64,000 bases of DNA from Magnolia sinica (lineage: Eukaryota; Streptophyta; Magnoliopsida; Magnoliales; Magnoliaceae), in assembly GCF_029962835.1 (NCBI RefSeq), contig NC_080582.1, forward strand, positions 76,442,177 through 76,506,176, read 5' to 3'. Positions 1 through 64,000 of this stretch are shown one piece after another. The position numbers and the translations under genes are program-made. Every line of letters starts with the position of its first letter. The first letter of the stretch is position 1. The notes below the pieces were generated by a model. The model ran no database searches and was not told where the DNA came from. It was given only the letters and a program-made list of their open reading frames with translations.

Positions 1-467
1 TATCTCCAAGGATGCTCTTCTTCATGGAGTAGAGGTAACATACACCACCTTTTTTGTCAACTTGTATGTTTCTTGCATGAATGAAATTCAGGAACTGATC
101 ACACGCTTGTATGTTGCCATTGCTATCTTTTCCGGAAGAGGTGCAAACTGAACTTGCATGAGACTCTCACACTTGCCAACTGGAAAACACGTGCAGCTCC
201 CCAAGCTGCTCATTAGGAGGTCCCACTGTGTGAATGAATCCCTTGCCCAAAAGGTGCTGCCAGTTTGGGTGGGCTCCACATAACCGATTTTGTTATTTAT
301 CAAGGATTGTGATTCCTGAGGGTTTGTTGTGTTTGTTCAGTGTGGGAGTCTTTTGAGCCGTGTTGTATTTTGTTTTTCTTTTTGTTTTGTCTTTCTTTTT
401 CTTTTTTGTCTGTTGCTGCTTTCCTGCTTTTTGGGTCAGTGAGTTAAGTTTTCAGGTTTTTAAAAGA

Positions 468-527
<60 letters not shown>

Positions 528-2473
528 AATCTTCCATCCCATAAATGGACTGGCACGACTTTTGGGTCAGGAAATCTACATTGTGCAGTCTGACTGATGA
601 AGGGCTTTGATCTTGCACGCACGTATCACTTTGGCATGTTTGAGCTGGGAATCCTGTGGGATTGCACTCATGCGAGGCCCGATTAGCTATTTCTGGAAAG
701 ATGGAAGCCCAACTCCCAATTTCTCAAATATATTGAATTGCTCTTCCCACCTTAGGGTAGTATCTGCCGATTACATTAATGAATTAGCAGTTCCTAAAAT
801 TTTGGTGCCATCCTGATATTTTGATCCGTTTGTGTAGAGGTGTTAGAAAAACTAGACCCCAAATACGCCTTTTCTTCTTCTTCTTCGTTTTCTTTTTTTC
901 TTCATTTTTTTTTTCTCAAAAGGAACTCACTGATTTCAACTTTCTCATCACTCCCTACGTTTGTACGAAAAACCGGCTTTCTTGCAAATGGGTATTTTGA
1001 TTTTCATGAGATTCCAGCATTCATGTCCATTTTCAGAACTGTAGAGGGCGCATCCACTCTATTCACATTGGCTGCCGAAAAAGCATCCTGAGTACTCGGT
1101 TTATAGTTTCCTAGATCTTCCCATTATAATTCCATGGGTCATTTTACCCTGGAGGTATCATATGCTGCTCCATCGGAAAGAAACATCAGTTTCTATTCAA
1201 CCCAGCAATTTTGTGGGTGGGGCACACCTTCCAGTAAACTGATCCTTTGATCTGGTGGGCCCCACACAGGATATTACTTTCCCTAATATTTCCTCCATCA
1301 AATGATCTACCCCATCCTTTCTTGGAGTGCTCTGAAACCTTTTTTTTAAAGATGTACCCAATGCTGCACATGTGAAGGGCCCAATCAGACAGTTAAGATC
1401 ATCAAATTGGGGAGATTATTGAGGCATCTCCCATCAGTAGGGTCCACCATATGAACCTTCTGGGTCACCAAAAGGCAAGGCTCAGTGTACATCCAATTGA
1501 ACCGAGCAGATGCTTGGTCAAACACCGTCTGTTCTAGGGTTGGGTCGGGTTGGTTCTCAACCCTAGCCCATCCCAAGGTTCTTGTACCTCAACCCTAACC
1601 CAACCCAACCCAACCTCGGGTTGGGAATTCTCAACCCAAGCCCAACCCAAGCGGGTTCGGTCGGGTTGGTCGGGTGGATACATGCTAATATTTTAATGAT
1701 TGCATTAGTTTATTATATTTCGATACATGTCTTATTTTTATATCTATTATTTTATTAATTATATATGTAGTTCTAAACAAACGAGCTAAAATATAGGACA
1801 ACTACTCATTTAAAAGTCGTGTTGTGTAGCACACAATCTATTTGGGAGAGAGAAATCGAGCATATCTTGTTAGCTTGAGTCATCGGAAATGATGTGAACC
1901 AATGAGACCCGACAACACAGAAATTTCCTGTGTCTTCAACACATATGATCCACACTCAATTATAATTTATAAGTAACTTATATATTGATCGGGTTCGGGT
2001 TGGGTCGGGCAACCCAAGACCTCAACCCGAGCCCAACCCAAGTTTTATCGGGTTGGTGTTTGTATAGCCCAAGCCCAAGATCGGACTCAATACATCCTGC
2101 CCAAGCCCAACCCAATGTCAGGTCGGTCACAGGTCATTCAGGTTCAACCTGCCCAACTTTCAGCCCTAGTCTGTTCCTCAAGGAGAATTCTGTGAAAAGC
2201 TTCTCATCGTTTATTTATTTATTTTAATACCTTCAGACAAGGACAAGCTCTCCAGTTCAAATTACACGAGACAGCGATACCTACGAAAGCACATCACTGA
2301 AAGGGCTTTACCCTATTGGAGAAGGCGCAGGGTATGCTGGTGGTATCGTAAGTGCTGCTGTCGATGGCTTGTATGCTGGTTTTGCTGTTGCCAAAGATCT
2401 CAATCTCTATCAGGGCAGCATACAGTCGATCCTGGGTGAGGCTCAAAAGAACACTGGTTTCGTCAAGTACTGA
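1..2473 (+). CDS. PDE327: FAD-dependent oxidoreductase, PDE327-like, last two exons (gene runs off the left edge)
   Basis: Only the C-terminus is in the window. The first piece ends at 34 (reading SKDALLHGVE, then a GTAACA donor). The last exon is 2237-2473, opening in phase after a CTTCAG acceptor and ending in TGA. It gives 78 residues containing GLYPIGEGAGYAGGIVSAAVDG followed by FAVAKDL and ending GFVKY. The GEGAGYAGGI block is the FAD-binding C-terminal signature of the COG2509 family of FAD-dependent dehydrogenases. In plants this family is represented by a plastid-targeted protein annotated in Arabidopsis as PDE327 (At4g30720, pigment-defective mutant). The name is recalled from family knowledge, not searched. 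The exact reaction is not known to me. The 2.2-kb intron 35-2236 holds a (TA)n tract and a hAT-type MITE. The joined frame reads through without a stop, so the gene looks intact as far as it can be seen. Confidence 0.8.
471..525. repeat. (TA)n microsatellite
   Basis: An uninterrupted 55-bp TA dinucleotide run inside the last intron of the FAD-oxidoreductase gene. The short reading frame over it is an artefact of the repeat. Confidence 0.95.
1535..2168. mobile_element. hAT-type MITE with GGGTTGGGTCGGG-rich ends
   Basis: A 634-bp non-autonomous element with ends TAGGGTTGG and (reverse-complemented) TAGGGCTGA. It is flanked on both sides by the perfect 8-bp duplication GTCTGTTC (1527-1534 and 2169-2176). 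An 8-bp target-site duplication with TAGGG-type ends is typical of the hAT superfamily. Each terminal region is rich in degenerate GGGTTGGGTCGGG or its complement, so the element can fold back on itself, while the core is AT-rich with no coding capacity. It sits in an intron. Confidence 0.85.
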
Positions 2474-3104
2474 GGAGTTTACTTTGTGGTGTTTGCTCCA
2501 TTTGCTCTTAGCTCTTAATTCTGGCCCAAGCTTGGAGTTGAAGATTTTAGCTGGAACAGCTTCGTTGGTGCAACGGCTCACTGAGGGAAATGTATATTAA
2601 TTTCCTACTCTGTCACCAATTTTGTAGGGCTAAGGGACATGGTTCAGATATTCAAGAAAGAGCGGTTCAATGCGGGGTTAAAAAAAAAAAAAAAATCTTT
2701 TTCTTGATTTTATTTTTATTTTTTTCCCATTTTGAATGAGCTGTAAAGGGAACTGCTTGTTTTATGAAGATGCTACTACAGAAAATGTGTAACTGTATCT
2801 GATTAGTGAGAAGCTGGCAAGTATTCTATGAGTAGGGCCTACCTTTCAGGGATGCATAACAATCATCTGATGTCCCCACATTGGATATGGCAATTCTACA
2901 AAATGATCCCCTATGAGATTATCCTTGCCATCTTATTGCCGGTGGATCAAATGACATGAAGTTTTGATTGATAAGATGAGGGAGGGTGTGAAAACAGCTA
3001 GATTTATGAAGAGATGCTTTAGAACCTGAAGGATTTTAAATTAGTTGGACTAAAACAGAGTATATGGAGTGCAATTTTAGTGATGGTCAGGGCCGTGGTC
3101 ATGG
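2474..3104. other. 3' untranslated region and intergenic DNA
   Basis: AT-rich sequence follows the stop codon of the FAD-oxidoreductase gene. It includes A- and T-rich runs near 2680-2730 consistent with a plant 3' UTR. No clear poly(A) site can be fixed by eye, and no coding region or recognisable repeat is seen up to the SINE fragment at about 3105. Confidence 0.5.
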
Positions 3105-3187
3105 CTTCAAGTACCTATTGTGGTGAAAATCTCACTGTGGTGTGAGTACGTGGGTGTGTGGGGTGTGAATGCGTGCATAAAAAAAGA
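3105..3187 (+). mobile_element. SINE, 5'-truncated copy
   Basis: It matches the 3' half of the SINE family seen complete at 51428-51572 (ATTGTGGTGAAA, CACTGTGGTGTGAGT, GTGGGTGTGTGG) and ends in a short A tract. The tRNA-like 5' half is missing. Confidence 0.6.
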
Positions 3188-3584
3188 GAGTGAAAATAAG
3201 GAATTAATTAAGACTGTTGATCAAGAAGTTTTCTAAAATGATCACTTTTGGTGCTTTGGGTCAATAATTCATTGGTGTAGAGATTAAGAAGGATGATGCA
3301 TATAGAATTCAAGATGGGTGGAAGAAATGGTGATATGGTGATGTGCTTTTGAAGTATTTTGTAATCATTCATCATCATGTTCTACTCGAATGGATAGCTA
3401 TAATAAGACCAGCCATGCTTATGGGACAAAATATTGAAAGAAGAAGAAGAAGAAGATGACTAGCCATGCTTATGGGACAAAATATTAGGCAGTTAAAGAA
3501 TAACATATTCATAGGATGAGCGTAGCTTAAATGAGGATGTTAAGACATGAAGCAAGATTGTGTCCTGTCCCCACTTCATCCATC
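3188..3584. other. Intergenic DNA with a short repeated phrase
   Basis: No gene is seen. The phrase ACTAGCCATGCTTATGGGAC (or close to it) occurs twice, near 3410 and 3460, separated by a GAA-rich stretch. Confidence 0.4.
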
Positions 3585-3960
3585 CAGGGGCTCTGTGCAT
3601 CAAAATTTTCAGATCATTTTAGCATATGAGCCCAAAATTAAGGCACATGTGGACCAGACAGTGGGGATTGAATGCCCACCATTAAAAACTTCATGGGAGC
3701 GCAGGTTTTGGATCAAGCTGAGATTTATTTTTTTCCTTTCATCCAGGTCTATGTGACCGTATGAACAGTTTGGATGGCAAATAAACATTGGTAGGCCCTA
3801 GGAAGGTTTCAACAGTGGACGTCATCACCATCATTGCTTCCTATGGTGCGGCTCACTTGAGCCTTAGATCTGCCTCATTTTTGGGCTCAACCTAAAATGA
3901 TATCGAAAAATGGATGAACGGTGCAGATAAAATCCATACATCAAGGTGGGCCCCTGCTTG
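3585..3960. mobile_element. Foldback MITE, internal fragment
   Basis: It carries the recognisable internal phrases of the window's dominant foldback family: TCAGATCATTTTAG, GGGGATTGAATGCCCACCAT, TTTTGGATCAAGCTGA, then the mirrored half ending GAACGGTGCAGATAAAATCC and a GGTGGGCCCC edge. The outer terminal repeats and target-site duplication are not visible. Confidence 0.7.
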
Positions 3961-3971
3961 ACCATTAACCA

Positions 3972-4178
3972 TAGAGGTTAGGAGTAAATTGGTACAACTT
4001 AGAAGAATAAAAAGGAAAAGGAGAAGGTTCAAAAGGATGTGAATGAAGGTAGTAGGAAAATACTTGATGGCCAATGTTTTAATTGAAGGTTTGACCCTTG
4101 ATAGAATGGAATGGCCAAACATGATTCATGTAGCTGACCTCAATTAACTGGGATAAGGCTTAGATGATCATGATCCTA
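3972..4178 (+). mobile_element. RTE-clade LINE, 3' end fragment
   Basis: It ends in GATTCATGTAGCTGACCTC, AACTGGGATAAGGCTTAGATG and a short GATCATGATC tail, the shared 3' terminus of the RTE-type LINE copies in this window (11226-11290, 39320-39520, and complementary at 17397). The preceding 150 bp is the end of the reverse-transcriptase ORF region. Heavily 5'-truncated. Confidence 0.75.
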
Positions 4179-4686
4179 TTGCTGGTGAATGAGGGGTGGG
4201 GATTGTCCAGTTGAGATCTATGGTCCATTGCTAATCAGTGGTGGGGCTCACTAGATGAATGATCTGGATTATTTAACAGGCAGCTTGACACTGTCAGGAA
4301 AGTGGCTAAAGCTAGCTCATGGGAGGGATGTTAGGGAAGCTTCTTGGAGGTCACTCCAGTGAAATCTTAACCATGGATCTGGTGGGCCACTATGGAAGGA
4401 GCTGTAGATCAAAAGTTGGAGAGAGACCGAACCATCTTAGCCATTACATCTTGGCAGTCCAGGAAAAGGCATTCAACAGATGAAAATTACACCCCACAAG
4501 ACTTGCTTATTTTCATCACATGCAGATGGTGGCTCTTTATCAACAGTTCTTGAGCGCCAGTGAAATGCATGTACGGTGGAGATGGCCGGTGATAGGTGCA
4601 TCTTTAGCTCTCTTTTAAATAAACTCAATCCCTCTGAAAAATCAATTCGCATTTCAGTAACATAGGATATGGAAACTGATACAACA
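4179..4686. other. Intergenic DNA, no gene seen
   Basis: Low-copy-looking sequence between a LINE tail and the composite MITE. I see no coding region, RNA gene or clear terminal repeats here. Confidence 0.4.
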
Positions 4687-4867
4687 AGGGCGTTTGGATG
4701 GCAAGTTATTTTAGATAGGCTACTTATGCCATAAGTAGCTAATCTTGATTTCTACTTAATCAACATATAAGTATGTTTGGTAAACAACATGCTTATCATT
4801 CAAAAAGTAGAAAAGCATATTTAGTTTCCAACATCATGAGTAATTATCTCGAAAATCTGTTTAGTCC

Positions 4868-5500
4868 CCCTCACATCCACTGTCCATCATGTGGGGCTAA
4901 CCTTTGATGTGGATCATTCATTGCGTGGGCCCCACCTTTGAAGTGGGCCATCCATCATACAGGACCCGCCTTGGTTTTGGCCATTCATCATTAGGGACCG
5001 ACCTTTAATGTGCAGTGTTCATTAGGTAAGGCCCAACTTTGATGTAAGTCGTCCATCATGTAGGGCCCACCATCAATGTAATTGTCCGTCATGTGAAGCC
5101 TACTTCAATATCTACTACCCATCATGTTGAACCCAACTTTGATGTGGACTGTCCATCACGTAGGCCCACATCCGATTTGGGCTACCCACCATGCAGAACC
5201 CGCCTTGGATACAGGCCACTCATTATTAGGCCTACGTTTGATGTGGACTGTCCATCGGGGCCCACCTTGATGTGGACTGTCCATCGGGGCCCACCTTGAT
5301 GTGGATCATCCATCCTGTTGGGCCCACCATTATTAATAGCACATCATGTGGAGCCCACCTTTGATGTGGGTTGCCCATCATGCGAGGCTCACCTTGGATG
5401 TGGGTCATTCATCATTAGGGGTAGACCTTTGATGTGGATCATCCATCATGTGGGGTCACCTCGATACGGGCCATAATCATGTGGGGCCTACTAGATCTTC
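4868..5500. repeat. Degenerate tandem repeat, ~36-bp period
   Basis: About 17 imperfect units of the form CATCATGTGGGGCCCACCTT followed by TGATGTGGRYYGTC. The units share the GTGGGGCCCACC phrase with the foldback MITE family of this window. There are no unique spacers between the units, so this is a minisatellite and not a CRISPR-like array. Confidence 0.8.
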
Positions 5501-5557
5501 TACCCATTCATTAGATGATTTTCCATTCTCATGAACTTAGGAGGGGTTCATGGCCAT

Positions 5558-5906
5558 TAGAGTTGTACACGAGCATAACCGAATCGAGCTCGGCCCAATT
5601 CAGCTCAGCCAACATGCTAACCCAACTCGAACTCAACTTGGTCATTGAGCTCGATTGGCCAGCTTGGCTCGACTAGGTCAATCGCTTAGGCCAGCTTGAG
5701 CTAAGCTTGAGCTCGATCTTTTAAGTTGAGTTCAAGTTCGAGCCTACGAGCTGAGTTCGAGTTTAGGTTTTAGAGTTTTTAATATAAATATAGTGTATAA
5801 TATATAATTTATTTAAATATATAAATATTTATATTAAGTGAACCCAATCCGAGTCGAACTGAGTCAAGTGAGTTAACCGAGCTAACTCAATTCATGTACA
5901 ACTCTA
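5558..5906. mobile_element. hAT-type MITE with TAGAGTTGTACA ends
   Basis: 349 bp. The left end TAGAGTTGTACACGAG mirrors the right end (reverse-complemented TAGAGTTGTACATGAA). The interior is full of GAGCTCGAG/GAGTTCGAG motifs. The flanking 8-mers ATGGCCAT and ATAGCGAT match at six of eight positions, consistent with an old hAT duplication. A second member of the family is at 36126-36611. Confidence 0.7.
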
Positions 5907-6335
5907 ATAGCGATAGAGAGTATATTATCTTAAATACTCTATTGTGTCACCAATGGAAATAAAGGAAATAAGTTACAGTTTTTTAAGTTGAAAAGCAATG
6001 AGAAATAACTGATAAAAATAAGTTGCTTTTTCTAAAAAGCTACTTATTTAAGTTTAATAACCAAACTATCTTTTCGAGCTAAAAAAATCAACTCAACTCA
6101 ACTTGAACCCAATTTCAAGCCGAGTCGAGTCGAGCAAATTAACTAAGCTAACTTAGTGTACTACCCTAATGGCCATAGAGAACATATTCTCTTAAATAAT
6201 TTTCAATTGTTGTATCACCAATAAAAATGAAGGAAATAAGTTACACTTATGGAAATTGAAAAGCAATAAAAAATAACAGATAAAAATAAATTATTTTTTC
6301 TAAAAAGTTATTTGTTTAAGTTTAATAACCAAATT
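5907..6335. repeat. Tandem duplication, ~268-bp offset
   Basis: The stretch from about 5907 to 6075 (AGGAAATAAGTTACA, GAAAAGCAAT, TTTAAGTTTAATAACCAAA) recurs from about 6170 to 6335 at an offset of 268 bp. The second copy is preceded by a partial copy of the right end of the nested MITE, so the duplication happened after that MITE inserted. Confidence 0.7.
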
Positions 6336-6404
6336 AACTTTTTTAAGAAAAGTAACTCATTAAATTAAAAAAGCTACTTATTTGGTAGCATCCAAACAGG
6401 CCCT

Positions 6405-7529
6405 AAGCAACTAAGCATCATCTGATCAAACAATTGTTTTAACTCAACAAACAAATTACGACCATCTGATCGAAGTTAGTCAGTGGAAAGTGGACCCCAC
6501 AAGCCAGTAACGAGGATGGGGTCCAGTAAGCAGTCCTATATCACTGGCAGGTCCTTCTACTGATACAATGATCCGAGAGGAGATAAATCCAAAACTCAGC
6601 CGGGCCACATGGCGCCAACTTAGAGGCTGAGGATCAAAATTAGATTGTCCCCGTTGGTCTATTGACTATTGCAGTTTTCCAATCGAGCTGATATTTCGTA
6701 TCTACGTTTCAAATAAGGGTCCTCACCAGATGGACGGTGTCGATTTACAGTACAACATGGTGGGCCCTAAACAACCTCAGTGTTTTACGCGCTGGGTAAA
6801 ATACATAGCCGCCAACGGGAGGTGTGAGTTTGCTATCCCAAGGAAGCATTAGCACGACATCCACTGTACACGTCGCATGCATCTATGCCACTTCAGCCCC
6901 ATCGAAATCGTGACCCACCGATCTGGATGGACATAGAAAAAGAAAAAAGAGAAAGATCAGACCATCCTCACCGTCCAATCCGTGGCCATCAAACGAACAG
7001 TTTCAAGGACAATGGTGGATGGTTGAACAGGCACAGTTGGGCGCCTGAGAACGCTAATCAGATCGATTTTCAGAGACAACAGGGCCCAGAAAATTGGATG
7101 GTTGAAATTGATATGCATGCATGCCACATGCACTGTCAATGAATTGTTAACACATCCTTACGGTGTGGTGAACTCTCAACATGTGTAGCCCATTGAGAAC
7201 ACATGATCACAACCGATAATTTCCATAGTAGTGAGAAAAAAAAAAACTAAACTGTCATAGTTCAAACGACATAACGTGGAAAATGCCGTCTTTTCCGATG
7301 TCCATGTTGGGAACTAGAATCCTATGATAGTTCACCACCATTTTAAAAGTGGTGGTGAGCCGTTCCCGACGCCCGTGCCCACATGGTATGGTTGCACACC
7401 AATCCAGACGGTCTGAAATTCGTTGAATCCAATGTGGAGGGAGCAGAAACCAAATATCACATTGAGCGGATGATAGTAACCATCAGATTTTTTTTTTTCT
7501 CCTTAAATCCAGACCGCTCACAAATTTAC
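6405..7529. other. Intergenic DNA
   Basis: There is no supportable gene. Around 6720-6780 a fragment resembling the edge of the foldback MITE family (GATGGACGGTGTCGATTT, ATGGTGGGCCC) is visible. The open frames here are short and have no recognisable domain. Confidence 0.4.
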
Positions 7530-8380
7530 TTTCATTGCATATTTGTTTTGCCAATTACCTTAGTAATGTTAAAAAAAAAAAAAATAATTCTTCCTTTCAA
7601 TTTTACCACCGCCAAACCAAGCATGCGAATCATCAATCAAATAAATATGTATTTAGAAGACGGGAATTTGTAATCATTGCACTTTTCATGAAATCACATT
7701 GAAAATCTTGAATCCAACCAGCAACATCAATATATTTTGGTGATGATTTGACATTAGAATAATATAAAAATGTCATGACACATGAATCAACAATCAAATG
7801 CAAATGTTGTCATGAGACTGGGAAAGTAATTTATAATCATTGTACATTTACTTTACATTATTATGGTAACCGATGAAACAAATGGACCCTTAACCATCCA
7901 ATTCACAGCACCTTATTGGATGGTTAGGATTACTCAATCAATGTTACTTTCACGCTATGCTCCCATCCCTGTTTACTTTTATCACCTATTTGTTTCGCCA
8001 ATTACCTCAACAATGTAAAGGAAAAGTCTCTTCATTTCAATTTTACCTCCAACCAACCAAATGTGAGAATCATCAGTCAAATATGCCAGTGCAGACAAAG
8101 GAATATGTAATCATTGCACTTTTCATGAAATTCCAACTAGCAACATTGAATTTATTGTATTTTGGTGATATTTGACATTAATGTAAAAATGCGATAACGT
8201 ACAAATCGGTAGTCAAATACAGAAGTTGTCACTGGTAAAGTGATTTATAATCCTTGCACATTCCCTTTACTAATGTAATTGGTAAAACAAACAGACCCTT
8301 AATCATCCAATTCAGAGCACCTTATTGGATGGTTAGGATTGCTCGATCTATGTTACTTTCATGCTATGCTTCATCCATGT
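7530..8380. repeat. Two-copy direct duplication, ~447-bp offset
   Basis: Unit 1 (about 7530-7975) and unit 2 (about 7976-8380) share, in the same order, TTTGTTT[T/C]GCCAATTACCT, TGTAATCATTGCACTTTTCA, ATTTTGGTGAT, AATGGACCCTTAACCATCCA-type and GGATGGTTAGGATT phrases, ending in CATGCTATGCT. Divergence is moderate, with several indels. A related phrase (GGTTAGGATTGCTCGA) also appears near 58380, so the unit is probably a dispersed repeat. Confidence 0.75.
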
Positions 8381-9329
8381 GTCCCATAATTTAGATGGCC
8401 ACATGTAAGGACCATGTGAAAAATCTCGTTCTCGGCAATTTCTTTTCTTGATAATTTTGGCAATTTCTCCGATTGGGAATTTCAAAGGAGAATTTAAAAA
8501 ATCATGTTTTGCGATTTTGTCATAACATCTCACTCAAAATATAAAAAATATATTTATTGTAAATTAAGAAATGATTTTAAAATGATTTATTTTAACTTCC
8601 AAACAAAGTTTCCTATAAATTCCCGATGACACCGTTTGATCAAAATTTCAAAATAATATTATGATATTTACAAAATCTTGGCAATATTTGTCACGCAGCT
8701 AAGAAAGCTGAATCGCCACCATTTTGAAAATCGTCATATTTTTCTTGTTCAGACCACTCAATTTTGACCAGTTCATATGGGCAGGTAAAGGACTGCCAAA
8801 CTCAGATGCATGGGTCCCACAACATGCTGGAACCAATCGGTTTGTGGGTCGCCATTCATGGATGTGTGAGATTCATCTACCACACTTGGAAAAGAAAGCA
8901 TTCCATACTAACGATTCGGGTCCATGACCATGGTTCCAATGCACCAGATCTTGTAACACTTATCAATAAGGCCCTATCAATTAGTATGATAGAAAGAAAT
9001 CAATGACAGACACTAACACTAATACAATTAAATCAGCTCTCCACAGACAAACTTGGGATTTGCAGATCCCCGGTGAGATCGGCTCATGTGTGGCCCGAGC
9101 TGAAAACATGCAATGAAGGAACACTTTCTTCTTCTGGACAAGACACACCACCTTCATTTCTCAAGTTCCAACAGTACGATTTTCATGGAAGTAATCGTCG
9201 TTTATAGTACATAGGAAGCTACAATGTGGTGAGATTAACAGACTGTCGCCGATTCTCAGCTTAATTCTCACACATTACACATCAAAGTAATATTTCATAG
9301 CCCATGTTCATTTTGACTGAGTTTGGAGC
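8381..9329. other. Intergenic DNA downstream of the ubiquitin-like gene
   Basis: No gene is seen. The part next to 9330 must hold the 3' untranslated region of the minus-strand ubiquitin-like gene. Confidence 0.4.
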
Positions 9330-11545
9330 TTACCAGCTTAGACTGGCATCTGCATCACGTGAATGATACAAATCATCTGGCCGCACAATGTTCACATCCT
9401 CAAACTCATTGTCATCTGGAGAGGAAAAAAGAGAAACGTTGGAAACGTAACAGATTTAAGAAAATCACAAGCATGATAGGAAGATCCGTTCTGCCTATTG
9501 GTTAAAACGATTGATATTCTCAACGTGGTTGAAGTTCATTTCCCTTTAATTTGTTGTGGTGATGCCACGTTTGCTAGAAGCAGAAAAATATCTCGAAAAT
9601 GCGGTGTGGTTTTCTTCTCGAGTCCAACACCCCACGTGTTGGTAACAAAAAGAGTAGGGAGTACACAAATGCACGTCCTGTTATGTTCAGGCAGGTCTGA
9701 CTTTTCATTGATCCAGACCATTCGCCTGCACAAAGATAGTTGAAAAGAAAAGGCCGATCATCCATATGTGCTGTCAAGAAACGGATGGCAGGGATTGTTT
9801 GATGAAGAAGATTTTTGGTCCATTGCCATCCAAGTGATCCCACCAGAAGAACAATCTAGATCATTGAATGACGGACCCCACCCATAGAGAACGCTTGGCT
9901 TAGATGGGCATAGTAGGTTTTAAGGGATTGAAATGCAGAAAATTTGAGTCATCTCTCAGAAAGCAATGGCAGCGAAATATAGCCAGCCACATATCTCATT
10001 GACAGACTAGCATGAGAGTGGGACGTCAAAGTCATGGCCCCCATCATGTAAATGTCCTGGCCCAAGAATCAGGCTGGTCAAACTCATTAGATGGCCACAT
10101 GTGCACATTTGGATGTGAACTGTCTGCAAATCTTATTTTCCTTTTAGGGTGCCACTTGGTTGCCCCAAATATCATGAAATATCATGATTAATCAATCTAA
10201 TTTGGTGCAAAATATAATGATATTTATGAAATTTGGTGCAACCAAACACACCTTTAATCTTAAAAAAGACATCGCAAATTTCTTTTTTAAAGTCGTCCAT
10301 TGTCTTCTTACATATGACCCACACAATTAGCTGACTGGCCTAATTTTTGTGGCAGCCGATACTGTGGGGGCTCGCCTGATGTACAGCTCAGATTCCTTGG
10401 CAGGTGCTGAGGTGTCTGTGGAGAGGTGCGCGTGGCGCTGTGGGTTTACCAAAGGTCCCGCAGATAAAGTTGAGACAGTAGAATTGCATATACAACTACT
10501 TTTAACTATAACTATCCACAACTGCAAGATCAAAGAGATGAAAGAAGAAAATGCGTTAAGGAAACAACCTTTTCTCAGTGTCAGCACCACAATAGCATCA
10601 TTTTCGACCTGTAATAGGAAGCATCGAAGTTAATTAGACCCGAATAAAGAATTAACACACCCATAAGGCCCTGACACTCTTTTATAAATAAATAATCTAT
10701 GTATCCAACCTAGGGCTACAACTTGGGTTCTAGTCAAGCTCAACTCGCTTGACCCAAAAGTTCGGGTCAGGTTTGTCAAAGTCCAGAGGTCGAGTTTGGG
10801 TTGGAAAGACCCAACCTGAGTTCAGGTCGGGTTTGTAAAGGTCCTCAGGTCAAGTTCAGGTTGCTAGGATTTCTTCATTAGTCAACGAGTGGGTGGGTTG
10901 TGTTAAGACAGCCCCGGCTGCTCCTCTCCTCCAACATTTCGTCTGGCTATTTTGGGCTTTGTATTCTTTTCTCGCTTTGCAAGTTCTTTCAATAAAATTT
11001 GTTATCGCTCAAAAAAAAAAAAAGTGTGGAAAAATGCCAACCTGATTCGGAATCAGGTTGGTTTCAGGTGGAGCAATTTCGGATCGGGTTAGGTTGGGTT
11101 GTGAATAATCACATCTATTTGGGTCGGGCTGGGTCTGGCGGGTTGGTTCGGGTATAGAGGAATTCGGGTTGGGTTCGGATTAGAATTCAGGTCGGAAAAT
11201 GTTGGTTTGGGTAAGAATTTCCAATTCTGGAGAGTCATGATTCATGTAGCCAAACCCCAAATAGCTGGGACTTAAGCTATGATGATGATGATATAGAATC
11301 ACACCCAAAAAAAAAAGGAATACAAGAAAGAAATCACTTGATACGGGCACCTTCTGCTCTGCCAATGTCTTTGAATCATCCAATACTTCACTGGTAGCAT
11401 TCAGAATTAGACGCTGATTGTTGACTGCCTGGTCAATGAGAGAATGCAGCTTCTGCTTGATGTCTAAAACTGTTTCGGTTGGATCGCATTGCACAAAGTA
11501 GGTTGTCTTATTCCGCTTGACACGGATGTACATAGCCTTCACCAT
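9330..11545 (-). CDS. Small ubiquitin-like domain protein (plant Elongin-B-like)
   Basis: Three coding exons on the minus strand: 11545-11351, 10608-10569 and 9415-9330. Junctions are clean: GCAGAAG|GTGCCC, TTACAG|GTCGAA, GAAAAG|GTTGTT and CTCCAG|ATGACA. The product is 102 residues from the ATG at 11533 (MYIRVKRNKTTYFVQCDPTE) or 106 from the upstream in-frame ATG at 11545 (MVKA-MYIR). The start choice is uncertain. Residues 1-75 form a ubiquitin-like beta-grasp fold with the DIKQKLHSL helix and the ..QRLIL..SEVLDDSKTLAEQ.. strand-loop. The acidic tail DDNEFEDVNIVRPDDLYHSR ends in SLSW, with no di-glycine, so it is not a conjugated modifier. The layout resembles Elongin B and a conserved plant family of unknown role (At5g57860-like, from memory). 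A pyrimidine-rich AG near 11554 suggests a 5' UTR intron. The introns contain a MITE, a LINE tail and GGGTTGGGT repeats, but the splice sites are intact. Confidence 0.85.
10146..10253. mobile_element. Short MITE in intron
   Basis: About 108 bp with mirrored ends: AGGGTGCCACTTGGTTGC on the left and, reverse-complemented, AAAGGTGTGTTTGGTTGC on the right. The AT-rich core has repeated ATCATGA/ATATCATGAAAT. No convincing target-site duplication was found. Confidence 0.55.
10711..11225. repeat. GGGTTCGGGTTGGG-rich repeat (hAT MITE relative, right end lost) holding a LINE tail
   Basis: It starts TAGGGCTACAACTTGGG, like the hAT MITE at 1535, and is made of degenerate GGTCAGGTTCGGGTTGGG phrases. A 5'-truncated LINE 3' end, ending CAATAAAATTTGTTATCGC plus 13 A, interrupts it at about 10905-11023. 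An RTE tail (GATTCATGTAGCC .. GATGATGATGAT) abuts at 11226-11290. The whole lies in the first coding intron of the ubiquitin-like gene. Confidence 0.6.
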
Positions 11546-12049
11546 TGATACAGATAAATGTCCTTGTGAACATGGGAAATGCAGGAAAGAACAAAGGCAT
11601 AGCAAGCTAAAGCCAACAAAGAGCAGTAAATAGCACCAAAGTTTTCGAGGGCCAACAACAACAAGCTTAAACAATTTCAACCCTACATGTACCTTAACCA
11701 CATACTCGGACATGTGCTACATTTGATGGTACATGGATTCTTCTACATGGGAGATGCATTTCAGGCCAGAATACAGCAATGACGAGCATACGGATGCTTA
11801 CGTGAGACTCCATAGAATCGAGTTGCATGTACCCATCTGTGGCACAGTTGGCATATATGCCTAAATCATAAAAGCACAACTCTACATGTGGAATAACCCA
11901 CATATCACAAAAATTCCTTGGTAAAAGGACAAATTTGTTAGTGAGAAATTAAACCATGTTCTACTGGACAGGGACCTTTTTTCGGTTTTATTTTTTATTT
12001 ATAAAGTTATTATTTTAAGAATCAATTAAAATTTTATATCAAATCCACA
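11546..12049. other. 5' flank of the ubiquitin-like gene
   Basis: This should contain the 5' UTR, a likely 5' UTR intron (acceptor CACAAG at about 11554-11560 on the minus strand) and the promoter. No TATA box can be assigned with confidence. The AT-rich stretch 11980-12050 separates it from the RTE LINE. Confidence 0.4.
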
Positions 12050-14215
12050 ATTCTTTTTCCCTCATCTTATTATCTATTGGTGCGACTCTTGAGTTCCCTC
12101 GAAGGTATTAATTGCTAATTCTATACTTGTCTTGCCACTCATCCATCTAACATCCTCATTTCCGCTACGCTCATCCTATGAACATGATGTTCCTTGACTA
12201 GACGACATTCTATCCTGTAAAACATAGCTGGTCTTATGGTTGCCTAATAAAATTTCCCCTTCAGTTTTATTAGTATGCAGCAAGCACATAAAACTCCAAG
12301 GGCACATCTATACTTCGGCCACATAGCTCTAACTCTACAATCAACATCCTTCTCAATCTCTCAGCTCTCTTGAATTATCGACCCCAGATATCGAAAATGG
12401 TCATTTTGGGGCATCTCTTGGTCAACAATCTTAACTAATCCATCATTTGCACTCCTATTGTTACTAAAATCGTATTCCATATAGTCTATTTTTGTTTGAC
12501 TAATTTAAAAGCTTTAAATTCTAAAGCATCCCTCCAGTTCTAGCTTTGCATTGACCCCCTCCCTCGTCTTGTCAATCAAAAATATGTCACTTGCAAACAA
12601 TATACACCACAGGATCTCTTCTTGTAAATGCCTCAGTAGTGTGTTCATAACCAATGCAAATGGGTATAGGCTTAATGTGATGGGGACATCATGTGCACGC
12701 CCCCCACCCTACGCACGTATTCGAGGAGGAGGTGGGCCCCAATTTCGATTTGGATCAACGACGATATCTTTGGAGGGCCTTACAGTTAGGGGCTGTGTTA
12801 TGGAGCATTGGAGTGGACCCGATTATCATATAGATTCTACCATCGGATCTTATGATCGTGGCCCACTACCTTAGATGATCTAGGATTTTGAGTTTTGACT
12901 ATTCTCATTATTAGAAACATCATGAACGACTTCGATTGCTTACATTAGTTATTATTTTATTTACTTCAACTTTAAGTATTAGTGTGCGCACATGGCGCAA
13001 GGGTAAAATTATCTTTTGGGGTTTAGGGTTTTCTTATAAATAAGCAACCCAATGTAGTTATTCTCAATGAAGTTTATGAATAAAAAAAATTGTGCGTTTT
13101 CTTCTTCTCTATCTTTTTAGGTTGAAGAATCGAATTGAGTGCGAAACGCTCCATTCCTCGAAGGGCTAACTACCGTGGTGCGAAGCCACAACCATCCCAA
13201 ATCATCCCTACTTCATTACGCCCCACATCCATCATCCTCTACATCCCTTCCACCTTTAGATTCACCCTCTTTCGTATCCAACTTTTATCCTATAACAGTG
13301 CACAAACATATTTTCAGATTCTGGCCCATCAGAGGGGCTGAAACTTTGGCGGAGCACCACACACAAACCGTACATCGGATCGACACGAAATTTGGCATGG
13401 AGGCAATCCTACCTTGGCTGATCCTAGCCTAGGAGTCGGTTTCCGACTTTGTGGGCCCCACACACGTGTGGACAAGTGGTGAGCCCAGGGCCAGCTGCTG
13501 TCCACGCACGTGGCTCATCTCAGGTTCTATCTTTCCTCTATTTTCCTCCTCTTTAGCCTTAAATCCAGATCCTTAACCCTAAAGAATCTCAAATCCCAAT
13601 TATCCCCAAATTTGCAAACCCTAGAGTTTTCCCCGAATTGAAACATGGTGAATCTCTTGAATTGGGGAACAATCCTTTGCAAGAATGGATGAATCTTACA
13701 CTCCTTTGGGCTTGTTTGGTTTATAATTTTATTTGATCCAGCCCTAAACTTGTGTAGGCTTGGACCCCCATAGATTCCCCTTTTTGAATGTGTGATAGTA
13801 TGTAGGATGTGGAATTTTGTGACTGTTTAAATTGGTATAATCATGAGCTTGATTTCTTGCATTCTACATTTAATTTCATGTCCTGCATTATAATGCTAAC
13901 CCCTCGTGCAACCCTATAGTAATTGGAAACTCACTTGTCTCTTCACTAGTAGTTCTCACATTTGTGTTACCTCGCCCTCATAAATATCCTTGATCATGTC
14001 AATATATGCTCTTGAAACTCCTTTCTTTTCCAACAACCACCATATTAATTCTCTGGGAACCCTATTGTATGCCTTCCCTAAGACAATAAAGACCATGTTC
14101 TTGGACATTCATGATTTCTTGACATCTTTAAGTAAAATTTTCAAATCACTAGAATCTAGCTCTAATATAAATTATGAAACCCAATCAAATGACAAAAAAA
14201 AAAAATTCAAATAAA
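12050..14215 (-). mobile_element. RTE-clade LINE fragment, interrupted by a solo LTR
   Basis: The complement encodes the tail of an RTE-type reverse transcriptase. It shares long phrases with the copy at 17397-18238 (CCCTCATCTTATTA, CATCCTCATTTC, AAACTTTCCCCTTCAG-like, AGACCTCTTCTTGTAAATG-like). The LINE is present as 12050-12677 and resumes at about 13896 (CTAACCCCTCGTGCAACCC, ending in a C-rich RT segment). The 1.2 kb between is a later insertion with a TAATG duplication. The 3' ~250 bp and the 5' part are missing. Confidence 0.7.
12678..13890 (+). mobile_element. Solo LTR-like fossil inside the RTE LINE
   Basis: A 1213-bp block begins TGATGGGGACATC and ends ATGTCCTGCATTA. It is flanked by the 5-bp repeat TAATG (12673-12677 and 13891-13895) and splits the LINE cleanly. 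Inside are a TATA-like TATAAATAAG at about 13036 and an AATAAA at about 13079, as in an LTR promoter and poly(A) region. The CCCTAGAGTTTTCCCC style of text recalls LTRs of gypsy Del/Tekay elements. No internal coding region remains, so it is most likely a solo LTR. The family assignment is tentative. Confidence 0.5.
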
Positions 14216-14394
14216 AACCCCACCATATGGAAATCAAATGACAAAAAAATCCGATTCAAATAAAAACCCCAGCGTATGGAAAAAGAATCCCAATTGAAAT
14301 TCTACAAACCACATTGGAATTCTGGAAGATTTTGAATTCAAAATATAGTGCAAGCAATCTATTAGTATTATATTTGAGCACGATCTCCACTTCG

Positions 14395-15250
14395 ACCTGC
14401 ACCAGGAAGGTGATGCTCTAGCCTTTGGTTTGCGATGGGAGATGGCATATCCAATTGGCTTGAATTCAGGTACAGTGACAAAATCTTGGCATGGTTTCTG
14501 CTTGCCATTTTCGCTAGATAGCTAAGGAGAAACATGCAAGGTAGCGTATTACTTAAAGAGGAGGAATGTTGAGGTTTTGTTCAATGTAAAAACACCACCA
14601 GTCTCATGGGAAGAGCCCTGGAAGGATTTTGATTCAACAACAGGCTGGTGACATGACAGTTTGTGTTAGAGCCCTCCAGTACATCTTCAGTTCTATTTCA
14701 ACAGTACCCATAAACCATATCTCAATGACTTTCATCCCACCTCTTCTCAATTCTACAAAAGATTGATTTCCTAGCAGTTAATGAGATTTACAAGAACAGC
14801 CACTGTAAATTTAGAAGAGGCTCCAAGAACAACCGCTGTAAATTTAGAAGAGGCAGCACCTCTTTCCTTAAGGCGCTTGATATCAGTTTGGAAGATGAGT
14901 GTTTTCATGGAGAAAAGGCAAACCAAGAACAAATGAAAGCAGTTACGTACCATTTTATGCAGTATGCAGTTGACAATCAATTGCAGAAGAGACTGATGCT
15001 GGTACTTGTCTGCCTTAAGCACTGTCAAACAATCACAGTAATAAAAATAAAAAATAAAATAAAATAAATAAATAAAGAAGAAGGAAAAAAAAAACTTGGT
15101 CAAGCCAATCTTTTCCAAGGCTCCAATCTGAAATGATGGCAAGTAATGCATCGCAAAATAGGAGCACGTTGGGTTGCACTATTGGAGTGAATTGCAATTT
15201 TAGTGTACAAATTAAAATTAATAGAAGTATAATTTCCTTTCCCAGCATTC
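14395..15250 (-). pseudogene. Exon-like pieces of an unidentified gene
   Basis: Three stretches on the minus strand look coding-like but I do not recognise the family. One near 15140-15210 reads FCDALLAIISDWSLGKDWLDQ. One near 14950-15020, after a TTGACAG acceptor, reads VLKADKYQHQSLLQLIVNC and ILHKM, followed by a GTACGT donor. One near 14775-14895 reads QTDIKRLKERGAASSKFTAVV and then a near-repeat GASSKFTVAVLVNL before a stop. A further piece near 14400-14520 reads FVTVPEFKPIGYAISHRKP. A T-rich low-complexity run separates the first two. It may be the end of a real gene or a decayed fragment. No upstream exons could be linked with confidence. Confidence 0.3.
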
Positions 15251-15312
15251 ATATTCATGATCTCGGCTCCGAATTGCAAATTGGTACATTCGAGTTGGAC
15301 TTGAAAGAAACA

Positions 15313-15506
15313 TAACCACGGATTTAAGTACCAGTTTCAGTTGGAGTGTGACTCTCCTGCAGACTGAAACTGGTACAACTGCCCAACTTGGTTCGACTCC
15401 GTCCTGTTTTTGTCTCGTATCAGTGTGGTGATTCGTGTTGTTCCAGACCAAAACCGATACGACTCAGACTATAGCAAATCATGACAGACGATATTTAAAA
15501 CCATGA
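15313..15506. mobile_element. Small inverted-repeat element (possible MITE)
   Basis: The ends CACGGATTTAAGTAC and (reverse-complemented) CATGGTTTTAAATATC are similar. The interior holds a near-perfect palindrome around GTACCAGTTTCAG .. CTGAAACTGGTAC (15330-15376). No target-site duplication could be confirmed. Confidence 0.4.
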
Positions 15507-17396
15507 ACGTAATTAAACTAGGAACCACATTGATCTTTGTTACTTCCTCCCAATTAAACTGAATTTCCCCAATTCAATTCACATGGCATTCAAACATAGG
15601 CTAGGGAGCAGTGAGCGAACTCCATGGAACCAATAGATGTTCTCTGCAGAATCGCATCAGCCTAAAAGATGCACTGTATAATTGGGTTTTGCACAACAAC
15701 TTAGTGATTCAGACCATTGATCAGTTGCCCCTCCTCCCTGATGGTACATTGCCCTGAAAATCTCCTTGATGGAGCAATCCTGACCTTTCAATTTGTGACC
15801 AACAAATAGATGGTTAAGGAGGAGTACATAGAGACGGTTCACATTCAATCAGAAAAAGGGCCCAAAATTGGTCTGAAGGATCTTTCCGTCTAGGAGAATT
15901 TGCGTGATGGTCCATCCACAGTGGGTCACACGATACTAAGGGTCTGGACCTCTCAAACATGCCCCATTTGTACAAACAAAAAACCCGAGGATACTGTGCA
16001 TATTCTTAGGTCAAGGATCACATAAGTCTTGTCTTGAAAACACTGAGTATCTGAGAAAGTTATAGAAAGGGTAAGTTCATGTTCAGACTCTTCTGAAGTA
16101 CAAGAAACTCTAACCGGCTACACAGATATATAAGACACATGCTGATACTTTTATGCATGTATGAGCAGGTAACATATGGTCAGAATGTTTAATATGTGTT
16201 GGAAGATAAGAATAATGACTCCCTAGCATTAACCCAAATTAGTTATTCTTCAAGAAATTGCATGTGAAATGAATATTGAAGCCCAAGTAAGATAACATTC
16301 ACATTCATTAAAAGGTCCTAGATCGAAATGCATTGAGAAACTAAGGTAGTTCCATAAAAAAGATGTGTCATCCCAATCAAAACCGGATAATGCAATCTTC
16401 AACCAAGACATAGACTAACAGTTCTAAGGATAGGAAATCCATGTCATCGACTTCATCTGAAAATGTAAAGACAAATCTATAGATGGGGTAGAGCAAAAGA
16501 CCCGTTGACACAGCCCTCTCCTTTCCTCTTTCAACTTTTCTCCCATTCTGAATTACTCTTAATGTTGATAAAGAAGTCCATTAGTAACGGCTTGGGGTGC
16601 GCGTAACATATTTCGAAGTATCCAATGTATTACTCAATGGAAGGTATCACATGAGGTCAATGACCACCTGATGAGTGAGCTTTATTAATGTTTGGGCTAG
16701 TGCATCTTAAGACTTGAGAGTGGGTTCCACCTATGAGGTGCCCCAAATCCTATATAAGTGCAATGATTTAGTGTACATGCAAAATGCTCCCTTCTTAACA
16801 TGAACAAATGCTGTTAGCATTCCTCTTTCATACAAGTATGGACAACAATGGATCATCTTGACACTGGGTCACAACACATCCATGGTGGGGGACACATGTC
16901 AAACAACTTGGATTTTCTAAAAACTTTTGTGCATGTGTTGGATACCTTTTTGCATGCGCACCCGCTCACTGCACAATTCCCTCCTAGTTCCTTGAAAAGA
17001 TAGAATCCCAGAATATAATTAGGCTTGAATTCAAATTGGGGATACCCGAGATTTCTTTGAAAGAAATCAATGTAGAAAACTCAGACTTCCATTTGCATTT
17101 GAGAGATCGAATGTGACTGTTCAAGTCAATTAAGTTTCGAGACAAAAGAGAATACATTGAGCAAGCTAAGGAAGATAAACCCCTTTGAATAGGAAGAGCA
17201 AGGCTGACCAAAACAGGATTCTAATGTGGCCTCCAACGCAATTAAATTGATGCACACAACACATTGCTCCCACCTCTTCAAAATCGCCAAAAAAACCTTG
17301 AAATAGAAGATGAGCTGCCACAAAAAGGTCCATCACTCGAAAACCACACTTATAAGATGATCATTTACAGTACAATCCGATAATTTGCTTAACAAT
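15507..17396. other. Intergenic DNA, no gene recognised
   Basis: 1.9 kb of moderately AT-rich sequence. I find no open frame with a recognisable domain, no terminal repeats and no RNA gene on either strand. Confidence 0.4.
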
Positions 17397-18238
17397 TGTG
17401 TCATCATAATCACATCATCCCAGCCTTGTCCCAACTAATTGGGGCTAGTTACACACAAATCATGTTCTACCACTCCACGCAATCATAGACCATATCCTTA
17501 GTTACACCACAGGTCCTCAACTCTTTTCTTACTACTTCCACCCACATCCTTTTGGGCCTTCCCTTGCCCTTCTAGAGCCTTAAACTAAAACCAACGCACT
17601 CCTAACCAATGTAGTTCTCATTCTCCGTTGCACATAGCCAAACCATCGAAGTCTACTTTCCCTCATCTTATTACCTATTGACACTACTCCTAAGTTCCCT
17701 CCAATGCTTTCAATTTTGATTTTATGCTTCCTTGTCTTGGAACTCATCTATCTCAACATCCTCATTTCACCCATATTCATCCTATGAACTTGTTCCTTAA
17801 TTGCCCAACATTTTGTCCCATAAAGCATGGATGCTCTTGTAGTTGTCTTATAAAACTTTCCCCTTCAGTTTGATTAGCATGTGACGATCATATAAAACTC
17901 CGAAGGCACATCTCCACTTCTTTCACCAAGCTTGAATTCTATGAGCAACATGTTTCTTAAATCTCTTTGCTCTCATGAATTATCAATCCAAGATATGACA
18001 GTGATCTTTTTGCGGTACTTCTCAGTTATCAATCTTAACTATTCCTCATTTCAAGTCTTATTGTTAATAAAATTGCATTCCACATACCCTGTTTTACTTT
18101 AACTAATTTTTAAAACCTTTAGATTCTAAGACATCCTTCCATAGTTCTAGCTTCGTGTTTACCCCCTTCCTGTCTTGTCAATCAAAATTGTGCCATCTAC
18201 AAACCGCATACAACACAAGACCTCTTCTTGTAAATGGC
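17397..18238 (-). mobile_element. RTE-clade LINE, 3' part
   Basis: On the minus strand it reads toward the RTE 3' end: a C-terminal RT region of the type DKMRESRLRWFGYV, then RKDLRTCGVTKDMVYDRVEW-like text, then CCCCAATTAGTTGGGACAAGG and ATGATG-type tail at 17397. The frame is disrupted. It is truncated near 18238, at the same kind of CCTCTTCTTGTAAATGGC position where the copy at 12050 continues. Confidence 0.8.
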
Positions 18239-18721
18239 AATCCAATATGTAAGATTGCTTATTATTCCTCACATAGAGCCAGTGCCATTTCTAGGCCATG
18301 GATGGACAGATGAGATGGTTCAATCCATTTGATTTTGAGCTACAGACCCTACGATCCATTGAATGAACAGTCTGGATCTCATCAAATATACTGCCTGTAC
18401 AGTTTTCCATTTGCAAGGACACCTACGCAGCTATCAAGGACAAGACTTTTTAAAAAAATAACTCATACCCATAACAAATTGAATTCTACGACAACCAAAA
18501 ACCGATTCATGCTCAGTTCAGCAACCATACAAACAATCAAACTCATGGTCCCTCAACTTCATCACCCATACACCAAACCCATATATTTCAAAGTTCATTA
18601 GATTCAGATTCATACATATATGTGATGAGATTTCTCCAAAAGAACTTCACATAACAAGAAATGATATTTTCTTCTCCCTGAGACCACATATTGCAGCAGT
18701 CAATTCAGCAAACATACAATC
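18239..18721. other. Sequence left of the gypsy insertion
   Basis: No gene is seen. This and the DNA right of 30306 were contiguous before the gypsy element inserted. The target AGAAT is at 18722-18726. Confidence 0.4.
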
Positions 18722-18726
18722 AGAAT

Positions 18727-19289
18727 TGTTGTGGGGAAAACCAAACTGGTTTATTGCACGGAAGATACAGTAAGTAACTCTCCCGATAGAGGGATGGCCC
18801 CTGAGCCGACCCTGAGTTGCGCTGCTTAAGGGCAAAGCTCAGTGAGGGCAATCATCTCCCGAGCTGACCAAGTCAATCCCAACCAAAGGCGGGTCCGAAA
18901 GCGAATCTCACCTCGAACCAAGAAAGGAAAGATTTAGTACAATTCTACTCGAAGATCACGCTGACCAAGGCGGGCTTGACGATACTTTCAGAAGAAGAGT
19001 CCTATCCAAATAAGGACCCTCCAGCAAATCTAGTGTATCCCACCAGGATACGCAAGTCTTGAAGCCGTCTAAACATCCTATAAATACACCCATTTCAATT
19101 GGAGAAAAGTAAGTACCAAAAAAACCCTAACGCAAGTCCCACTTCTACTTTCAGTCCGCCCGCCTGACTTGGGCATCGAAGGGTCCCTGGCCACAATCGG
19201 TACCCCTGTTGTCATTTAAATATTGTTGATGCAAGTATACGTGCGTCTGCGGGCGACTACACCTAACCAGTCAGATTTGAGTGATAACA
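18727..19289 (+). repeat. 5' LTR of the gypsy element
   Basis: 563 bp, TGTTGTG..TAACA. A TATA-like CCTATAAATACACCC is at about 19078. It matches the 3' LTR along its full length with scattered differences and a few small indels. Confidence 0.9.
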
Positions 19290-19377
19290 GATTGGCGTTG
19301 TCTGTGGGAACGACAACAAAGCCATTAAGTTCCCATCAACATCAACACGAATCGCGATTCTTCCCCCTTCCCCCTCA

Positions 19378-20820
19378 ATGGCTAAAAAGAAGAGAAGGGC
19401 ACTGGCCGCGACTGAGCATGTGCATGGGGAGCAGCCTGAGGACCCCCAAGCTTCGCAGTCGGCCCCCCGGTCTCAGCCACCATCACCAATAATAGCGCAA
19501 AGATCTCGAAACTGGGGAAGCCGACTTAACTCCCTCAAAAACCAGGTAGGAACTTTGACTGACAACATCGATCGCAGCATGAGACTACTAGAAAGGCAGC
19601 ACATGCTCCCCGTTGATCAACACGAAGAGTTGGAAACAATGATTGAACAATCCGCCTAGTACCTGTGCCCCCTGAGCAGCACACCGTGAAGGCCCAATTA
19701 GGAGGAAGCATGCATGTCCCAACACAAACCCTGGAAACCACCGAGCTCGCCGAGTCCGATCTGCGACATACACTAGACAATAGAAGGCGAGCTCGAGGAA
19801 AGACCCTAGAAATCATAGCTGAAAATGAGGTCTCCTGGCAGGCAGAAATTAAAGAAATTCGAGATCAGCTCGATGATATTCAGCAAGCCTACCAAGAAAA
19901 GGCCCCAGCATCCGTCGACGCCCTTCTCGAACAGACAGAACCACCGTTTACGGACGACATTATGCAAGCCCAACTGTCGTCCAGATTCCGAATGCCTTAA
20001 ATATCACCATATTCAGGCTCGGGAGATCCAGCTGAAAACTCGAAATCTTTCAGAGCATGGATGGAGCTCCATGGTGCCTCTAGACCTGTGATGTTCATGA
20101 CATTCTCCTAACACTGACTGAAGTAGCTCGGAAGTGGCACAGACACTTGAAGCCAAAATCCATTAGTTCATTCACCCAGCTCAGTAAGGCGTTCGCCACC
20201 CAATTCATAGGGGGTAAAGACATAAGGAAACTTTCGACCCACCTCCTCACAATAACACAAAGGGATGACGAATTACTGAAGGATTATATAGTCCGACTCA
20301 ACGCTAAGGCTGTCGAGGTAGACAACTATTCTGACCAGGTCGCTTTTACGGCCATGATGGCCGGTTTCTAGCAAGGAAAGTTCATTTTTTTGATTGGAAA
20401 GAATTCCCCAACAACTCTTGCCGATCTCCTCAACTGGGCTCAAAAGTATTCTAACCCTAAGGATTTATTTAGCGCGCGCAGAACCACTCGTGGTGAGAGT
20501 AGCTCGGCAAGAGACGGGGAAAGGGAGGAAAGGAGGCACCTGATGCAAGCTCTAAAAGGAGAAAGGACGACAACTAGAGCAAAATCCCCTGATCTAACCA
20601 GCCCCCGAAGAGCCAGTTTCGCAAATACACCCCATTGAATACTACGCCAAAACAGGTACTCATGGAGGTCAGAGATAAGAGGATTCTAAGGTGGCCAAAG
20701 AAGATGAGGGTTGACCAGGAAACGAGGGACGGGAAGAAATATTGTCATTTTCACTGGGATCACGGTAATAATACAACTGAATGTTTCGACCTCAAAGAGC
20801 AGATCGAATCCCTCATCTAG
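19378..20820 (+). pseudogene. gag region of the gypsy element (fossil)
   Basis: Fragments carry a Tat/Athila-type retrotransposon gag domain (phrases such as SFTQLSKAFATQFIGGKD, followed by GKNSPTTLADLLNWAQKY) and a downstream basic region. Broken; described only as a fossil. Confidence 0.75.
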
Positions 20821-21049
20821 AGGGGATACCTGCACGAGCCTGTCGATGGCAACAGAGAGAATTAACCAGCTAGGTAGCAAGAACGACGCAACGAGCAAGC
20901 CGATAACGGAGCCATATGGGAAATACGCACCATCTTTCGAGGGCCCGCCGGGTTTGGCAATTCAAACCATGCGCATTGAGCCCACGCGCAAAATACGAAC
21001 GGTGTTGGAGAGGAGCATCAGGTAAACCTCGTTGGGCAACCTAGGAATG

Positions 21050-24000
21050 AAACAAGGATAGACTCATGCAATGTCACCTTCATTGAAGAAGACGCACGAG
21101 GGATTCAACACCCCCATGACGACGCACTAGTGGTTGCCATGACCATTGGTAACCATACGGTACGTCGGATATTGGTCAACATCGGAAGCTCTGTGGACAT
21201 TCTATTCACAGTCACCTTTGATAAAATGGGAGTTGGAATGTCAAGATTACGACTTGTGCAAACCCCTCTGCTCGGCTTTGTAGGGGAAAAGGTGACCTCA
21301 GAATGGAGTGTTGTTCTGCCAGTAACAGCTGGAGAGGGTAACAACCAGGTCAGCACCATGGTCGACTTTCTGGTGGTAGACTACCCCTCAGTGTACAACA
21401 TGATCCTAGATAGGTCGTCCTTAAACACCGTGCGAGCTGTAGTCTCCACCTACCACCTCACTTTGAAATTTCTAACCGAGAATGGGACCAGCAAGGTCCG
21501 AAGTGACCAGCACGAAGCCCTGCAATGCTATTCAACAGCCCTCCGACGGAGGGCACAGTGGCACCGGCAATGCAAATTACTGCACCGGACCCTCGAGAAG
21601 ATATCATCAAGAGAGGATCGTCGGTGGAAGATCTTGTTGCAGTACAACTCTCCAAGGCCGACCCATCCCGCAAAGTCCAAGTCGGGTCCCTACTTGAACC
21701 GCAACTCCAGGCAAAGATGGTTGACCTGTTGAAACAGCACGCCGATGTGTTTGATTGGTCACACTAGGATATGCCCGAAATAGATCCGTGAGTTGCGGTC
21801 CATCGATTGAACGTAGACCCTGACCATAAGCCCGTAAGACAAAAAAGCGAGCATTTGACCCAAAAAGATACGTAACGAATAATGAAGAAGTCAGGAAGCT
21901 CCTCGAAGCCGGCTTTATTGAGGAGGTACATTATCCTGACTCGTTGGCCAATGTCGTATTGGTTAAAAAGGTTAGTGGAAAGTGGCGAGTTTGCGTTGAT
22001 TATACTTATTTCAATAAAGTTAGCCTAAAAGATAGCTTCCCTCTCCCAAGGATCGACCAACTGGTAGATGGCACTGTCGGACACACACTCCTTGGTTTCA
22101 TGAATGCAGAATGTGTATTCAGGGTACAATCAGATTGCCATACACGAACATGACAAGCAAAAAACAGCCTTCATCACTGATAGGGGATTATACTATTACC
22201 GAATGATGTCGTTTGGGCTGAAGAACGCTGGAGCAACGTATCAACGCTTGGTGAACAAAATGTTCGCCAAGCAAATCAGGAACATAATGGAAGTCTATGT
22301 GGACGACATGCTCGTTAAGAGCTCCATGGCAGAGGATCACGTAGCGGACATAAAGGAGATGTTCAGATCCTAAAAAATACACCGAATAAAGCTAAATACA
22401 AGCAAATGCGCCTTCGGTGTCAGCTCGGAAAAATTCCTAGGCTTCATGGTCCACCAAAGGGAGATAGAAGCGAATCCTGACAAAAGTCGAACTCTCCTAT
22501 AAATGAGTTCTCTCAACAAGATAAAGGAAATTCAACGACTCACGGGCAGGGTGGCGGCTCTAAACAGGTTCGTCTCCCCGGCCACAGATAAATGTCTGCC
22601 CTTTTTCAAGCAAATGAAGGGAAGCAAGAAACTGACCTGGACGAAAGAATGTGAGCAAACATTCTAACAACTTGAGACTTACTTGCGGTCCCCATCATTA
22701 CTCTCCAAGCCAGAACCTAGAGAAGAGTTGATGTTATATTTAGCTGGATTGCCAACAACAATCAGCTCGGCCTTAGTCTGAGAAGGTGTCTAACGACCGG
22801 TCTATTATGTGATCAAAGCCATGGTTGATGCAAAAACACGCTACCCAGAGATAGAAACGATAGCTCTGCCATTGATCGTATCTGACCTTACTTCCAGGCT
22901 CACACCATCGTGATTCCGACCAATTAGCCACTTTGTAAAACACTGCAGAAACCTAAGGGGTCGGGACGGCTCACCAAATGGGTGATCGAGCTAGGCGAAT
23001 TCAACATTGTATACCGACAAAGCAACAATCAAATGGTAAGTCGTCGCCGACTTTATTGCAAAATTCACTCACCTCGCGCCCTAGCAACAGACAAAAGTTG
23101 AGCAAACGCAGGATATGAAGCATGGACCCTCCACGTAGACGGGTCGTCGAACACTTAGGGAAGTGGAGCGGGATAGATCCTGATTTAACCGGACCAGGCG
23201 AAGGTCAAGCATGCCTTACGATTTGGCTTCCAAGCCTCTAACAATGAGACGGAGTATGAAGCACTCCTCGCTGGCTTAAGATTAGCCAATGCGATGGAAG
23301 CTAGGACATTAAAAATCTACAGTGATTCCCAGCTAGTGGTAAACTAAGTTACCACAAAGTACCAGGCCAGAGGAGAGAACATGATTGCTTATCTAACTAA
23401 TGCTCGGGAACTTGCTTGAAGGATTCGACAAGTACGAGATCATTCTAGTCCCCAGATCGAAGAACACTAATGTCGATTCTCTAGCTAGGCTGGCCTCAGC
23501 CATCAACGACGACCTCGCCAAGACTGTACCAATCAATTTCTTACCTGAGCCGAGTATCAGCAAGCCCGACCAAAAAGAAGCCCTCCTGATCGACCATCCA
23601 CCGAGATGGATGGACCCAATCAGGTGTTACCTACAATAGGGTGAGTTACCTAAGGACAAATTGGAGGCTCGGAAGATCAGACATTGATCTACTTGATACA
23701 CAATACTGGGAGACGTCCCGTAAAAAAAGGGATTCTCACTGCAATAACTAAGATGTCTACGGCCGGACGAAGTCGAATATGTATTAAGGGAGATCCACGA
23801 GGGCATCTGCAAGAATCATTCAAGCGGAAGAGCCCTAGCCCATAAAGTAGTCCAACAAGGATAATACTGGCCCACAATGCATGAAGATGAAAAGCAGTTC
23901 ACGAAGAAGTCTGACAAGTACCAATGCTTCACAACAGTACCGCGACAACCACTCGAGCAAATGACCCCAATAAGCGAGCCCTGGCTTTTTGTACAGTAGG

Positions 24001-24850
24001 GGTTGACATCTTAGGACCCCTATTAATGGGTAAGGGACAGACTAAGTTCGCTATTATCGTTGTCGACTATTTCACCAAGTGGGCCAAGGCCATGCCCTTA
24101 GCTCGGATTACTGAACAGAAAACGACCGACTTCATTTGGAAAAACATTGTTTGCAAGTTTGGCATTCCTCACACCATCATTACCGACAATGGTAGGCAGT
24201 TCGACAACGCCCGATTCCGAGGATTGTGCGAAAAGCTAGGCATTCGCAACGCTTTCACCTCACCTCGACAACCCCAAGCCAACGGCCAAGTAGAGGCAGT
24301 CAATAAGATCATAAAAACCACCTCAAAACCAAGCTCGAAAGATTCAAATGAGCTTGGGCGGAGGAACTGCCGCACATTTTGTGGGCATATCTGACCACTG
24401 CTCGCTCAACCACCGAGGAGACCCCCTTTTCTCTAGCCATTGGTGTAGAAGCAGTAGTCCTAGTGGAAATTAAAATCCCCTCAAGGCGAACCGAGCTATT
24501 CAACTTAGGGGAAAACACTGCACAAGTGATGTTAAATCTCGACTTGCTCGAAGAACTTAAGGAAAAAAACGCAAGTGAGAGTCACCGCCTACCAACAGAG
24601 AGTTGCTCGATATTATAACCCAAAGGTTAAAGTACGAAGATTCAGAACAGGAGACTTGGTGTTCCGAGAGATCTTTCAGAGTACCAAGGAGCCTAGCTTA
24701 GGAGCCTTAGGACCAAGCTAGGAAGGGCCCTACAAGGTCACTGGTATAGTCTGACCAGGAACATACCGGTTGGAAGACACGTAGGGGCAAGCCTTACCTC
24801 ATCCATTGAATGTCGAGCACCTAAAGATCTAATATCGATAGGAACAGACC
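21050..24850 (+). pseudogene. pol region of the gypsy element (fossil)
   Basis: Recognisable in order: an aspartic-protease-like stretch near 21130-21480, reverse transcriptase near 21900-22400 with the YVDDM active-site motif, RNase H near 23100-23400, and integrase near 23950-24400 (WAKAMPL, ITDNGRQFDN, QANGQVEAVN). The region is interrupted repeatedly and cannot encode a working polyprotein. Confidence 0.85.
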
Positions 24851-25133
24851 CAAGGAATTCTACAAAGACATCTCAACATACCAGGCCAACAATGTACCTC
24901 AGGTGCCTGCTACTTGTAAACCTCCCTCTATGAATAAAAGGAAAAGGTTTTTTTTAGGACCACCGATCTACTGCCCCTAAGGGACTAACACAAATAAAGA
25001 CATGCAAGCTACACTACACATGAGGTAACAAAAAAAGATCTGAGAAAAAAAATTCCCTTTTTATTAATAGAAGAAATGTTACAGGGCTATTCCTTACAAA
25101 AGAATAATAATCAAAATACAAGAGAGTGAAAGC

Positions 25134-28100
25134 CTAAGGCTGTGAGGGCTCTTCGGCCTCAGAAGCGGCAGCTTTAGGGACTTCAGCAGCATCCTCATCT
25201 AGATAACTCAAGTCTAGCTCGAGATATCGACATTGAACCTCTTCTCGGCAATTCTGGAAGCCAGCGCTGAATGTCTCCTCCAACTCTGCCAAGTGCCCCT
25301 TAGAGGCCTTGTAAGCATCCACGGTATCCGCTTCTCTCACGGGAATCTCGACTTTGATCCCCGCCACCTTGGCCTCGGCCTCCCCAGAGCGTGTCTCTGC
25401 CTCGACTGCCCGAACTTTCGCCTCAGCCAGATGAGCCTCCGCCTCATTGGCCCTTGTCTCTAGCTTGGCGGCCTTGGCTAACGGGTCAATCTTCTCGCGT
25501 TGTTTAGTGGCTAGACGAGAAGCGTTTGCCTCGCGGTCCTCCAGGGATACCCTTAAGGCCTCCTGGAGGACTTCGACTTTTGCGTGAGTCGCCGCCTAGG
25601 CCTCTGTGGCAGTCTCCAAGTCCGAAGCTTTTGCCTGCAGCTCGGCTCTGGCGGCTCCGAGCTTCCTATTTGCATAATCCACTTGAGCCTTCAAATCAAG
25701 CGAGAACTGGCAGAGAGCAAGGGCCCCGAGTGTGCCCTGTAAAAATAAAGAGAGTATGTCAGGACAACATCCAAAAAGAAAAAGAAAAGGAAATGAGGAA
25801 GGCGAAATGCCTGGTCCTCACTACAACAACCAAATGCTCACCTTAATGTTCAAGGCCGCCATGGTTGAGAGGAGGTTGGGGCGTAGAGATAGCATTAGAT
25901 TCACGTCCTCCTCGGGGATGTATCCTCGTCCCCAATTCACCAACATGGCCATATGCCTCAGGAGGGAAGTAGACGAAGCCCCCGTTGTTGTCACCCCTCG
26001 AGAGCTGAGCTATGGTGCTTAGACGGACCCTCCAGAGCCCTAGCTATCTTAGCCCAGGTTTCCTCGGCGTGGGCGGGGGACATGTCCAGATCAACAACCT
26101 CCCTTGAAGGCATGCTCGGAGAGGAGGAGCCCAGCGCAAATGCCATCTGAGTTGCCACCTGGCACTCCATGGGGGTGGCTACGACCTCAACCTCCACCTA
26201 AGCAGATGGTGGAGGAACCACGGGAGCAACCCCAGTTACCACCCTCTTTGCCGCATGTGTGACAGATCTGCACGCGAAAGGACCCACCGCAAAATGCCTA
26301 GCTAAAGCTAGCGAGCAAGGTGTCCCATATCGGTATTGGTTGGCGTAACGGTGACCTCCAAAACCGATACGGATACGGGGTCGTAACGGCGATACGAGGG
26401 CGTAACAGCGTAAAAAAAAATTTTGCCAAAAAAATATAAAAAAATATGTATTAAATCCGGAATATTCTAAGCATTCCAAATATGCATTCATTTATAAATT
26501 GGAACATGTTTATGGTGGTGTAACGGTCCACTCTTTGGTGAGAAGTTGTATCGGACTGTCTGATTAATTTTTGAACCAAGTAACCTGAATTTGACTACAA
26601 AATGTATATATTTAATTTTCTAAATATCTAATTTATATACTTAACAATTTAATATCTTTCTCCTAGTAGTTCTTTAAAAAAATGAAATTAAATTCAGGTA
26701 GATGGCGTTGCCAATTTCGGGCTGACTTGGAGGACCAATCTATGCCCCAAATTAGCCTCAAATTCATGCAATTTATTGTCATTATCCCACTTATGTATTA
26801 GTGGACATTTATTGGATAGTGAATCATGAAAAAAACCAAAAGGCCCTATTTTGAAAAATAAGAGTACACCAAATAACAATTTAAAACTATTCACATAATT
26901 TGATTTTGGCATTGTGAGTTAGCAATTGCAGTTTATAATTTAATTAGTAAATTTTAAGTTAATATGTCTTTGGTACAATTTTTTATGGCCCCAAATTAGG
27001 TGAGACTTGGATTGTGAAGTGTAGCACACATGTCAAAGTTTTTTGGGCCCCACGCATGATGAATGTGTTATATCTAAACCGTCCATTCATTTGACGAGAT
27101 TGTCTTAAGACTTGACACGAAAAATAATACAGATCTAATTATCAAGTGGACCACACTGCAAAAAGCAATGGGGGATTGAACGTCTACCATTGAAAACTTT
27201 TTTGGGATCACATGACTTTTAGATCAATATGAAATTTGTTTTTCCTCTTCATTCGGTCTTTTTGACCTTATGAACAGATTGGATGGAAAATAAATGTTAC
27301 GGTGGGCCTATGAATTGTTTAACGGTGAAAATCATCACCTCCGCTGCTATTTTTGGTGTGGTCCAGACGATCTTTGGATACGATTCATTTTTTAGGTAAT
27401 GCTCTAAAATAATATTTAAAAATAGATGAACGGTGTGGATATAATAAATACATCACTGTGGAGCCTATAAAACTTTGATCTCCTTTGAACGCTCGTAAAC
27501 TGAGCTCGAGGAGTTCCGCTCGTCTCGGCTCATGTGACATGTACCGCAGACTTACGCCCCAAAAATTTTTAAAAAAGGTAGGTGAGGGGGAAACCGAAAA
27601 TAAAAAAGAGGGAAAGAAGAGAAGAAAAATGAGGGAAAGAGGGATAGAACAGAGAGAAGAAGGAGGAGGAGGAGGAGGAGGAGGCCGTAGCCGCAGCCGC
27701 AGTCGCAGCAGGACCGCAGCCGCAGCCGCAGCCGCAGCAGGGCCGTAGCAGGCCGAGAAGAGGAAGAAGAAGAAGAAGAAGAAGAAGAAGAAGAGAGAGA
27801 AGAAGAAGAGGAAAAAGGTAAGGGTTTTTTATTTATTTTATTTTTTCTTCTTTTTCCAAGGCTCGTAACAGCCGTTATGGGTCAGTAACAGCCGTTATCG
27901 CGTAACGGGTACCACCGTTACCGTTATGTATCGGCCGTTATGGCCGATACGTAACCATTTTGGGACACCCTGCTAGCGAGGCTATCCTCCTGGCAGCAGC
28001 CTTTAGCCGGTCCATCTTGATGGTGGATGGCAACTTCCTTTTCTTTACCTGTGATCGATCAGACATCTCTGCAAAGTACAAAAGTCAGAATGAGTCAACG

Positions 28101-28970
28101 CTGCAGTATTCATAAAGACCTAACTGAAAAGGAAGGAAATCGTATCTACACGCTAAGCCTACCAAAGAGAGGTCGACTTGCTATAAGAGCTGAGTGATTA
28201 ACCTCCTACAATCTCTCTAGGTCGCAGGTCGCTCTCTGGCGATCCTGATCTGACGTAAAAAGAAAGTAGAGAGACTGAGTTGGGACTTAGGGAAAGCTAC
28301 AAAGAGAAGAAACGGGAAGACGAGTCAGATATCTACAAAAGTAATAATACAAAAAGAGCTAACTGAGTATAATAGCTCAGCATATGTTCCGAGTTGTGAG
28401 GGCAAAGGAGGTAAGGACTCGAGCTCGTAATCCATCAAGCTCCACCGCAAGGGCCTCCCACTCTCTAATCGCAAAAACCACATGTCCTTCTAGCCTTTGT
28501 TGGAGGACGGGTTATTAGTAATGATGGCATGACCCTTGCCCGACCACAAAGAAAAATAGTACTAGCCTCGAGAGTCAGGACTGCTCTTAGCTTGGTACAA
28601 GTAGAAGAGTTCGTCCATAGAGAGCTCAGAATTGCAAACCTGCTGCCACAGGATGTAGCAGCCAAAGACAATTATCCACACGTTGGGATTTAGTTGTCCT
28701 ATAGCGACCCTAAGACGGTGGATCATCTCTCTCACCACCAAATGAAAGGGTAACCACAAGCCGCAAAAAAAGAAAATCGAATACAAGGCAACCTCCCCCA
28801 CAGGAGGTTGACTTGGAAGCTCTCCCTCCCGAGGAAGCCGGAGCCCCACCAAGCTCGGGATCCCGTACTTTGACCAAAGGGCCTTTAGGTCCCCCGTTCT
28901 CAACCTAGACACAAAGATGTTGGCCATAAGGGCCACATCCCTGGAAGACAAGGAGGTCGGCTCCACTTAA
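25134..28970 (-). pseudogene. Antisense reading frame of the gypsy element (fossil)
   Basis: The N-terminal part (28970 down to about 28560) carries the plant 'putative gypsy type transposon' domain (Pfam Transposase_28 type): YGIPSLVGLRLPREGELPS, then GQLNPNVWIIVFGCYILWQQ. The C-terminal part (26200-25134) is Ala/Glu-rich and coiled-coil-like, ending SEAEEPSQP. Tat-lineage elements are known to carry such an extra ORF on the opposite strand between pol and the 3' LTR. A Mutator-like element (26316-27971) splits it. Broken. Confidence 0.7.
26316..27971 (+). mobile_element. Mutator-like non-autonomous element, copy A
   Basis: 1656 bp. The ends CAAGGTGTCCCA and (reverse-complemented) AGGGTGTCCCA are mirrored. 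It is flanked by the perfect 9-bp duplication GCTAGCGAG (26307-26315, 27972-27980). A 9-bp duplication is the Mutator hallmark. Both terminal regions are packed with CCGTTACGG/CGTAACGG palindromes. The interior has an AT-rich part, one foldback-MITE-like block (about 27005-27480) and GA-rich plus CCGCAG-rich tracts (27590-27830). The open frames are low-complexity; no transposase is seen. It is inserted in the antisense region of the gypsy element. Copy B is at 43172-45348 in the opposite orientation. Confidence 0.85.
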
Positions 28971-29159
28971 GGCGAAGATGCCTCCACTGTTCGAGGTACC
29001 ATCTCTATTGATAGTTCCTTAAGAGGAAAGGTAGGCCCCTGGGGCCTAGACCTCGAAGACAGGGCATACCGAGAGTTTGTACTATTACTCACTGATTCCC
29101 TATGGAAGGCCCCGGAGATGGAGGCAGCCCCGGAGTTCTCCCCATAAGACCAAAAAAAA

Positions 29160-29160
<1 letters not shown>

Positions 29161-29187
<27 letters not shown>
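29161..29187. repeat. (G)27 homopolymer
   Basis: 27 consecutive G preceded by nine A, inside the gypsy element. Such long G runs are rare in plant DNA and are a common place for sequencing-length error. Confidence 0.95.
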
Positions 29188-29190
<3 letters not shown>

Positions 29191-29756
29191 AAAACGGAAG
29201 GAAGGAGAAAAGGGTAGAAAAGAATGGAAGAAATGAGAAGGTCTAGGCGTACCGGAAGAAAGCCTTGCACAAAGATCTCCGGCTAAGGAATGCCAGAGGA
29301 AAGGAGACTTAGAAGACGGAGATTAAAGGAACGACATGACTAGCAGAGCTCGAGCTTCGTAGAAACGAACTATTGAGCTGCTCAAGGCAACGCTTCGACT
29401 GACGTACCCCTCCACGTGGCAACACGAGGTTAGCCCGGGCAAGACCGTGATGACGTGAGCGACAATTGTCCGTTTGTGATTTGTCTGGGGGCTGAACAAC
29501 GTTGCCAATTAATGGACGTCCCCTCGTACCTCGCAATCACTATCATATCTTTTTCGAATCTTGCAACAGGTGCTACCTTTTTTGTTTTATTCTTGCCCTC
29601 GTCATTAGACGACAAATCTAAGTACGACTTGAAATTTCAAGAAAAATAAAAAGACCGGGCTACTTGCAATTTGGAATTTAGTTCTCGCGCTTCTAGACTA
29701 GTTTAGGCTCCTACTTCCCAAGCTCGTGCATGACAAGCTCGGAAGTGGGGGACAAC

Positions 29757-30301
29757 TGTTGTGAGAAAAACCGAACTGATCTGTTGCATGGAAGATATAG
29801 TAAGTAACTCTCCCCACAAAGGGACGGCCCCCGAGCCGACCCTGAGCTACGCTACTTAAGGGCAGAGCTCAGTGAGGGGAATCGTCTCCCGAGCTGACCA
29901 AGTCAACCCCGACCAAAGGCGGGACCAAAAGCTCGGAAAGAATCTCGCCTCGAACCAAGAAAGGAAAGATTCGGTACGATTCTACCCAAAAATCACGCGG
30001 GCTCGGCGATACTTTCGGAAGAACATTCTCATCTAAATAAGGACCCTCCAGCAAATCCAGCGTATCCCACCAGGATACGCAAGTCTTGAAGTCGCCTAAA
30101 CAGCCTATAAGTACACCCATTGCAATTGGAGAAAGGTAAGCAACAAAAAAACCCTAACTCAAGTCCCACTTCTACTCCACCCGCCAAACTTAGGCATCCA
30201 GGCCACATTCGGCACCCCTGCTGTCCTTTACATATTGTTGATGCAGGTATACGTGTATCTGCAGGCGACTACACCTAACCAGCCAGATTCGAGCAGTAAC
30301 A
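29757..30301 (+). repeat. 3' LTR of the gypsy element
   Basis: 545 bp, TGTTGTG..TAACA, followed directly by the AGAAT target-site duplication. It is slightly shorter than the 5' LTR because of small deletions. Confidence 0.9.
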
Positions 30302-30306
30302 AGAAT

Positions 30307-31090
30307 TATGGGCACCTAAGAATTCATCTGCATCATCTATATCAAATAAAAAGGAAAAACCAAATGCTTCAAAAGATCATTTAGATTTGAAATTTTGAAT
30401 CATGGGTACCAAAAGATTCTCAAAGAAATAACTCCAAACCCCTGACAAATCGATCATTTACCGTCCAATTCGACCATTATACAGAATTTGGAGAATGGGT
30501 ATTTAAGATTCATCACTTTCAACAAACCCCTCATAAAAACATAAAAAAAAAAGATTAAAATCAATTGAATTTGAGAAATTTCTAGAAGAAACTGTACTAA
30601 GAACGCTCTCTCCAAAAAAAAAAAAAAAACAGAAATAAATAGCTCAAGCATTTCTATTTTTAGAAAAAATGAAATGAAATTTCATTACTTAGTTTGGTAT
30701 TGACACCAGATAAGGATGAAAGATTTGAATTCGAACCTGGAAAAAGAAAAAAAAAAAAAAATCGGTTGCCAATCTGTCCGCAACTTTCAATTCTGCTGTA
30801 GAATCGATTGGGCTTTTGTTCTCAGAGGAATTATATGATGTACGTGGCCTGCATTTTCCAACGGTATACACGCGTTGATAGTTTTAATGAGTGGGCCCAT
30901 ATTTCGAAGATCCAGGCCATTGGTTGTTGAATCTCAGCAAGGATGGACCATGACCAGAATATTTTACGGAATTTATCGGGCCCACTTGTAAAAAATGAAA
31001 ACCAGATCCCCTTGTAGAAACTCTCGGTCTATCTCTCCGCGGACTTGGAATGGGTAGTGACCCCCAACTACCCAAGTCATAGTGGAAAAT
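30307..31090. other. Sequence right of the gypsy insertion
   Basis: AT-rich DNA with several A runs and no recognisable gene on either strand. A GTGGGCCCA edge near 30893 and TCGGGCCCAC near 30980 hint at remnants of repeats. Confidence 0.4.
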
Positions 31091-31888
31091 ATCTATGATC
31101 CTATCCAAGCCGTCCATCAGTTTTTCCATCTCATTTTAATGCATTTTCCCAAAAATGAGGGAGATCCAAAGCTCAGGTGGACCACACCAGAGGAAAAATC
31201 CAGGATTTAACTCCTACCACTCAAAACTTCTTGGGAACCACGGAAGTTTTGGATCAAGCTGATATTTGGGTTTTCCCTTCATCCAGAGATTTACGTGGCT
31301 TTATGAACAGATTGGATGGAAAATAAACATTTCCATGGGCCCTAGGAAGTTTTCAATGGTAGGCATTTTATCTCCATGGTTTCTTATGGTGTGGTTCACT
31401 TGGGCTTTCAATTTGCCTAATTTTTGTTAGAATGTCCTAAAAGGAGCTGAAAAATATAAATGGACAGTATAGATGAAACACATAAAATCATTATGTGCTC
31501 ACAGAACTTTTCCGCCACCGACGTGAGTAGTTGAGGTGTCACTCTCCGATCCAAGTCCCCTCTCGACCTCGGAAGCGGATTGGCTGGTGTATGGTACACC
31601 AGCCATGTATTTGGTGGATTCACATCAGCAAGTTATGTGAGTACCATTATATCCAAATTTTCCATCTAATTTGTAAGCTCGTCTTAAGGTTTGAGCCGAA
31701 AAATAAGACATATCTAAAGATCAATTGGACCCATTGCAAAAGGCAATGGGAGATTGAACATACACCATTGAATTCTTTTAGGTGTCATCCGAGTTTCGGA
31801 ACAATATTAAATTTATCCCATGTAATCCCACCGCCCAAACAGGCGAGGGTACTGAGTTACTCGGTACGCAGTCCGCTACTCCAGCCAA

Positions 31889-32429
31889 GGACGCGGATTA
31901 ACTACCGGTAGGTTGAGTAGCGAGTCTAGCTACGTCACCAAGTTCCGTGGCCCCCACGATGATGTATCTTTGTATCCACGCCGTACATCTATTTGGAGAG
32001 ACCATTTTATGGTAAGATTCAAAGAATGAGTTAACTCCAAAGTTCCAGTGGACCCCAGCACAGAAAACAGTAGGGACAGTAACGCCCACCATTAAAAACT
32101 TCTAAAGGACACAAAAGTTTTTGATCAAGCTGATATATTTTTTTTCCCTTCTTTTATGTCTTTTGTAACTTTTGAACAGGTTGGATTTCAAATAAAAATC
32201 ATGGTGGGCCTTAGGATAGTTTCAACGGTGGCAATCACTCTCCCCACTATTTTGTGTGGTGGGGTCCGTAAAGCTTTTTATCTCTCTCATTCTTTGGCTC
32301 ATGCCATACAATGATATCTCAAAATGGATGGACAGTGTGGATACAACACATACATCATAGTGGGCCCCACAGAACTTGCTTACGTCACTTCAGTAGGAGT
32401 CTCGCTGCTCAACGGCTAATCCGCGTCCC
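31889..32429. mobile_element. Foldback MITE, complete copy with target-site duplication
   Basis: 541 bp from GGACGCGGATTAAC to GCTAATCCGCGTCC(C). Flanks CCAGCCAA (31881-31888) and CCAGCTAA (32430-32437) match at seven of eight positions. The two halves are inverted repeats of each other over most of their length. No coding capacity. The 8-9-bp duplication would fit hAT or Mutator origin; the ends alone do not decide. Confidence 0.75.
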
Positions 32430-33226
32430 CCAGCTAAAGCTTCCGGTGGTGCAAGTCCTGCATTGGGCTGAATCTACGTCCAAGCTTTGGTTTTTGCAAG
32501 TAGGACTCATTTTTCAACGATCCAAACCGTTGATTTGGTGCATCTCAACTCAGATGGACGTATAAATCAAATTGTTTAACATCTTAAAATCTCACCCTAG
32601 GAAGTACAACCTTTCTTTGATTGAATGTGAACCGTAACTTGACTTTGTTTCTTGGCCGTCTAGCTATTGGCCACTTATTGATAAGTCAGGGAACTTCCAA
32701 TCTGGAACATAGATCGTCCATAATGAGGCCCATCATGTGAACGGTTTGAAATGACTGATCTATTGGCCCACATGCAGAAAATGAAAGCCCGAACGGTGAT
32801 GTACAAGCTACACACGTTCACTCCGAGCATTATAAAACGCCTCCTTGGTCCATGCCACCTCGCTGCCCGTCGGTGCTGCCGGCTGCGTGGGCCTTACCAC
32901 GATGTGTGTGTTTTTATCTAAGCCGTCCATCCATTTTTTCAGCTGGGGCATGAGCCAAAAATGAATTAGATCCAAACCTCAGGTAGACCATACCAAAAGC
33001 AAATCGTGGTGATTGAACACTCACCGTTAAAAACTTTCTACCGTCCACTGCAATGTTATTTTCCATCACGCTTGATGATTAGATCGCGCGGCATGGATGA
33101 AGGGAAATCACAAATATCAATTTGATCCAAAACTTTTGTGGTCCGTAAAAAGTTTTTCATGTGATGTGGTCCACCTGAGATTTGAATCTAGTTCATTTTT
33201 GGGGCCGTGCTTTAAAGTGAACTAAA

Positions 33227-33790
33227 AAAATAGATGGCTACAAGAAGTTTTTAATGGTGGGTGTTCAATCACCACTATTTTGTGGTGTGGTCCACCTGAT
33301 ATTTGGACCTTACTCACTTTGGACTTTTGCGCCCATGCCAAAGTAAGCTAAAAAATAGATGGTCTTAATAAGTTTTTAATAGTTGGTGTTATCCATTTGT
33401 TACATGTGATGTAATACACTTGAGATTTAAATCTGCCTTATTCTTGGGCCATGCTCTAAAGTGAGCTAAAATATAAATGCACCCAGGAAGATTTTAATAG
33501 TCCGTGTTCAATTACCACAGTTTCATATGACGTGGTCCTATTGAGATTTGGACCTACCTTATTTTTGGGCTTATGCATTAAAATAAGCTAAAAATTAGAT
33601 GGCTCCCAAAAAGCTTTTAATAGTGGGTGTTCAATCACCATTATTTCATATGGTGTGGTCGGCTCGTGATTTAGATTTGCCTCATTAGAAAATTTTTAAT
33701 AGTGCTCAATCAAAGCTATTTCATATGGTGTGGTCCATTTGAGATTTGGATTTACCTTGTTTGGGGGCCATGCCCCAAAAGTGAGCTAAG
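33227..33790. repeat. Tandem array, ~122-bp period, inside a foldback MITE
   Basis: Five successive units start with AAATAGATGG-like text (about 33227, 33351, 33470, 33591 and a partial unit near 33687). Each runs through TTTTTAATGGTGGGTGTTCA, TCACCA, GTGGTCCACCTGA and a CATTTTTGGGC-like end. The unit is one half of the foldback MITE that has been multiplied. Confidence 0.75.
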
Positions 33791-34879
33791 AAACGAAGGT
33801 GAGCACTGACCAGTAGTGATGGCTAATGCTCGCTGGGTTGGTATGTAATCTGCATTGGGTGGTGTCACGTGGGTTCAATAGTGTGTGTTTGCCATCCATT
33901 CATTTTGAATCATTATTTTAAGACATGATTTAAAAAAAAAAAAGTAGATTCAAATCTAGGTGGACCACACCACCGAAAAACAATGGTGAGATTAAATGCC
34001 TACCATTAAAATCTTCAAAACTTTTTAAGGTGCATTGTAACGTTTAGTTTTCATTTAAGCAGTTGATTATGTCATATAGACCCGATGAAAGGGAAAGCAC
34101 AAGTAACAACTTAACTAGTCGCTTAGAAGAAGTTTTAAAGAGTAGGCATTCATTTACCATCGTTTCTTTCATAGGGAAGGTTCATTTTGAGCTTTTGATC
34201 TGCCTCATTTTCTTATCCCGCAGGATACAAACCGGTGAAATACATAGGCCGCGTAAATAAAACACATGCATCATCCTGAGGCTCACAAAGCACCGTACAG
34301 TTGTGAGACGCGGATTGCGTACTGACAATGCTCTGTTGGCCCCGCATGGTGTATATGTATTTTATCCAATCCGTCCATCTATTTTTCCAGATCATTACAG
34401 AGCACTATCCAAAAATAAAGGGATATCAAAATCTCCATTGGACCACACCATAACAAAACAGTGTAGATTAATGCCTGCCATTAAAAACTTTCTAGCGTTC
34501 ACTGTAATGTTTATTTGTCCTCCAACCTGTTGGTTAGGTCATGAAAACCTGGATGAAGAGAAAAAACAAATATAATCTTAATCTAAAACTTTTGTCGCCC
34601 TTAAAAAAAGTTTTTAACTGTAAACGTTCAATCACCACTCTTTTCTTTGGTGTGGTATATATGAGATTTTTATTGTCTCATTTATGGCCTTATGCAATAA
34701 AATAGTCCACCTCACTGCTGACGCTGTCAGTACGCAATTCGCGTCCAGCTTTGTGTGGCCCATCTGGAGGATAACTACCAATCATGCACCCCCGGCGTTG
34801 GACCAGATCCCAAAATTCTGCCTGATGCATGACTCAGGTGGGCCACACCAAAGGAACCAATAGAGATACACGGACGCCG

Positions 34880-35400
34880 TTTGGCCAGCGACCCCAACAC
34901 CATCCAGCTAACTGGTGTCAAAGCTATGCTGGCCCCACCATGATGTATGTTTTATCCACTCTTTCCATCCATTTTAACAACTTATCCTAAGGAAAGAGCT
35001 AAAAATTGAGTAGATCCGAATCTCAGGTGGACCACACCACAGGTAAACATTGTTGATTGAATATAGTTGAAAACTTTCTAATGCCCACTTTAATAATTAT
35101 ATGTCATCCAACTTGCCTACAATTACGTTGACCTAGATGAAGGCAAAATACAAATATAATTTTATCTAAAACTTCTGTGGCCCCAAAAAGTATTTGATGG
35201 TAGGCGTTCTAATCCCAGTATAATTCATGTGATGTGGTCCATCTCAAACTTAGAGTTGTCTCATTCTTGAGATCATGTTCTAAAATGAACTGTCAAGATG
35301 TATGAAGCATATGTAAAATATACACATCATGGTGTGTTTGCAGAGCTTTTGACACCATCTAGGTGGCTGGTTTTTGGAGTCGGTAGCCAACCACGAGACA
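34880..35400. mobile_element. Foldback MITE copy
   Basis: The left arm GTTTGGCCAGCGACCCC.. and right arm (reverse-complemented) GTTGGCTACCGACTCC.. are mirrored through TGGTGTCAAAGC and the CACCATGATGTATG edge. The target-site duplication is not clear. Confidence 0.65.
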
Positions 35401-36125
35401 GGCACGGAGGGGCATACTCGGAGTGGGCACCACTCATCTATGTAGTGGAAAAGCTCTACGAGCCTATCAATGTATGTATTTTTTATTACACTGTTTGTTC
35501 ATTTTATTTTTTTTTAAGGACCAATTTATGTCATTTGCTACCCAAAAAAAACAGAGAGTATATCCGAAGCTAAGCAAACCACACAGTAAGAAATAGGGAG
35601 GATTAGACGCCTACTATTGAAAACTTCCAGGAAGCCACAAAAGTTTCGGATCAAAGCAATATCTATGTTTTCCCTTCATACAAGTTTACACGACATTATG
35701 AGCATGTTGGATGTCAAATAAATATTATAGTGGGCCTTTAGTAAATTTTCAACAATAAGCATTCAATCCATACTATTTCTTTTGGTGTGTTCCACTTAAG
35801 CTTTATATTTTCCCTATACATTAGACTCATGCCATAAAAGGAGCTGACAAAATGGATCAACGATTTGAATAAAACACATGCATTATAATGACTTGGGTTG
35901 AAGAAGGTCCCAAAGGTTTGGTTGTTCATCAATTCAAGTGATATGTGAGTTGGCCCATGGAGACTTCTTACAAATTCACACGATTGAGCCAAAAATAGAT
36001 GTAAACACTATCCAATCATTTTACAAGTTAATTCTTATCTATACCATCCCTTTTTACAACCCATTTTAGTTAAAAATTGAAGCATATCCAAAGCTCAAAT
36101 GGACCACGCCAAAGTTAAAAGTGGG

Positions 36126-36611
36126 TAGGGCTATACATCGAGCTGAGTTGAGTCCAGGTGGGCCAAGCTCGGCTTGACTCGTCCATGTTATACTCAAGTT
36201 CAAACTCAGCCTCGAGCTTAATATTGAAAATTTACTTGTTTGCCAAAGCTGTTGAGTTGAGTTGAGTTAAGCTTGTTCATATGTTAATTTATTTTATTTA
36301 TGGCTAAAAAATACAAATTAAATGTTTAAATGGGACGGCTATGGTCAAGTAGAGGTTTTTAACTTTTTAACTTGTAACTTTTTTTAAAATTTAAATTTAT
36401 ATAATATATATAATATTAAACTTTTAAGATATATTACAAGAGCCATGTCAAGTCTGATTGAAATGCATTATGCTCGAACTCGACTCAACTCGAGTTTTAG
36501 AAAATGAGCTTGACTGGCCAACAAGTCAACCTTTCAAGACGAGTCAATCTAAGCTGACTCGAGCCAGGTCACGCAAGCTTTTCGAGCTAGCTCGACTCAT
36601 GTACAACCCTA
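36126..36611. mobile_element. hAT-type MITE with TAGGG..TGTACA ends
   Basis: 486 bp. The ends TAGGGCTATACATCGAG and (reverse-complemented) TAGGGTTGTACATGAG are mirrored. Flanking 8-mers AAAGTGGG and AACGTGAG match at six of eight. The GAGCTCGAGTTGAG-rich arms mark it as kin of the element at 5558-5906. Confidence 0.7.
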
Positions 36612-37297
36612 AACGTGAGTATAATGATGTCTACAAACCTTCCTACCTGATTTTATTAGTCATCACAATTGTCAACTTGATCCAACACTTCTCTATCAGT
36701 TTTTAGCTTATGCCCGACAATGAACTGGAAAACGGATGCGAGGTTTGGACTGGACACATACATCACAGTGGACTTCTCAGTTACTCATTGCGCAATCCAC
36801 GTCGTTGATTAGGTCATATAGAGACTTGGCTAAACGCAAATATCAACTTGATTCAAAACTTTTGCACCGCCAAAATTCTTTTAACGGTGGGTGTTCAATC
36901 ACCACCTTTTTCTATGTTGTGGTCCACCTGTGATTTAATTTGCCCCATTTTCGGATCCATGTCCCGAACTTAGATGGAAATTTAGATGGACGGCGTGGAT
37001 AAAACACATACATCACGGTGACCTGCACCACGCAATCCTACTCCCGTGCTCTAGGATATTCGCGTTCGAAGCAAGCGCATAGCCTTCTGCGCAGTGGGCC
37101 CCACCACATGCAAACGGCATTCCCCAACCTTCCGATCTCAAGCTTTAATGGTGGAATTCAGGGCTTGTCCAGAACATTTCATCCCAATCGAATTCCTCTC
37201 CCCTTTGCCCTTTTTTCCCATAAAGCCCCTGCAAATACCTACAGTTTTCCATTCTCCAGTGAAGGACGGAACAGTAATAAGAGGAAAGGAGGAGAAA

Positions 37298-40200
37298 ATG
37301 GGAAACACGTCGTCGATGCTTACTCAATACGACATTGAAGAAGTTCAAGAGCACTGCAATCACACTTGTACGTTTCTGCCCTAGCATTTTCTCCATTTCT
37401 CATTTTTCCCACTTATAACTCTACTGTGATTTTATTCGGCATCAGTTACGCAGCAAGAGATTGTATCGCTGTACCAGAGGTTCTGCCAGCTCGATCGGAA
37501 TGGCGGCGGATTCATCTCGGCCGACGAGTTTTTGTCCGTACCGGAATTCGCTGTCAATCCTCTCTCTCAGGTCATTATTGTTGTTGTTGTTGATATGGTG
37601 GTGGTTGTTGGAGAACGAATTGCCTGCCTCTGGAGTGCAGCATTTTCGTGCATCCAAATTGTGTCCCTTACATGTGTGTGATGATTGTTATCTGAATAGC
37701 GAAATAAGTGGATTGCCTATGCATGAGTAATGGAGATTGCAAACTGAAATCTTAATTGCATACCCATTTGGGAAGACATTCCCGATGCCCGAAGTCGTTG
37801 AGAGAGGATGCTCGATGTTTCGCACCTTACACCTTTATAAAAACCTCTGAGTGGGACTAGGGTTTTATGTCTATGTTGGTGAGGGGGCCAAGATATCTAT
37901 TTATAGAAAAAGAGGGCTGGAGAAGGTTACCTATCACAATTCTCCCCTCTCAAGTCTATACATTGTAGTTTTTCATATTTGTTTGAATAACCGTGTATAG
38001 AGACCATGGTTCGAGCGTCCTCCCTTAAACCTATATGTATCAATCACAACTGTAGTGAGGGCCACCGGATCGCTCAATCTGAATAATCCAATGGTCAGAT
38101 CAAAACCGATGATCATGTGTGGTCACCTAATAGAAATCTTACTTTTTCCCACTTGGATCATACTGATCTAAAAAAAGAAAAAATGTTTTATTTATTTTAT
38201 GAACCAGACATCCTATGGACTGAGCTGTTGATTAACCGTAAACCAAAAAATATTCTTTGATTAGGCTATCTTCACCATATGATAAATGGGCCTTTTCTCA
38301 CTTTATAGGAGCTGTTGCTGGTTTTTGTCTCTTGGTATCCATGTGTATGCCAACAAGGGCTAGAATTGTCTTGGGCATCGTTTGGATGCCTGCAAGATCT
38401 GTAAGTGGTAAGTGACAAGTAAGTCATTTGCAGGTGGTGTTTGGGGAGGAAATTCAGCTGTAAGTCACAACATGTAAGTCACTTATAGGCAAAACTGCTA
38501 GGAAACTTCATGGGGCTGGGGGTTAAGAAGTCACTTCCTTGTAAGTGACTCACAGCTCTCTTACGACTTAAAAACTTACAGAGTTACAGGCATCCAAACA
38601 ACCCCTTAACACTTTGATTTTTGGACAATGGCACAGTCACTATTGGAAGCACGGAATAGACAGTTCCGATCTTTTCCTCATATGCCATGTATTCAGAATG
38701 ACCTGCCTCGAAAGGCATGGAATCTACTCTCTTGCTGCTGCTGTTGTTAATGTTGTTTTAGTTATTTTCATTGTAGCTGTGGTAAGTATTGTATTTGTTG
38801 TTGTTCTCTGTCTCAAAAAAAAAAGAGAGAAGAAGTTGTTGTTGATGATGCAAATGTGTCCTTGAAAATCGATGGTATTATTATCTGTTGATCAATTGTA
38901 GTATGGGACCAAGAATTGCACCAGTTAGGAGCAAGGTGTTCCGTAACGGTAACGGTGGCCGTAACAGCCACCACCGTTACCTTTATGATACAGGGCATAA
39001 CGGCTGTTACAGCCCCATAACGGCCATTACTGTCTCTCTTTTTAATTTATTGAAAAACCCCCCAAAAAACTTGTATCTGCCCCGTAATCTTAATTAAAAA
39101 GTATGAAAAACCTATATATGTCCCGTAATAGACCATTACAGGGCTATTATGGCTTTTATAGGGGACGTAACGTGCCGTTAATGGTAATTACGGGTCATTT
39201 TTTCCATAACGGATGTTGCGGCCATTACGACCCTGTAACGTGTAATGGTTGCCACCGTTACCTTTAGGTAACGGCCTTTACGGCCCCGTAACGGCCTTTT
39301 TGGCACACCATGGTTAGGAGTGAGATGGTACAAATTGAAGGATCTAAAAAAGGGCAAGGGAAAGGACCAAGAGGATGTGGATGGGGGTAGTAAGAAAGAC
39401 TTGATGACCTATGGTCTAATTGAAGTTATGACCCTTGATAGACTGGAATGACAGAAAAGGATTCATGTAGTCGACCCCAATTAGTTGGGATAAGGCCTAG
39501 ATGATGATGATGATGATTATGTGTGATCGGTTGTAGCATGGGTCCCACCTTTCATTGATCTAGACCACCTATCTGGTGGGCGCTGTTGTTGATGGGACAC
39601 ATTTGTGAAAATCTTGTACGGTAGGTCATCTTTAGTGTTAGATTGGGGAATTAAATGGATGGTTTACCCAGTCATACATATACTATGGGAAAAAGTTCCT
39701 GAATTGTGGGGCTAACATTCTATTATGGGGATTTTCATGATGTGGCCCGCTAGAGGAATGATCTGGGTGATGGAAAGGTGGAGCCCGCCTGCTTACCCAC
39801 CATAAAGTGTTGTTTTTTGTGTTCTAATACTAACTTCCATACAATGGGCTCCTCCGCTGATCGGTCAGGGCCAAAACCACGTTGACTACACAATCCTAAC
39901 TTCCTATCAGTAAAAGTGCTAATGGTGGTCGTAGGTGAAAAGGGCAAGGGTGTGCACATTTAATAGGCAAGAAGTCCATTGGTTGATGCTCATGATCATC
40001 TGATCAATGTGACTTTTGGGCCATGATGTAAAGAATATAGCCCAGGAAAACCTAGGAAGGTGAGTGAGCACACTAGTATTCGGTGAATCACCATAGAGAT
40101 GAGGGAGATACCATTAGGCTATGGATCATGGGGTGGGGTTGGATTTCTCAACAAACTTTGTGAATGGATGTTTTGATCTTTCTGTTTCCTCTCTTGATTT

Positions 40201-42274
40201 TTATGCTTTCATTGGTTGCAATACATAGGCATCAACGAGTTTGATTCCCCTCCCCGTGGATTACCCGATGCACATGGTTGGCAGGTGATTTCGTGCATCC
40301 GCAGGGAATAGTCTCACCTTAAAAGGAGTGGGGACACCTTGTTGTCCTATAAAAAGAAAAAAAGAAAAAAAAGAAAAATCAACGTTCGAATTTTTCCATT
40401 CCACAAACCAGGAGAAACCACCCTTAAATCTCTGATTTTTTGGTCTCATGATGCCTGGTGGTATCCTTATCTCATTCGATGGTTTTGGGGTGTGTGAACA
40501 AACAACCAGGAGGGAATTTCTAAGGCCATATGGGCCACACGTGCACACACAGACCAACATATGACCTATTAGATGGACGTTCTAGATTGTGATGCATGTT
40601 GGTCCCCTTATATCATTGCCACTGAAAAAAGTTACAGCTGCTGTCACTGAGTTTGGTGATTATTGTTGTATTCGCAGAGATTGCTAAGGATGCTTGATGG
40701 GTTGAACTTCAAGGAATTTGTGGCATTCTTGTCTGCATTCAGTTCTCATGCGAGTCTTCAGCAGAAAATTGAACGTAACTGTCTATTTACTTAAAACTTG
40801 TGTTCAAAGAGTTTCACATCTAATTCTCTTCACTTGCATTTTTTTTTCCCATTTTAATGTTTGATGTTTGTTTTTTGTAGTCATCTTCAAGGTTTATGAT
40901 TCAGACTGCAATGGGAAGGTTACCTTCAATGATGTGTTAGATGTATTGAGGGATTTGACGGGATCCTTCATCTCTGAACAGCAGAGGCAGGTTGGTCTCA
41001 TTTCAATTGGCCTAATTCATCTCTTTTCCTCTGCTTTTATTTTGTGGCTTCTTTGAATTAGTAAGCATAGAAGGTTTGGAAAATGGAGTTATGATCACAT
41101 ATTAACTGACTGGCATTACCACGTGTAATGGTCATTGTGAGACCAAAAAATGGGCAAAATGGAAAATGTCCAGCCCCATGTGAAATAACAACTGATTTTT
41201 TTACCGATAACAGCATTATAATTGTAACATAATGCTATTATGGTTTCAAAAATGGCTTTTACTCACAATGGATTATTCCATTATATAACAATTGTTAATA
41301 AGAAAATAACAGCTGTTATTAGGAAAAAAAAATGGCAGTAACTCAACAGACGTTTTTTGTTACCTAATATGATGGAGATTGACTGCTATTATTATAATAG
41401 TTGTTGCGATGTTTTTTGACCTTGCCATGGGATCTTTTCAAGGTTGCCAACTCACAACCCATTATTTTGTATTCCCTCTATTACGCATTATCTTGTTTAG
41501 CTTAGATAATTCTAATCTCTACTACATAACGTGTGTCGTTGGGGAAAAAAAAATGTGCCCAACTAATTTTTGAGATGGCTAAAACTTTGCATTTTTTGAG
41601 AATGTGGGAAGGTATTTTAGCCAAGGTAAAGGGTATTTTTGTAATTTAAAGTAAGTCCAAATGTGCATTTCACAACTTGTGGTTTGGATTTTGTCTGCTC
41701 CCTATAGGACGAGAGGATGTTGGAGATTTTACCTGCCCACTGAAACCCACCGAACATGGGCCAAGTTCATCCTCATATATACCTCCCAACTTATTATTGT
41801 TATTATTTGAGAGATCCTCCTGACTTACTGCCATTATTTACTTAAAGACTGTAGCACTTGGATCCAGAGCCATTTTGCAATTATCCATATTCCATACTAT
41901 TTGTTTGACGGGCCATGCAATGCATGGTTGATAACCAAAGCAATCTTCAAGATTGGAAGACCCTATGGATGGCCCGATGGCCCACAAAAGAATGTTTAAA
42001 GGAGACGGTCCATATTCACAAATGAAAAGAGTTAACTGATCTAAGGGTTGACATATTATAATGTGAGTTTTTATTTATTTATTATTATTTTTACCTACTC
42101 CACAATGAGGCCAATCATATATATGGATTGGATCATTGAGACATGGTCTCATATTCAATAACTAGTCTCAATGTAAAAATAACAATATGTCAAGATGTAC
42201 TGTAGCAAGCCCCCCCCATCAAAGAGACATTTCACAACCATTTTCCTCTCCTTTCTACCACACTTGCAAATCAC

Positions 42275-42311
<37 letters not shown>

Positions 42312-43444
42312 ATCTCGATGCAAAGAAATCAATATGATAAATAGAGAAATATAAATTAAATACCAAATAATGTAATAAGAAATTTTAAGATTAAGTTGGA
42401 AGGAAGGCACCTGGATTGAAAGTCTGAAAGAACATTTAAATCAAAATCACATGCAATATATTTAGTGCAGGCGCGGATCCATGTTGCTTTCTTAAAGACT
42501 ATTCGACCCGTTGGATGGTCTGAACGTACTATCCAAATCTCCTGCAATGAAAGTCTTTTGGATACAACCACTTCTCGGTGGTTGATGCTCAAAATATTCT
42601 CTTTTTATTATAGGAATTTTCGTTTTAAAAAAACTTTCTTTTAAAACCAATTGCCTTTTTTTCCCCCTCCGATTTTCTTGGTTTTTCCACATTACCATTT
42701 ATAGGAAATTTAGACGGTGATGTGGCGGACACCTGGCGCAGAGGTCTCGGCCAATGTATACTTTCGTTGGGCCAAATATTTGGCTAAACCATAATCTCCG
42801 GAAAACTCGATCAAACAAATAAACTCCGGAAGACTCGGTCAAAAGCTTTGAGGTTAAGCTAAAGGAAAAATAAAAATAAAAGATATATAATTTTAAAATC
42901 TAGCTAAAACTACCAATCCCCCACCATTTTTAAATCAACAAAAGATATGCGAGCATCTGATCTTCCATGCATAAACAAAGGTGTCTCATGGACTTGAACC
43001 TTGCTTTAGTGAGAGGTTATCCTTTACCACAGACTTAGTGGACCAAGCTTTTCAAAACTAAGCTGTTTATTGGTAAGATTAAAACCTCACACACACGTTT
43101 GATCACCACCTCTCTGGTGAAAATAATGTGAAGCACTTTTAAAGCCATGTTCTCATCCCACTTTCATGAGTGGGGTATCCCAAATCGGTTACAATACGGC
43201 CGTATCGGCCGTTACGTAATGGTAACGGTGGTTACCGTTACGCGATACGGGGTCGAAACGGGCACCTCCCCGATTTTGTGACCATAACGGCCGTTACGGC
43301 CCATAACGGCTGTTACGGCTAAAGAAAATAGGGGAAAAAAAAAAACATACCTTTATTCTTTATTCTTTTTTCTTTCTTTTCTTCTTCTTCTTCCTCTTCC
43401 TCTGGACTGCTGCGGCTGCGGCTGCGCCTTCTTCTTCTTCTTCT

Positions 43445-43479
<35 letters not shown>

Positions 43480-46400
43480 CCTCTCCCTCTCCCTCTTCTT
43501 TCCCTCCTTTTCTTTTCGGTTTCCCTCTTCTTTCCCTCTTTTTTCTTCTCGTATCGGAGAAGCGGATTTGCTGGTGTACCACACACCAGCTGTATAGCTG
43601 CTGTAGGTACGTGTCAAGCTAAGACGAGCGCTAACACTTCTCGAGCTCCGAGTTGTACGAACGGTTCAAAGGAGATCAAAGTTACATGGGCTTCACAGTG
43701 ATGTATTTATTATATCGACACCATTCATCTATTTTTAGAGATCATTTCAGATCGTTACCCATATCCAAAGATCGTCTGGACCACACCAAAAATAACAGTG
43801 GAGATAATGATTTTCACCGTTAGACAATTCGTAGGCTCACCATAACGTTTATTTTCCATCCAATCTGTTCGTAAGGTTAAAAAGACCAGAATGAAGAGGA
43901 AAAACAAATTTCATATTGATCCAAAACTTTTGTGATCCCAAAAAGGGTTTCAACGGTAGACGTTCAATCCCCCATTGCTTTTTGTAGTGTGGTCCACTTG
44001 ATAATTAGATCTATACTATTTTTCGTGTCAAGCCTTAAGACGAGCTCGTCAAATGAATGGACAGTTTAGATATAACACATACCTCATAATTAGACCCACA
44101 GGAATTATTGACGTCAAATGAATGGACTGGGTACACAGTGCGCTTTTATCACACAAGTTCATAAATGGTACACGTGCCATGTGGGCCCCACCATGATATA
44201 TGTATTTTATTCATGCCGTCCATCTATTTTGCCACATCATTTTAGGTCATGATCCAAAAAATTAGTAAGATCCAAATCTCAGGTGGACCACAACATAGGA
44301 AACAGTGGTTATAGAATGCTCATCATTAAAAATTTCTGAGAGTCCACTGTAATGTTTATTTTCCATCTAACCTGTTAATAGGGTCACACTGACGTGGATG
44401 AAGGGAAAACACACATGTCAGCTTGATCTAAAACTTTTGTAGCCCCCAATAAATTTTTAATGGTGGACGTTTAATTATTGTTGTTTCTTATGGTGCAGTC
44501 CACCTGAGCTTTGGATCTGCCTCATTTTTGGGCTTGTGCCTAAAATTATTTGGTAAAATGGATGGACGGTGTGGATATAACACATTCATCACGGGTGGGG
44601 CCCAAAAAACTTTGACACTAGTGTACTACACTTCACAATCCAAGTCCCACTTAATTCGGGCCCTTAAAAAATTATTCACAAGACATGTATTAACTTAAAA
44701 TTTACCAATTAAATTATGGAATGTAATTGCTAACTCACAGTGCCAAAATCAATTTGTTTGAATAATTTTAATTGTTAATTTGTGGACACTTATTTTTTAA
44801 AATAGGGCATTTTGATTTTTTTCTTGATTCACTATCCAATAAATGTCCACCAATTCATTAGTGAGATAATGCCAATAAATTGCATGAATTTGAGGCTGAT
44901 TTGGGGCATGGATTGGTCCTCCAAGTCAGCCTCAAATTGGCAGCGCCATCAACCTGAATTTAATTTCATTTTTTTAAAGAACTATTGGGAGAAATGGTAT
45001 CAAATTGTTAAGTATATCAATTAGATATTTAGAAAATTAAATATATGAATTTTGTAGTCAAATTCAGGTTATCTGGTTTATAAATTCATCAGACAGTCCG
45101 ATACAACTTCTCACCAAAGAGTGGACTGTTACACCACCATAAACTTGTTCTAATTTATAAATGAATGCATATTTGGAATGCTTAGAATATTCCGGATTTA
45201 ATCCATATTTTTTCATATTTTTTTGGCAAAAAAAATAAAATTGCACTGTTACGGGCTGTTACACCCCCGTATCGCCGTTACACCCCCGTATCCATATCGG
45301 TGTCGGAGGGCACCGTTACGCCAACCGATACCGATACGGGATACCTTGTTCATTAGTGCTCTAGAGAGTTAGCCAGATTCTCATAGAAGGCGGCCAAACC
45401 TTCACACTCATGTCGGTGAGTCTATTAAGGACGCATTTGTGACCATGCGTCCCATCCATAAGGAGTATAGAACTCGTTAAGAGGTCTAACCTCATCCTCT
45501 AAATATTCACAAGTAGTACTGATTCTTAATAAGAATGGGTCAAGAAACTCAGTTTCTTCAATTTAGTACCTCTGAGAACTACTATGTAACTCGTTTTTCC
45601 CATTGAACCTGTTTTCTGGAGTCTCCAGTCATAAATGTTGGGTAACAATTACATGCAATTCACTCAATTGGCTTGAGAACTATTCCTCTCGCAGTGTTGT
45701 AGATTTTTTCTCTTGCAAGGCCTTTAGTTAAAGGATCCACCAAATTGTCTGGCAATCTGATTTCGTTTATAGAGATTACTCCTTTGAGTAATTCTCTAAT
45801 CCTGCTATGTTTTCGACTTATGAGTCTTCTTTTCTCATTATATTATGTATTATTTGCTCGTCTGATAGTTGCATTACTATCACAATTTAGTTTTACCGAA
45901 GCTATGGGTTTACTCCAAAACAAAATATCATACAATATATTTCTCAACCACTCGGCTTCTTCTGCAGCGGAGGTTAAAGCTATAAGTTCAGACTCCATGG
46001 TAGAGTCAGAAATAATAAATTGGTTCTTAGATTTCCATGTTACGGCTCCTCCAATTACGAAGATGTATCCACTGGTTGCTTTACAACCATCAGAAATAGA
46101 ATTCCAATCAACATCAGAATATCCTTCTAATACTGCTGGATGTCTACCGTAATGTAAACCATAGTGCTGAGTTTTTTTCAAGTATTTCAAGACTCTTCGT
46201 ATGGCTTCCCAATGATCATTGTTGGGATTACTAGTAAACGTACTTAGTTTCCGTACAACATAAGCTATATCCGGTCCAGTACAAATCAAACTACCAATGA
46301 CACTAGCATATTCATTTTGATTTACACTTGTTCCTTTATTGGGATATTAGCATACACTAGGATCATAAGGAGTACAAACGGGTTTGCAATCTGACATGTT

Positions 46401-48333
46401 ATACTTTTTTAGAATGAATTCAATATAATGAGCTTGAGAAAGAAGTATTTCATTGTTCTTTCTAATAATTGTGATCTCAAGGATCACATTAGCCTCTCGT
46501 AGGTCTTTCATTTCAAACGATAAGCATATTTTGGTTTGATTTGTGATGGTGTAGTTTGATCCAAATATTAGAAGATCATCAACATATAAACATATAATGA
46601 CACTTAATGCTTCATTGTTCTTATAATATATACATTTATCTACTTCATTTATTTTAAAACCGTCATCTCTTAAAATAGAGTCAAATTTAGCATGCCACTG
46701 TTTAGGAGTCTGCTTCAAACCATACAGGGATTTTCCGTGTAAAAATGCAGTTTTAATATCTATTTGATGTATGATTAAGTTATGTAAAGATGCTATTGCG
46801 ATTAACACTCTGATAGATGTAATTCTAGAAACGGGTGAATAGGTATCAAAGAAATCTATTCCTTCCTTCTGTCTATAACCCTTGGCTACTAACCTGGCCT
46901 TATACTTATCTATGGATCCATCAAGTCAAAGTTTCTTTCTAAAAATCCACTTACAACCGAGAGGTTTAAAACCATCGGGTAAGTCAACTAGATTTCAAGT
47001 ATGATTAGCTAATATGGAGTCCATCTCTAAATCTACAGCCTCCTTCCAAAAGGAAGCATCGTGAGATGACAAAGCCTCCCGGAATGATACGGTGTCACTC
47101 TCTACGTTGTAATAATAAAAATCAGGTCCAAAATCCTTAGATACCCTTGGTCTTTTACTTACCCTAGGTAAAGCATTAGGATCTATGGATTTTGCTGGAC
47201 TTGACCATTCAACCAATCTAGTCTTTGGATCTAGAGGTTCACCCCCACTAATTTCTAATTTAAAAGGAAATGTTCCCTTAAAGAAGTCTGCATCTCTAGA
47301 TTCTATAATCGTAAAGTCACCTAAAGTTAAAAATCTATAAGCTTTACTGTTTATTGCATATCCAACAAATACGCAACTCAACATGTCTTGTAGCTCCTGA
47401 GTCGAGCCACCATCCTTCTTTCACATCGACAACGTATGTTTCCGTGATCATAGCCACCAGTTCCTCTTCATTAGCTTTATCAACTTTATTTGCTTCCACT
47501 ATATAAGCTTTAACTTTTCCTTTACGATGTCTGTAGTTCCTAGCTAAATGGCCTGGAATACCACACACAAAACATCCCAATTTAGCCCTAGTTTTTTTGA
47601 AATTTGTGTAGGGTTTTTTCAGGTCATGATTTGATTTGTTGTTAGGATTATTAGGTCTTTTTGGATGTTGAATTTTGGTATCAACGTTGTAGACTTTAGG
47701 ACGACTATCATCTTTATGATCTTGAAGACGAGCCTCTTCTTCAATACGTATGTCCACAATAAGTTTCTCCATCGTAAAACTATCAGTTTTCCTTCTAAGG
47801 TCCTTCTGAAATTCCTTCCAAAGGGGTGGTAACTTATCTATAATTGATGCTATCAAGTATTGTTGATCGACTTTAATGCCTTCTTGTAATACCTCATTAA
47901 AGAGAAGTTGGATTTCTTTTGTTTGCGCTACAATAGATTTTCCGTCAACCATCATGTATCGGTTAAAACGATTTATCGCATATTTTTTAGATCCAACCTC
48001 TTCATTGCGGTATTTTTTTGTGAGAGCATTCTAGAGATCCTTAGATGATTTGTGATCACAGTAAAGATCAAACATAGGGTTTGTCATGCAATTTAAAATA
48101 TAATCTTTATAAAGATCATCATCTTCTTTCCATTTCTTAATTTTCCAAGATCGATAGGGTTCCATTAGGTTGGTATTCGGTTCCTCCTTTAAGATATATA
48201 GAAGTTTCTCTTTTCTCAATAGAAATTCATTTCTCTTCTCCCACCTTTTAAAGTTTGATCCATCAAACAGATCAATTGTCACAGAGGATAGGGAGTGACT
48301 CTTAGAGGCGGACATTAGATACAAAGAAGGATT

Positions 48334-48374
<41 letters not shown>

Positions 48375-51300
48375 AAGATTAATTAATTTCTTGGTCCAAA
48401 TCAGTAATTGCAGAATAATAGTGAAAATCCAATTAGGTGAAATTAGTTCCTATTAGATTTATCAGATCGAATAAATTGATTGAATCTTGACAGATTAATG
48501 AATACGTAAAAGGGCTTGAAAAATATGTATAACTGGTTAATCTTGAAATAATATAAAGGAATGGATCTGCATAATTAGAATCTGAAATAAAGGATCTTCA
48601 GATTTATAATCTAAAATAAAGGATATTAATCTAAAATAAAGGATATGTAGATTTATAATATGAAATAAAGAATCCGCAGGTTATAAATCTGAATTAAAGG
48701 ATCTGCAAATTTATAATTTGAAATAAAGAATTCAGAGGTTATAAAAGTGCTTGACATTATTTTCACCAGAGAGGTGGTGATCAAACGTGTGTGTAAGGTT
48801 CTAATCTTACTAATAAACGGCTTAGTTTTGAAAACTTGGTCCACTAAGTCTGTGGTAAAGGATAACCTCTCACTAAAGCAAGGTTCAAGTCCATGAGACA
48901 CCTTTGTTTATGCACGGAAGATCAGATGCTCGCATATTTTTTGTTGATTTAAAATTAATGGGGAATTGTTGGTTTTAGCTAGATTTTTAAATTATATATC
49001 TTTTATTTTTATTTTTCCTTTAGCTTAACCTCAAGCTTTTGACCCAGTTTTCCGGAGTTATCTGTTTGACCAAGTTTTTCGGAGAGTATGGTTTGGTCGA
49101 ATATTTGGCCCAACGAAAGTATATGTTGGCCGACACCTCTGCGCCAGGTGTCTGCCACGTCACCGTTTGAATTTCCTATAAATGGTAATGCGGAAAAACC
49201 AAAAAAAAAGGAGGAAAAAAAAGGCAATTGGTTTTAAAAGAAAGTTTTTTTTTTTTAATTTACTTTTTATTTTTTATTTTTAAAATGAAAATTCCTATAA
49301 TAAAAAAGGGATATTCTGAGCATAAACCACCGAGAAGTGGTTCTATCCCAAAGACTTTCGTTGCTGGAGGTTTGGATAGTACGTTCAAACCATCCAACGG
49401 GTCGTTAGTCTTCAGGAAAGCGACATGGATCCACGCCTCCACTAAATATATTGCATGTGATTTTGATTTAAACATTCTTTCAGACTTTCGATCCAGGTGC
49501 ATGCCTTCCAACCTATTCTTAAAATTTCTTATCGCATTATCTGGTATTTAATTTATATTTCTCTATTTATCATATTAATTTCTTTGCATCGAGATAACAT
49601 CTCTCTCTCTCTCGCTCTCTCTCTCTCTCTCCCCTCCATTTGCATTGCATGTGCCATGTCGACTAGTACATTGAAAATCAGAATGCAAAATGCAATGTAT
49701 ATATTTGGAATTTTATTTTCATTACTTGGATTATTTTGCATAGCAAAGGTGAAGTGGTTGTGTAGTCCATTAAATTATAGAAGTCACCAGTTATAAACAA
49801 TAATGACGGTGTGTTTGGATATGCTATCAGTTGAATTACAATTATTAGTCTAATAAATTGGAACTAGTCCAATTGTAATTTCCTTTTGTATCGTTTGTAC
49901 TAAAGCATGAGTTCCAAATTGACATTACATTACTTTCAAGCTGGAATTTGAATGAAACTGCAATTTGAGGGCTATTCCTTATTGTTAATGCTATGAATTG
50001 TTGTTAGTTTTGTTCATTTCCTCTTTTTTGTTTATGTGTGCATCAGAATGCAACCAAAGCGTCTGGTAGTGAGTAAAGCTTCAATCGTGGAACAATGTTG
50101 TTGTTGTGTGTGTGTGTTTTTTTTTTTAAGAAAAAAGAAAACAAAAAGAGGCGAGATGAGGAATTGATGACTACATCATTACAAAACATCAATCCAAAAG
50201 GAGTAAAAGGGAAGAAGAAGAAGAAGAAGCAAAACACTCAGAAGAGTGACATTCGAAAGTCTTAAGCGACTTGGCCCATGCAATGGATTTTATTATCCGA
50301 GGGATTTTGAAGAAAGTTTGTTGAAGGTACTGATTTCAAATTTGAAATGATCCATGGGATTTTTAGTCAAGTTATTTAGTGGAGCTCTTGGACCCGACTG
50401 ATCTTATTGAGGAAGCTCGGACCATGTTTTGTTCAGGATGTCCTTGACTCATGTCATGTGCCTAGAGAGGCCAACTCAGAAGTGGACAACCTCACAAAAT
50501 CTGGACCTGCAGGCCTGCGCTGGTCATTTATGATAGAAGATGGTGCATTATTTATTTATTTATTTTTTTCTTTTTGGTAGTGTGTTTCAGCACCTTGCTG
50601 ATAGGCATCCCCCCCCCCCCCCCCCCCCAAGTGTGGATGTCGTTGTTTCCTATTTCAGGGTCTTGTATTTTTTCCGTTTGGAGGGTTTTCTTTTGAATAT
50701 AAGTAGAATATTCATAAAAAAAAGTTATCTAGTGAAGCCTTTTGCTTCAAAGTTCGATGTGCTTTTGGGTTCCAACCCATGGCTCGGTGGTAGACAGTGT
50801 ATTTCAACACTGAGGTCATGAGTTCGAGTGCCCATGTGTTGTGTGCGTGTGAGGGTGTGTATGCAAAAAAAAAAGAAGAAGAGTTATGTGCTTTGGACCT
50901 TACTAAAATGCTTGTTAGTTGAACCTCCATTAGTATCAAAACGATGTAAAAAAGTCTGCATGGTAGGAGCAGACCTGGTTTAAATTTTCTAGGTATGATC
51001 ACAGGTACAGATGAGGTGTTTCAAAGAAACATGGGATTCAAAATACATTATGGCTATTTATGGGTGCTGGATATATGCATACAAATGCTGCATGCATTTA
51101 TTGCCAAGAGTCTTCTAAATTAGAGAGGACTGCTAATTTATCTGGCAATTGAGATAACTAATAGCATGCTCAAATATCTATGGGGAACCATAAAGTCTCA
51201 ACCCTAGGGAGACCAACGGCTCTAACCTTGGAGAAGAAACTTGGTTTTGTATTGCAATAACCAAAATATAATAGCCGCCTTCAAAGAGTCACACACACAA

Positions 51301-54300
51301 CCCTTTTATAAACTCCCCATAAAGTAGTAACTACCCCTAAACAAGCAGTGACTCCTAACAAAGTAGTAACTTACCCCTAAAACAAGCAAAACTCCTCATA
51401 AAGGGTGCATCAATATCTATTTCTTATTTGGGTTCCAGTCCTTGCCTGAGTGGTAGACTCTGAAGAGTTTCAACACGAGGTCTTGGGTTCATAACCCATA
51501 GGTGCTGAAATCCCACTACGGCGTGTGTGGGTGTGTGGCGGGTGCGTGTGTAAAAAAAAATAAAAAAATAAAATCTATTTCTTATCACAAGAATCAGGTG
51601 GTCAGGTGGGCCCCAATTAGCTGAACAAAAGTACAGTCATGAAAAAATTGGCCAAAGTTTTCTAGCTCTCCCACTTATTTCCAATATCATCGCACTCTTA
51701 TCAAGTGGGCCACCTTCATCTCTCGGTAGTAGCATCTACATGGTGAGGTCCACATGATGGATGGCTTGGATATTCCACCGGAATTCCAAGCTGGCATATG
51801 CGATGGTGTGCTTATTAGCTGACTTGTACATGCGTGTGGGCTTACCAAAGCTCAAAATTCCATTCCTTTCTTTTGAAATTGTAACTCCCATTGAGTTTGT
51901 TTTCTTGAAAATCTAGATTTCGCGAAGTTTATCTTAGCATGGTTTTGTTGTTTTGCTTGAATTGTGTGCTGATATTTCACACACGTATCTGGAATGCAAA
52001 TAATATATTGGGTTCAAGTAATTCTACCATTCTTGATTTCAGGTCTCAATACTAATGATTTATTTTTGTACTTGACTCAGCAAGTTCTGACCCATGTCCT
52101 AGAAGAAGCTGGCTACACAAAGGATTCTTTGCTGGTTTTAGCTGACTTTATGAAGGTACTGTTGTACGTCTGTTATGACCACTTCTTTTCTTTTCTTTTA
52201 TTAAAAAAAAAAAAAGATTAATAAAATTTATTAAAACCACAAAACAAGCTATGAAACTAAGGGAGTGACCCACTTGTTACAAGGGAATCGATTACAATTA
52301 CATCATTCACAATCTTCAAAGTATCACTGAATGCAAGTCTCCTAATAGATATAGAGAGCCCTAATTTCTGAAATAGTAAAATTTATTTCTAGAAGCCTGG
52401 GATTAAGGCCTTTCCCACTTAATAGCTCTACGAGAATCCGGTTTGATGATAAAGTTACTCAAGATGGAATTCAAGTAGATACACAGACCGTCCCGAAGTG
52501 CCTAGTTTCTGCCTTGATAGATCCCACCAACTCCACAGGGATCAGAGAAAGCCATTCACTATCTCACCCTTTTCATTTTTCATAATTCCACCAATCATGG
52601 ACGGACACAGTAGAATAGTGAATGGTGAAAACCCATCAAAATTAAGCTTTAAAAATCCCTACCGTGGTGGCTTCCACCAAGGCTTAGTTTTTTTTTTTTT
52701 TTTTTCCCCTTAATCTGTCCACACTGATTGTCTTCCAATTGATGGCTAGGGCAGTCCTAGAAACATCTTTGAATTCCAGCTTCACCATCACCCAACATTC
52801 GGGCGTCACCTTTTTCTTGTTTTTAACACATTCCATGGATGCCACCTTATTTTCAAATACTCTTAAATTTTTTTTTGAATGATAACTGAAAATATTATTG
52901 TAAAAAAACAGAAACAGTGATGAGTAATCATCTCGAATTCAAAGAGCCAAAAAAGAAAAAAGAAGAAAAAAAGAGGAGAGCCAGAAACAAAAACAAGGAG
53001 GCAGCTCTAATTGAACAGAATTCCCCCAAATACAAAAAGACTCGCAAGAGGAAAGACCCAACTGGAAACTCTACCCGTTGAAGATAGGACTAAGCACAGC
53101 CCATTTAAAAACCATGACTTGAATCATACGTTTCCTTCTTTCCACAAACCCCACATGATCGTGAAAGCATCTCACCCCTAGCGCTGCAGAATAGAGAGAA
53201 GAATCACCTCCACACCTCTAAACCATAAGTTTAAAACTCACCGACTTGACTTGAAACTTGGCTGACTCAATACAACAAGATTTCGAGCTGATTCACTGGA
53301 ACCTCAATACCGTAAGGGACTCGGTCTCAATTTGGAAATACCCATTGAGTTGACTCGAATTGGATCACTCACCTTGACCAATAATTGTTTTCTTAAGAAA
53401 AATATGTGGGGTGTGAGAGTCGAACCCCCAAACTCCATGAATTGATGTAATGCTCTTAACTAGCACATCAATTGCTATGTTGTTGCTTGTTTTGCTGTTT
53501 ATAGTTGCTAGCTTGGCTCTCCCTTTCTTTAATAAAACTCCTGTTATCTTTTAAAAAAAGGTTTAAGATATTACCCTTCTAATGTAGGACAATTAACCAC
53601 TTGCTCTAAAAGCTCGACCTGTTAGAGCATGACGAATCAATCCCTTTATTTTATAGCCCAGGCCCCACATTGCATGAGTTAGGACCTCGGCCGAACCCTC
53701 CTCGTGGGCCCCAAATCACATGGGTACCGCCTCACACGTGCCACCTGCCTCACATGGGCCACCCACCCCGAGTGTGTCCCCGCATCTCACAGGCTACCTC
53801 ACTCGAGCCTGGTGTGAAAATGCCTCTGCATTTATCACTCCCGGTGAGGAGTCTCGAACTTGAGACCTCCCGCTCTGATATCACTTTGATGCAGGACAAT
53901 TAACCACTTGCTCTAAAAGCTTGAACTGTTAGAGCATGACGAATCAATCCCTTTATCTTATAGCCTAGGTCCCACATCGCATGGGTTAGGACCTCGGCCG
54001 AACCCCCCTTGTGGGCCCCAAATCACATGAGTATCGCCTCACACGAGCCACCCGCCTCACACGGGTGGGGCCTGCCTCTCACGAGTCACCTACCTCACAC
54101 GGGCCGCCCACCCGAGTGTGTCGCCGCATCCCACAAGCTACCCACTCGAGCTTAGCGTGAAAATGCCCCTGCATTACCTTCCTAATACACACACCCACAC
54201 CCACTTGCAAACAAGCGGGGAAAGAATACAGCGGAAGGAGGGCAACTAGCAATTTACAGCCCGACAAGTGACTTAACAAAAAGTAAGTCAATTTTCAAGT

Positions 54301-55720
54301 TATAAGCCCATTCAAGAACATTAACTTTAATAGATAACAAAGTCGCGTCGAGAGAACATGCAAGATCCCGGAAATGACGTCTATTTCACTTGCCTCAAAT
54401 TGCCCACCAGATTGCTAGCAAAAGAAGGTTCGAAATGGGCCGCACCTTCTTTACCACACCTCTGCCTTGCCAAGCCCAAAGGAGAGGGCTGAAACTGATT
54501 GCGGCATTACCCAAGCCATCTGCAATTTGGAAAGAAAATGCTTCCAAATCTTGGCAGAGAATGGGCAGGTCATGAACAGGTGGTCGATTGATTCCGACTC
54601 TCTCATGCAAAGGCAACACTTATTCGGAATGACCATGGCTTGTTTTTGGAGATTATCAATCGTCAACACCCTCTTCCTTCCCACAAGCCAAGTGAAAGCG
54701 GCCTCTTTCTTTTCTTTTTTGGAGAGATCCTTCTTAATATTTTAATTTAATAATAATTAAACATTGAATTTATTCAGGTTAAGTCTTCAATTTGACCGCA
54801 TAAGAGGAATTATATGATCCTCGATCTGAGGATGTGCACAATATACTTGTTTTCAGTTCGGGAAGTGAGGTCCATGGTTCAGTAATCCAGACCATTGGTT
54901 TGTCGAACTTGAGCCCCACAATGGATGGGCCATGCCCCAAAAATATCCCAGATTGGAAGACTGTAGCTGCCTATGTTTGGCTTTTTTCAGTTAAATGTGA
55001 GGCTTTTTGCAGCATCTCTTCTTAACCACCTATTTGCTGGCCACAATTGAAATGTTATGGTTATCCTATTCCTATCAAAGTGATGCTCTAGGTGTGGCCC
55101 TTCCATCTCTAGGGCCCAACAAACCAATGGTCTGGATCATTGAATATGGGCACACTTATACGAAATGAAAATCTGTGTACACTGCATTTTCTTCAGTCTG
55201 AGTAATGTAAAAATTCTTGGTACATGTATGAAGTTAAGCACACCTTGAACTTTTCGGAGTCATATTTTCGAGTAATATCCTTTTTAATATTGCAAACGAG
55301 ACCAAAGTATTCTGTAACGGTAACGGTGGCCGTAACGGCCACCACCGTTACCTTTATGATACAGGGTTTAACGGCCGTCATTTTTTTTAAATTGAAAAAA
55401 AATCCAAAAAACCTATAGGCTCCGTAATGGACTGTTATAGGGCTGTTACGGCCTTTACAGGTGGTGTAATGGGCTGTCACGGGGACTGTAACGGCCTTCA
55501 TGGGTCATTTTTTCTGTTACGGCCGTTATGGCCTTTACGACCCCATTACATGTAATGGTTGCCACTGTTACCTTTACTGCACCCATGAATGAGACTGCGC
55601 ATTAATATGTAAAATTCATGATCGTGCTACAAAATAAACTCCATCACATGTCATTTGCAGAATCTCGAAAGCTCTGGTTTGAAGAGTTTGAAGATGGAGG
55701 TTGAAGTTCCAGTTGATTAG
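37298..55720 (+). CDS. Calcineurin-B-like EF-hand protein
   Basis: Six coding exons: 37298-37367, 37446-37570, 40678-40774, 40881-40990, 52081-52155 and 55661-55720. All have GT donors and AG acceptors with matching phases. The product is 178 residues. It starts MGNTSS, a consensus for N-terminal myristoylation. EF-hand 1 is DRNGGGFISADE (about residues 43-54, non-consensus at loop position 5). EF-hand 3 is DSDCNGKVTFND (about 104-115, Asp at position 12). Hands 2 and 4 are degenerate. The C-terminus is MEVEVPVD. The family is the plant calcineurin B regulatory-subunit homologue (At3g18430-like), distinct from the longer CBL/SOS3 sensors. Its phosphatase partner in plants is unclear. The open frame is intact. 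The gene spans 18.4 kb because introns 2-5 hold Mutator-like, RTE, L1, copia, SINE and TRIM insertions. The rest of intron 4 (41.0-42.3 kb and 49.6-52.1 kb) shows no further gene. Confidence 0.92.
38373..38607. mobile_element. MITE with GTTTGGATGCCTG ends
   Basis: 235 bp with mirrored ends: GGGCATCGTTTGGATGCCTG and (reverse-complemented) AAGGGGTTGTTTGGATGCCTG. The interior repeats GTAAGTGACTTACAG-like phrases on both strands. The target-site duplication is not clear. It lies in intron 2 of the calcineurin-B-like gene. Confidence 0.6.
38932..39311 (+). mobile_element. Mutator-like element, short copy C
   Basis: 380 bp from CAAGGTGTTCCGTAACGG to TTTTTGGCACACCAT. Flanks AGTTAGGAG (38923-38931) and GGTTAGGAG (39312-39320) match at eight of nine. 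It has the same CCGTAACGG-rich text as copies A and B but lacks their long interior. Confidence 0.75.
39312..39520 (+). mobile_element. RTE-clade LINE, 3' end fragment
   Basis: It starts at GGTTAGGAGTGAGATGGTAC, the same place in the LINE as the copy at 3972, and ends CCCAATTAGTTGGGATAAGG plus a (GAT)n tail. The Mutator-like copy C inserted into this LINE fragment. Confidence 0.75.
42277..42307. repeat. (CT)n microsatellite at the left edge of the copia composite
   Basis: A CT run abuts the left terminus. The right terminus at 49600 also abuts a TC run, so the apparent 5-bp duplication TCTCT lies in microsatellite on both sides. Confidence 0.9.
42308..42915 (-). repeat. Copia LTR, left
   Basis: 608 bp. 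On the minus strand it begins TGGTAGTTTTAGC after a GGTGGGGGAT purine tract and ends CGAGATAACA. It contains a TATA-like CCTATAAATGG. Confidence 0.8.
43172..45348 (-). mobile_element. Mutator-like non-autonomous element, copy B
   Basis: 2177 bp, the same family as copy A but in the other orientation. Ends GGGGTATCCCA and (reverse-complemented) CAAGGTATCCCG. Flanks TTCATGAGT (43163-43171) and TTCATTAGT (45349-45357) match at eight of nine. Its interior aligns with copy A from end to end but contains two adjacent foldback-MITE blocks (about 43680-44110 and 44110-44650) instead of one, which explains the ~520-bp length difference. It also holds a CT-rich tract at 43375-43560. It inserted into the copia fossil. 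Confidence 0.85.
48336..48371. repeat. (TC)n microsatellite
   Basis: A TC run just upstream of the gag start of the copia fossil. Confidence 0.9.
48967..49599 (+). repeat. Copia LTR, right, inverted relative to the left one
   Basis: 633 bp. It begins TGTTGGTTTTAGC after AATGGGGAAT and ends CGAGATAACA on the plus strand, so it is the mirror image of the left LTR. About 225 bp of element sequence upstream of the LTR (48740-48966) is also shared in inverted form with 42916-43145. Confidence 0.8.
50380..50720 (+). mobile_element. LINE 3' tail (probable)
   Basis: It ends CCGTTTGGAGGGTTTTCTTT, TGAATATAAGTAGAATATTC and an A run, like other plant L1 3' ends, and is heavily 5'-truncated. A (C)20 run at 50609-50628 lies inside. 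Confidence 0.45.
50609..50628. repeat. (C)20 homopolymer
   Basis: Twenty consecutive C, the second unusual G/C homopolymer of the window after (G)27 at 29161. Confidence 0.95.
50766..50885 (+). mobile_element. tRNA-derived SINE
   Basis: It contains a box-A-like TGGCTCGGTGGTAGAC and a box-B-like GAGTTCGAGTGCCC, and ends in A10 plus GAAGAAG. It is flanked by the 9-bp repeat ATGTGCTTT (50757-50765, 50886-50894). It lies in intron 4 of the calcineurin-B-like gene. Confidence 0.8.
51428..51572 (+). mobile_element. tRNA-derived SINE, full-length copy
   Basis: 145 bp starting TTGGGTTCCAGTCC. Box A-like TGCCTGAGTGGTAGACTC and box B-like TTGGGTTCATAACCC are followed by a GT-rich 3' part and an A-rich tail. 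It has a perfect 13-bp target-site duplication ATCTATTTCTTAT (51415-51427, 51573-51585). This copy defines the ends of the family. Confidence 0.88.
52205..53235 (-). mobile_element. Possible L1 LINE 3' UTR fragments
   Basis: Two T-to-A-rich starts (52202 and 52867), each followed by sequence that reads on the minus strand as LINE-like 3' UTR ending in poly(A). Around 53040-53170, text such as TTTCCACAAACCCCACATGA is typical of L1 ends. No domain can be named. Confidence 0.35.
53583..54173 (-). mobile_element. TRIM element (miniature LTR retrotransposon)
   Basis: Two direct repeats, 53583-53830 (248 bp) and 53890-54173 (284 bp), are separated by only 59 bp. On the minus strand each repeat starts TGCAG[A/G]GGCATTTTCAC and ends TTGTCCT[A/G]CA. 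Directly after the right repeat comes TGATATCAGAGCGGGAG, a near match to the initiator-Met-tRNA primer site TGGTATCAGAGC. No coding region. The right repeat is longer because of an extra CCTCACACGGG-type unit. The target-site duplication is uncertain. Confidence 0.75.
54190..54735 (-). mobile_element. L1-type LINE fragment, zinc-binding RT tail
   Basis: The minus strand reads FTWLVGRKRVLTIDNLQKQ, then CCLCMRESESIDHLF, CPFSAKIWKHF. This is the zf-RVT (reverse-transcriptase zinc-binding) domain with its Cys/His pattern C-x2-C...H-x4-C, found at the C-terminus of plant L1 ORF2. Only the 3' end is present. Inside intron 5 of the calcineurin-B-like gene. Confidence 0.8.
55303..55580 (+). mobile_element. 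Mutator-like element, short copy D
   Basis: It begins ATTCTGTAACGGTAACGGTG, like copy C, and continues with CCACCACCGTTACCTTTATG and later CCGTTATGGCC. Both outermost ends are worn and no 9-bp duplication is visible. It lies 80 bp before the last exon of the calcineurin-B-like gene. Confidence 0.65.
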
Positions 55721-55849
55721 AGAACGTTCTGACCATCCATTGCAGTTAAGGGAGCGACAGGGTATGATTCTTTCATTTATCCTCCTTGTGTTCTGTTTTC
55801 ATGAAATGTGACGGTCTAAAAGGAAACATTGTAGGATAGACCTTGTTAT

Positions 55850-56900
55850 CTTCTGATGAGGAATGATCATATACATTCGAACAAATGGTATCGGTGTAGG
55901 GCCCACTGCATGTGTGAGTGCCATCCGACCTGTCCAGTGGTCGTGCCTCCCCTAGGTGTATATCCCAAAACCCAGCTTGATCTTTAAACTCAGAGGGGCC
56001 ACCACACCAAAGGGAATAATGGTAGACATTGGGGAGGGTGACTCCTACCATAGAAACTTTCAGATGGAATATGGGGTCCACCATGTAGCGCGCATGCCAC
56101 CCAACCCATTTCTTACGAAGAGCCGTACCACGATATAAAGCGACAAATCAGGAACCACAGGTCATTGGAAAAAATGCAGGTGGACCAAAACCTGGGAACA
56201 AATAGGTTTTAGGCATGATTGCGGCTCTTGTGTGTCCCACATAAATTTTGGATCATCAGCATCATTTGGATGTACAGTGAATTTGAGCAGACTCAATTGA
56301 TTAACGGTTTGGATTCTACATATGCATCATGGGTGGACCCCATGCTGGCTCGAATCATAAGGTAATTTCAAAATTCACATCCTTGTTATAAAAAATCCTT
56401 CTCATGTCCATCAAATGACATAAAGAGTTACATGATATTATGAAGATTATTCACTACCTCTCTCTATATGTTCTTTACAAGCAGGCCTCTGACTGAGGCT
56501 AAAGTTTCTTATTGTGTACAAGCATCCACCACATACCAGGTGGCCCCCACCATTATGCACGAGGTGCTAAAAAAGTCTCTGCTGATCAGATAATCCTAAC
56601 CATCCATCAGATGCCTGAAAATGAGAGAAGGGTTCAGGACCAAAAACTGTCCGGTTGCAACAGCTCATGTTACAACAAGAACCCAAAAATTAGACAGATC
56701 CAAAGCTCAAGTGGGCCACACCAGAGGGAACAGTGAGGATGTAAACCTCCACCATTAAAACCTTTGACTTAGGAAGGTTCTGGTGGTGTGGCTCACTTGA
56801 GATTTAGATTGAATTGATTTTTGGGCTCATGTCCTAACATAACTGATGGACGGCGTGGATGCCTTACACATCATGGTGGCCCGGTAGCTTTTTGTTGCAC
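55850..56900. mobile_element. Foldback MITE fragments
   Basis: Two decayed pieces (about 55850-56360 and 56510-56900) carry GTGGACC, GATTTAGAT, GATGGACGGCGTGGATG and CATCATGGTGG phrases of the family. The ends are not resolvable. The first piece begins within about 130 bp of the calcineurin-B-like stop codon and may supply part of its 3' UTR. Confidence 0.5.
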
Positions 56901-58995
56901 GGGCTCCCTGCGACATCCGGTGTCAACCAAAGGGACACAACATTATGCAGCTGGTGGAACCGTAGGATGGCAGATCTCTCTTTCTACAGTAACTGTGGTA
57001 GAGAGAGATGTATTGGGACCCATCAAGTGGGCCCTATCACAGATGACCCATGTTTCGAATGTTGGGGAACCGTAGAAGCACACAGAGATGAATCAAGCAA
57101 ATCAAGCAAAGTACTATCAATCACAGAACAAGTTCAAACATAAACAATTCAAATTTTAAGTGAAAAAACCCTTTTAGAAAAAAACCACCGTACAAAGTTC
57201 TGAGTAATGCACTATGAAAGTAGAAATTACAAGAAATAGTGTTATTGGTTCGACTAAGTCTTGAATTCACTTCACAAGCCCTAGCTATGCCCTTGAAGCC
57301 CTGATGAATGAATTAGAAAGCTTTAGAACTCTTCTCATCTCTCCCAAATTTCGATTACACCTTATATATATAACACCATATAGTATCACAATCGGAATAG
57401 GAAACAAATCCCGCACTTACATAATTTTGCACGCACTTGATGGGACCATGATATGTTGATGGCATCGACGATCTATCGATGGCATTGAACACCTTCGATA
57501 ACGTCAAGTGTGACATCAAGTGGTCTCTTGATTGCAGTGATAAACCCTCTTGTTTACAGATTTAAGACATCAACAACGTCAAAACCATATCTTTTTAGCA
57601 ACACTTCTCTCTTAACTCTTCAACTCTGAACATTGGTGTTTTAACTCTTTCATTTTCCTCTGTCGGTTCATCCCATCCATATATTTTAAACCACTTGCCT
57701 TCAGTAGGGGTGACTAGATGGATGGACCCGATTCATATCAGCAGTTTGCACCTCGCTGGATGCTGCAAACCGTCCAACGTACACGTGGCATACATTCACA
57801 CCGATCTTGATCATCCAGGGTTGTCGCCCCCACTATGGATTAAGCTTAGCCCGAAAATCACACTGATTGCAAAGTTCTAATCAATGAAATTTCATTCTGG
57901 TCCATCCATACTAGAGCCCATGATTTGGATGGTTCAGATAAGGCGTGCTGTAAGATCTCATTGTTCATTAATGTTTCCACAGGCCAATGCTGGTGGAGTA
58001 CTCAATAAGTATACAGGGGAGATGTGTCCACCGTTGGAGTTCTGTAGAGATGTATCAATCAGGGCTGTCCATCAAGTGGACCCTAACATGGATGGCTTAT
58101 ATTTCAAGAAATCCCCTCAATAGACAATCATATCCATCTTCATCTTCCACAGCGCTAGGTTGTAGGGCAATCTTTCTGATATTTTACTTCTATTTTGGAC
58201 CACACATTATTTTATTTCAACCATCCATCTATCATGGTCAACATAATCGGATCATCATCATGCTGGGGAAATAATGTTAATCATCTATATATTATTATTA
58301 TTTTAATTTTTTCCATTCGAATTTGGGCCACTGGCTATTATACTTTTAACCATCCATTTGTGAGTCATTAATTGTATGGTTAGGATTGCTCGAACAGTGT
58401 AACACTAAGGATATACTCCATCCACAATGGAACCCACAATTTGGATGGTTCGGATAGCTTTAAATCAGTGTTATAGGGGAGGAGATGGTCATCACATTTT
58501 ATTTTTTTTAAGAAGGTGCAAACCTAGCACGAGCCTAGCTAGCCATCTAAATCAGTGTAATTTCATCCGTTTTGAAGCCGGAGGATTTTGTGCAAATGCC
58601 GCCATGGTTTGGTGATATGCGTCTGTCTGACGGGCCCCACCATGGATGAGCCATTCTCTAGAGGTCAACTTGATAGGATTATCTTAAAATTTGAGGTGAA
58701 ATTTGCGGTGATCGGGTGGATGGGATCTTCCGGTCAGTGCAATTTGTCTTTATGAACGGTGGATGCCCACCAGGTCAACGGTGGATATGCCATGGAGATG
58801 AAAATTGCAATGGTCACAGATTGGTTATTCCAATTTGCAAGTTAACGAATTATTATTGGTGCGGATCATGCGATCAATGCAACTGTTGGGCTTGGCTATT
58901 TGAAAATCAACGGTGAGATTGGACCAATCCGCGTACGCCACCTGTCACATTGACCGCATTAACGCATAGGTGAGCTGGTGATCCCTACACCCGCC
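56901..58995. other. Intergenic DNA, no gene recognised
   Basis: No frame with a recognisable domain. Scattered short phrases (CCATCCA, TTTGGATGGTTCGGAT, GGTTAGGATTGCTCGA near 58380) match the repeat unit at 7530-8380, so part of it is old dispersed repeat. Confidence 0.4.
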
Positions 58996-59003
58996 TTCTA
59001 GCC

Positions 59004-59520
59004 GGGAACGGATTGGCTACTCCCCCTGCCGGTGCTCTGTGGGCCCCACAATGATATATGTGTTTCATCCCTGCCGTCCATCTATTTTTTCAGATCATTT
59101 TATGAGACGAGAATAAAAATGAGGTATATCCCAATCTAAGTGGACCACATTACAGGAAACAGTGTTGAATGAGCGTCTACCATTAAAAACCTTTTGGGGG
59201 CCATAAAAGTTTTGGATCAAGCTGATCTTTGTTTTTTACCTTCATCTGGGCATGCATGACCTAACCAACAGATTGGATGTCAAATAACCAGTACAGTGAG
59301 CCTCAGGAGGATTTTAATGGTGGATATGCAATCACTATTATTTTCCTGTTGTGTGGTCCACCTGAGATTTCTATCCGTCTCATTTTTGGGATTAAACTTA
59401 AAATGATCTCTAAAAATAGATTAACGGAATGGATGAAACATATACATCATGGTGGGGCCCACAGAGGACCGACCACCAGCCCCCGGGCTGGTGGCAGGGG
59501 GAGTAGCCAATCCGTTTCCC
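59004..59520. mobile_element. Foldback MITE, complete copy with target-site duplication
   Basis: 517 bp. The ends GGGAACGGATTGGCTACTCC and (reverse-complemented) GGGAAACGGATTGGCTACTC are mirrored, and the arms continue through GTGGGCCCCAC. Flanked by the perfect 8-bp repeat TTCTAGCC (58996-59003, 59521-59528); two further C residues could extend it to 10. This is the best-defined copy and fixes the termini of the family. Confidence 0.88.
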
Positions 59521-59528
59521 TTCTAGCC

Positions 59529-59940
59529 TGTGAAAAAGATCTGTGGGCCATACCATGATGTATTTGTACAATCCTTGCCGTTCATCCATTTTGCCAAATC
59601 CTTTCAGGGATTAGGCTAAAAACGAGGCACATGAGCTCAAGTGGACCACACCATAGGAAACAGTGGGGATTGAAATCAAGCTGATATTTGTGTTTTCCCA
59701 AGGGTTATTGTGACTTTATGAGCAGGATGGACGGCAAATAAACATTGCTGTGGGCCCCAGGAAGTTTCGAATGGTGAATGTGGTCCACTTGAGCTTATGA
59801 TCTTTCTCATTTTTGAGATCATGCCCTAAAATCATTTCGAAAAATGGATGGACGGTGTAGATAAAACATATCCATTATGGTGGGGCCCACAGAGCTTTTC
59901 CATCAGCTAGCTGCTGATGTAGGGTCACCAGCCAATCCGC
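59529..59940. mobile_element. Foldback MITE, left-truncated, abutting the aldolase gene
   Basis: It has the internal phrases of the family and the right end CACCAGCCAATCCGCCTCCG, finishing about 60 bp before the ATG at 59998. The left arm is lost against the neighbouring copy. Confidence 0.75.
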
Positions 59941-59997
59941 CTCCGCAGTTCGCATTAAAGTTCAAAGAGTTCAAACGCAAAAGACATCATCTCTGCA

Positions 59998-61023
59998 ATG
60001 GCCGCCTCCACCTTCAACATTTCCCTTTTCTCCACGCTCTCCAAACCATCCCTTCCCTTCAATCCCTCCCTCAAAACCCTAAAACCCCATTTCCACACCA
60101 AGCCCAATTTCCCCAACCCCCTCAGAATCCAATCTCCACCCTTCAATCCCTGCTCCCCCAAATCCTCACCGACCGATCTCCTCCCTTCCGACCCCACCAC
60201 TTCCTCCCTCCCTCAAACCCTCAAAACGCGCCTCTCCTCCGGCGAGACTCTCTACGGCATCTTCCTCCTCGGTTTCTCCCCCACCCTCGCCGAGATCGCC
60301 GGCCACGCCGGCTACGACTTCGCCGTCGTCGACATGGAGCACGGCCCCGGCGGCATCTCGGACGCCCTTGCCTGCCTGCGTGCTCTCGCTGCCACCCAAA
60401 CCCCTGCGATCCTCCGCATTCCGGAATCTTCCGATGTCTGGGCCAAGAAGGCCCTTGATCTCGGCCCCCAGGGGATCATGTTCCCCATGATCGACGGCCC
60501 AAAATCCGCCAAGAAAGCAGTCTCCTACTGCAGATTCCCGCCCGAGGGCGTCCGCGGGTCTGCGCACACGGTCGTCCGGGCGTCCAAGTACGGGATCGAC
60601 GACGGGTACTTGCAGAATTACCAGGATGAGCTGCTGATCATGTGCCAGGTGGAGACGGAGGAAGCGGTGAAGAAGATCGAGGAGATCGCGGCCGTTGATG
60701 GGGTGGACTGCATCCAGATGGGGCCGTTGGATCTGAGCGCGAGCCTGGGGTATCTGTGGGACCCAGGGCATAAGAAGGTGAGGGAGGTATTACATGGGGC
60801 GGAGAAGAAGGTGCTGAAGACGAAGGGCGCATTCTTGGCCGGTTTCGCCATGGCGCACGATAGCCCAGAAGAGCTTAGGGTGCGCGGCTATCACATGGTG
60901 TCTGGTGCGGTGGATTTGGGGCTCTTCCGTGCCGCGGCGGTTGATGACGTGGCAAGGTTTAAGAAGGGTTTGAAGGAGGCTCAGAAAGAGGAGGACAAAG
61001 ATGAGAAGTACTGGAGCGAGTGA
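59998..61023 (+). CDS. HpcH/HpaI aldolase family protein, plastid-targeted (predicted)
   Basis: A single-exon gene of 341 residues. Residues 1 to about 70 are rich in Ser, Thr, Pro and basic residues with almost no acids, like a chloroplast transit peptide. Residues 75-325 form an HpcH/HpaI aldolase TIM barrel. Expected active-site residues are present: His115 in VDMEHGPG, Arg140 in ILRIPE, metal ligands Glu219 in CQVETEEA and Asp245 in GPLDLSAS. Family members cleave 2-keto-3-deoxy sugar acids or 4-hydroxy-2-oxo acids with a divalent metal. The plant orthologue (At4g10750-like) was named a PEP-carboxylase family protein, and its substrate is unproven. The tail is charged (EEDKDEKYWSE). GC-rich codons contrast with the AT-rich surroundings. 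The ATG context is GCAATGGCC. A truncated foldback MITE ends 60 bp upstream, so the promoter and 5' UTR must lie in or across it. Confidence 0.93.
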   Translation: MAASTFNISLFSTLSKPSLPFNPSLKTLKPHFHTKPNFPNPLRIQSPPFNPCSPKSSPTDLLPSDPTTSSLPQTLKTRLSSGETLYGIFLLGFSPTLAEIAGHAGYDFAVVDMEHGPGGISDALACLRALAATQTPAILRIPESSDVWAKKALDLGPQGIMFPMIDGPKSAKKAVSYCRFPPEGVRGSAHTVVRASKYGIDDGYLQNYQDELLIMCQVETEEAVKKIEEIAAVDGVDCIQMGPLDLSASLGYLWDPGHKKVREVLHGAEKKVLKTKGAFLAGFAMAHDSPEELRVRGYHMVSGAVDLGLFRAAAVDDVARFKKGLKEAQKEEDKDEKYWSE

Positions 61024-61535
61024 GGTGATTCGCGCGTGTAAAATTTTATGTGGATACTCGCGCGACGTGGTAACACGTGCGAGAGATGAGATCTGGGCCG
61101 TTTTTGGGTGGTGACCACAGACGACTAGCAACCCGTCCTCGTTCGTTCATGAAGTGTGCCATGCGTTTAGTTGAATTTTAGTTGTGGTTTTTTTTTTTTT
61201 TTTTGTCAACCGTTGATTTTTCTGATGACTAGCCGGAATCTCGAACACGTGTGCCATATAGGTACATGTGCGGGGACCTCAATCTTTTATCTTCAGTGTT
61301 TTGATGCAACCAACCTTATGGGTAGTCCAAAAGGGTATGGCAACATATGCACCTGCATTTTGGATCAGTGCAATACTTAGTGATAGGCATGTAAAGTGTC
61401 ACGGGTCTTTTATCTCTTAAGGTTAATAAGGAAATGTCATGTGTCAAAAATTAATAAATTACGTTCATAGGTAAGCTTATATCCATGTTGAAGATGGATT
61501 GTTGGATGATTTTATTAAAATGTTTAAATCTTTTT
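61024..61535. other. 3' flank of the aldolase gene
   Basis: Probable 3' UTR followed by AT-rich DNA, including (T)18 at about 61187-61204. No further gene is seen. Confidence 0.4.
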
Positions 61536-61551
61536 ATAAATGTTTGACATG

Positions 61552-61674
61552 GATCATTACTCTCGCCTCAGCGGTGGAATCATGGGACTTTCAACACGAG
61601 GTCATGGGTTCGAGTATCAATTGTGGTGAAATTCCATTATGGTGTGAGACTGGGTAAAATAAATAAATAAATAA
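61552..61674 (+). mobile_element. tRNA-derived SINE
   Basis: 123 bp with box A-like CGCCTCAGCGGTGGAATC and box B-like ATGGGTTCGAGTATC, then TTGTGGTGAAATTCCA, and an (AAAT)n tail. Perfect 16-bp target-site duplication ATAAATGTTTGACATG (61536-61551, 61675-61690). Confidence 0.88.
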
Positions 61675-61699
61675 ATAAATGTTTGACATGCCTATTGAT

Positions 61700-62150
61700 A
61701 AGGCTATCTTTGATGGACACTACCAATATGATGTATATGTTGGATGCACATCTGTTTTTCCAAATCATTGTAGGACATGAGCGCAATAATAAGACAGATA
61801 CAAATCTTTAGCAGACCTCACTGCAAGACTCACCATTAAAAACTTCCTAAGGCTCATTGTAATATTTATTTGCCATCTAACTTGTCCATTAGGTCACACA
61901 CGGATCTTGAAGAAGGGAAAAAACAAACATTGCTTCATCCAAAACTTGTGGCCCTCAAGAAATTTTTAATGGCATGGGTTCAATCACCACGGTCTCCTAT
62001 AGTGTGGTCCACGTGCATTTTATCTAACTCATTTTTGTGCTCCTGCTCTAAAGCAGAGCTGTAAAAATGGATGGATGGTGTGGATAAAATACATCCTGGT
62101 GGGGCCAACCGAGCACCATCCAGTAGCATCAGTAGGCAATTTGCCTCTAT
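61700..62150. mobile_element. Foldback MITE copy
   Basis: It has the family's internal phrases and the right end GGTGGGGCC..CAGTAGGCAATTTGCC. The 13-bp repeat CTATCTTTGATGG stands at 61704-61716 and again at about 62146-62158. The left arm lacks the outer part that is present on the right. Confidence 0.6.
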
Positions 62151-62190
62151 CTTTGATGGCTTGGGTGGAGTAACGCATGGGAGCCAAGCT

Positions 62191-62289
62191 TTATTTTTTA
62201 TTTTTTTAACCCCCACACCCACACCACATGGGCACTCGATCATATGATCTTTGAAACAGCCTGTCTACCATTGGGCCATGAAGCTGGAC
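62191..62289 (-). mobile_element. SINE, fused to a U6 pseudogene
   Basis: On the minus strand it reads GTCCAGCTTCATGGCCCAAT, GGTAGACAGG, GATCGAGTGCCCATGTGG, then GT-rich text and an A-rich tail (62191-62207 as T on the plus strand). Compared with the full-length copy at 51428 it lacks only a few 5' bases. Its 5' end touches the 3' end of the U6 sequence at about 62289/62290, in the same orientation. Confidence 0.8.
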
Positions 62290-62385
62290 TTAAAATTTGG
62301 ACAATTTCTTGATTTGTTCATGTCATTCTTGTGCAGTGGCCATGCTAATCTTCTTTGTATCCTTCAATATTTGACTTGAAAGGGA
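62290..62385 (-). pseudogene. U6 spliceosomal snRNA pseudogene
   Basis: The minus strand reads GATACAAAGAAGATTAGCAT, GGCCACTGCACAAGAATGAC, ATGAACAAATCAAGAAATTG, TCCAAATTTT. Against plant U6 from AGAGAAGATTAGC to TCCAAATTTT I count eight differences in 65 positions. The 5' stem (CCCTTTCAAGTCAAATATTG) is more decayed. The catalytic-core ACAGAGA box reads ACAAAGA, so it is a pseudogene. There is no plant U6 promoter (USE plus TATA) upstream that I can see. Confidence 0.88.
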
Positions 62386-62947
62386 GCAGGTGGTGGCCTA
62401 TGGGATTTGAAAAAAAGGATACTTACTCCCGGCTTAGGCTGAATCACTTGATAGGTAGCTCTTTATATATATCATGATCCAGAACCTCTTTCAGATAATT
62501 ATGTAACATTTAATGGCTTTTTTTTTTTTTTTTTCCTTCTTACTTTATAATGCTTTTATAAAGATAACCAATCTAAATATGGTTATTAACTATTGAGTTT
62601 ACTGAGTCATCCTCAAAAAAAAGTTTATTGAGTCGAATCAGGTCGAGTCTGCCAGTTGACCCAACCCAAATGAAAATTGAGTCTAGAGTTGGAGTTTTCA
62701 AGTTTTTAAAACCATCCAATGGGTCAAACTATAGGGCCCACGCTTGGGCTAGTAAATAGGGCCGGAGTGCGAGACTGGGCTTAAAATTAGGCCCGTTTGC
62801 CCAGGCTAGGATCGATGCAGACCAATAATGAATGGTCCAGCTTGGTCTGTCAGCCCAGTCGAATGATTTAATGGGCCATAGTTATACCGAAAAAAGAATG
62901 ACGGTTTAAAGGAACTTGTGAGAATGGCCAGCTGGTGATGGCCATGG

Positions 62948-63067
62948 TTGGGTTCGTACTCATGGCTCGTGAGTTTCAACACTGAGGTCATGGGTTTGAG
63001 TGCCCATTGTGGGGTGTGTGGGTGTGAGCACGTCTAAAAAAAAGAAAGAAAGAAAGAAAGAAAAAAA
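62948..63067 (+). mobile_element. tRNA-derived SINE
   Basis: It contains GGGTTCGTACTCATGGCTCG, TTTCAACACTGAGGTCATGG, GTTTGAGTGCCCATTGTGG, a GT-rich part and an (AAAG)n tail. No clear target-site duplication. Confidence 0.7.
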
Positions 63068-64000
63068 GTGCCCTTAGATTTACTTTTTATTATTTGTTAT
63101 ATAAATCATATCCTTAGATTCATGTTTCAATTGTCAAAATCGTTTATACAATGGGATTCTTTTGTGGACTGAGGGAATACCTCCAAAAATTTCTTAGATT
63201 GGACTCATTCAGACAATCGATCATTTCAGCTAAGCCCAGGGCCAAGCCCTTCTCCAGCCTGATTAAGTCGCAGGTGGGACAAAGGCCAGGGCTTAGTGGA
63301 CCCATTGCCACCCCCCACCGAGAGCATCTCCCTGTTCAGATGGGTTAAGTTTTCATGGAATGAAGTAGGTGAGGAGGAGAAAGGTTTTGTAGAAAGTTCA
63401 ACAGGATGCTTCAGGGATAGTTTGGAGAAGTTGTATTTGGACTCCAATCTACAGCTTAAAAATCTCCTGCCTCATCATCTTATTGAAAACTCATTGTATG
63501 GCCCTATTCCTGACCGGTTCAGGCAGAGCTTCCAAATCTCCAATTTCTTGCTCTTTGTCAAAACTTACTGTATGGACCAATTCTTGATTGGTTGAGTTAG
63601 CTTACAGGTTTTCAATATCCTGATCTTTTAGTATAAACTTTGTTGTCTTTTTGTAATAAAAATAAATTTCAAAAATAAAAATTATTTTTAGAAAGTAAAT
63701 AAATATATTTAATTATTTAAACTTTTCATAAATAGTGTGTATAGCTGGTTGGTAAGAAAAGGAGTTTTTCCTTCTGCAACAAAGTTTCAAATCTCTTCAA
63801 AGACAGTACAAAGCATCGTCTGTACGTGCGACCTAGGCTACTTAGGTGCACTTCGCATGGAGACAAAAGAGCTTTAATCTTTTTGGCACGTGGTTCGATG
63901 CAACTTGACTACCTTGAAGTATTATTAACCTTGGTGTTGATTGAGAGTGACTGTGACATGGTTGTACATGTGACACATATGCCACGTGTCACACATGTGG
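63068..64000. other. Right-edge intergenic DNA
   Basis: No supportable gene. Around 63480-63600 an ~80-bp phrase is repeated in tandem (ACTCATTGTATGGCCCTATT and ACTTACTGTATGGACCAATT). The last 50 bp holds a palindromic run around TGTGACACATATGCCACGTG. Confidence 0.4.

What the first reader, a model, noticed from the sequence alone, without database searches (positions are those of the whole stretch)
62191..62385. U6 snRNA-SINE chimera
A U6 pseudogene is joined, 3' end to 5' end and in the same orientation, to a SINE that is full length except for a few bases. The compound ends in the SINE's A-rich tail. In mammals, U6-L1 chimeras arise when reverse transcriptase switches from L1 RNA to U6 RNA during target-primed synthesis. 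The same process with a plant SINE template would explain this join. A plant U6-SINE chimera is unfamiliar to me. A 6-bp repeat GGGAGC (62179-62184, 62382-62387) could be the remains of a target-site duplication but is weak. Two independent neighbouring insertions are the alternative.
Basis: partly seen in the sequence, partly recalled or inferred. Interest (0 to 1): 0.78.

Follow-up and report, generated by a model that had tools for sequence, protein, structure and literature searches.

The report
Plant U6 RNA–SINE fusion insertion
In what looks like a plant genome, a dead copy of a splicing RNA (U6) is fused end to end with a small jumping element, and sister fusions elsewhere in the same genome suggest that such pairs are inserted in one step, probably when the copying enzyme hops from one RNA to the other, as is described in animals.

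Summary
On the minus strand (62387→62190) a U6 pseudogene runs, same orientation and without a clear gap, into a tRNA-type SINE that keeps its 5' end and A-rich tail. The window alone could not separate one insertion from two: the 6-bp outer repeat is weak. The whole genome (1.84 Gb) was held, so I looked for sister joins. Of 47 U6 matches (48 candidates scored), 4 have this SINE family fused downstream (the window's plus three); a junction query found a fifth. Four of five joins put the U6 3' end on the SINE 5' end, two with an identical joint; one joins a 3'-truncated U6 to a 5'-truncated SINE. Two of five are flanked, at the U6 5' end and the SINE tail, by likely target-site duplications (9 of 10 and 12 of 13 bp; p 0.023 and 0.0005); three are not. 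None of five has one around the SINE alone, while 6 of 10 solo SINEs do at p<0.05. I read them as single-event chimeras, most likely template jumping from SINE RNA to U6 RNA; pre-ligated RNA is the main rival. Such chimeras are described in platypus and lizard; the searches named below listed no plant case. The window copy's own duplication is unproven.

The parts
62292..62387 (-). U6 snRNA pseudogene (5' end about 62387 or 62382, 3' T-run 62295-62292); 70 of 81 aligned columns identical to the genome's own U6 over U6 23-102; first 22 nt degenerate; no upstream element of the U6-gene type found
62190..62293 (-). tRNA-type SINE with its 5' end (TT at 62293-62292 can belong to U6 or to the SINE), a short internal gap, and A-rich tail within 62209-62190
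62289..62295 (-). U6/SINE joint: U6 TTTT followed by AAG of the SINE start
62382..62387 (.). GGGAGC, candidate outer repeat at the U6 5' end, which it overlaps
   Evidence: not significant by shuffle
62179..62184 (.). GGGAGC, candidate outer repeat 5 nt beyond the A-rich tail

Best explanation
The compound is a single retrotransposition event. A LINE reverse transcriptase, working on a SINE RNA by target-primed reverse transcription, copied the SINE from its A-rich tail to its 5' end, jumped onto the 3' U-run of a U6 snRNA and copied U6 to or near its 5' end; the joined cDNA was then sealed into the target. Shown: the compound structure, four sister compounds in the same genome, likely duplications around the whole compound in two of them, and no detectable duplication around the SINE alone in any of the five. 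Inferred: the LINE enzyme, the jump itself (rather than an already joined RNA), and the transfer from the sister loci to the old window copy.
For: 4 of 47 U6 matches carry this SINE family fused downstream in the same orientation, a fifth came from a junction query. 4 of 5 joints are U6 3' end to SINE 5' end. L010: U6 98/102 identical to a U6 gene of the genome, no upstream element, flanked by GCCCTAAGGG/GCCCCAAGGG abutting U6 base 1 and the tail (p 0.023; 0.010). L034: AGTTGGTCCACTA/AGTCGGTCCACTA abutting U6 base 1 and 1 nt from the tail (p 0.0005; 0.003), with a joint inside both elements. SINE-alone duplication: 0 of 5 chimeras (p 0.4965 to 0.9975) against 6 of 10 solo SINEs at p<0.05. Chance of 2 or more end-to-end joins among the 33 other U6 loci without the element is about 6e-5 even at the window's high SINE density. 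None of the 13 U6 loci with an upstream element at -62 to -68 has a SINE match in the 3' flank searched. Precedent in animals and a fungus: PMC4476161, PMC2104539.
Against: 3 of 5 compounds, the window's included, show no significant outer duplication. The window's 6-bp repeat overlaps the U6 5' end. The test gave p of 0.04 or less at 5 of 47 loci, among them a promoter-bearing locus (L012) and an A-run artefact (L043), so L010's p alone is modest. The AA at the window joint could be extra bases; PMC4476161 reads an extra adenine without duplication in one U6atac/Alu pair as two events. L034 joins inside U6, which PMC4476161 says has never been observed in U6/L1 chimeras. L010 and L035 share SINE subfamily and joint, so their independence is not proven. 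Only 48 U6 candidates were scored; the census is a lower bound.
Confidence: 0.7

Rival explanations
1. RNA ligation first: U6 RNA (3' end) was ligated to the 5' end of a SINE RNA, and the joined RNA was copied and inserted in one event.
For: Four of five joints are end to end, which ligation would give; ligation is named as an alternative for U6/LINE-1 chimeras in PMC13174262 (passages seen).
Against: L034 joins a point inside U6 to a point inside the SINE, which would need RNA fragments. A SINE primary transcript should carry a 5' triphosphate, a poor ligation substrate (general knowledge, not tested). The T's shared at the joints would fit a short annealing step but prove nothing.
Confidence: 0.16
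2. Two independent neighbouring insertions: a U6 pseudogene first, then a SINE landing at its 3' end.
For: The window copy alone cannot exclude it: weak outer repeat and possible extra AA at the joint. Some solo SINEs too show no duplication (C and L069). A T-rich U6 end is a plausible target (not tested).
Against: No SINE-only duplication in 5 of 5 compounds. For the window the SINE-alone score was 3, or 4 at some boundaries; a 10-16 bp duplication diverged 14% per copy scores 3 or less in 0.6-4% of simulations, and 3-9% at 20%. Repeated same-orientation joins within a few nt are not expected. L010 has a young U6 and an outer duplication only.
Confidence: 0.09
3. A U6 gene with a SINE just downstream was co-transcribed and the read-through RNA was retroposed, perhaps repeatedly (a U6-headed SINE lineage).
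For: L010 and L035 share joint and SINE subfamily.
Against: No scored U6 locus with an upstream element has a SINE match downstream. U6 extent and identity differ among the five: L010 98/102, window 70/81, L068 only U6 63-101, L034 only U6 1-71. SINE heads differ by eye.
Confidence: 0.05

Closest known systems
U6-SINE chimeras of platypus (Mon-1) and Anolis (six U6-AnolisSINE2), PMC4476161 (sections 6 and 10 read, other passages seen)
   Same: U6 with a SINE, put down there to template switching; the platypus repeats are described as flanked by target-site duplications.
   Different: Those SINEs are believed to be mobilised by L2-clade LINEs, which read a specific 3' sequence; here the SINE ends in an A-rich tail and the host looks like a plant. 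The platypus U6-L2 chimeras mostly have a 5'-truncated U6 and small duplications.
Human U6/L1, U6/Alu and U6atac/Alu chimeras (PMC4476161 sections as above; PMC13174262 passages)
   Same: Direct join of U6 upstream of a retroelement, same orientation; one U6atac/Alu has a 14-base duplication.
   Different: U6/Alu is called very rare there; internal joints in U6 are said never to occur in U6/L1, while L034 has one. Four of our five joints sit at the SINE 5' end.
WEIRD-MgSINE bipartite chimera of Magnaporthe grisea (PMC2104539; background section and part 1 of 2 of the results section read)
   Same: Cellular RNA plus SINE inside one duplication (12 bp there).
   Different: Partner RNA is WEIRD, not U6; the SINE there is 5'-truncated; a fungus.
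Sadhu retroposons of Arabidopsis (PMC2848041, passages seen)
   Same: Plant retroposons whose odd ends are put down to template switching.
   Different: No snRNA partner mentioned ('snrna' 0 times in the main text).

Membership tests
snRNA/non-LTR chimera (Doucet Group IV) | snRNA directly joined, same orientation, 5' of a non-LTR element | tested here: met
   window and four sister loci
snRNA/non-LTR chimera (Doucet Group IV) | compound flanked by one target-site duplication | tested here: inconclusive
   L010 (p 0.023) and L034 (p 0.0005), 2 of 5; window only 6 bp, p 0.15-0.45; none in L035, L068
snRNA/non-LTR chimera (Doucet Group IV) | no duplication around the retroelement alone | tested here: met
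   0 of 5 (p 0.4965 to 0.9975)
Bipartite chimera as described by Gogvadze (mammal/fungus) | 5' part is a full-length copy of the cellular RNA | tested here: inconclusive
   L010 U6 1-102; window 23-102 with a degenerate 5' end; L034 1-71; L035 33-102 by alignment, its 5' part poor; L068 63-101
Bipartite chimera as described by Gogvadze (mammal/fungus) | 3' part is 5'-truncated, at random sites | tested here: not met
   SINE 5' end kept in 4 of 5; truncated only in L034. So the window copy is not filed under that strict description; PMC4476161 says only that LINEs are usually truncated
SINE | dispersed copies, A-rich tail, own target-site duplications | tested here: met
   6 copies in the window; 6 of 10 tested solo copies with a duplication at p<0.05
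tRNA-derived SINE | tRNA-related head with working Pol III A and B boxes | not tested
   box-like motifs seen by eye only; ARAGORN finds no tRNA in the window
U6 gene | upstream element TCCCACATCG (recalled) near -63 | tested here: not met
   13 of 47 loci have it at -62 to -68 with up to 2 mismatches; none of the four chimeras in that set (L068 was not in it)
LINE-made insertion | carried out by an identified LINE of this genome | not tested
   no LINE search was made

The most novel reading that the evidence does not exclude
In this plant, the LINE enzyme that moves SINEs habitually jumps end to end from the 5' end of SINE RNA onto the U-run of U6 RNA, so a noticeable share of U6 pseudogenes (4 of the 34 scored loci without the upstream element) are U6-SINE chimeras. 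U6 capture by template jumping would then be shared by plant and animal LINEs, and a possible source of new SINE heads.
Probability: 0.5. Interest if true: 0.65.

Novelty: new variant of a known kind. Interest (0 to 1): 0.52.

Why it matters
U6 chimeras are a natural record of template jumping by LINE reverse transcriptases. The papers seen here describe them from mammals and a lizard, and with another RNA from a fungus. Several in one plant-like genome, two with likely duplications, would extend the behaviour to plants. Because four of five joints lie at the SINE 5' end rather than at random points, they may help to separate end-to-end jumping from mid-template switching, and they show a route by which a SINE could gain a new small-RNA head.

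Tried and rejected
Chance adjacency was tested by SINE density: 2 SINE matches in 20 arbitrarily chosen 10-kb pieces (200 kb, both in L050; model s8) against 6 in the 64-kb window (model s4). A working U6 gene was rejected: no upstream element. An empty site inside a repeat copy was sought and not found: the left flank is a multicopy repeat that ends near 62117, short of the insertion. Viral-contig scans for the SINE core and for U6 gave 0. The pattern GGTCCAAATTTTTTGGGTYC with up to 2 mismatches gave 37 places (reversed control 15): L010 and L035 are real, 20 others that I fetched hold no SINE match, 15 were not fetched. The junction query (87 candidates, 40 scored, 40 matches) gave 12 places outside the 47 U6 loci; I fetched 8 of the 12: one is a chimera (L068) and 7 are SINEs without U6; C18:20329043, C12:79831486, C2:128221296 and C2:16847974 were not fetched. 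A 95-nt U6 query (35 candidates, 36 matches) gave no locus outside the 47. A query with the window-type SINE head and a looser junction pattern did not complete, so chimeras with that subfamily may be missed. E (a fragment) and L073 (3'-incomplete) were left out of the duplication test; its boundaries were set by eye and L069-L075 were picked by likeness to the junction query, not at random. In one search six promoter-bearing loci (L001-L003, L006-L008) lay reversed, so only about 200 nt of their 3' flank was searched, against about 400 nt for the others.

Full report
What is there. On the minus strand the window holds a U6 snRNA pseudogene joined to a SINE (62387 to 62190). Rfam U6 scores 64.3 bits at 62399-62291 minus, above its gathering score of 44, and is the only gathering-level Rfam match in the window. 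Against the genome's own U6 the local alignment covers U6 23-102 with 70 of 81 columns identical; the 3' end CCAAATTTT is intact. No upstream element of the U6-gene type lies before it; 13 of 47 U6 loci have one at -62 to -68. So it reads as a retroposed pseudogene, not a gene.

The SINE. A profile from four window copies finds six copies in the window: plus strand near 50769, 61554, 62952, 51433, a fragment at 3095, and the one joined to U6. Copies A, B and D have clear target-site duplications. A, C and D read TTGGGTTC at the start, and L075, from elsewhere in the genome, reads TGGGTCC right after its duplication. The SINE 5' end is therefore (T)TGGGTYC. The window joint reads CCAAATTTTAAGTCC: U6 T-run, then the SINE start with AA where the others have GG. 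Whether AA is mutated GG or two extra bases cannot be decided from one copy.

The window alone is not decisive. The outer GGGAGC repeat has p 0.12-0.33 against random window pairs and 0.15-0.45 by shuffle; with the added demand that it abut the boundary, about 0.009. It overlaps the U6 5' end. The SINE alone scores 3, or 4 at some boundary choices. At 14% divergence per copy a real 10-16 bp duplication scores 3 or less in 0.6-4% of simulations, at 20% in 3-9%. The window SINE differs from a leave-one-out consensus at 17 of 73 positions, which includes subfamily differences, so the two parts cannot be dated against each other.

Sister loci. The genome was held (1.84 Gb, 127 contigs; the window is C10:76442177-76506176); U6 gave 47 matches with 48 candidates scored. 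I had flanks of all 47. The SINE profile matches right after U6 in 4 of 47: the window's (L047, whose SINE is in the profile), L010, L035 and L034. A 100-nt junction query, with 40 of 87 candidates scored, had L010 and L035 on top and gave a new one, L068, at C17:71076652. Joints: L010 and L035 share AAATTTTTTGGGTCC; L068 AAATTTCTAGGTCCC; window AAATTTTAAGTCC; L034 joins U6 near position 71 (AAGGATGA) to the SINE body at TTTCGAGTACCC.

Duplications. Around the compound: L010 GCCCTAAGGG/GCCCCAAGGG, p 0.023, and L034 AGTTGGTCCACTA/AGTCGGTCCACTA, p 0.0005, each abutting the first base of U6 and lying 0-1 nt after the tail. L035, L068 and the window show none at p<0.05. Around the SINE alone: none in 5 of 5 (p 0.4965 to 0.9975). 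Solo controls, 10 tested: A, B, D, L070, L074 and L075 reach p<0.05; L072 is at 0.06; L071 reaches it only if 12 nt before the SINE are counted in; C and L069 show none. If 6 in 10 is the detection rate, 0 of 5 has a chance of about 0.01 (my arithmetic). Boundaries were set by eye, and the L069-L075 controls were picked by likeness to the query. A looser automatic test over 47 loci gave p of 0.04 or less at five: L034 (0.003), L019 (0.007), L010 (0.010), L012 (0.040) and L043 (0.040); L012 has a promoter element and L043 is an A-run, so about two such values are expected by chance. There L035 had 0.257 and the window 0.83.

An outer duplication alone would not exclude a SINE that landed inside a U6 pseudogene's tail, because it would lie inside the outer repeat too. 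The missing SINE-only duplication is what speaks against that, and L010 is young enough (U6 98 of 102 identical) for it to count. In L034 both elements are cut at the joint, which side-by-side insertions would not produce by themselves.

Chance. 20 arbitrarily chosen 10-kb pieces held 2 SINE matches. With 33 loci besides the window's that lack the upstream element, 7 allowed positions and one orientation, 0.001 joins are expected, or 0.011 at the window's density; two (L010, L035) were seen, p 7e-7 to 6e-5. A preference for T-rich targets would raise this, and the two may share a source.

Mechanism. Best supported: target-primed reverse transcription of SINE RNA to its 5' end, a jump to the U6 U-run, copying of U6, integration. 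Shown: structure, recurrence, likely duplications in two. Inferred: enzyme, jump, and extension to the window copy. Pre-ligated RNA is the main rival. A read-through parent locus is less likely: none of the 13 U6 loci with an upstream element has a SINE match in the 3' flank searched (about 200 nt in six, about 400 nt in seven).

What is known. PMC4476161 (sections 6 and 10 read; other passages seen): U6 chimeras with Mon-1 in platypus, six with AnolisSINE2, U6atac/Alu in human, put down to template switching; internal joints in U6 are said never to occur in U6/L1, so L034 is unusual. PMC2104539 (background and part 1 of 2 of the results read): WEIRD-MgSINE in a fungus. PMC13174262 (passages): U6/LINE-1, with ligation as an alternative. 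PMC2848041 (passages): template switching in Arabidopsis Sadhu, citing end-to-end jumping by the R2 enzyme (reference title only). PMC3747384 (passages): plant L1 and relaxed 3' recognition. PMC8825457: the terms snRNA, chimer and template switch do not occur. Searches listed no title on a plant U6-SINE chimera; only the first 20 of 50, 20 of 90 and 15 of 184 papers were shown in 12, 13 and 61, the library lacks most subscription papers, and 'U6' alone could not be searched.

Limits. The U6 census is a lower bound, and the window-type SINE query did not complete.

Odds.

Noticed in passing
L071 (C12:3370519-3370958): A SINE without U6 is preceded, inside its duplication, by about 12 extra nt ending in six T's (TATAAATTTTTT); it may be a short capture of another RNA that ends in U's.
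   Followed up: partly
window 61552-61677 and about 51428-51570, plus strand: Two more SINE copies with target-site duplications: 16 of 16 and 15 of 16 bp.
   Followed up: yes
window 61830-62117: Left of the insertion lies a multicopy repeat with matches on both strands across the window.
   Followed up: no
L019 (C17:72810621-72811323): A 3'-truncated U6 pseudogene with a likely duplication of its own (TAGTTATCAAATGG/TACTTACCAAATGG, p 0.007) and no SINE match.
   Followed up: partly
L032 and L043: U6 copies that run from about position 98 straight into a long A-run, like the polyadenylated U6 pseudogenes described in mammals.
   Followed up: no
L026 and L045 (C7:5206951-5207210): Two degenerate U6 copies about 160 bp apart in the same orientation.
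   Followed up: no
window 58223-58327, minus strand: Sub-threshold U6-like match, 20.9 bits against a gathering score of 44, E 0.21; probably chance.
   Followed up: no
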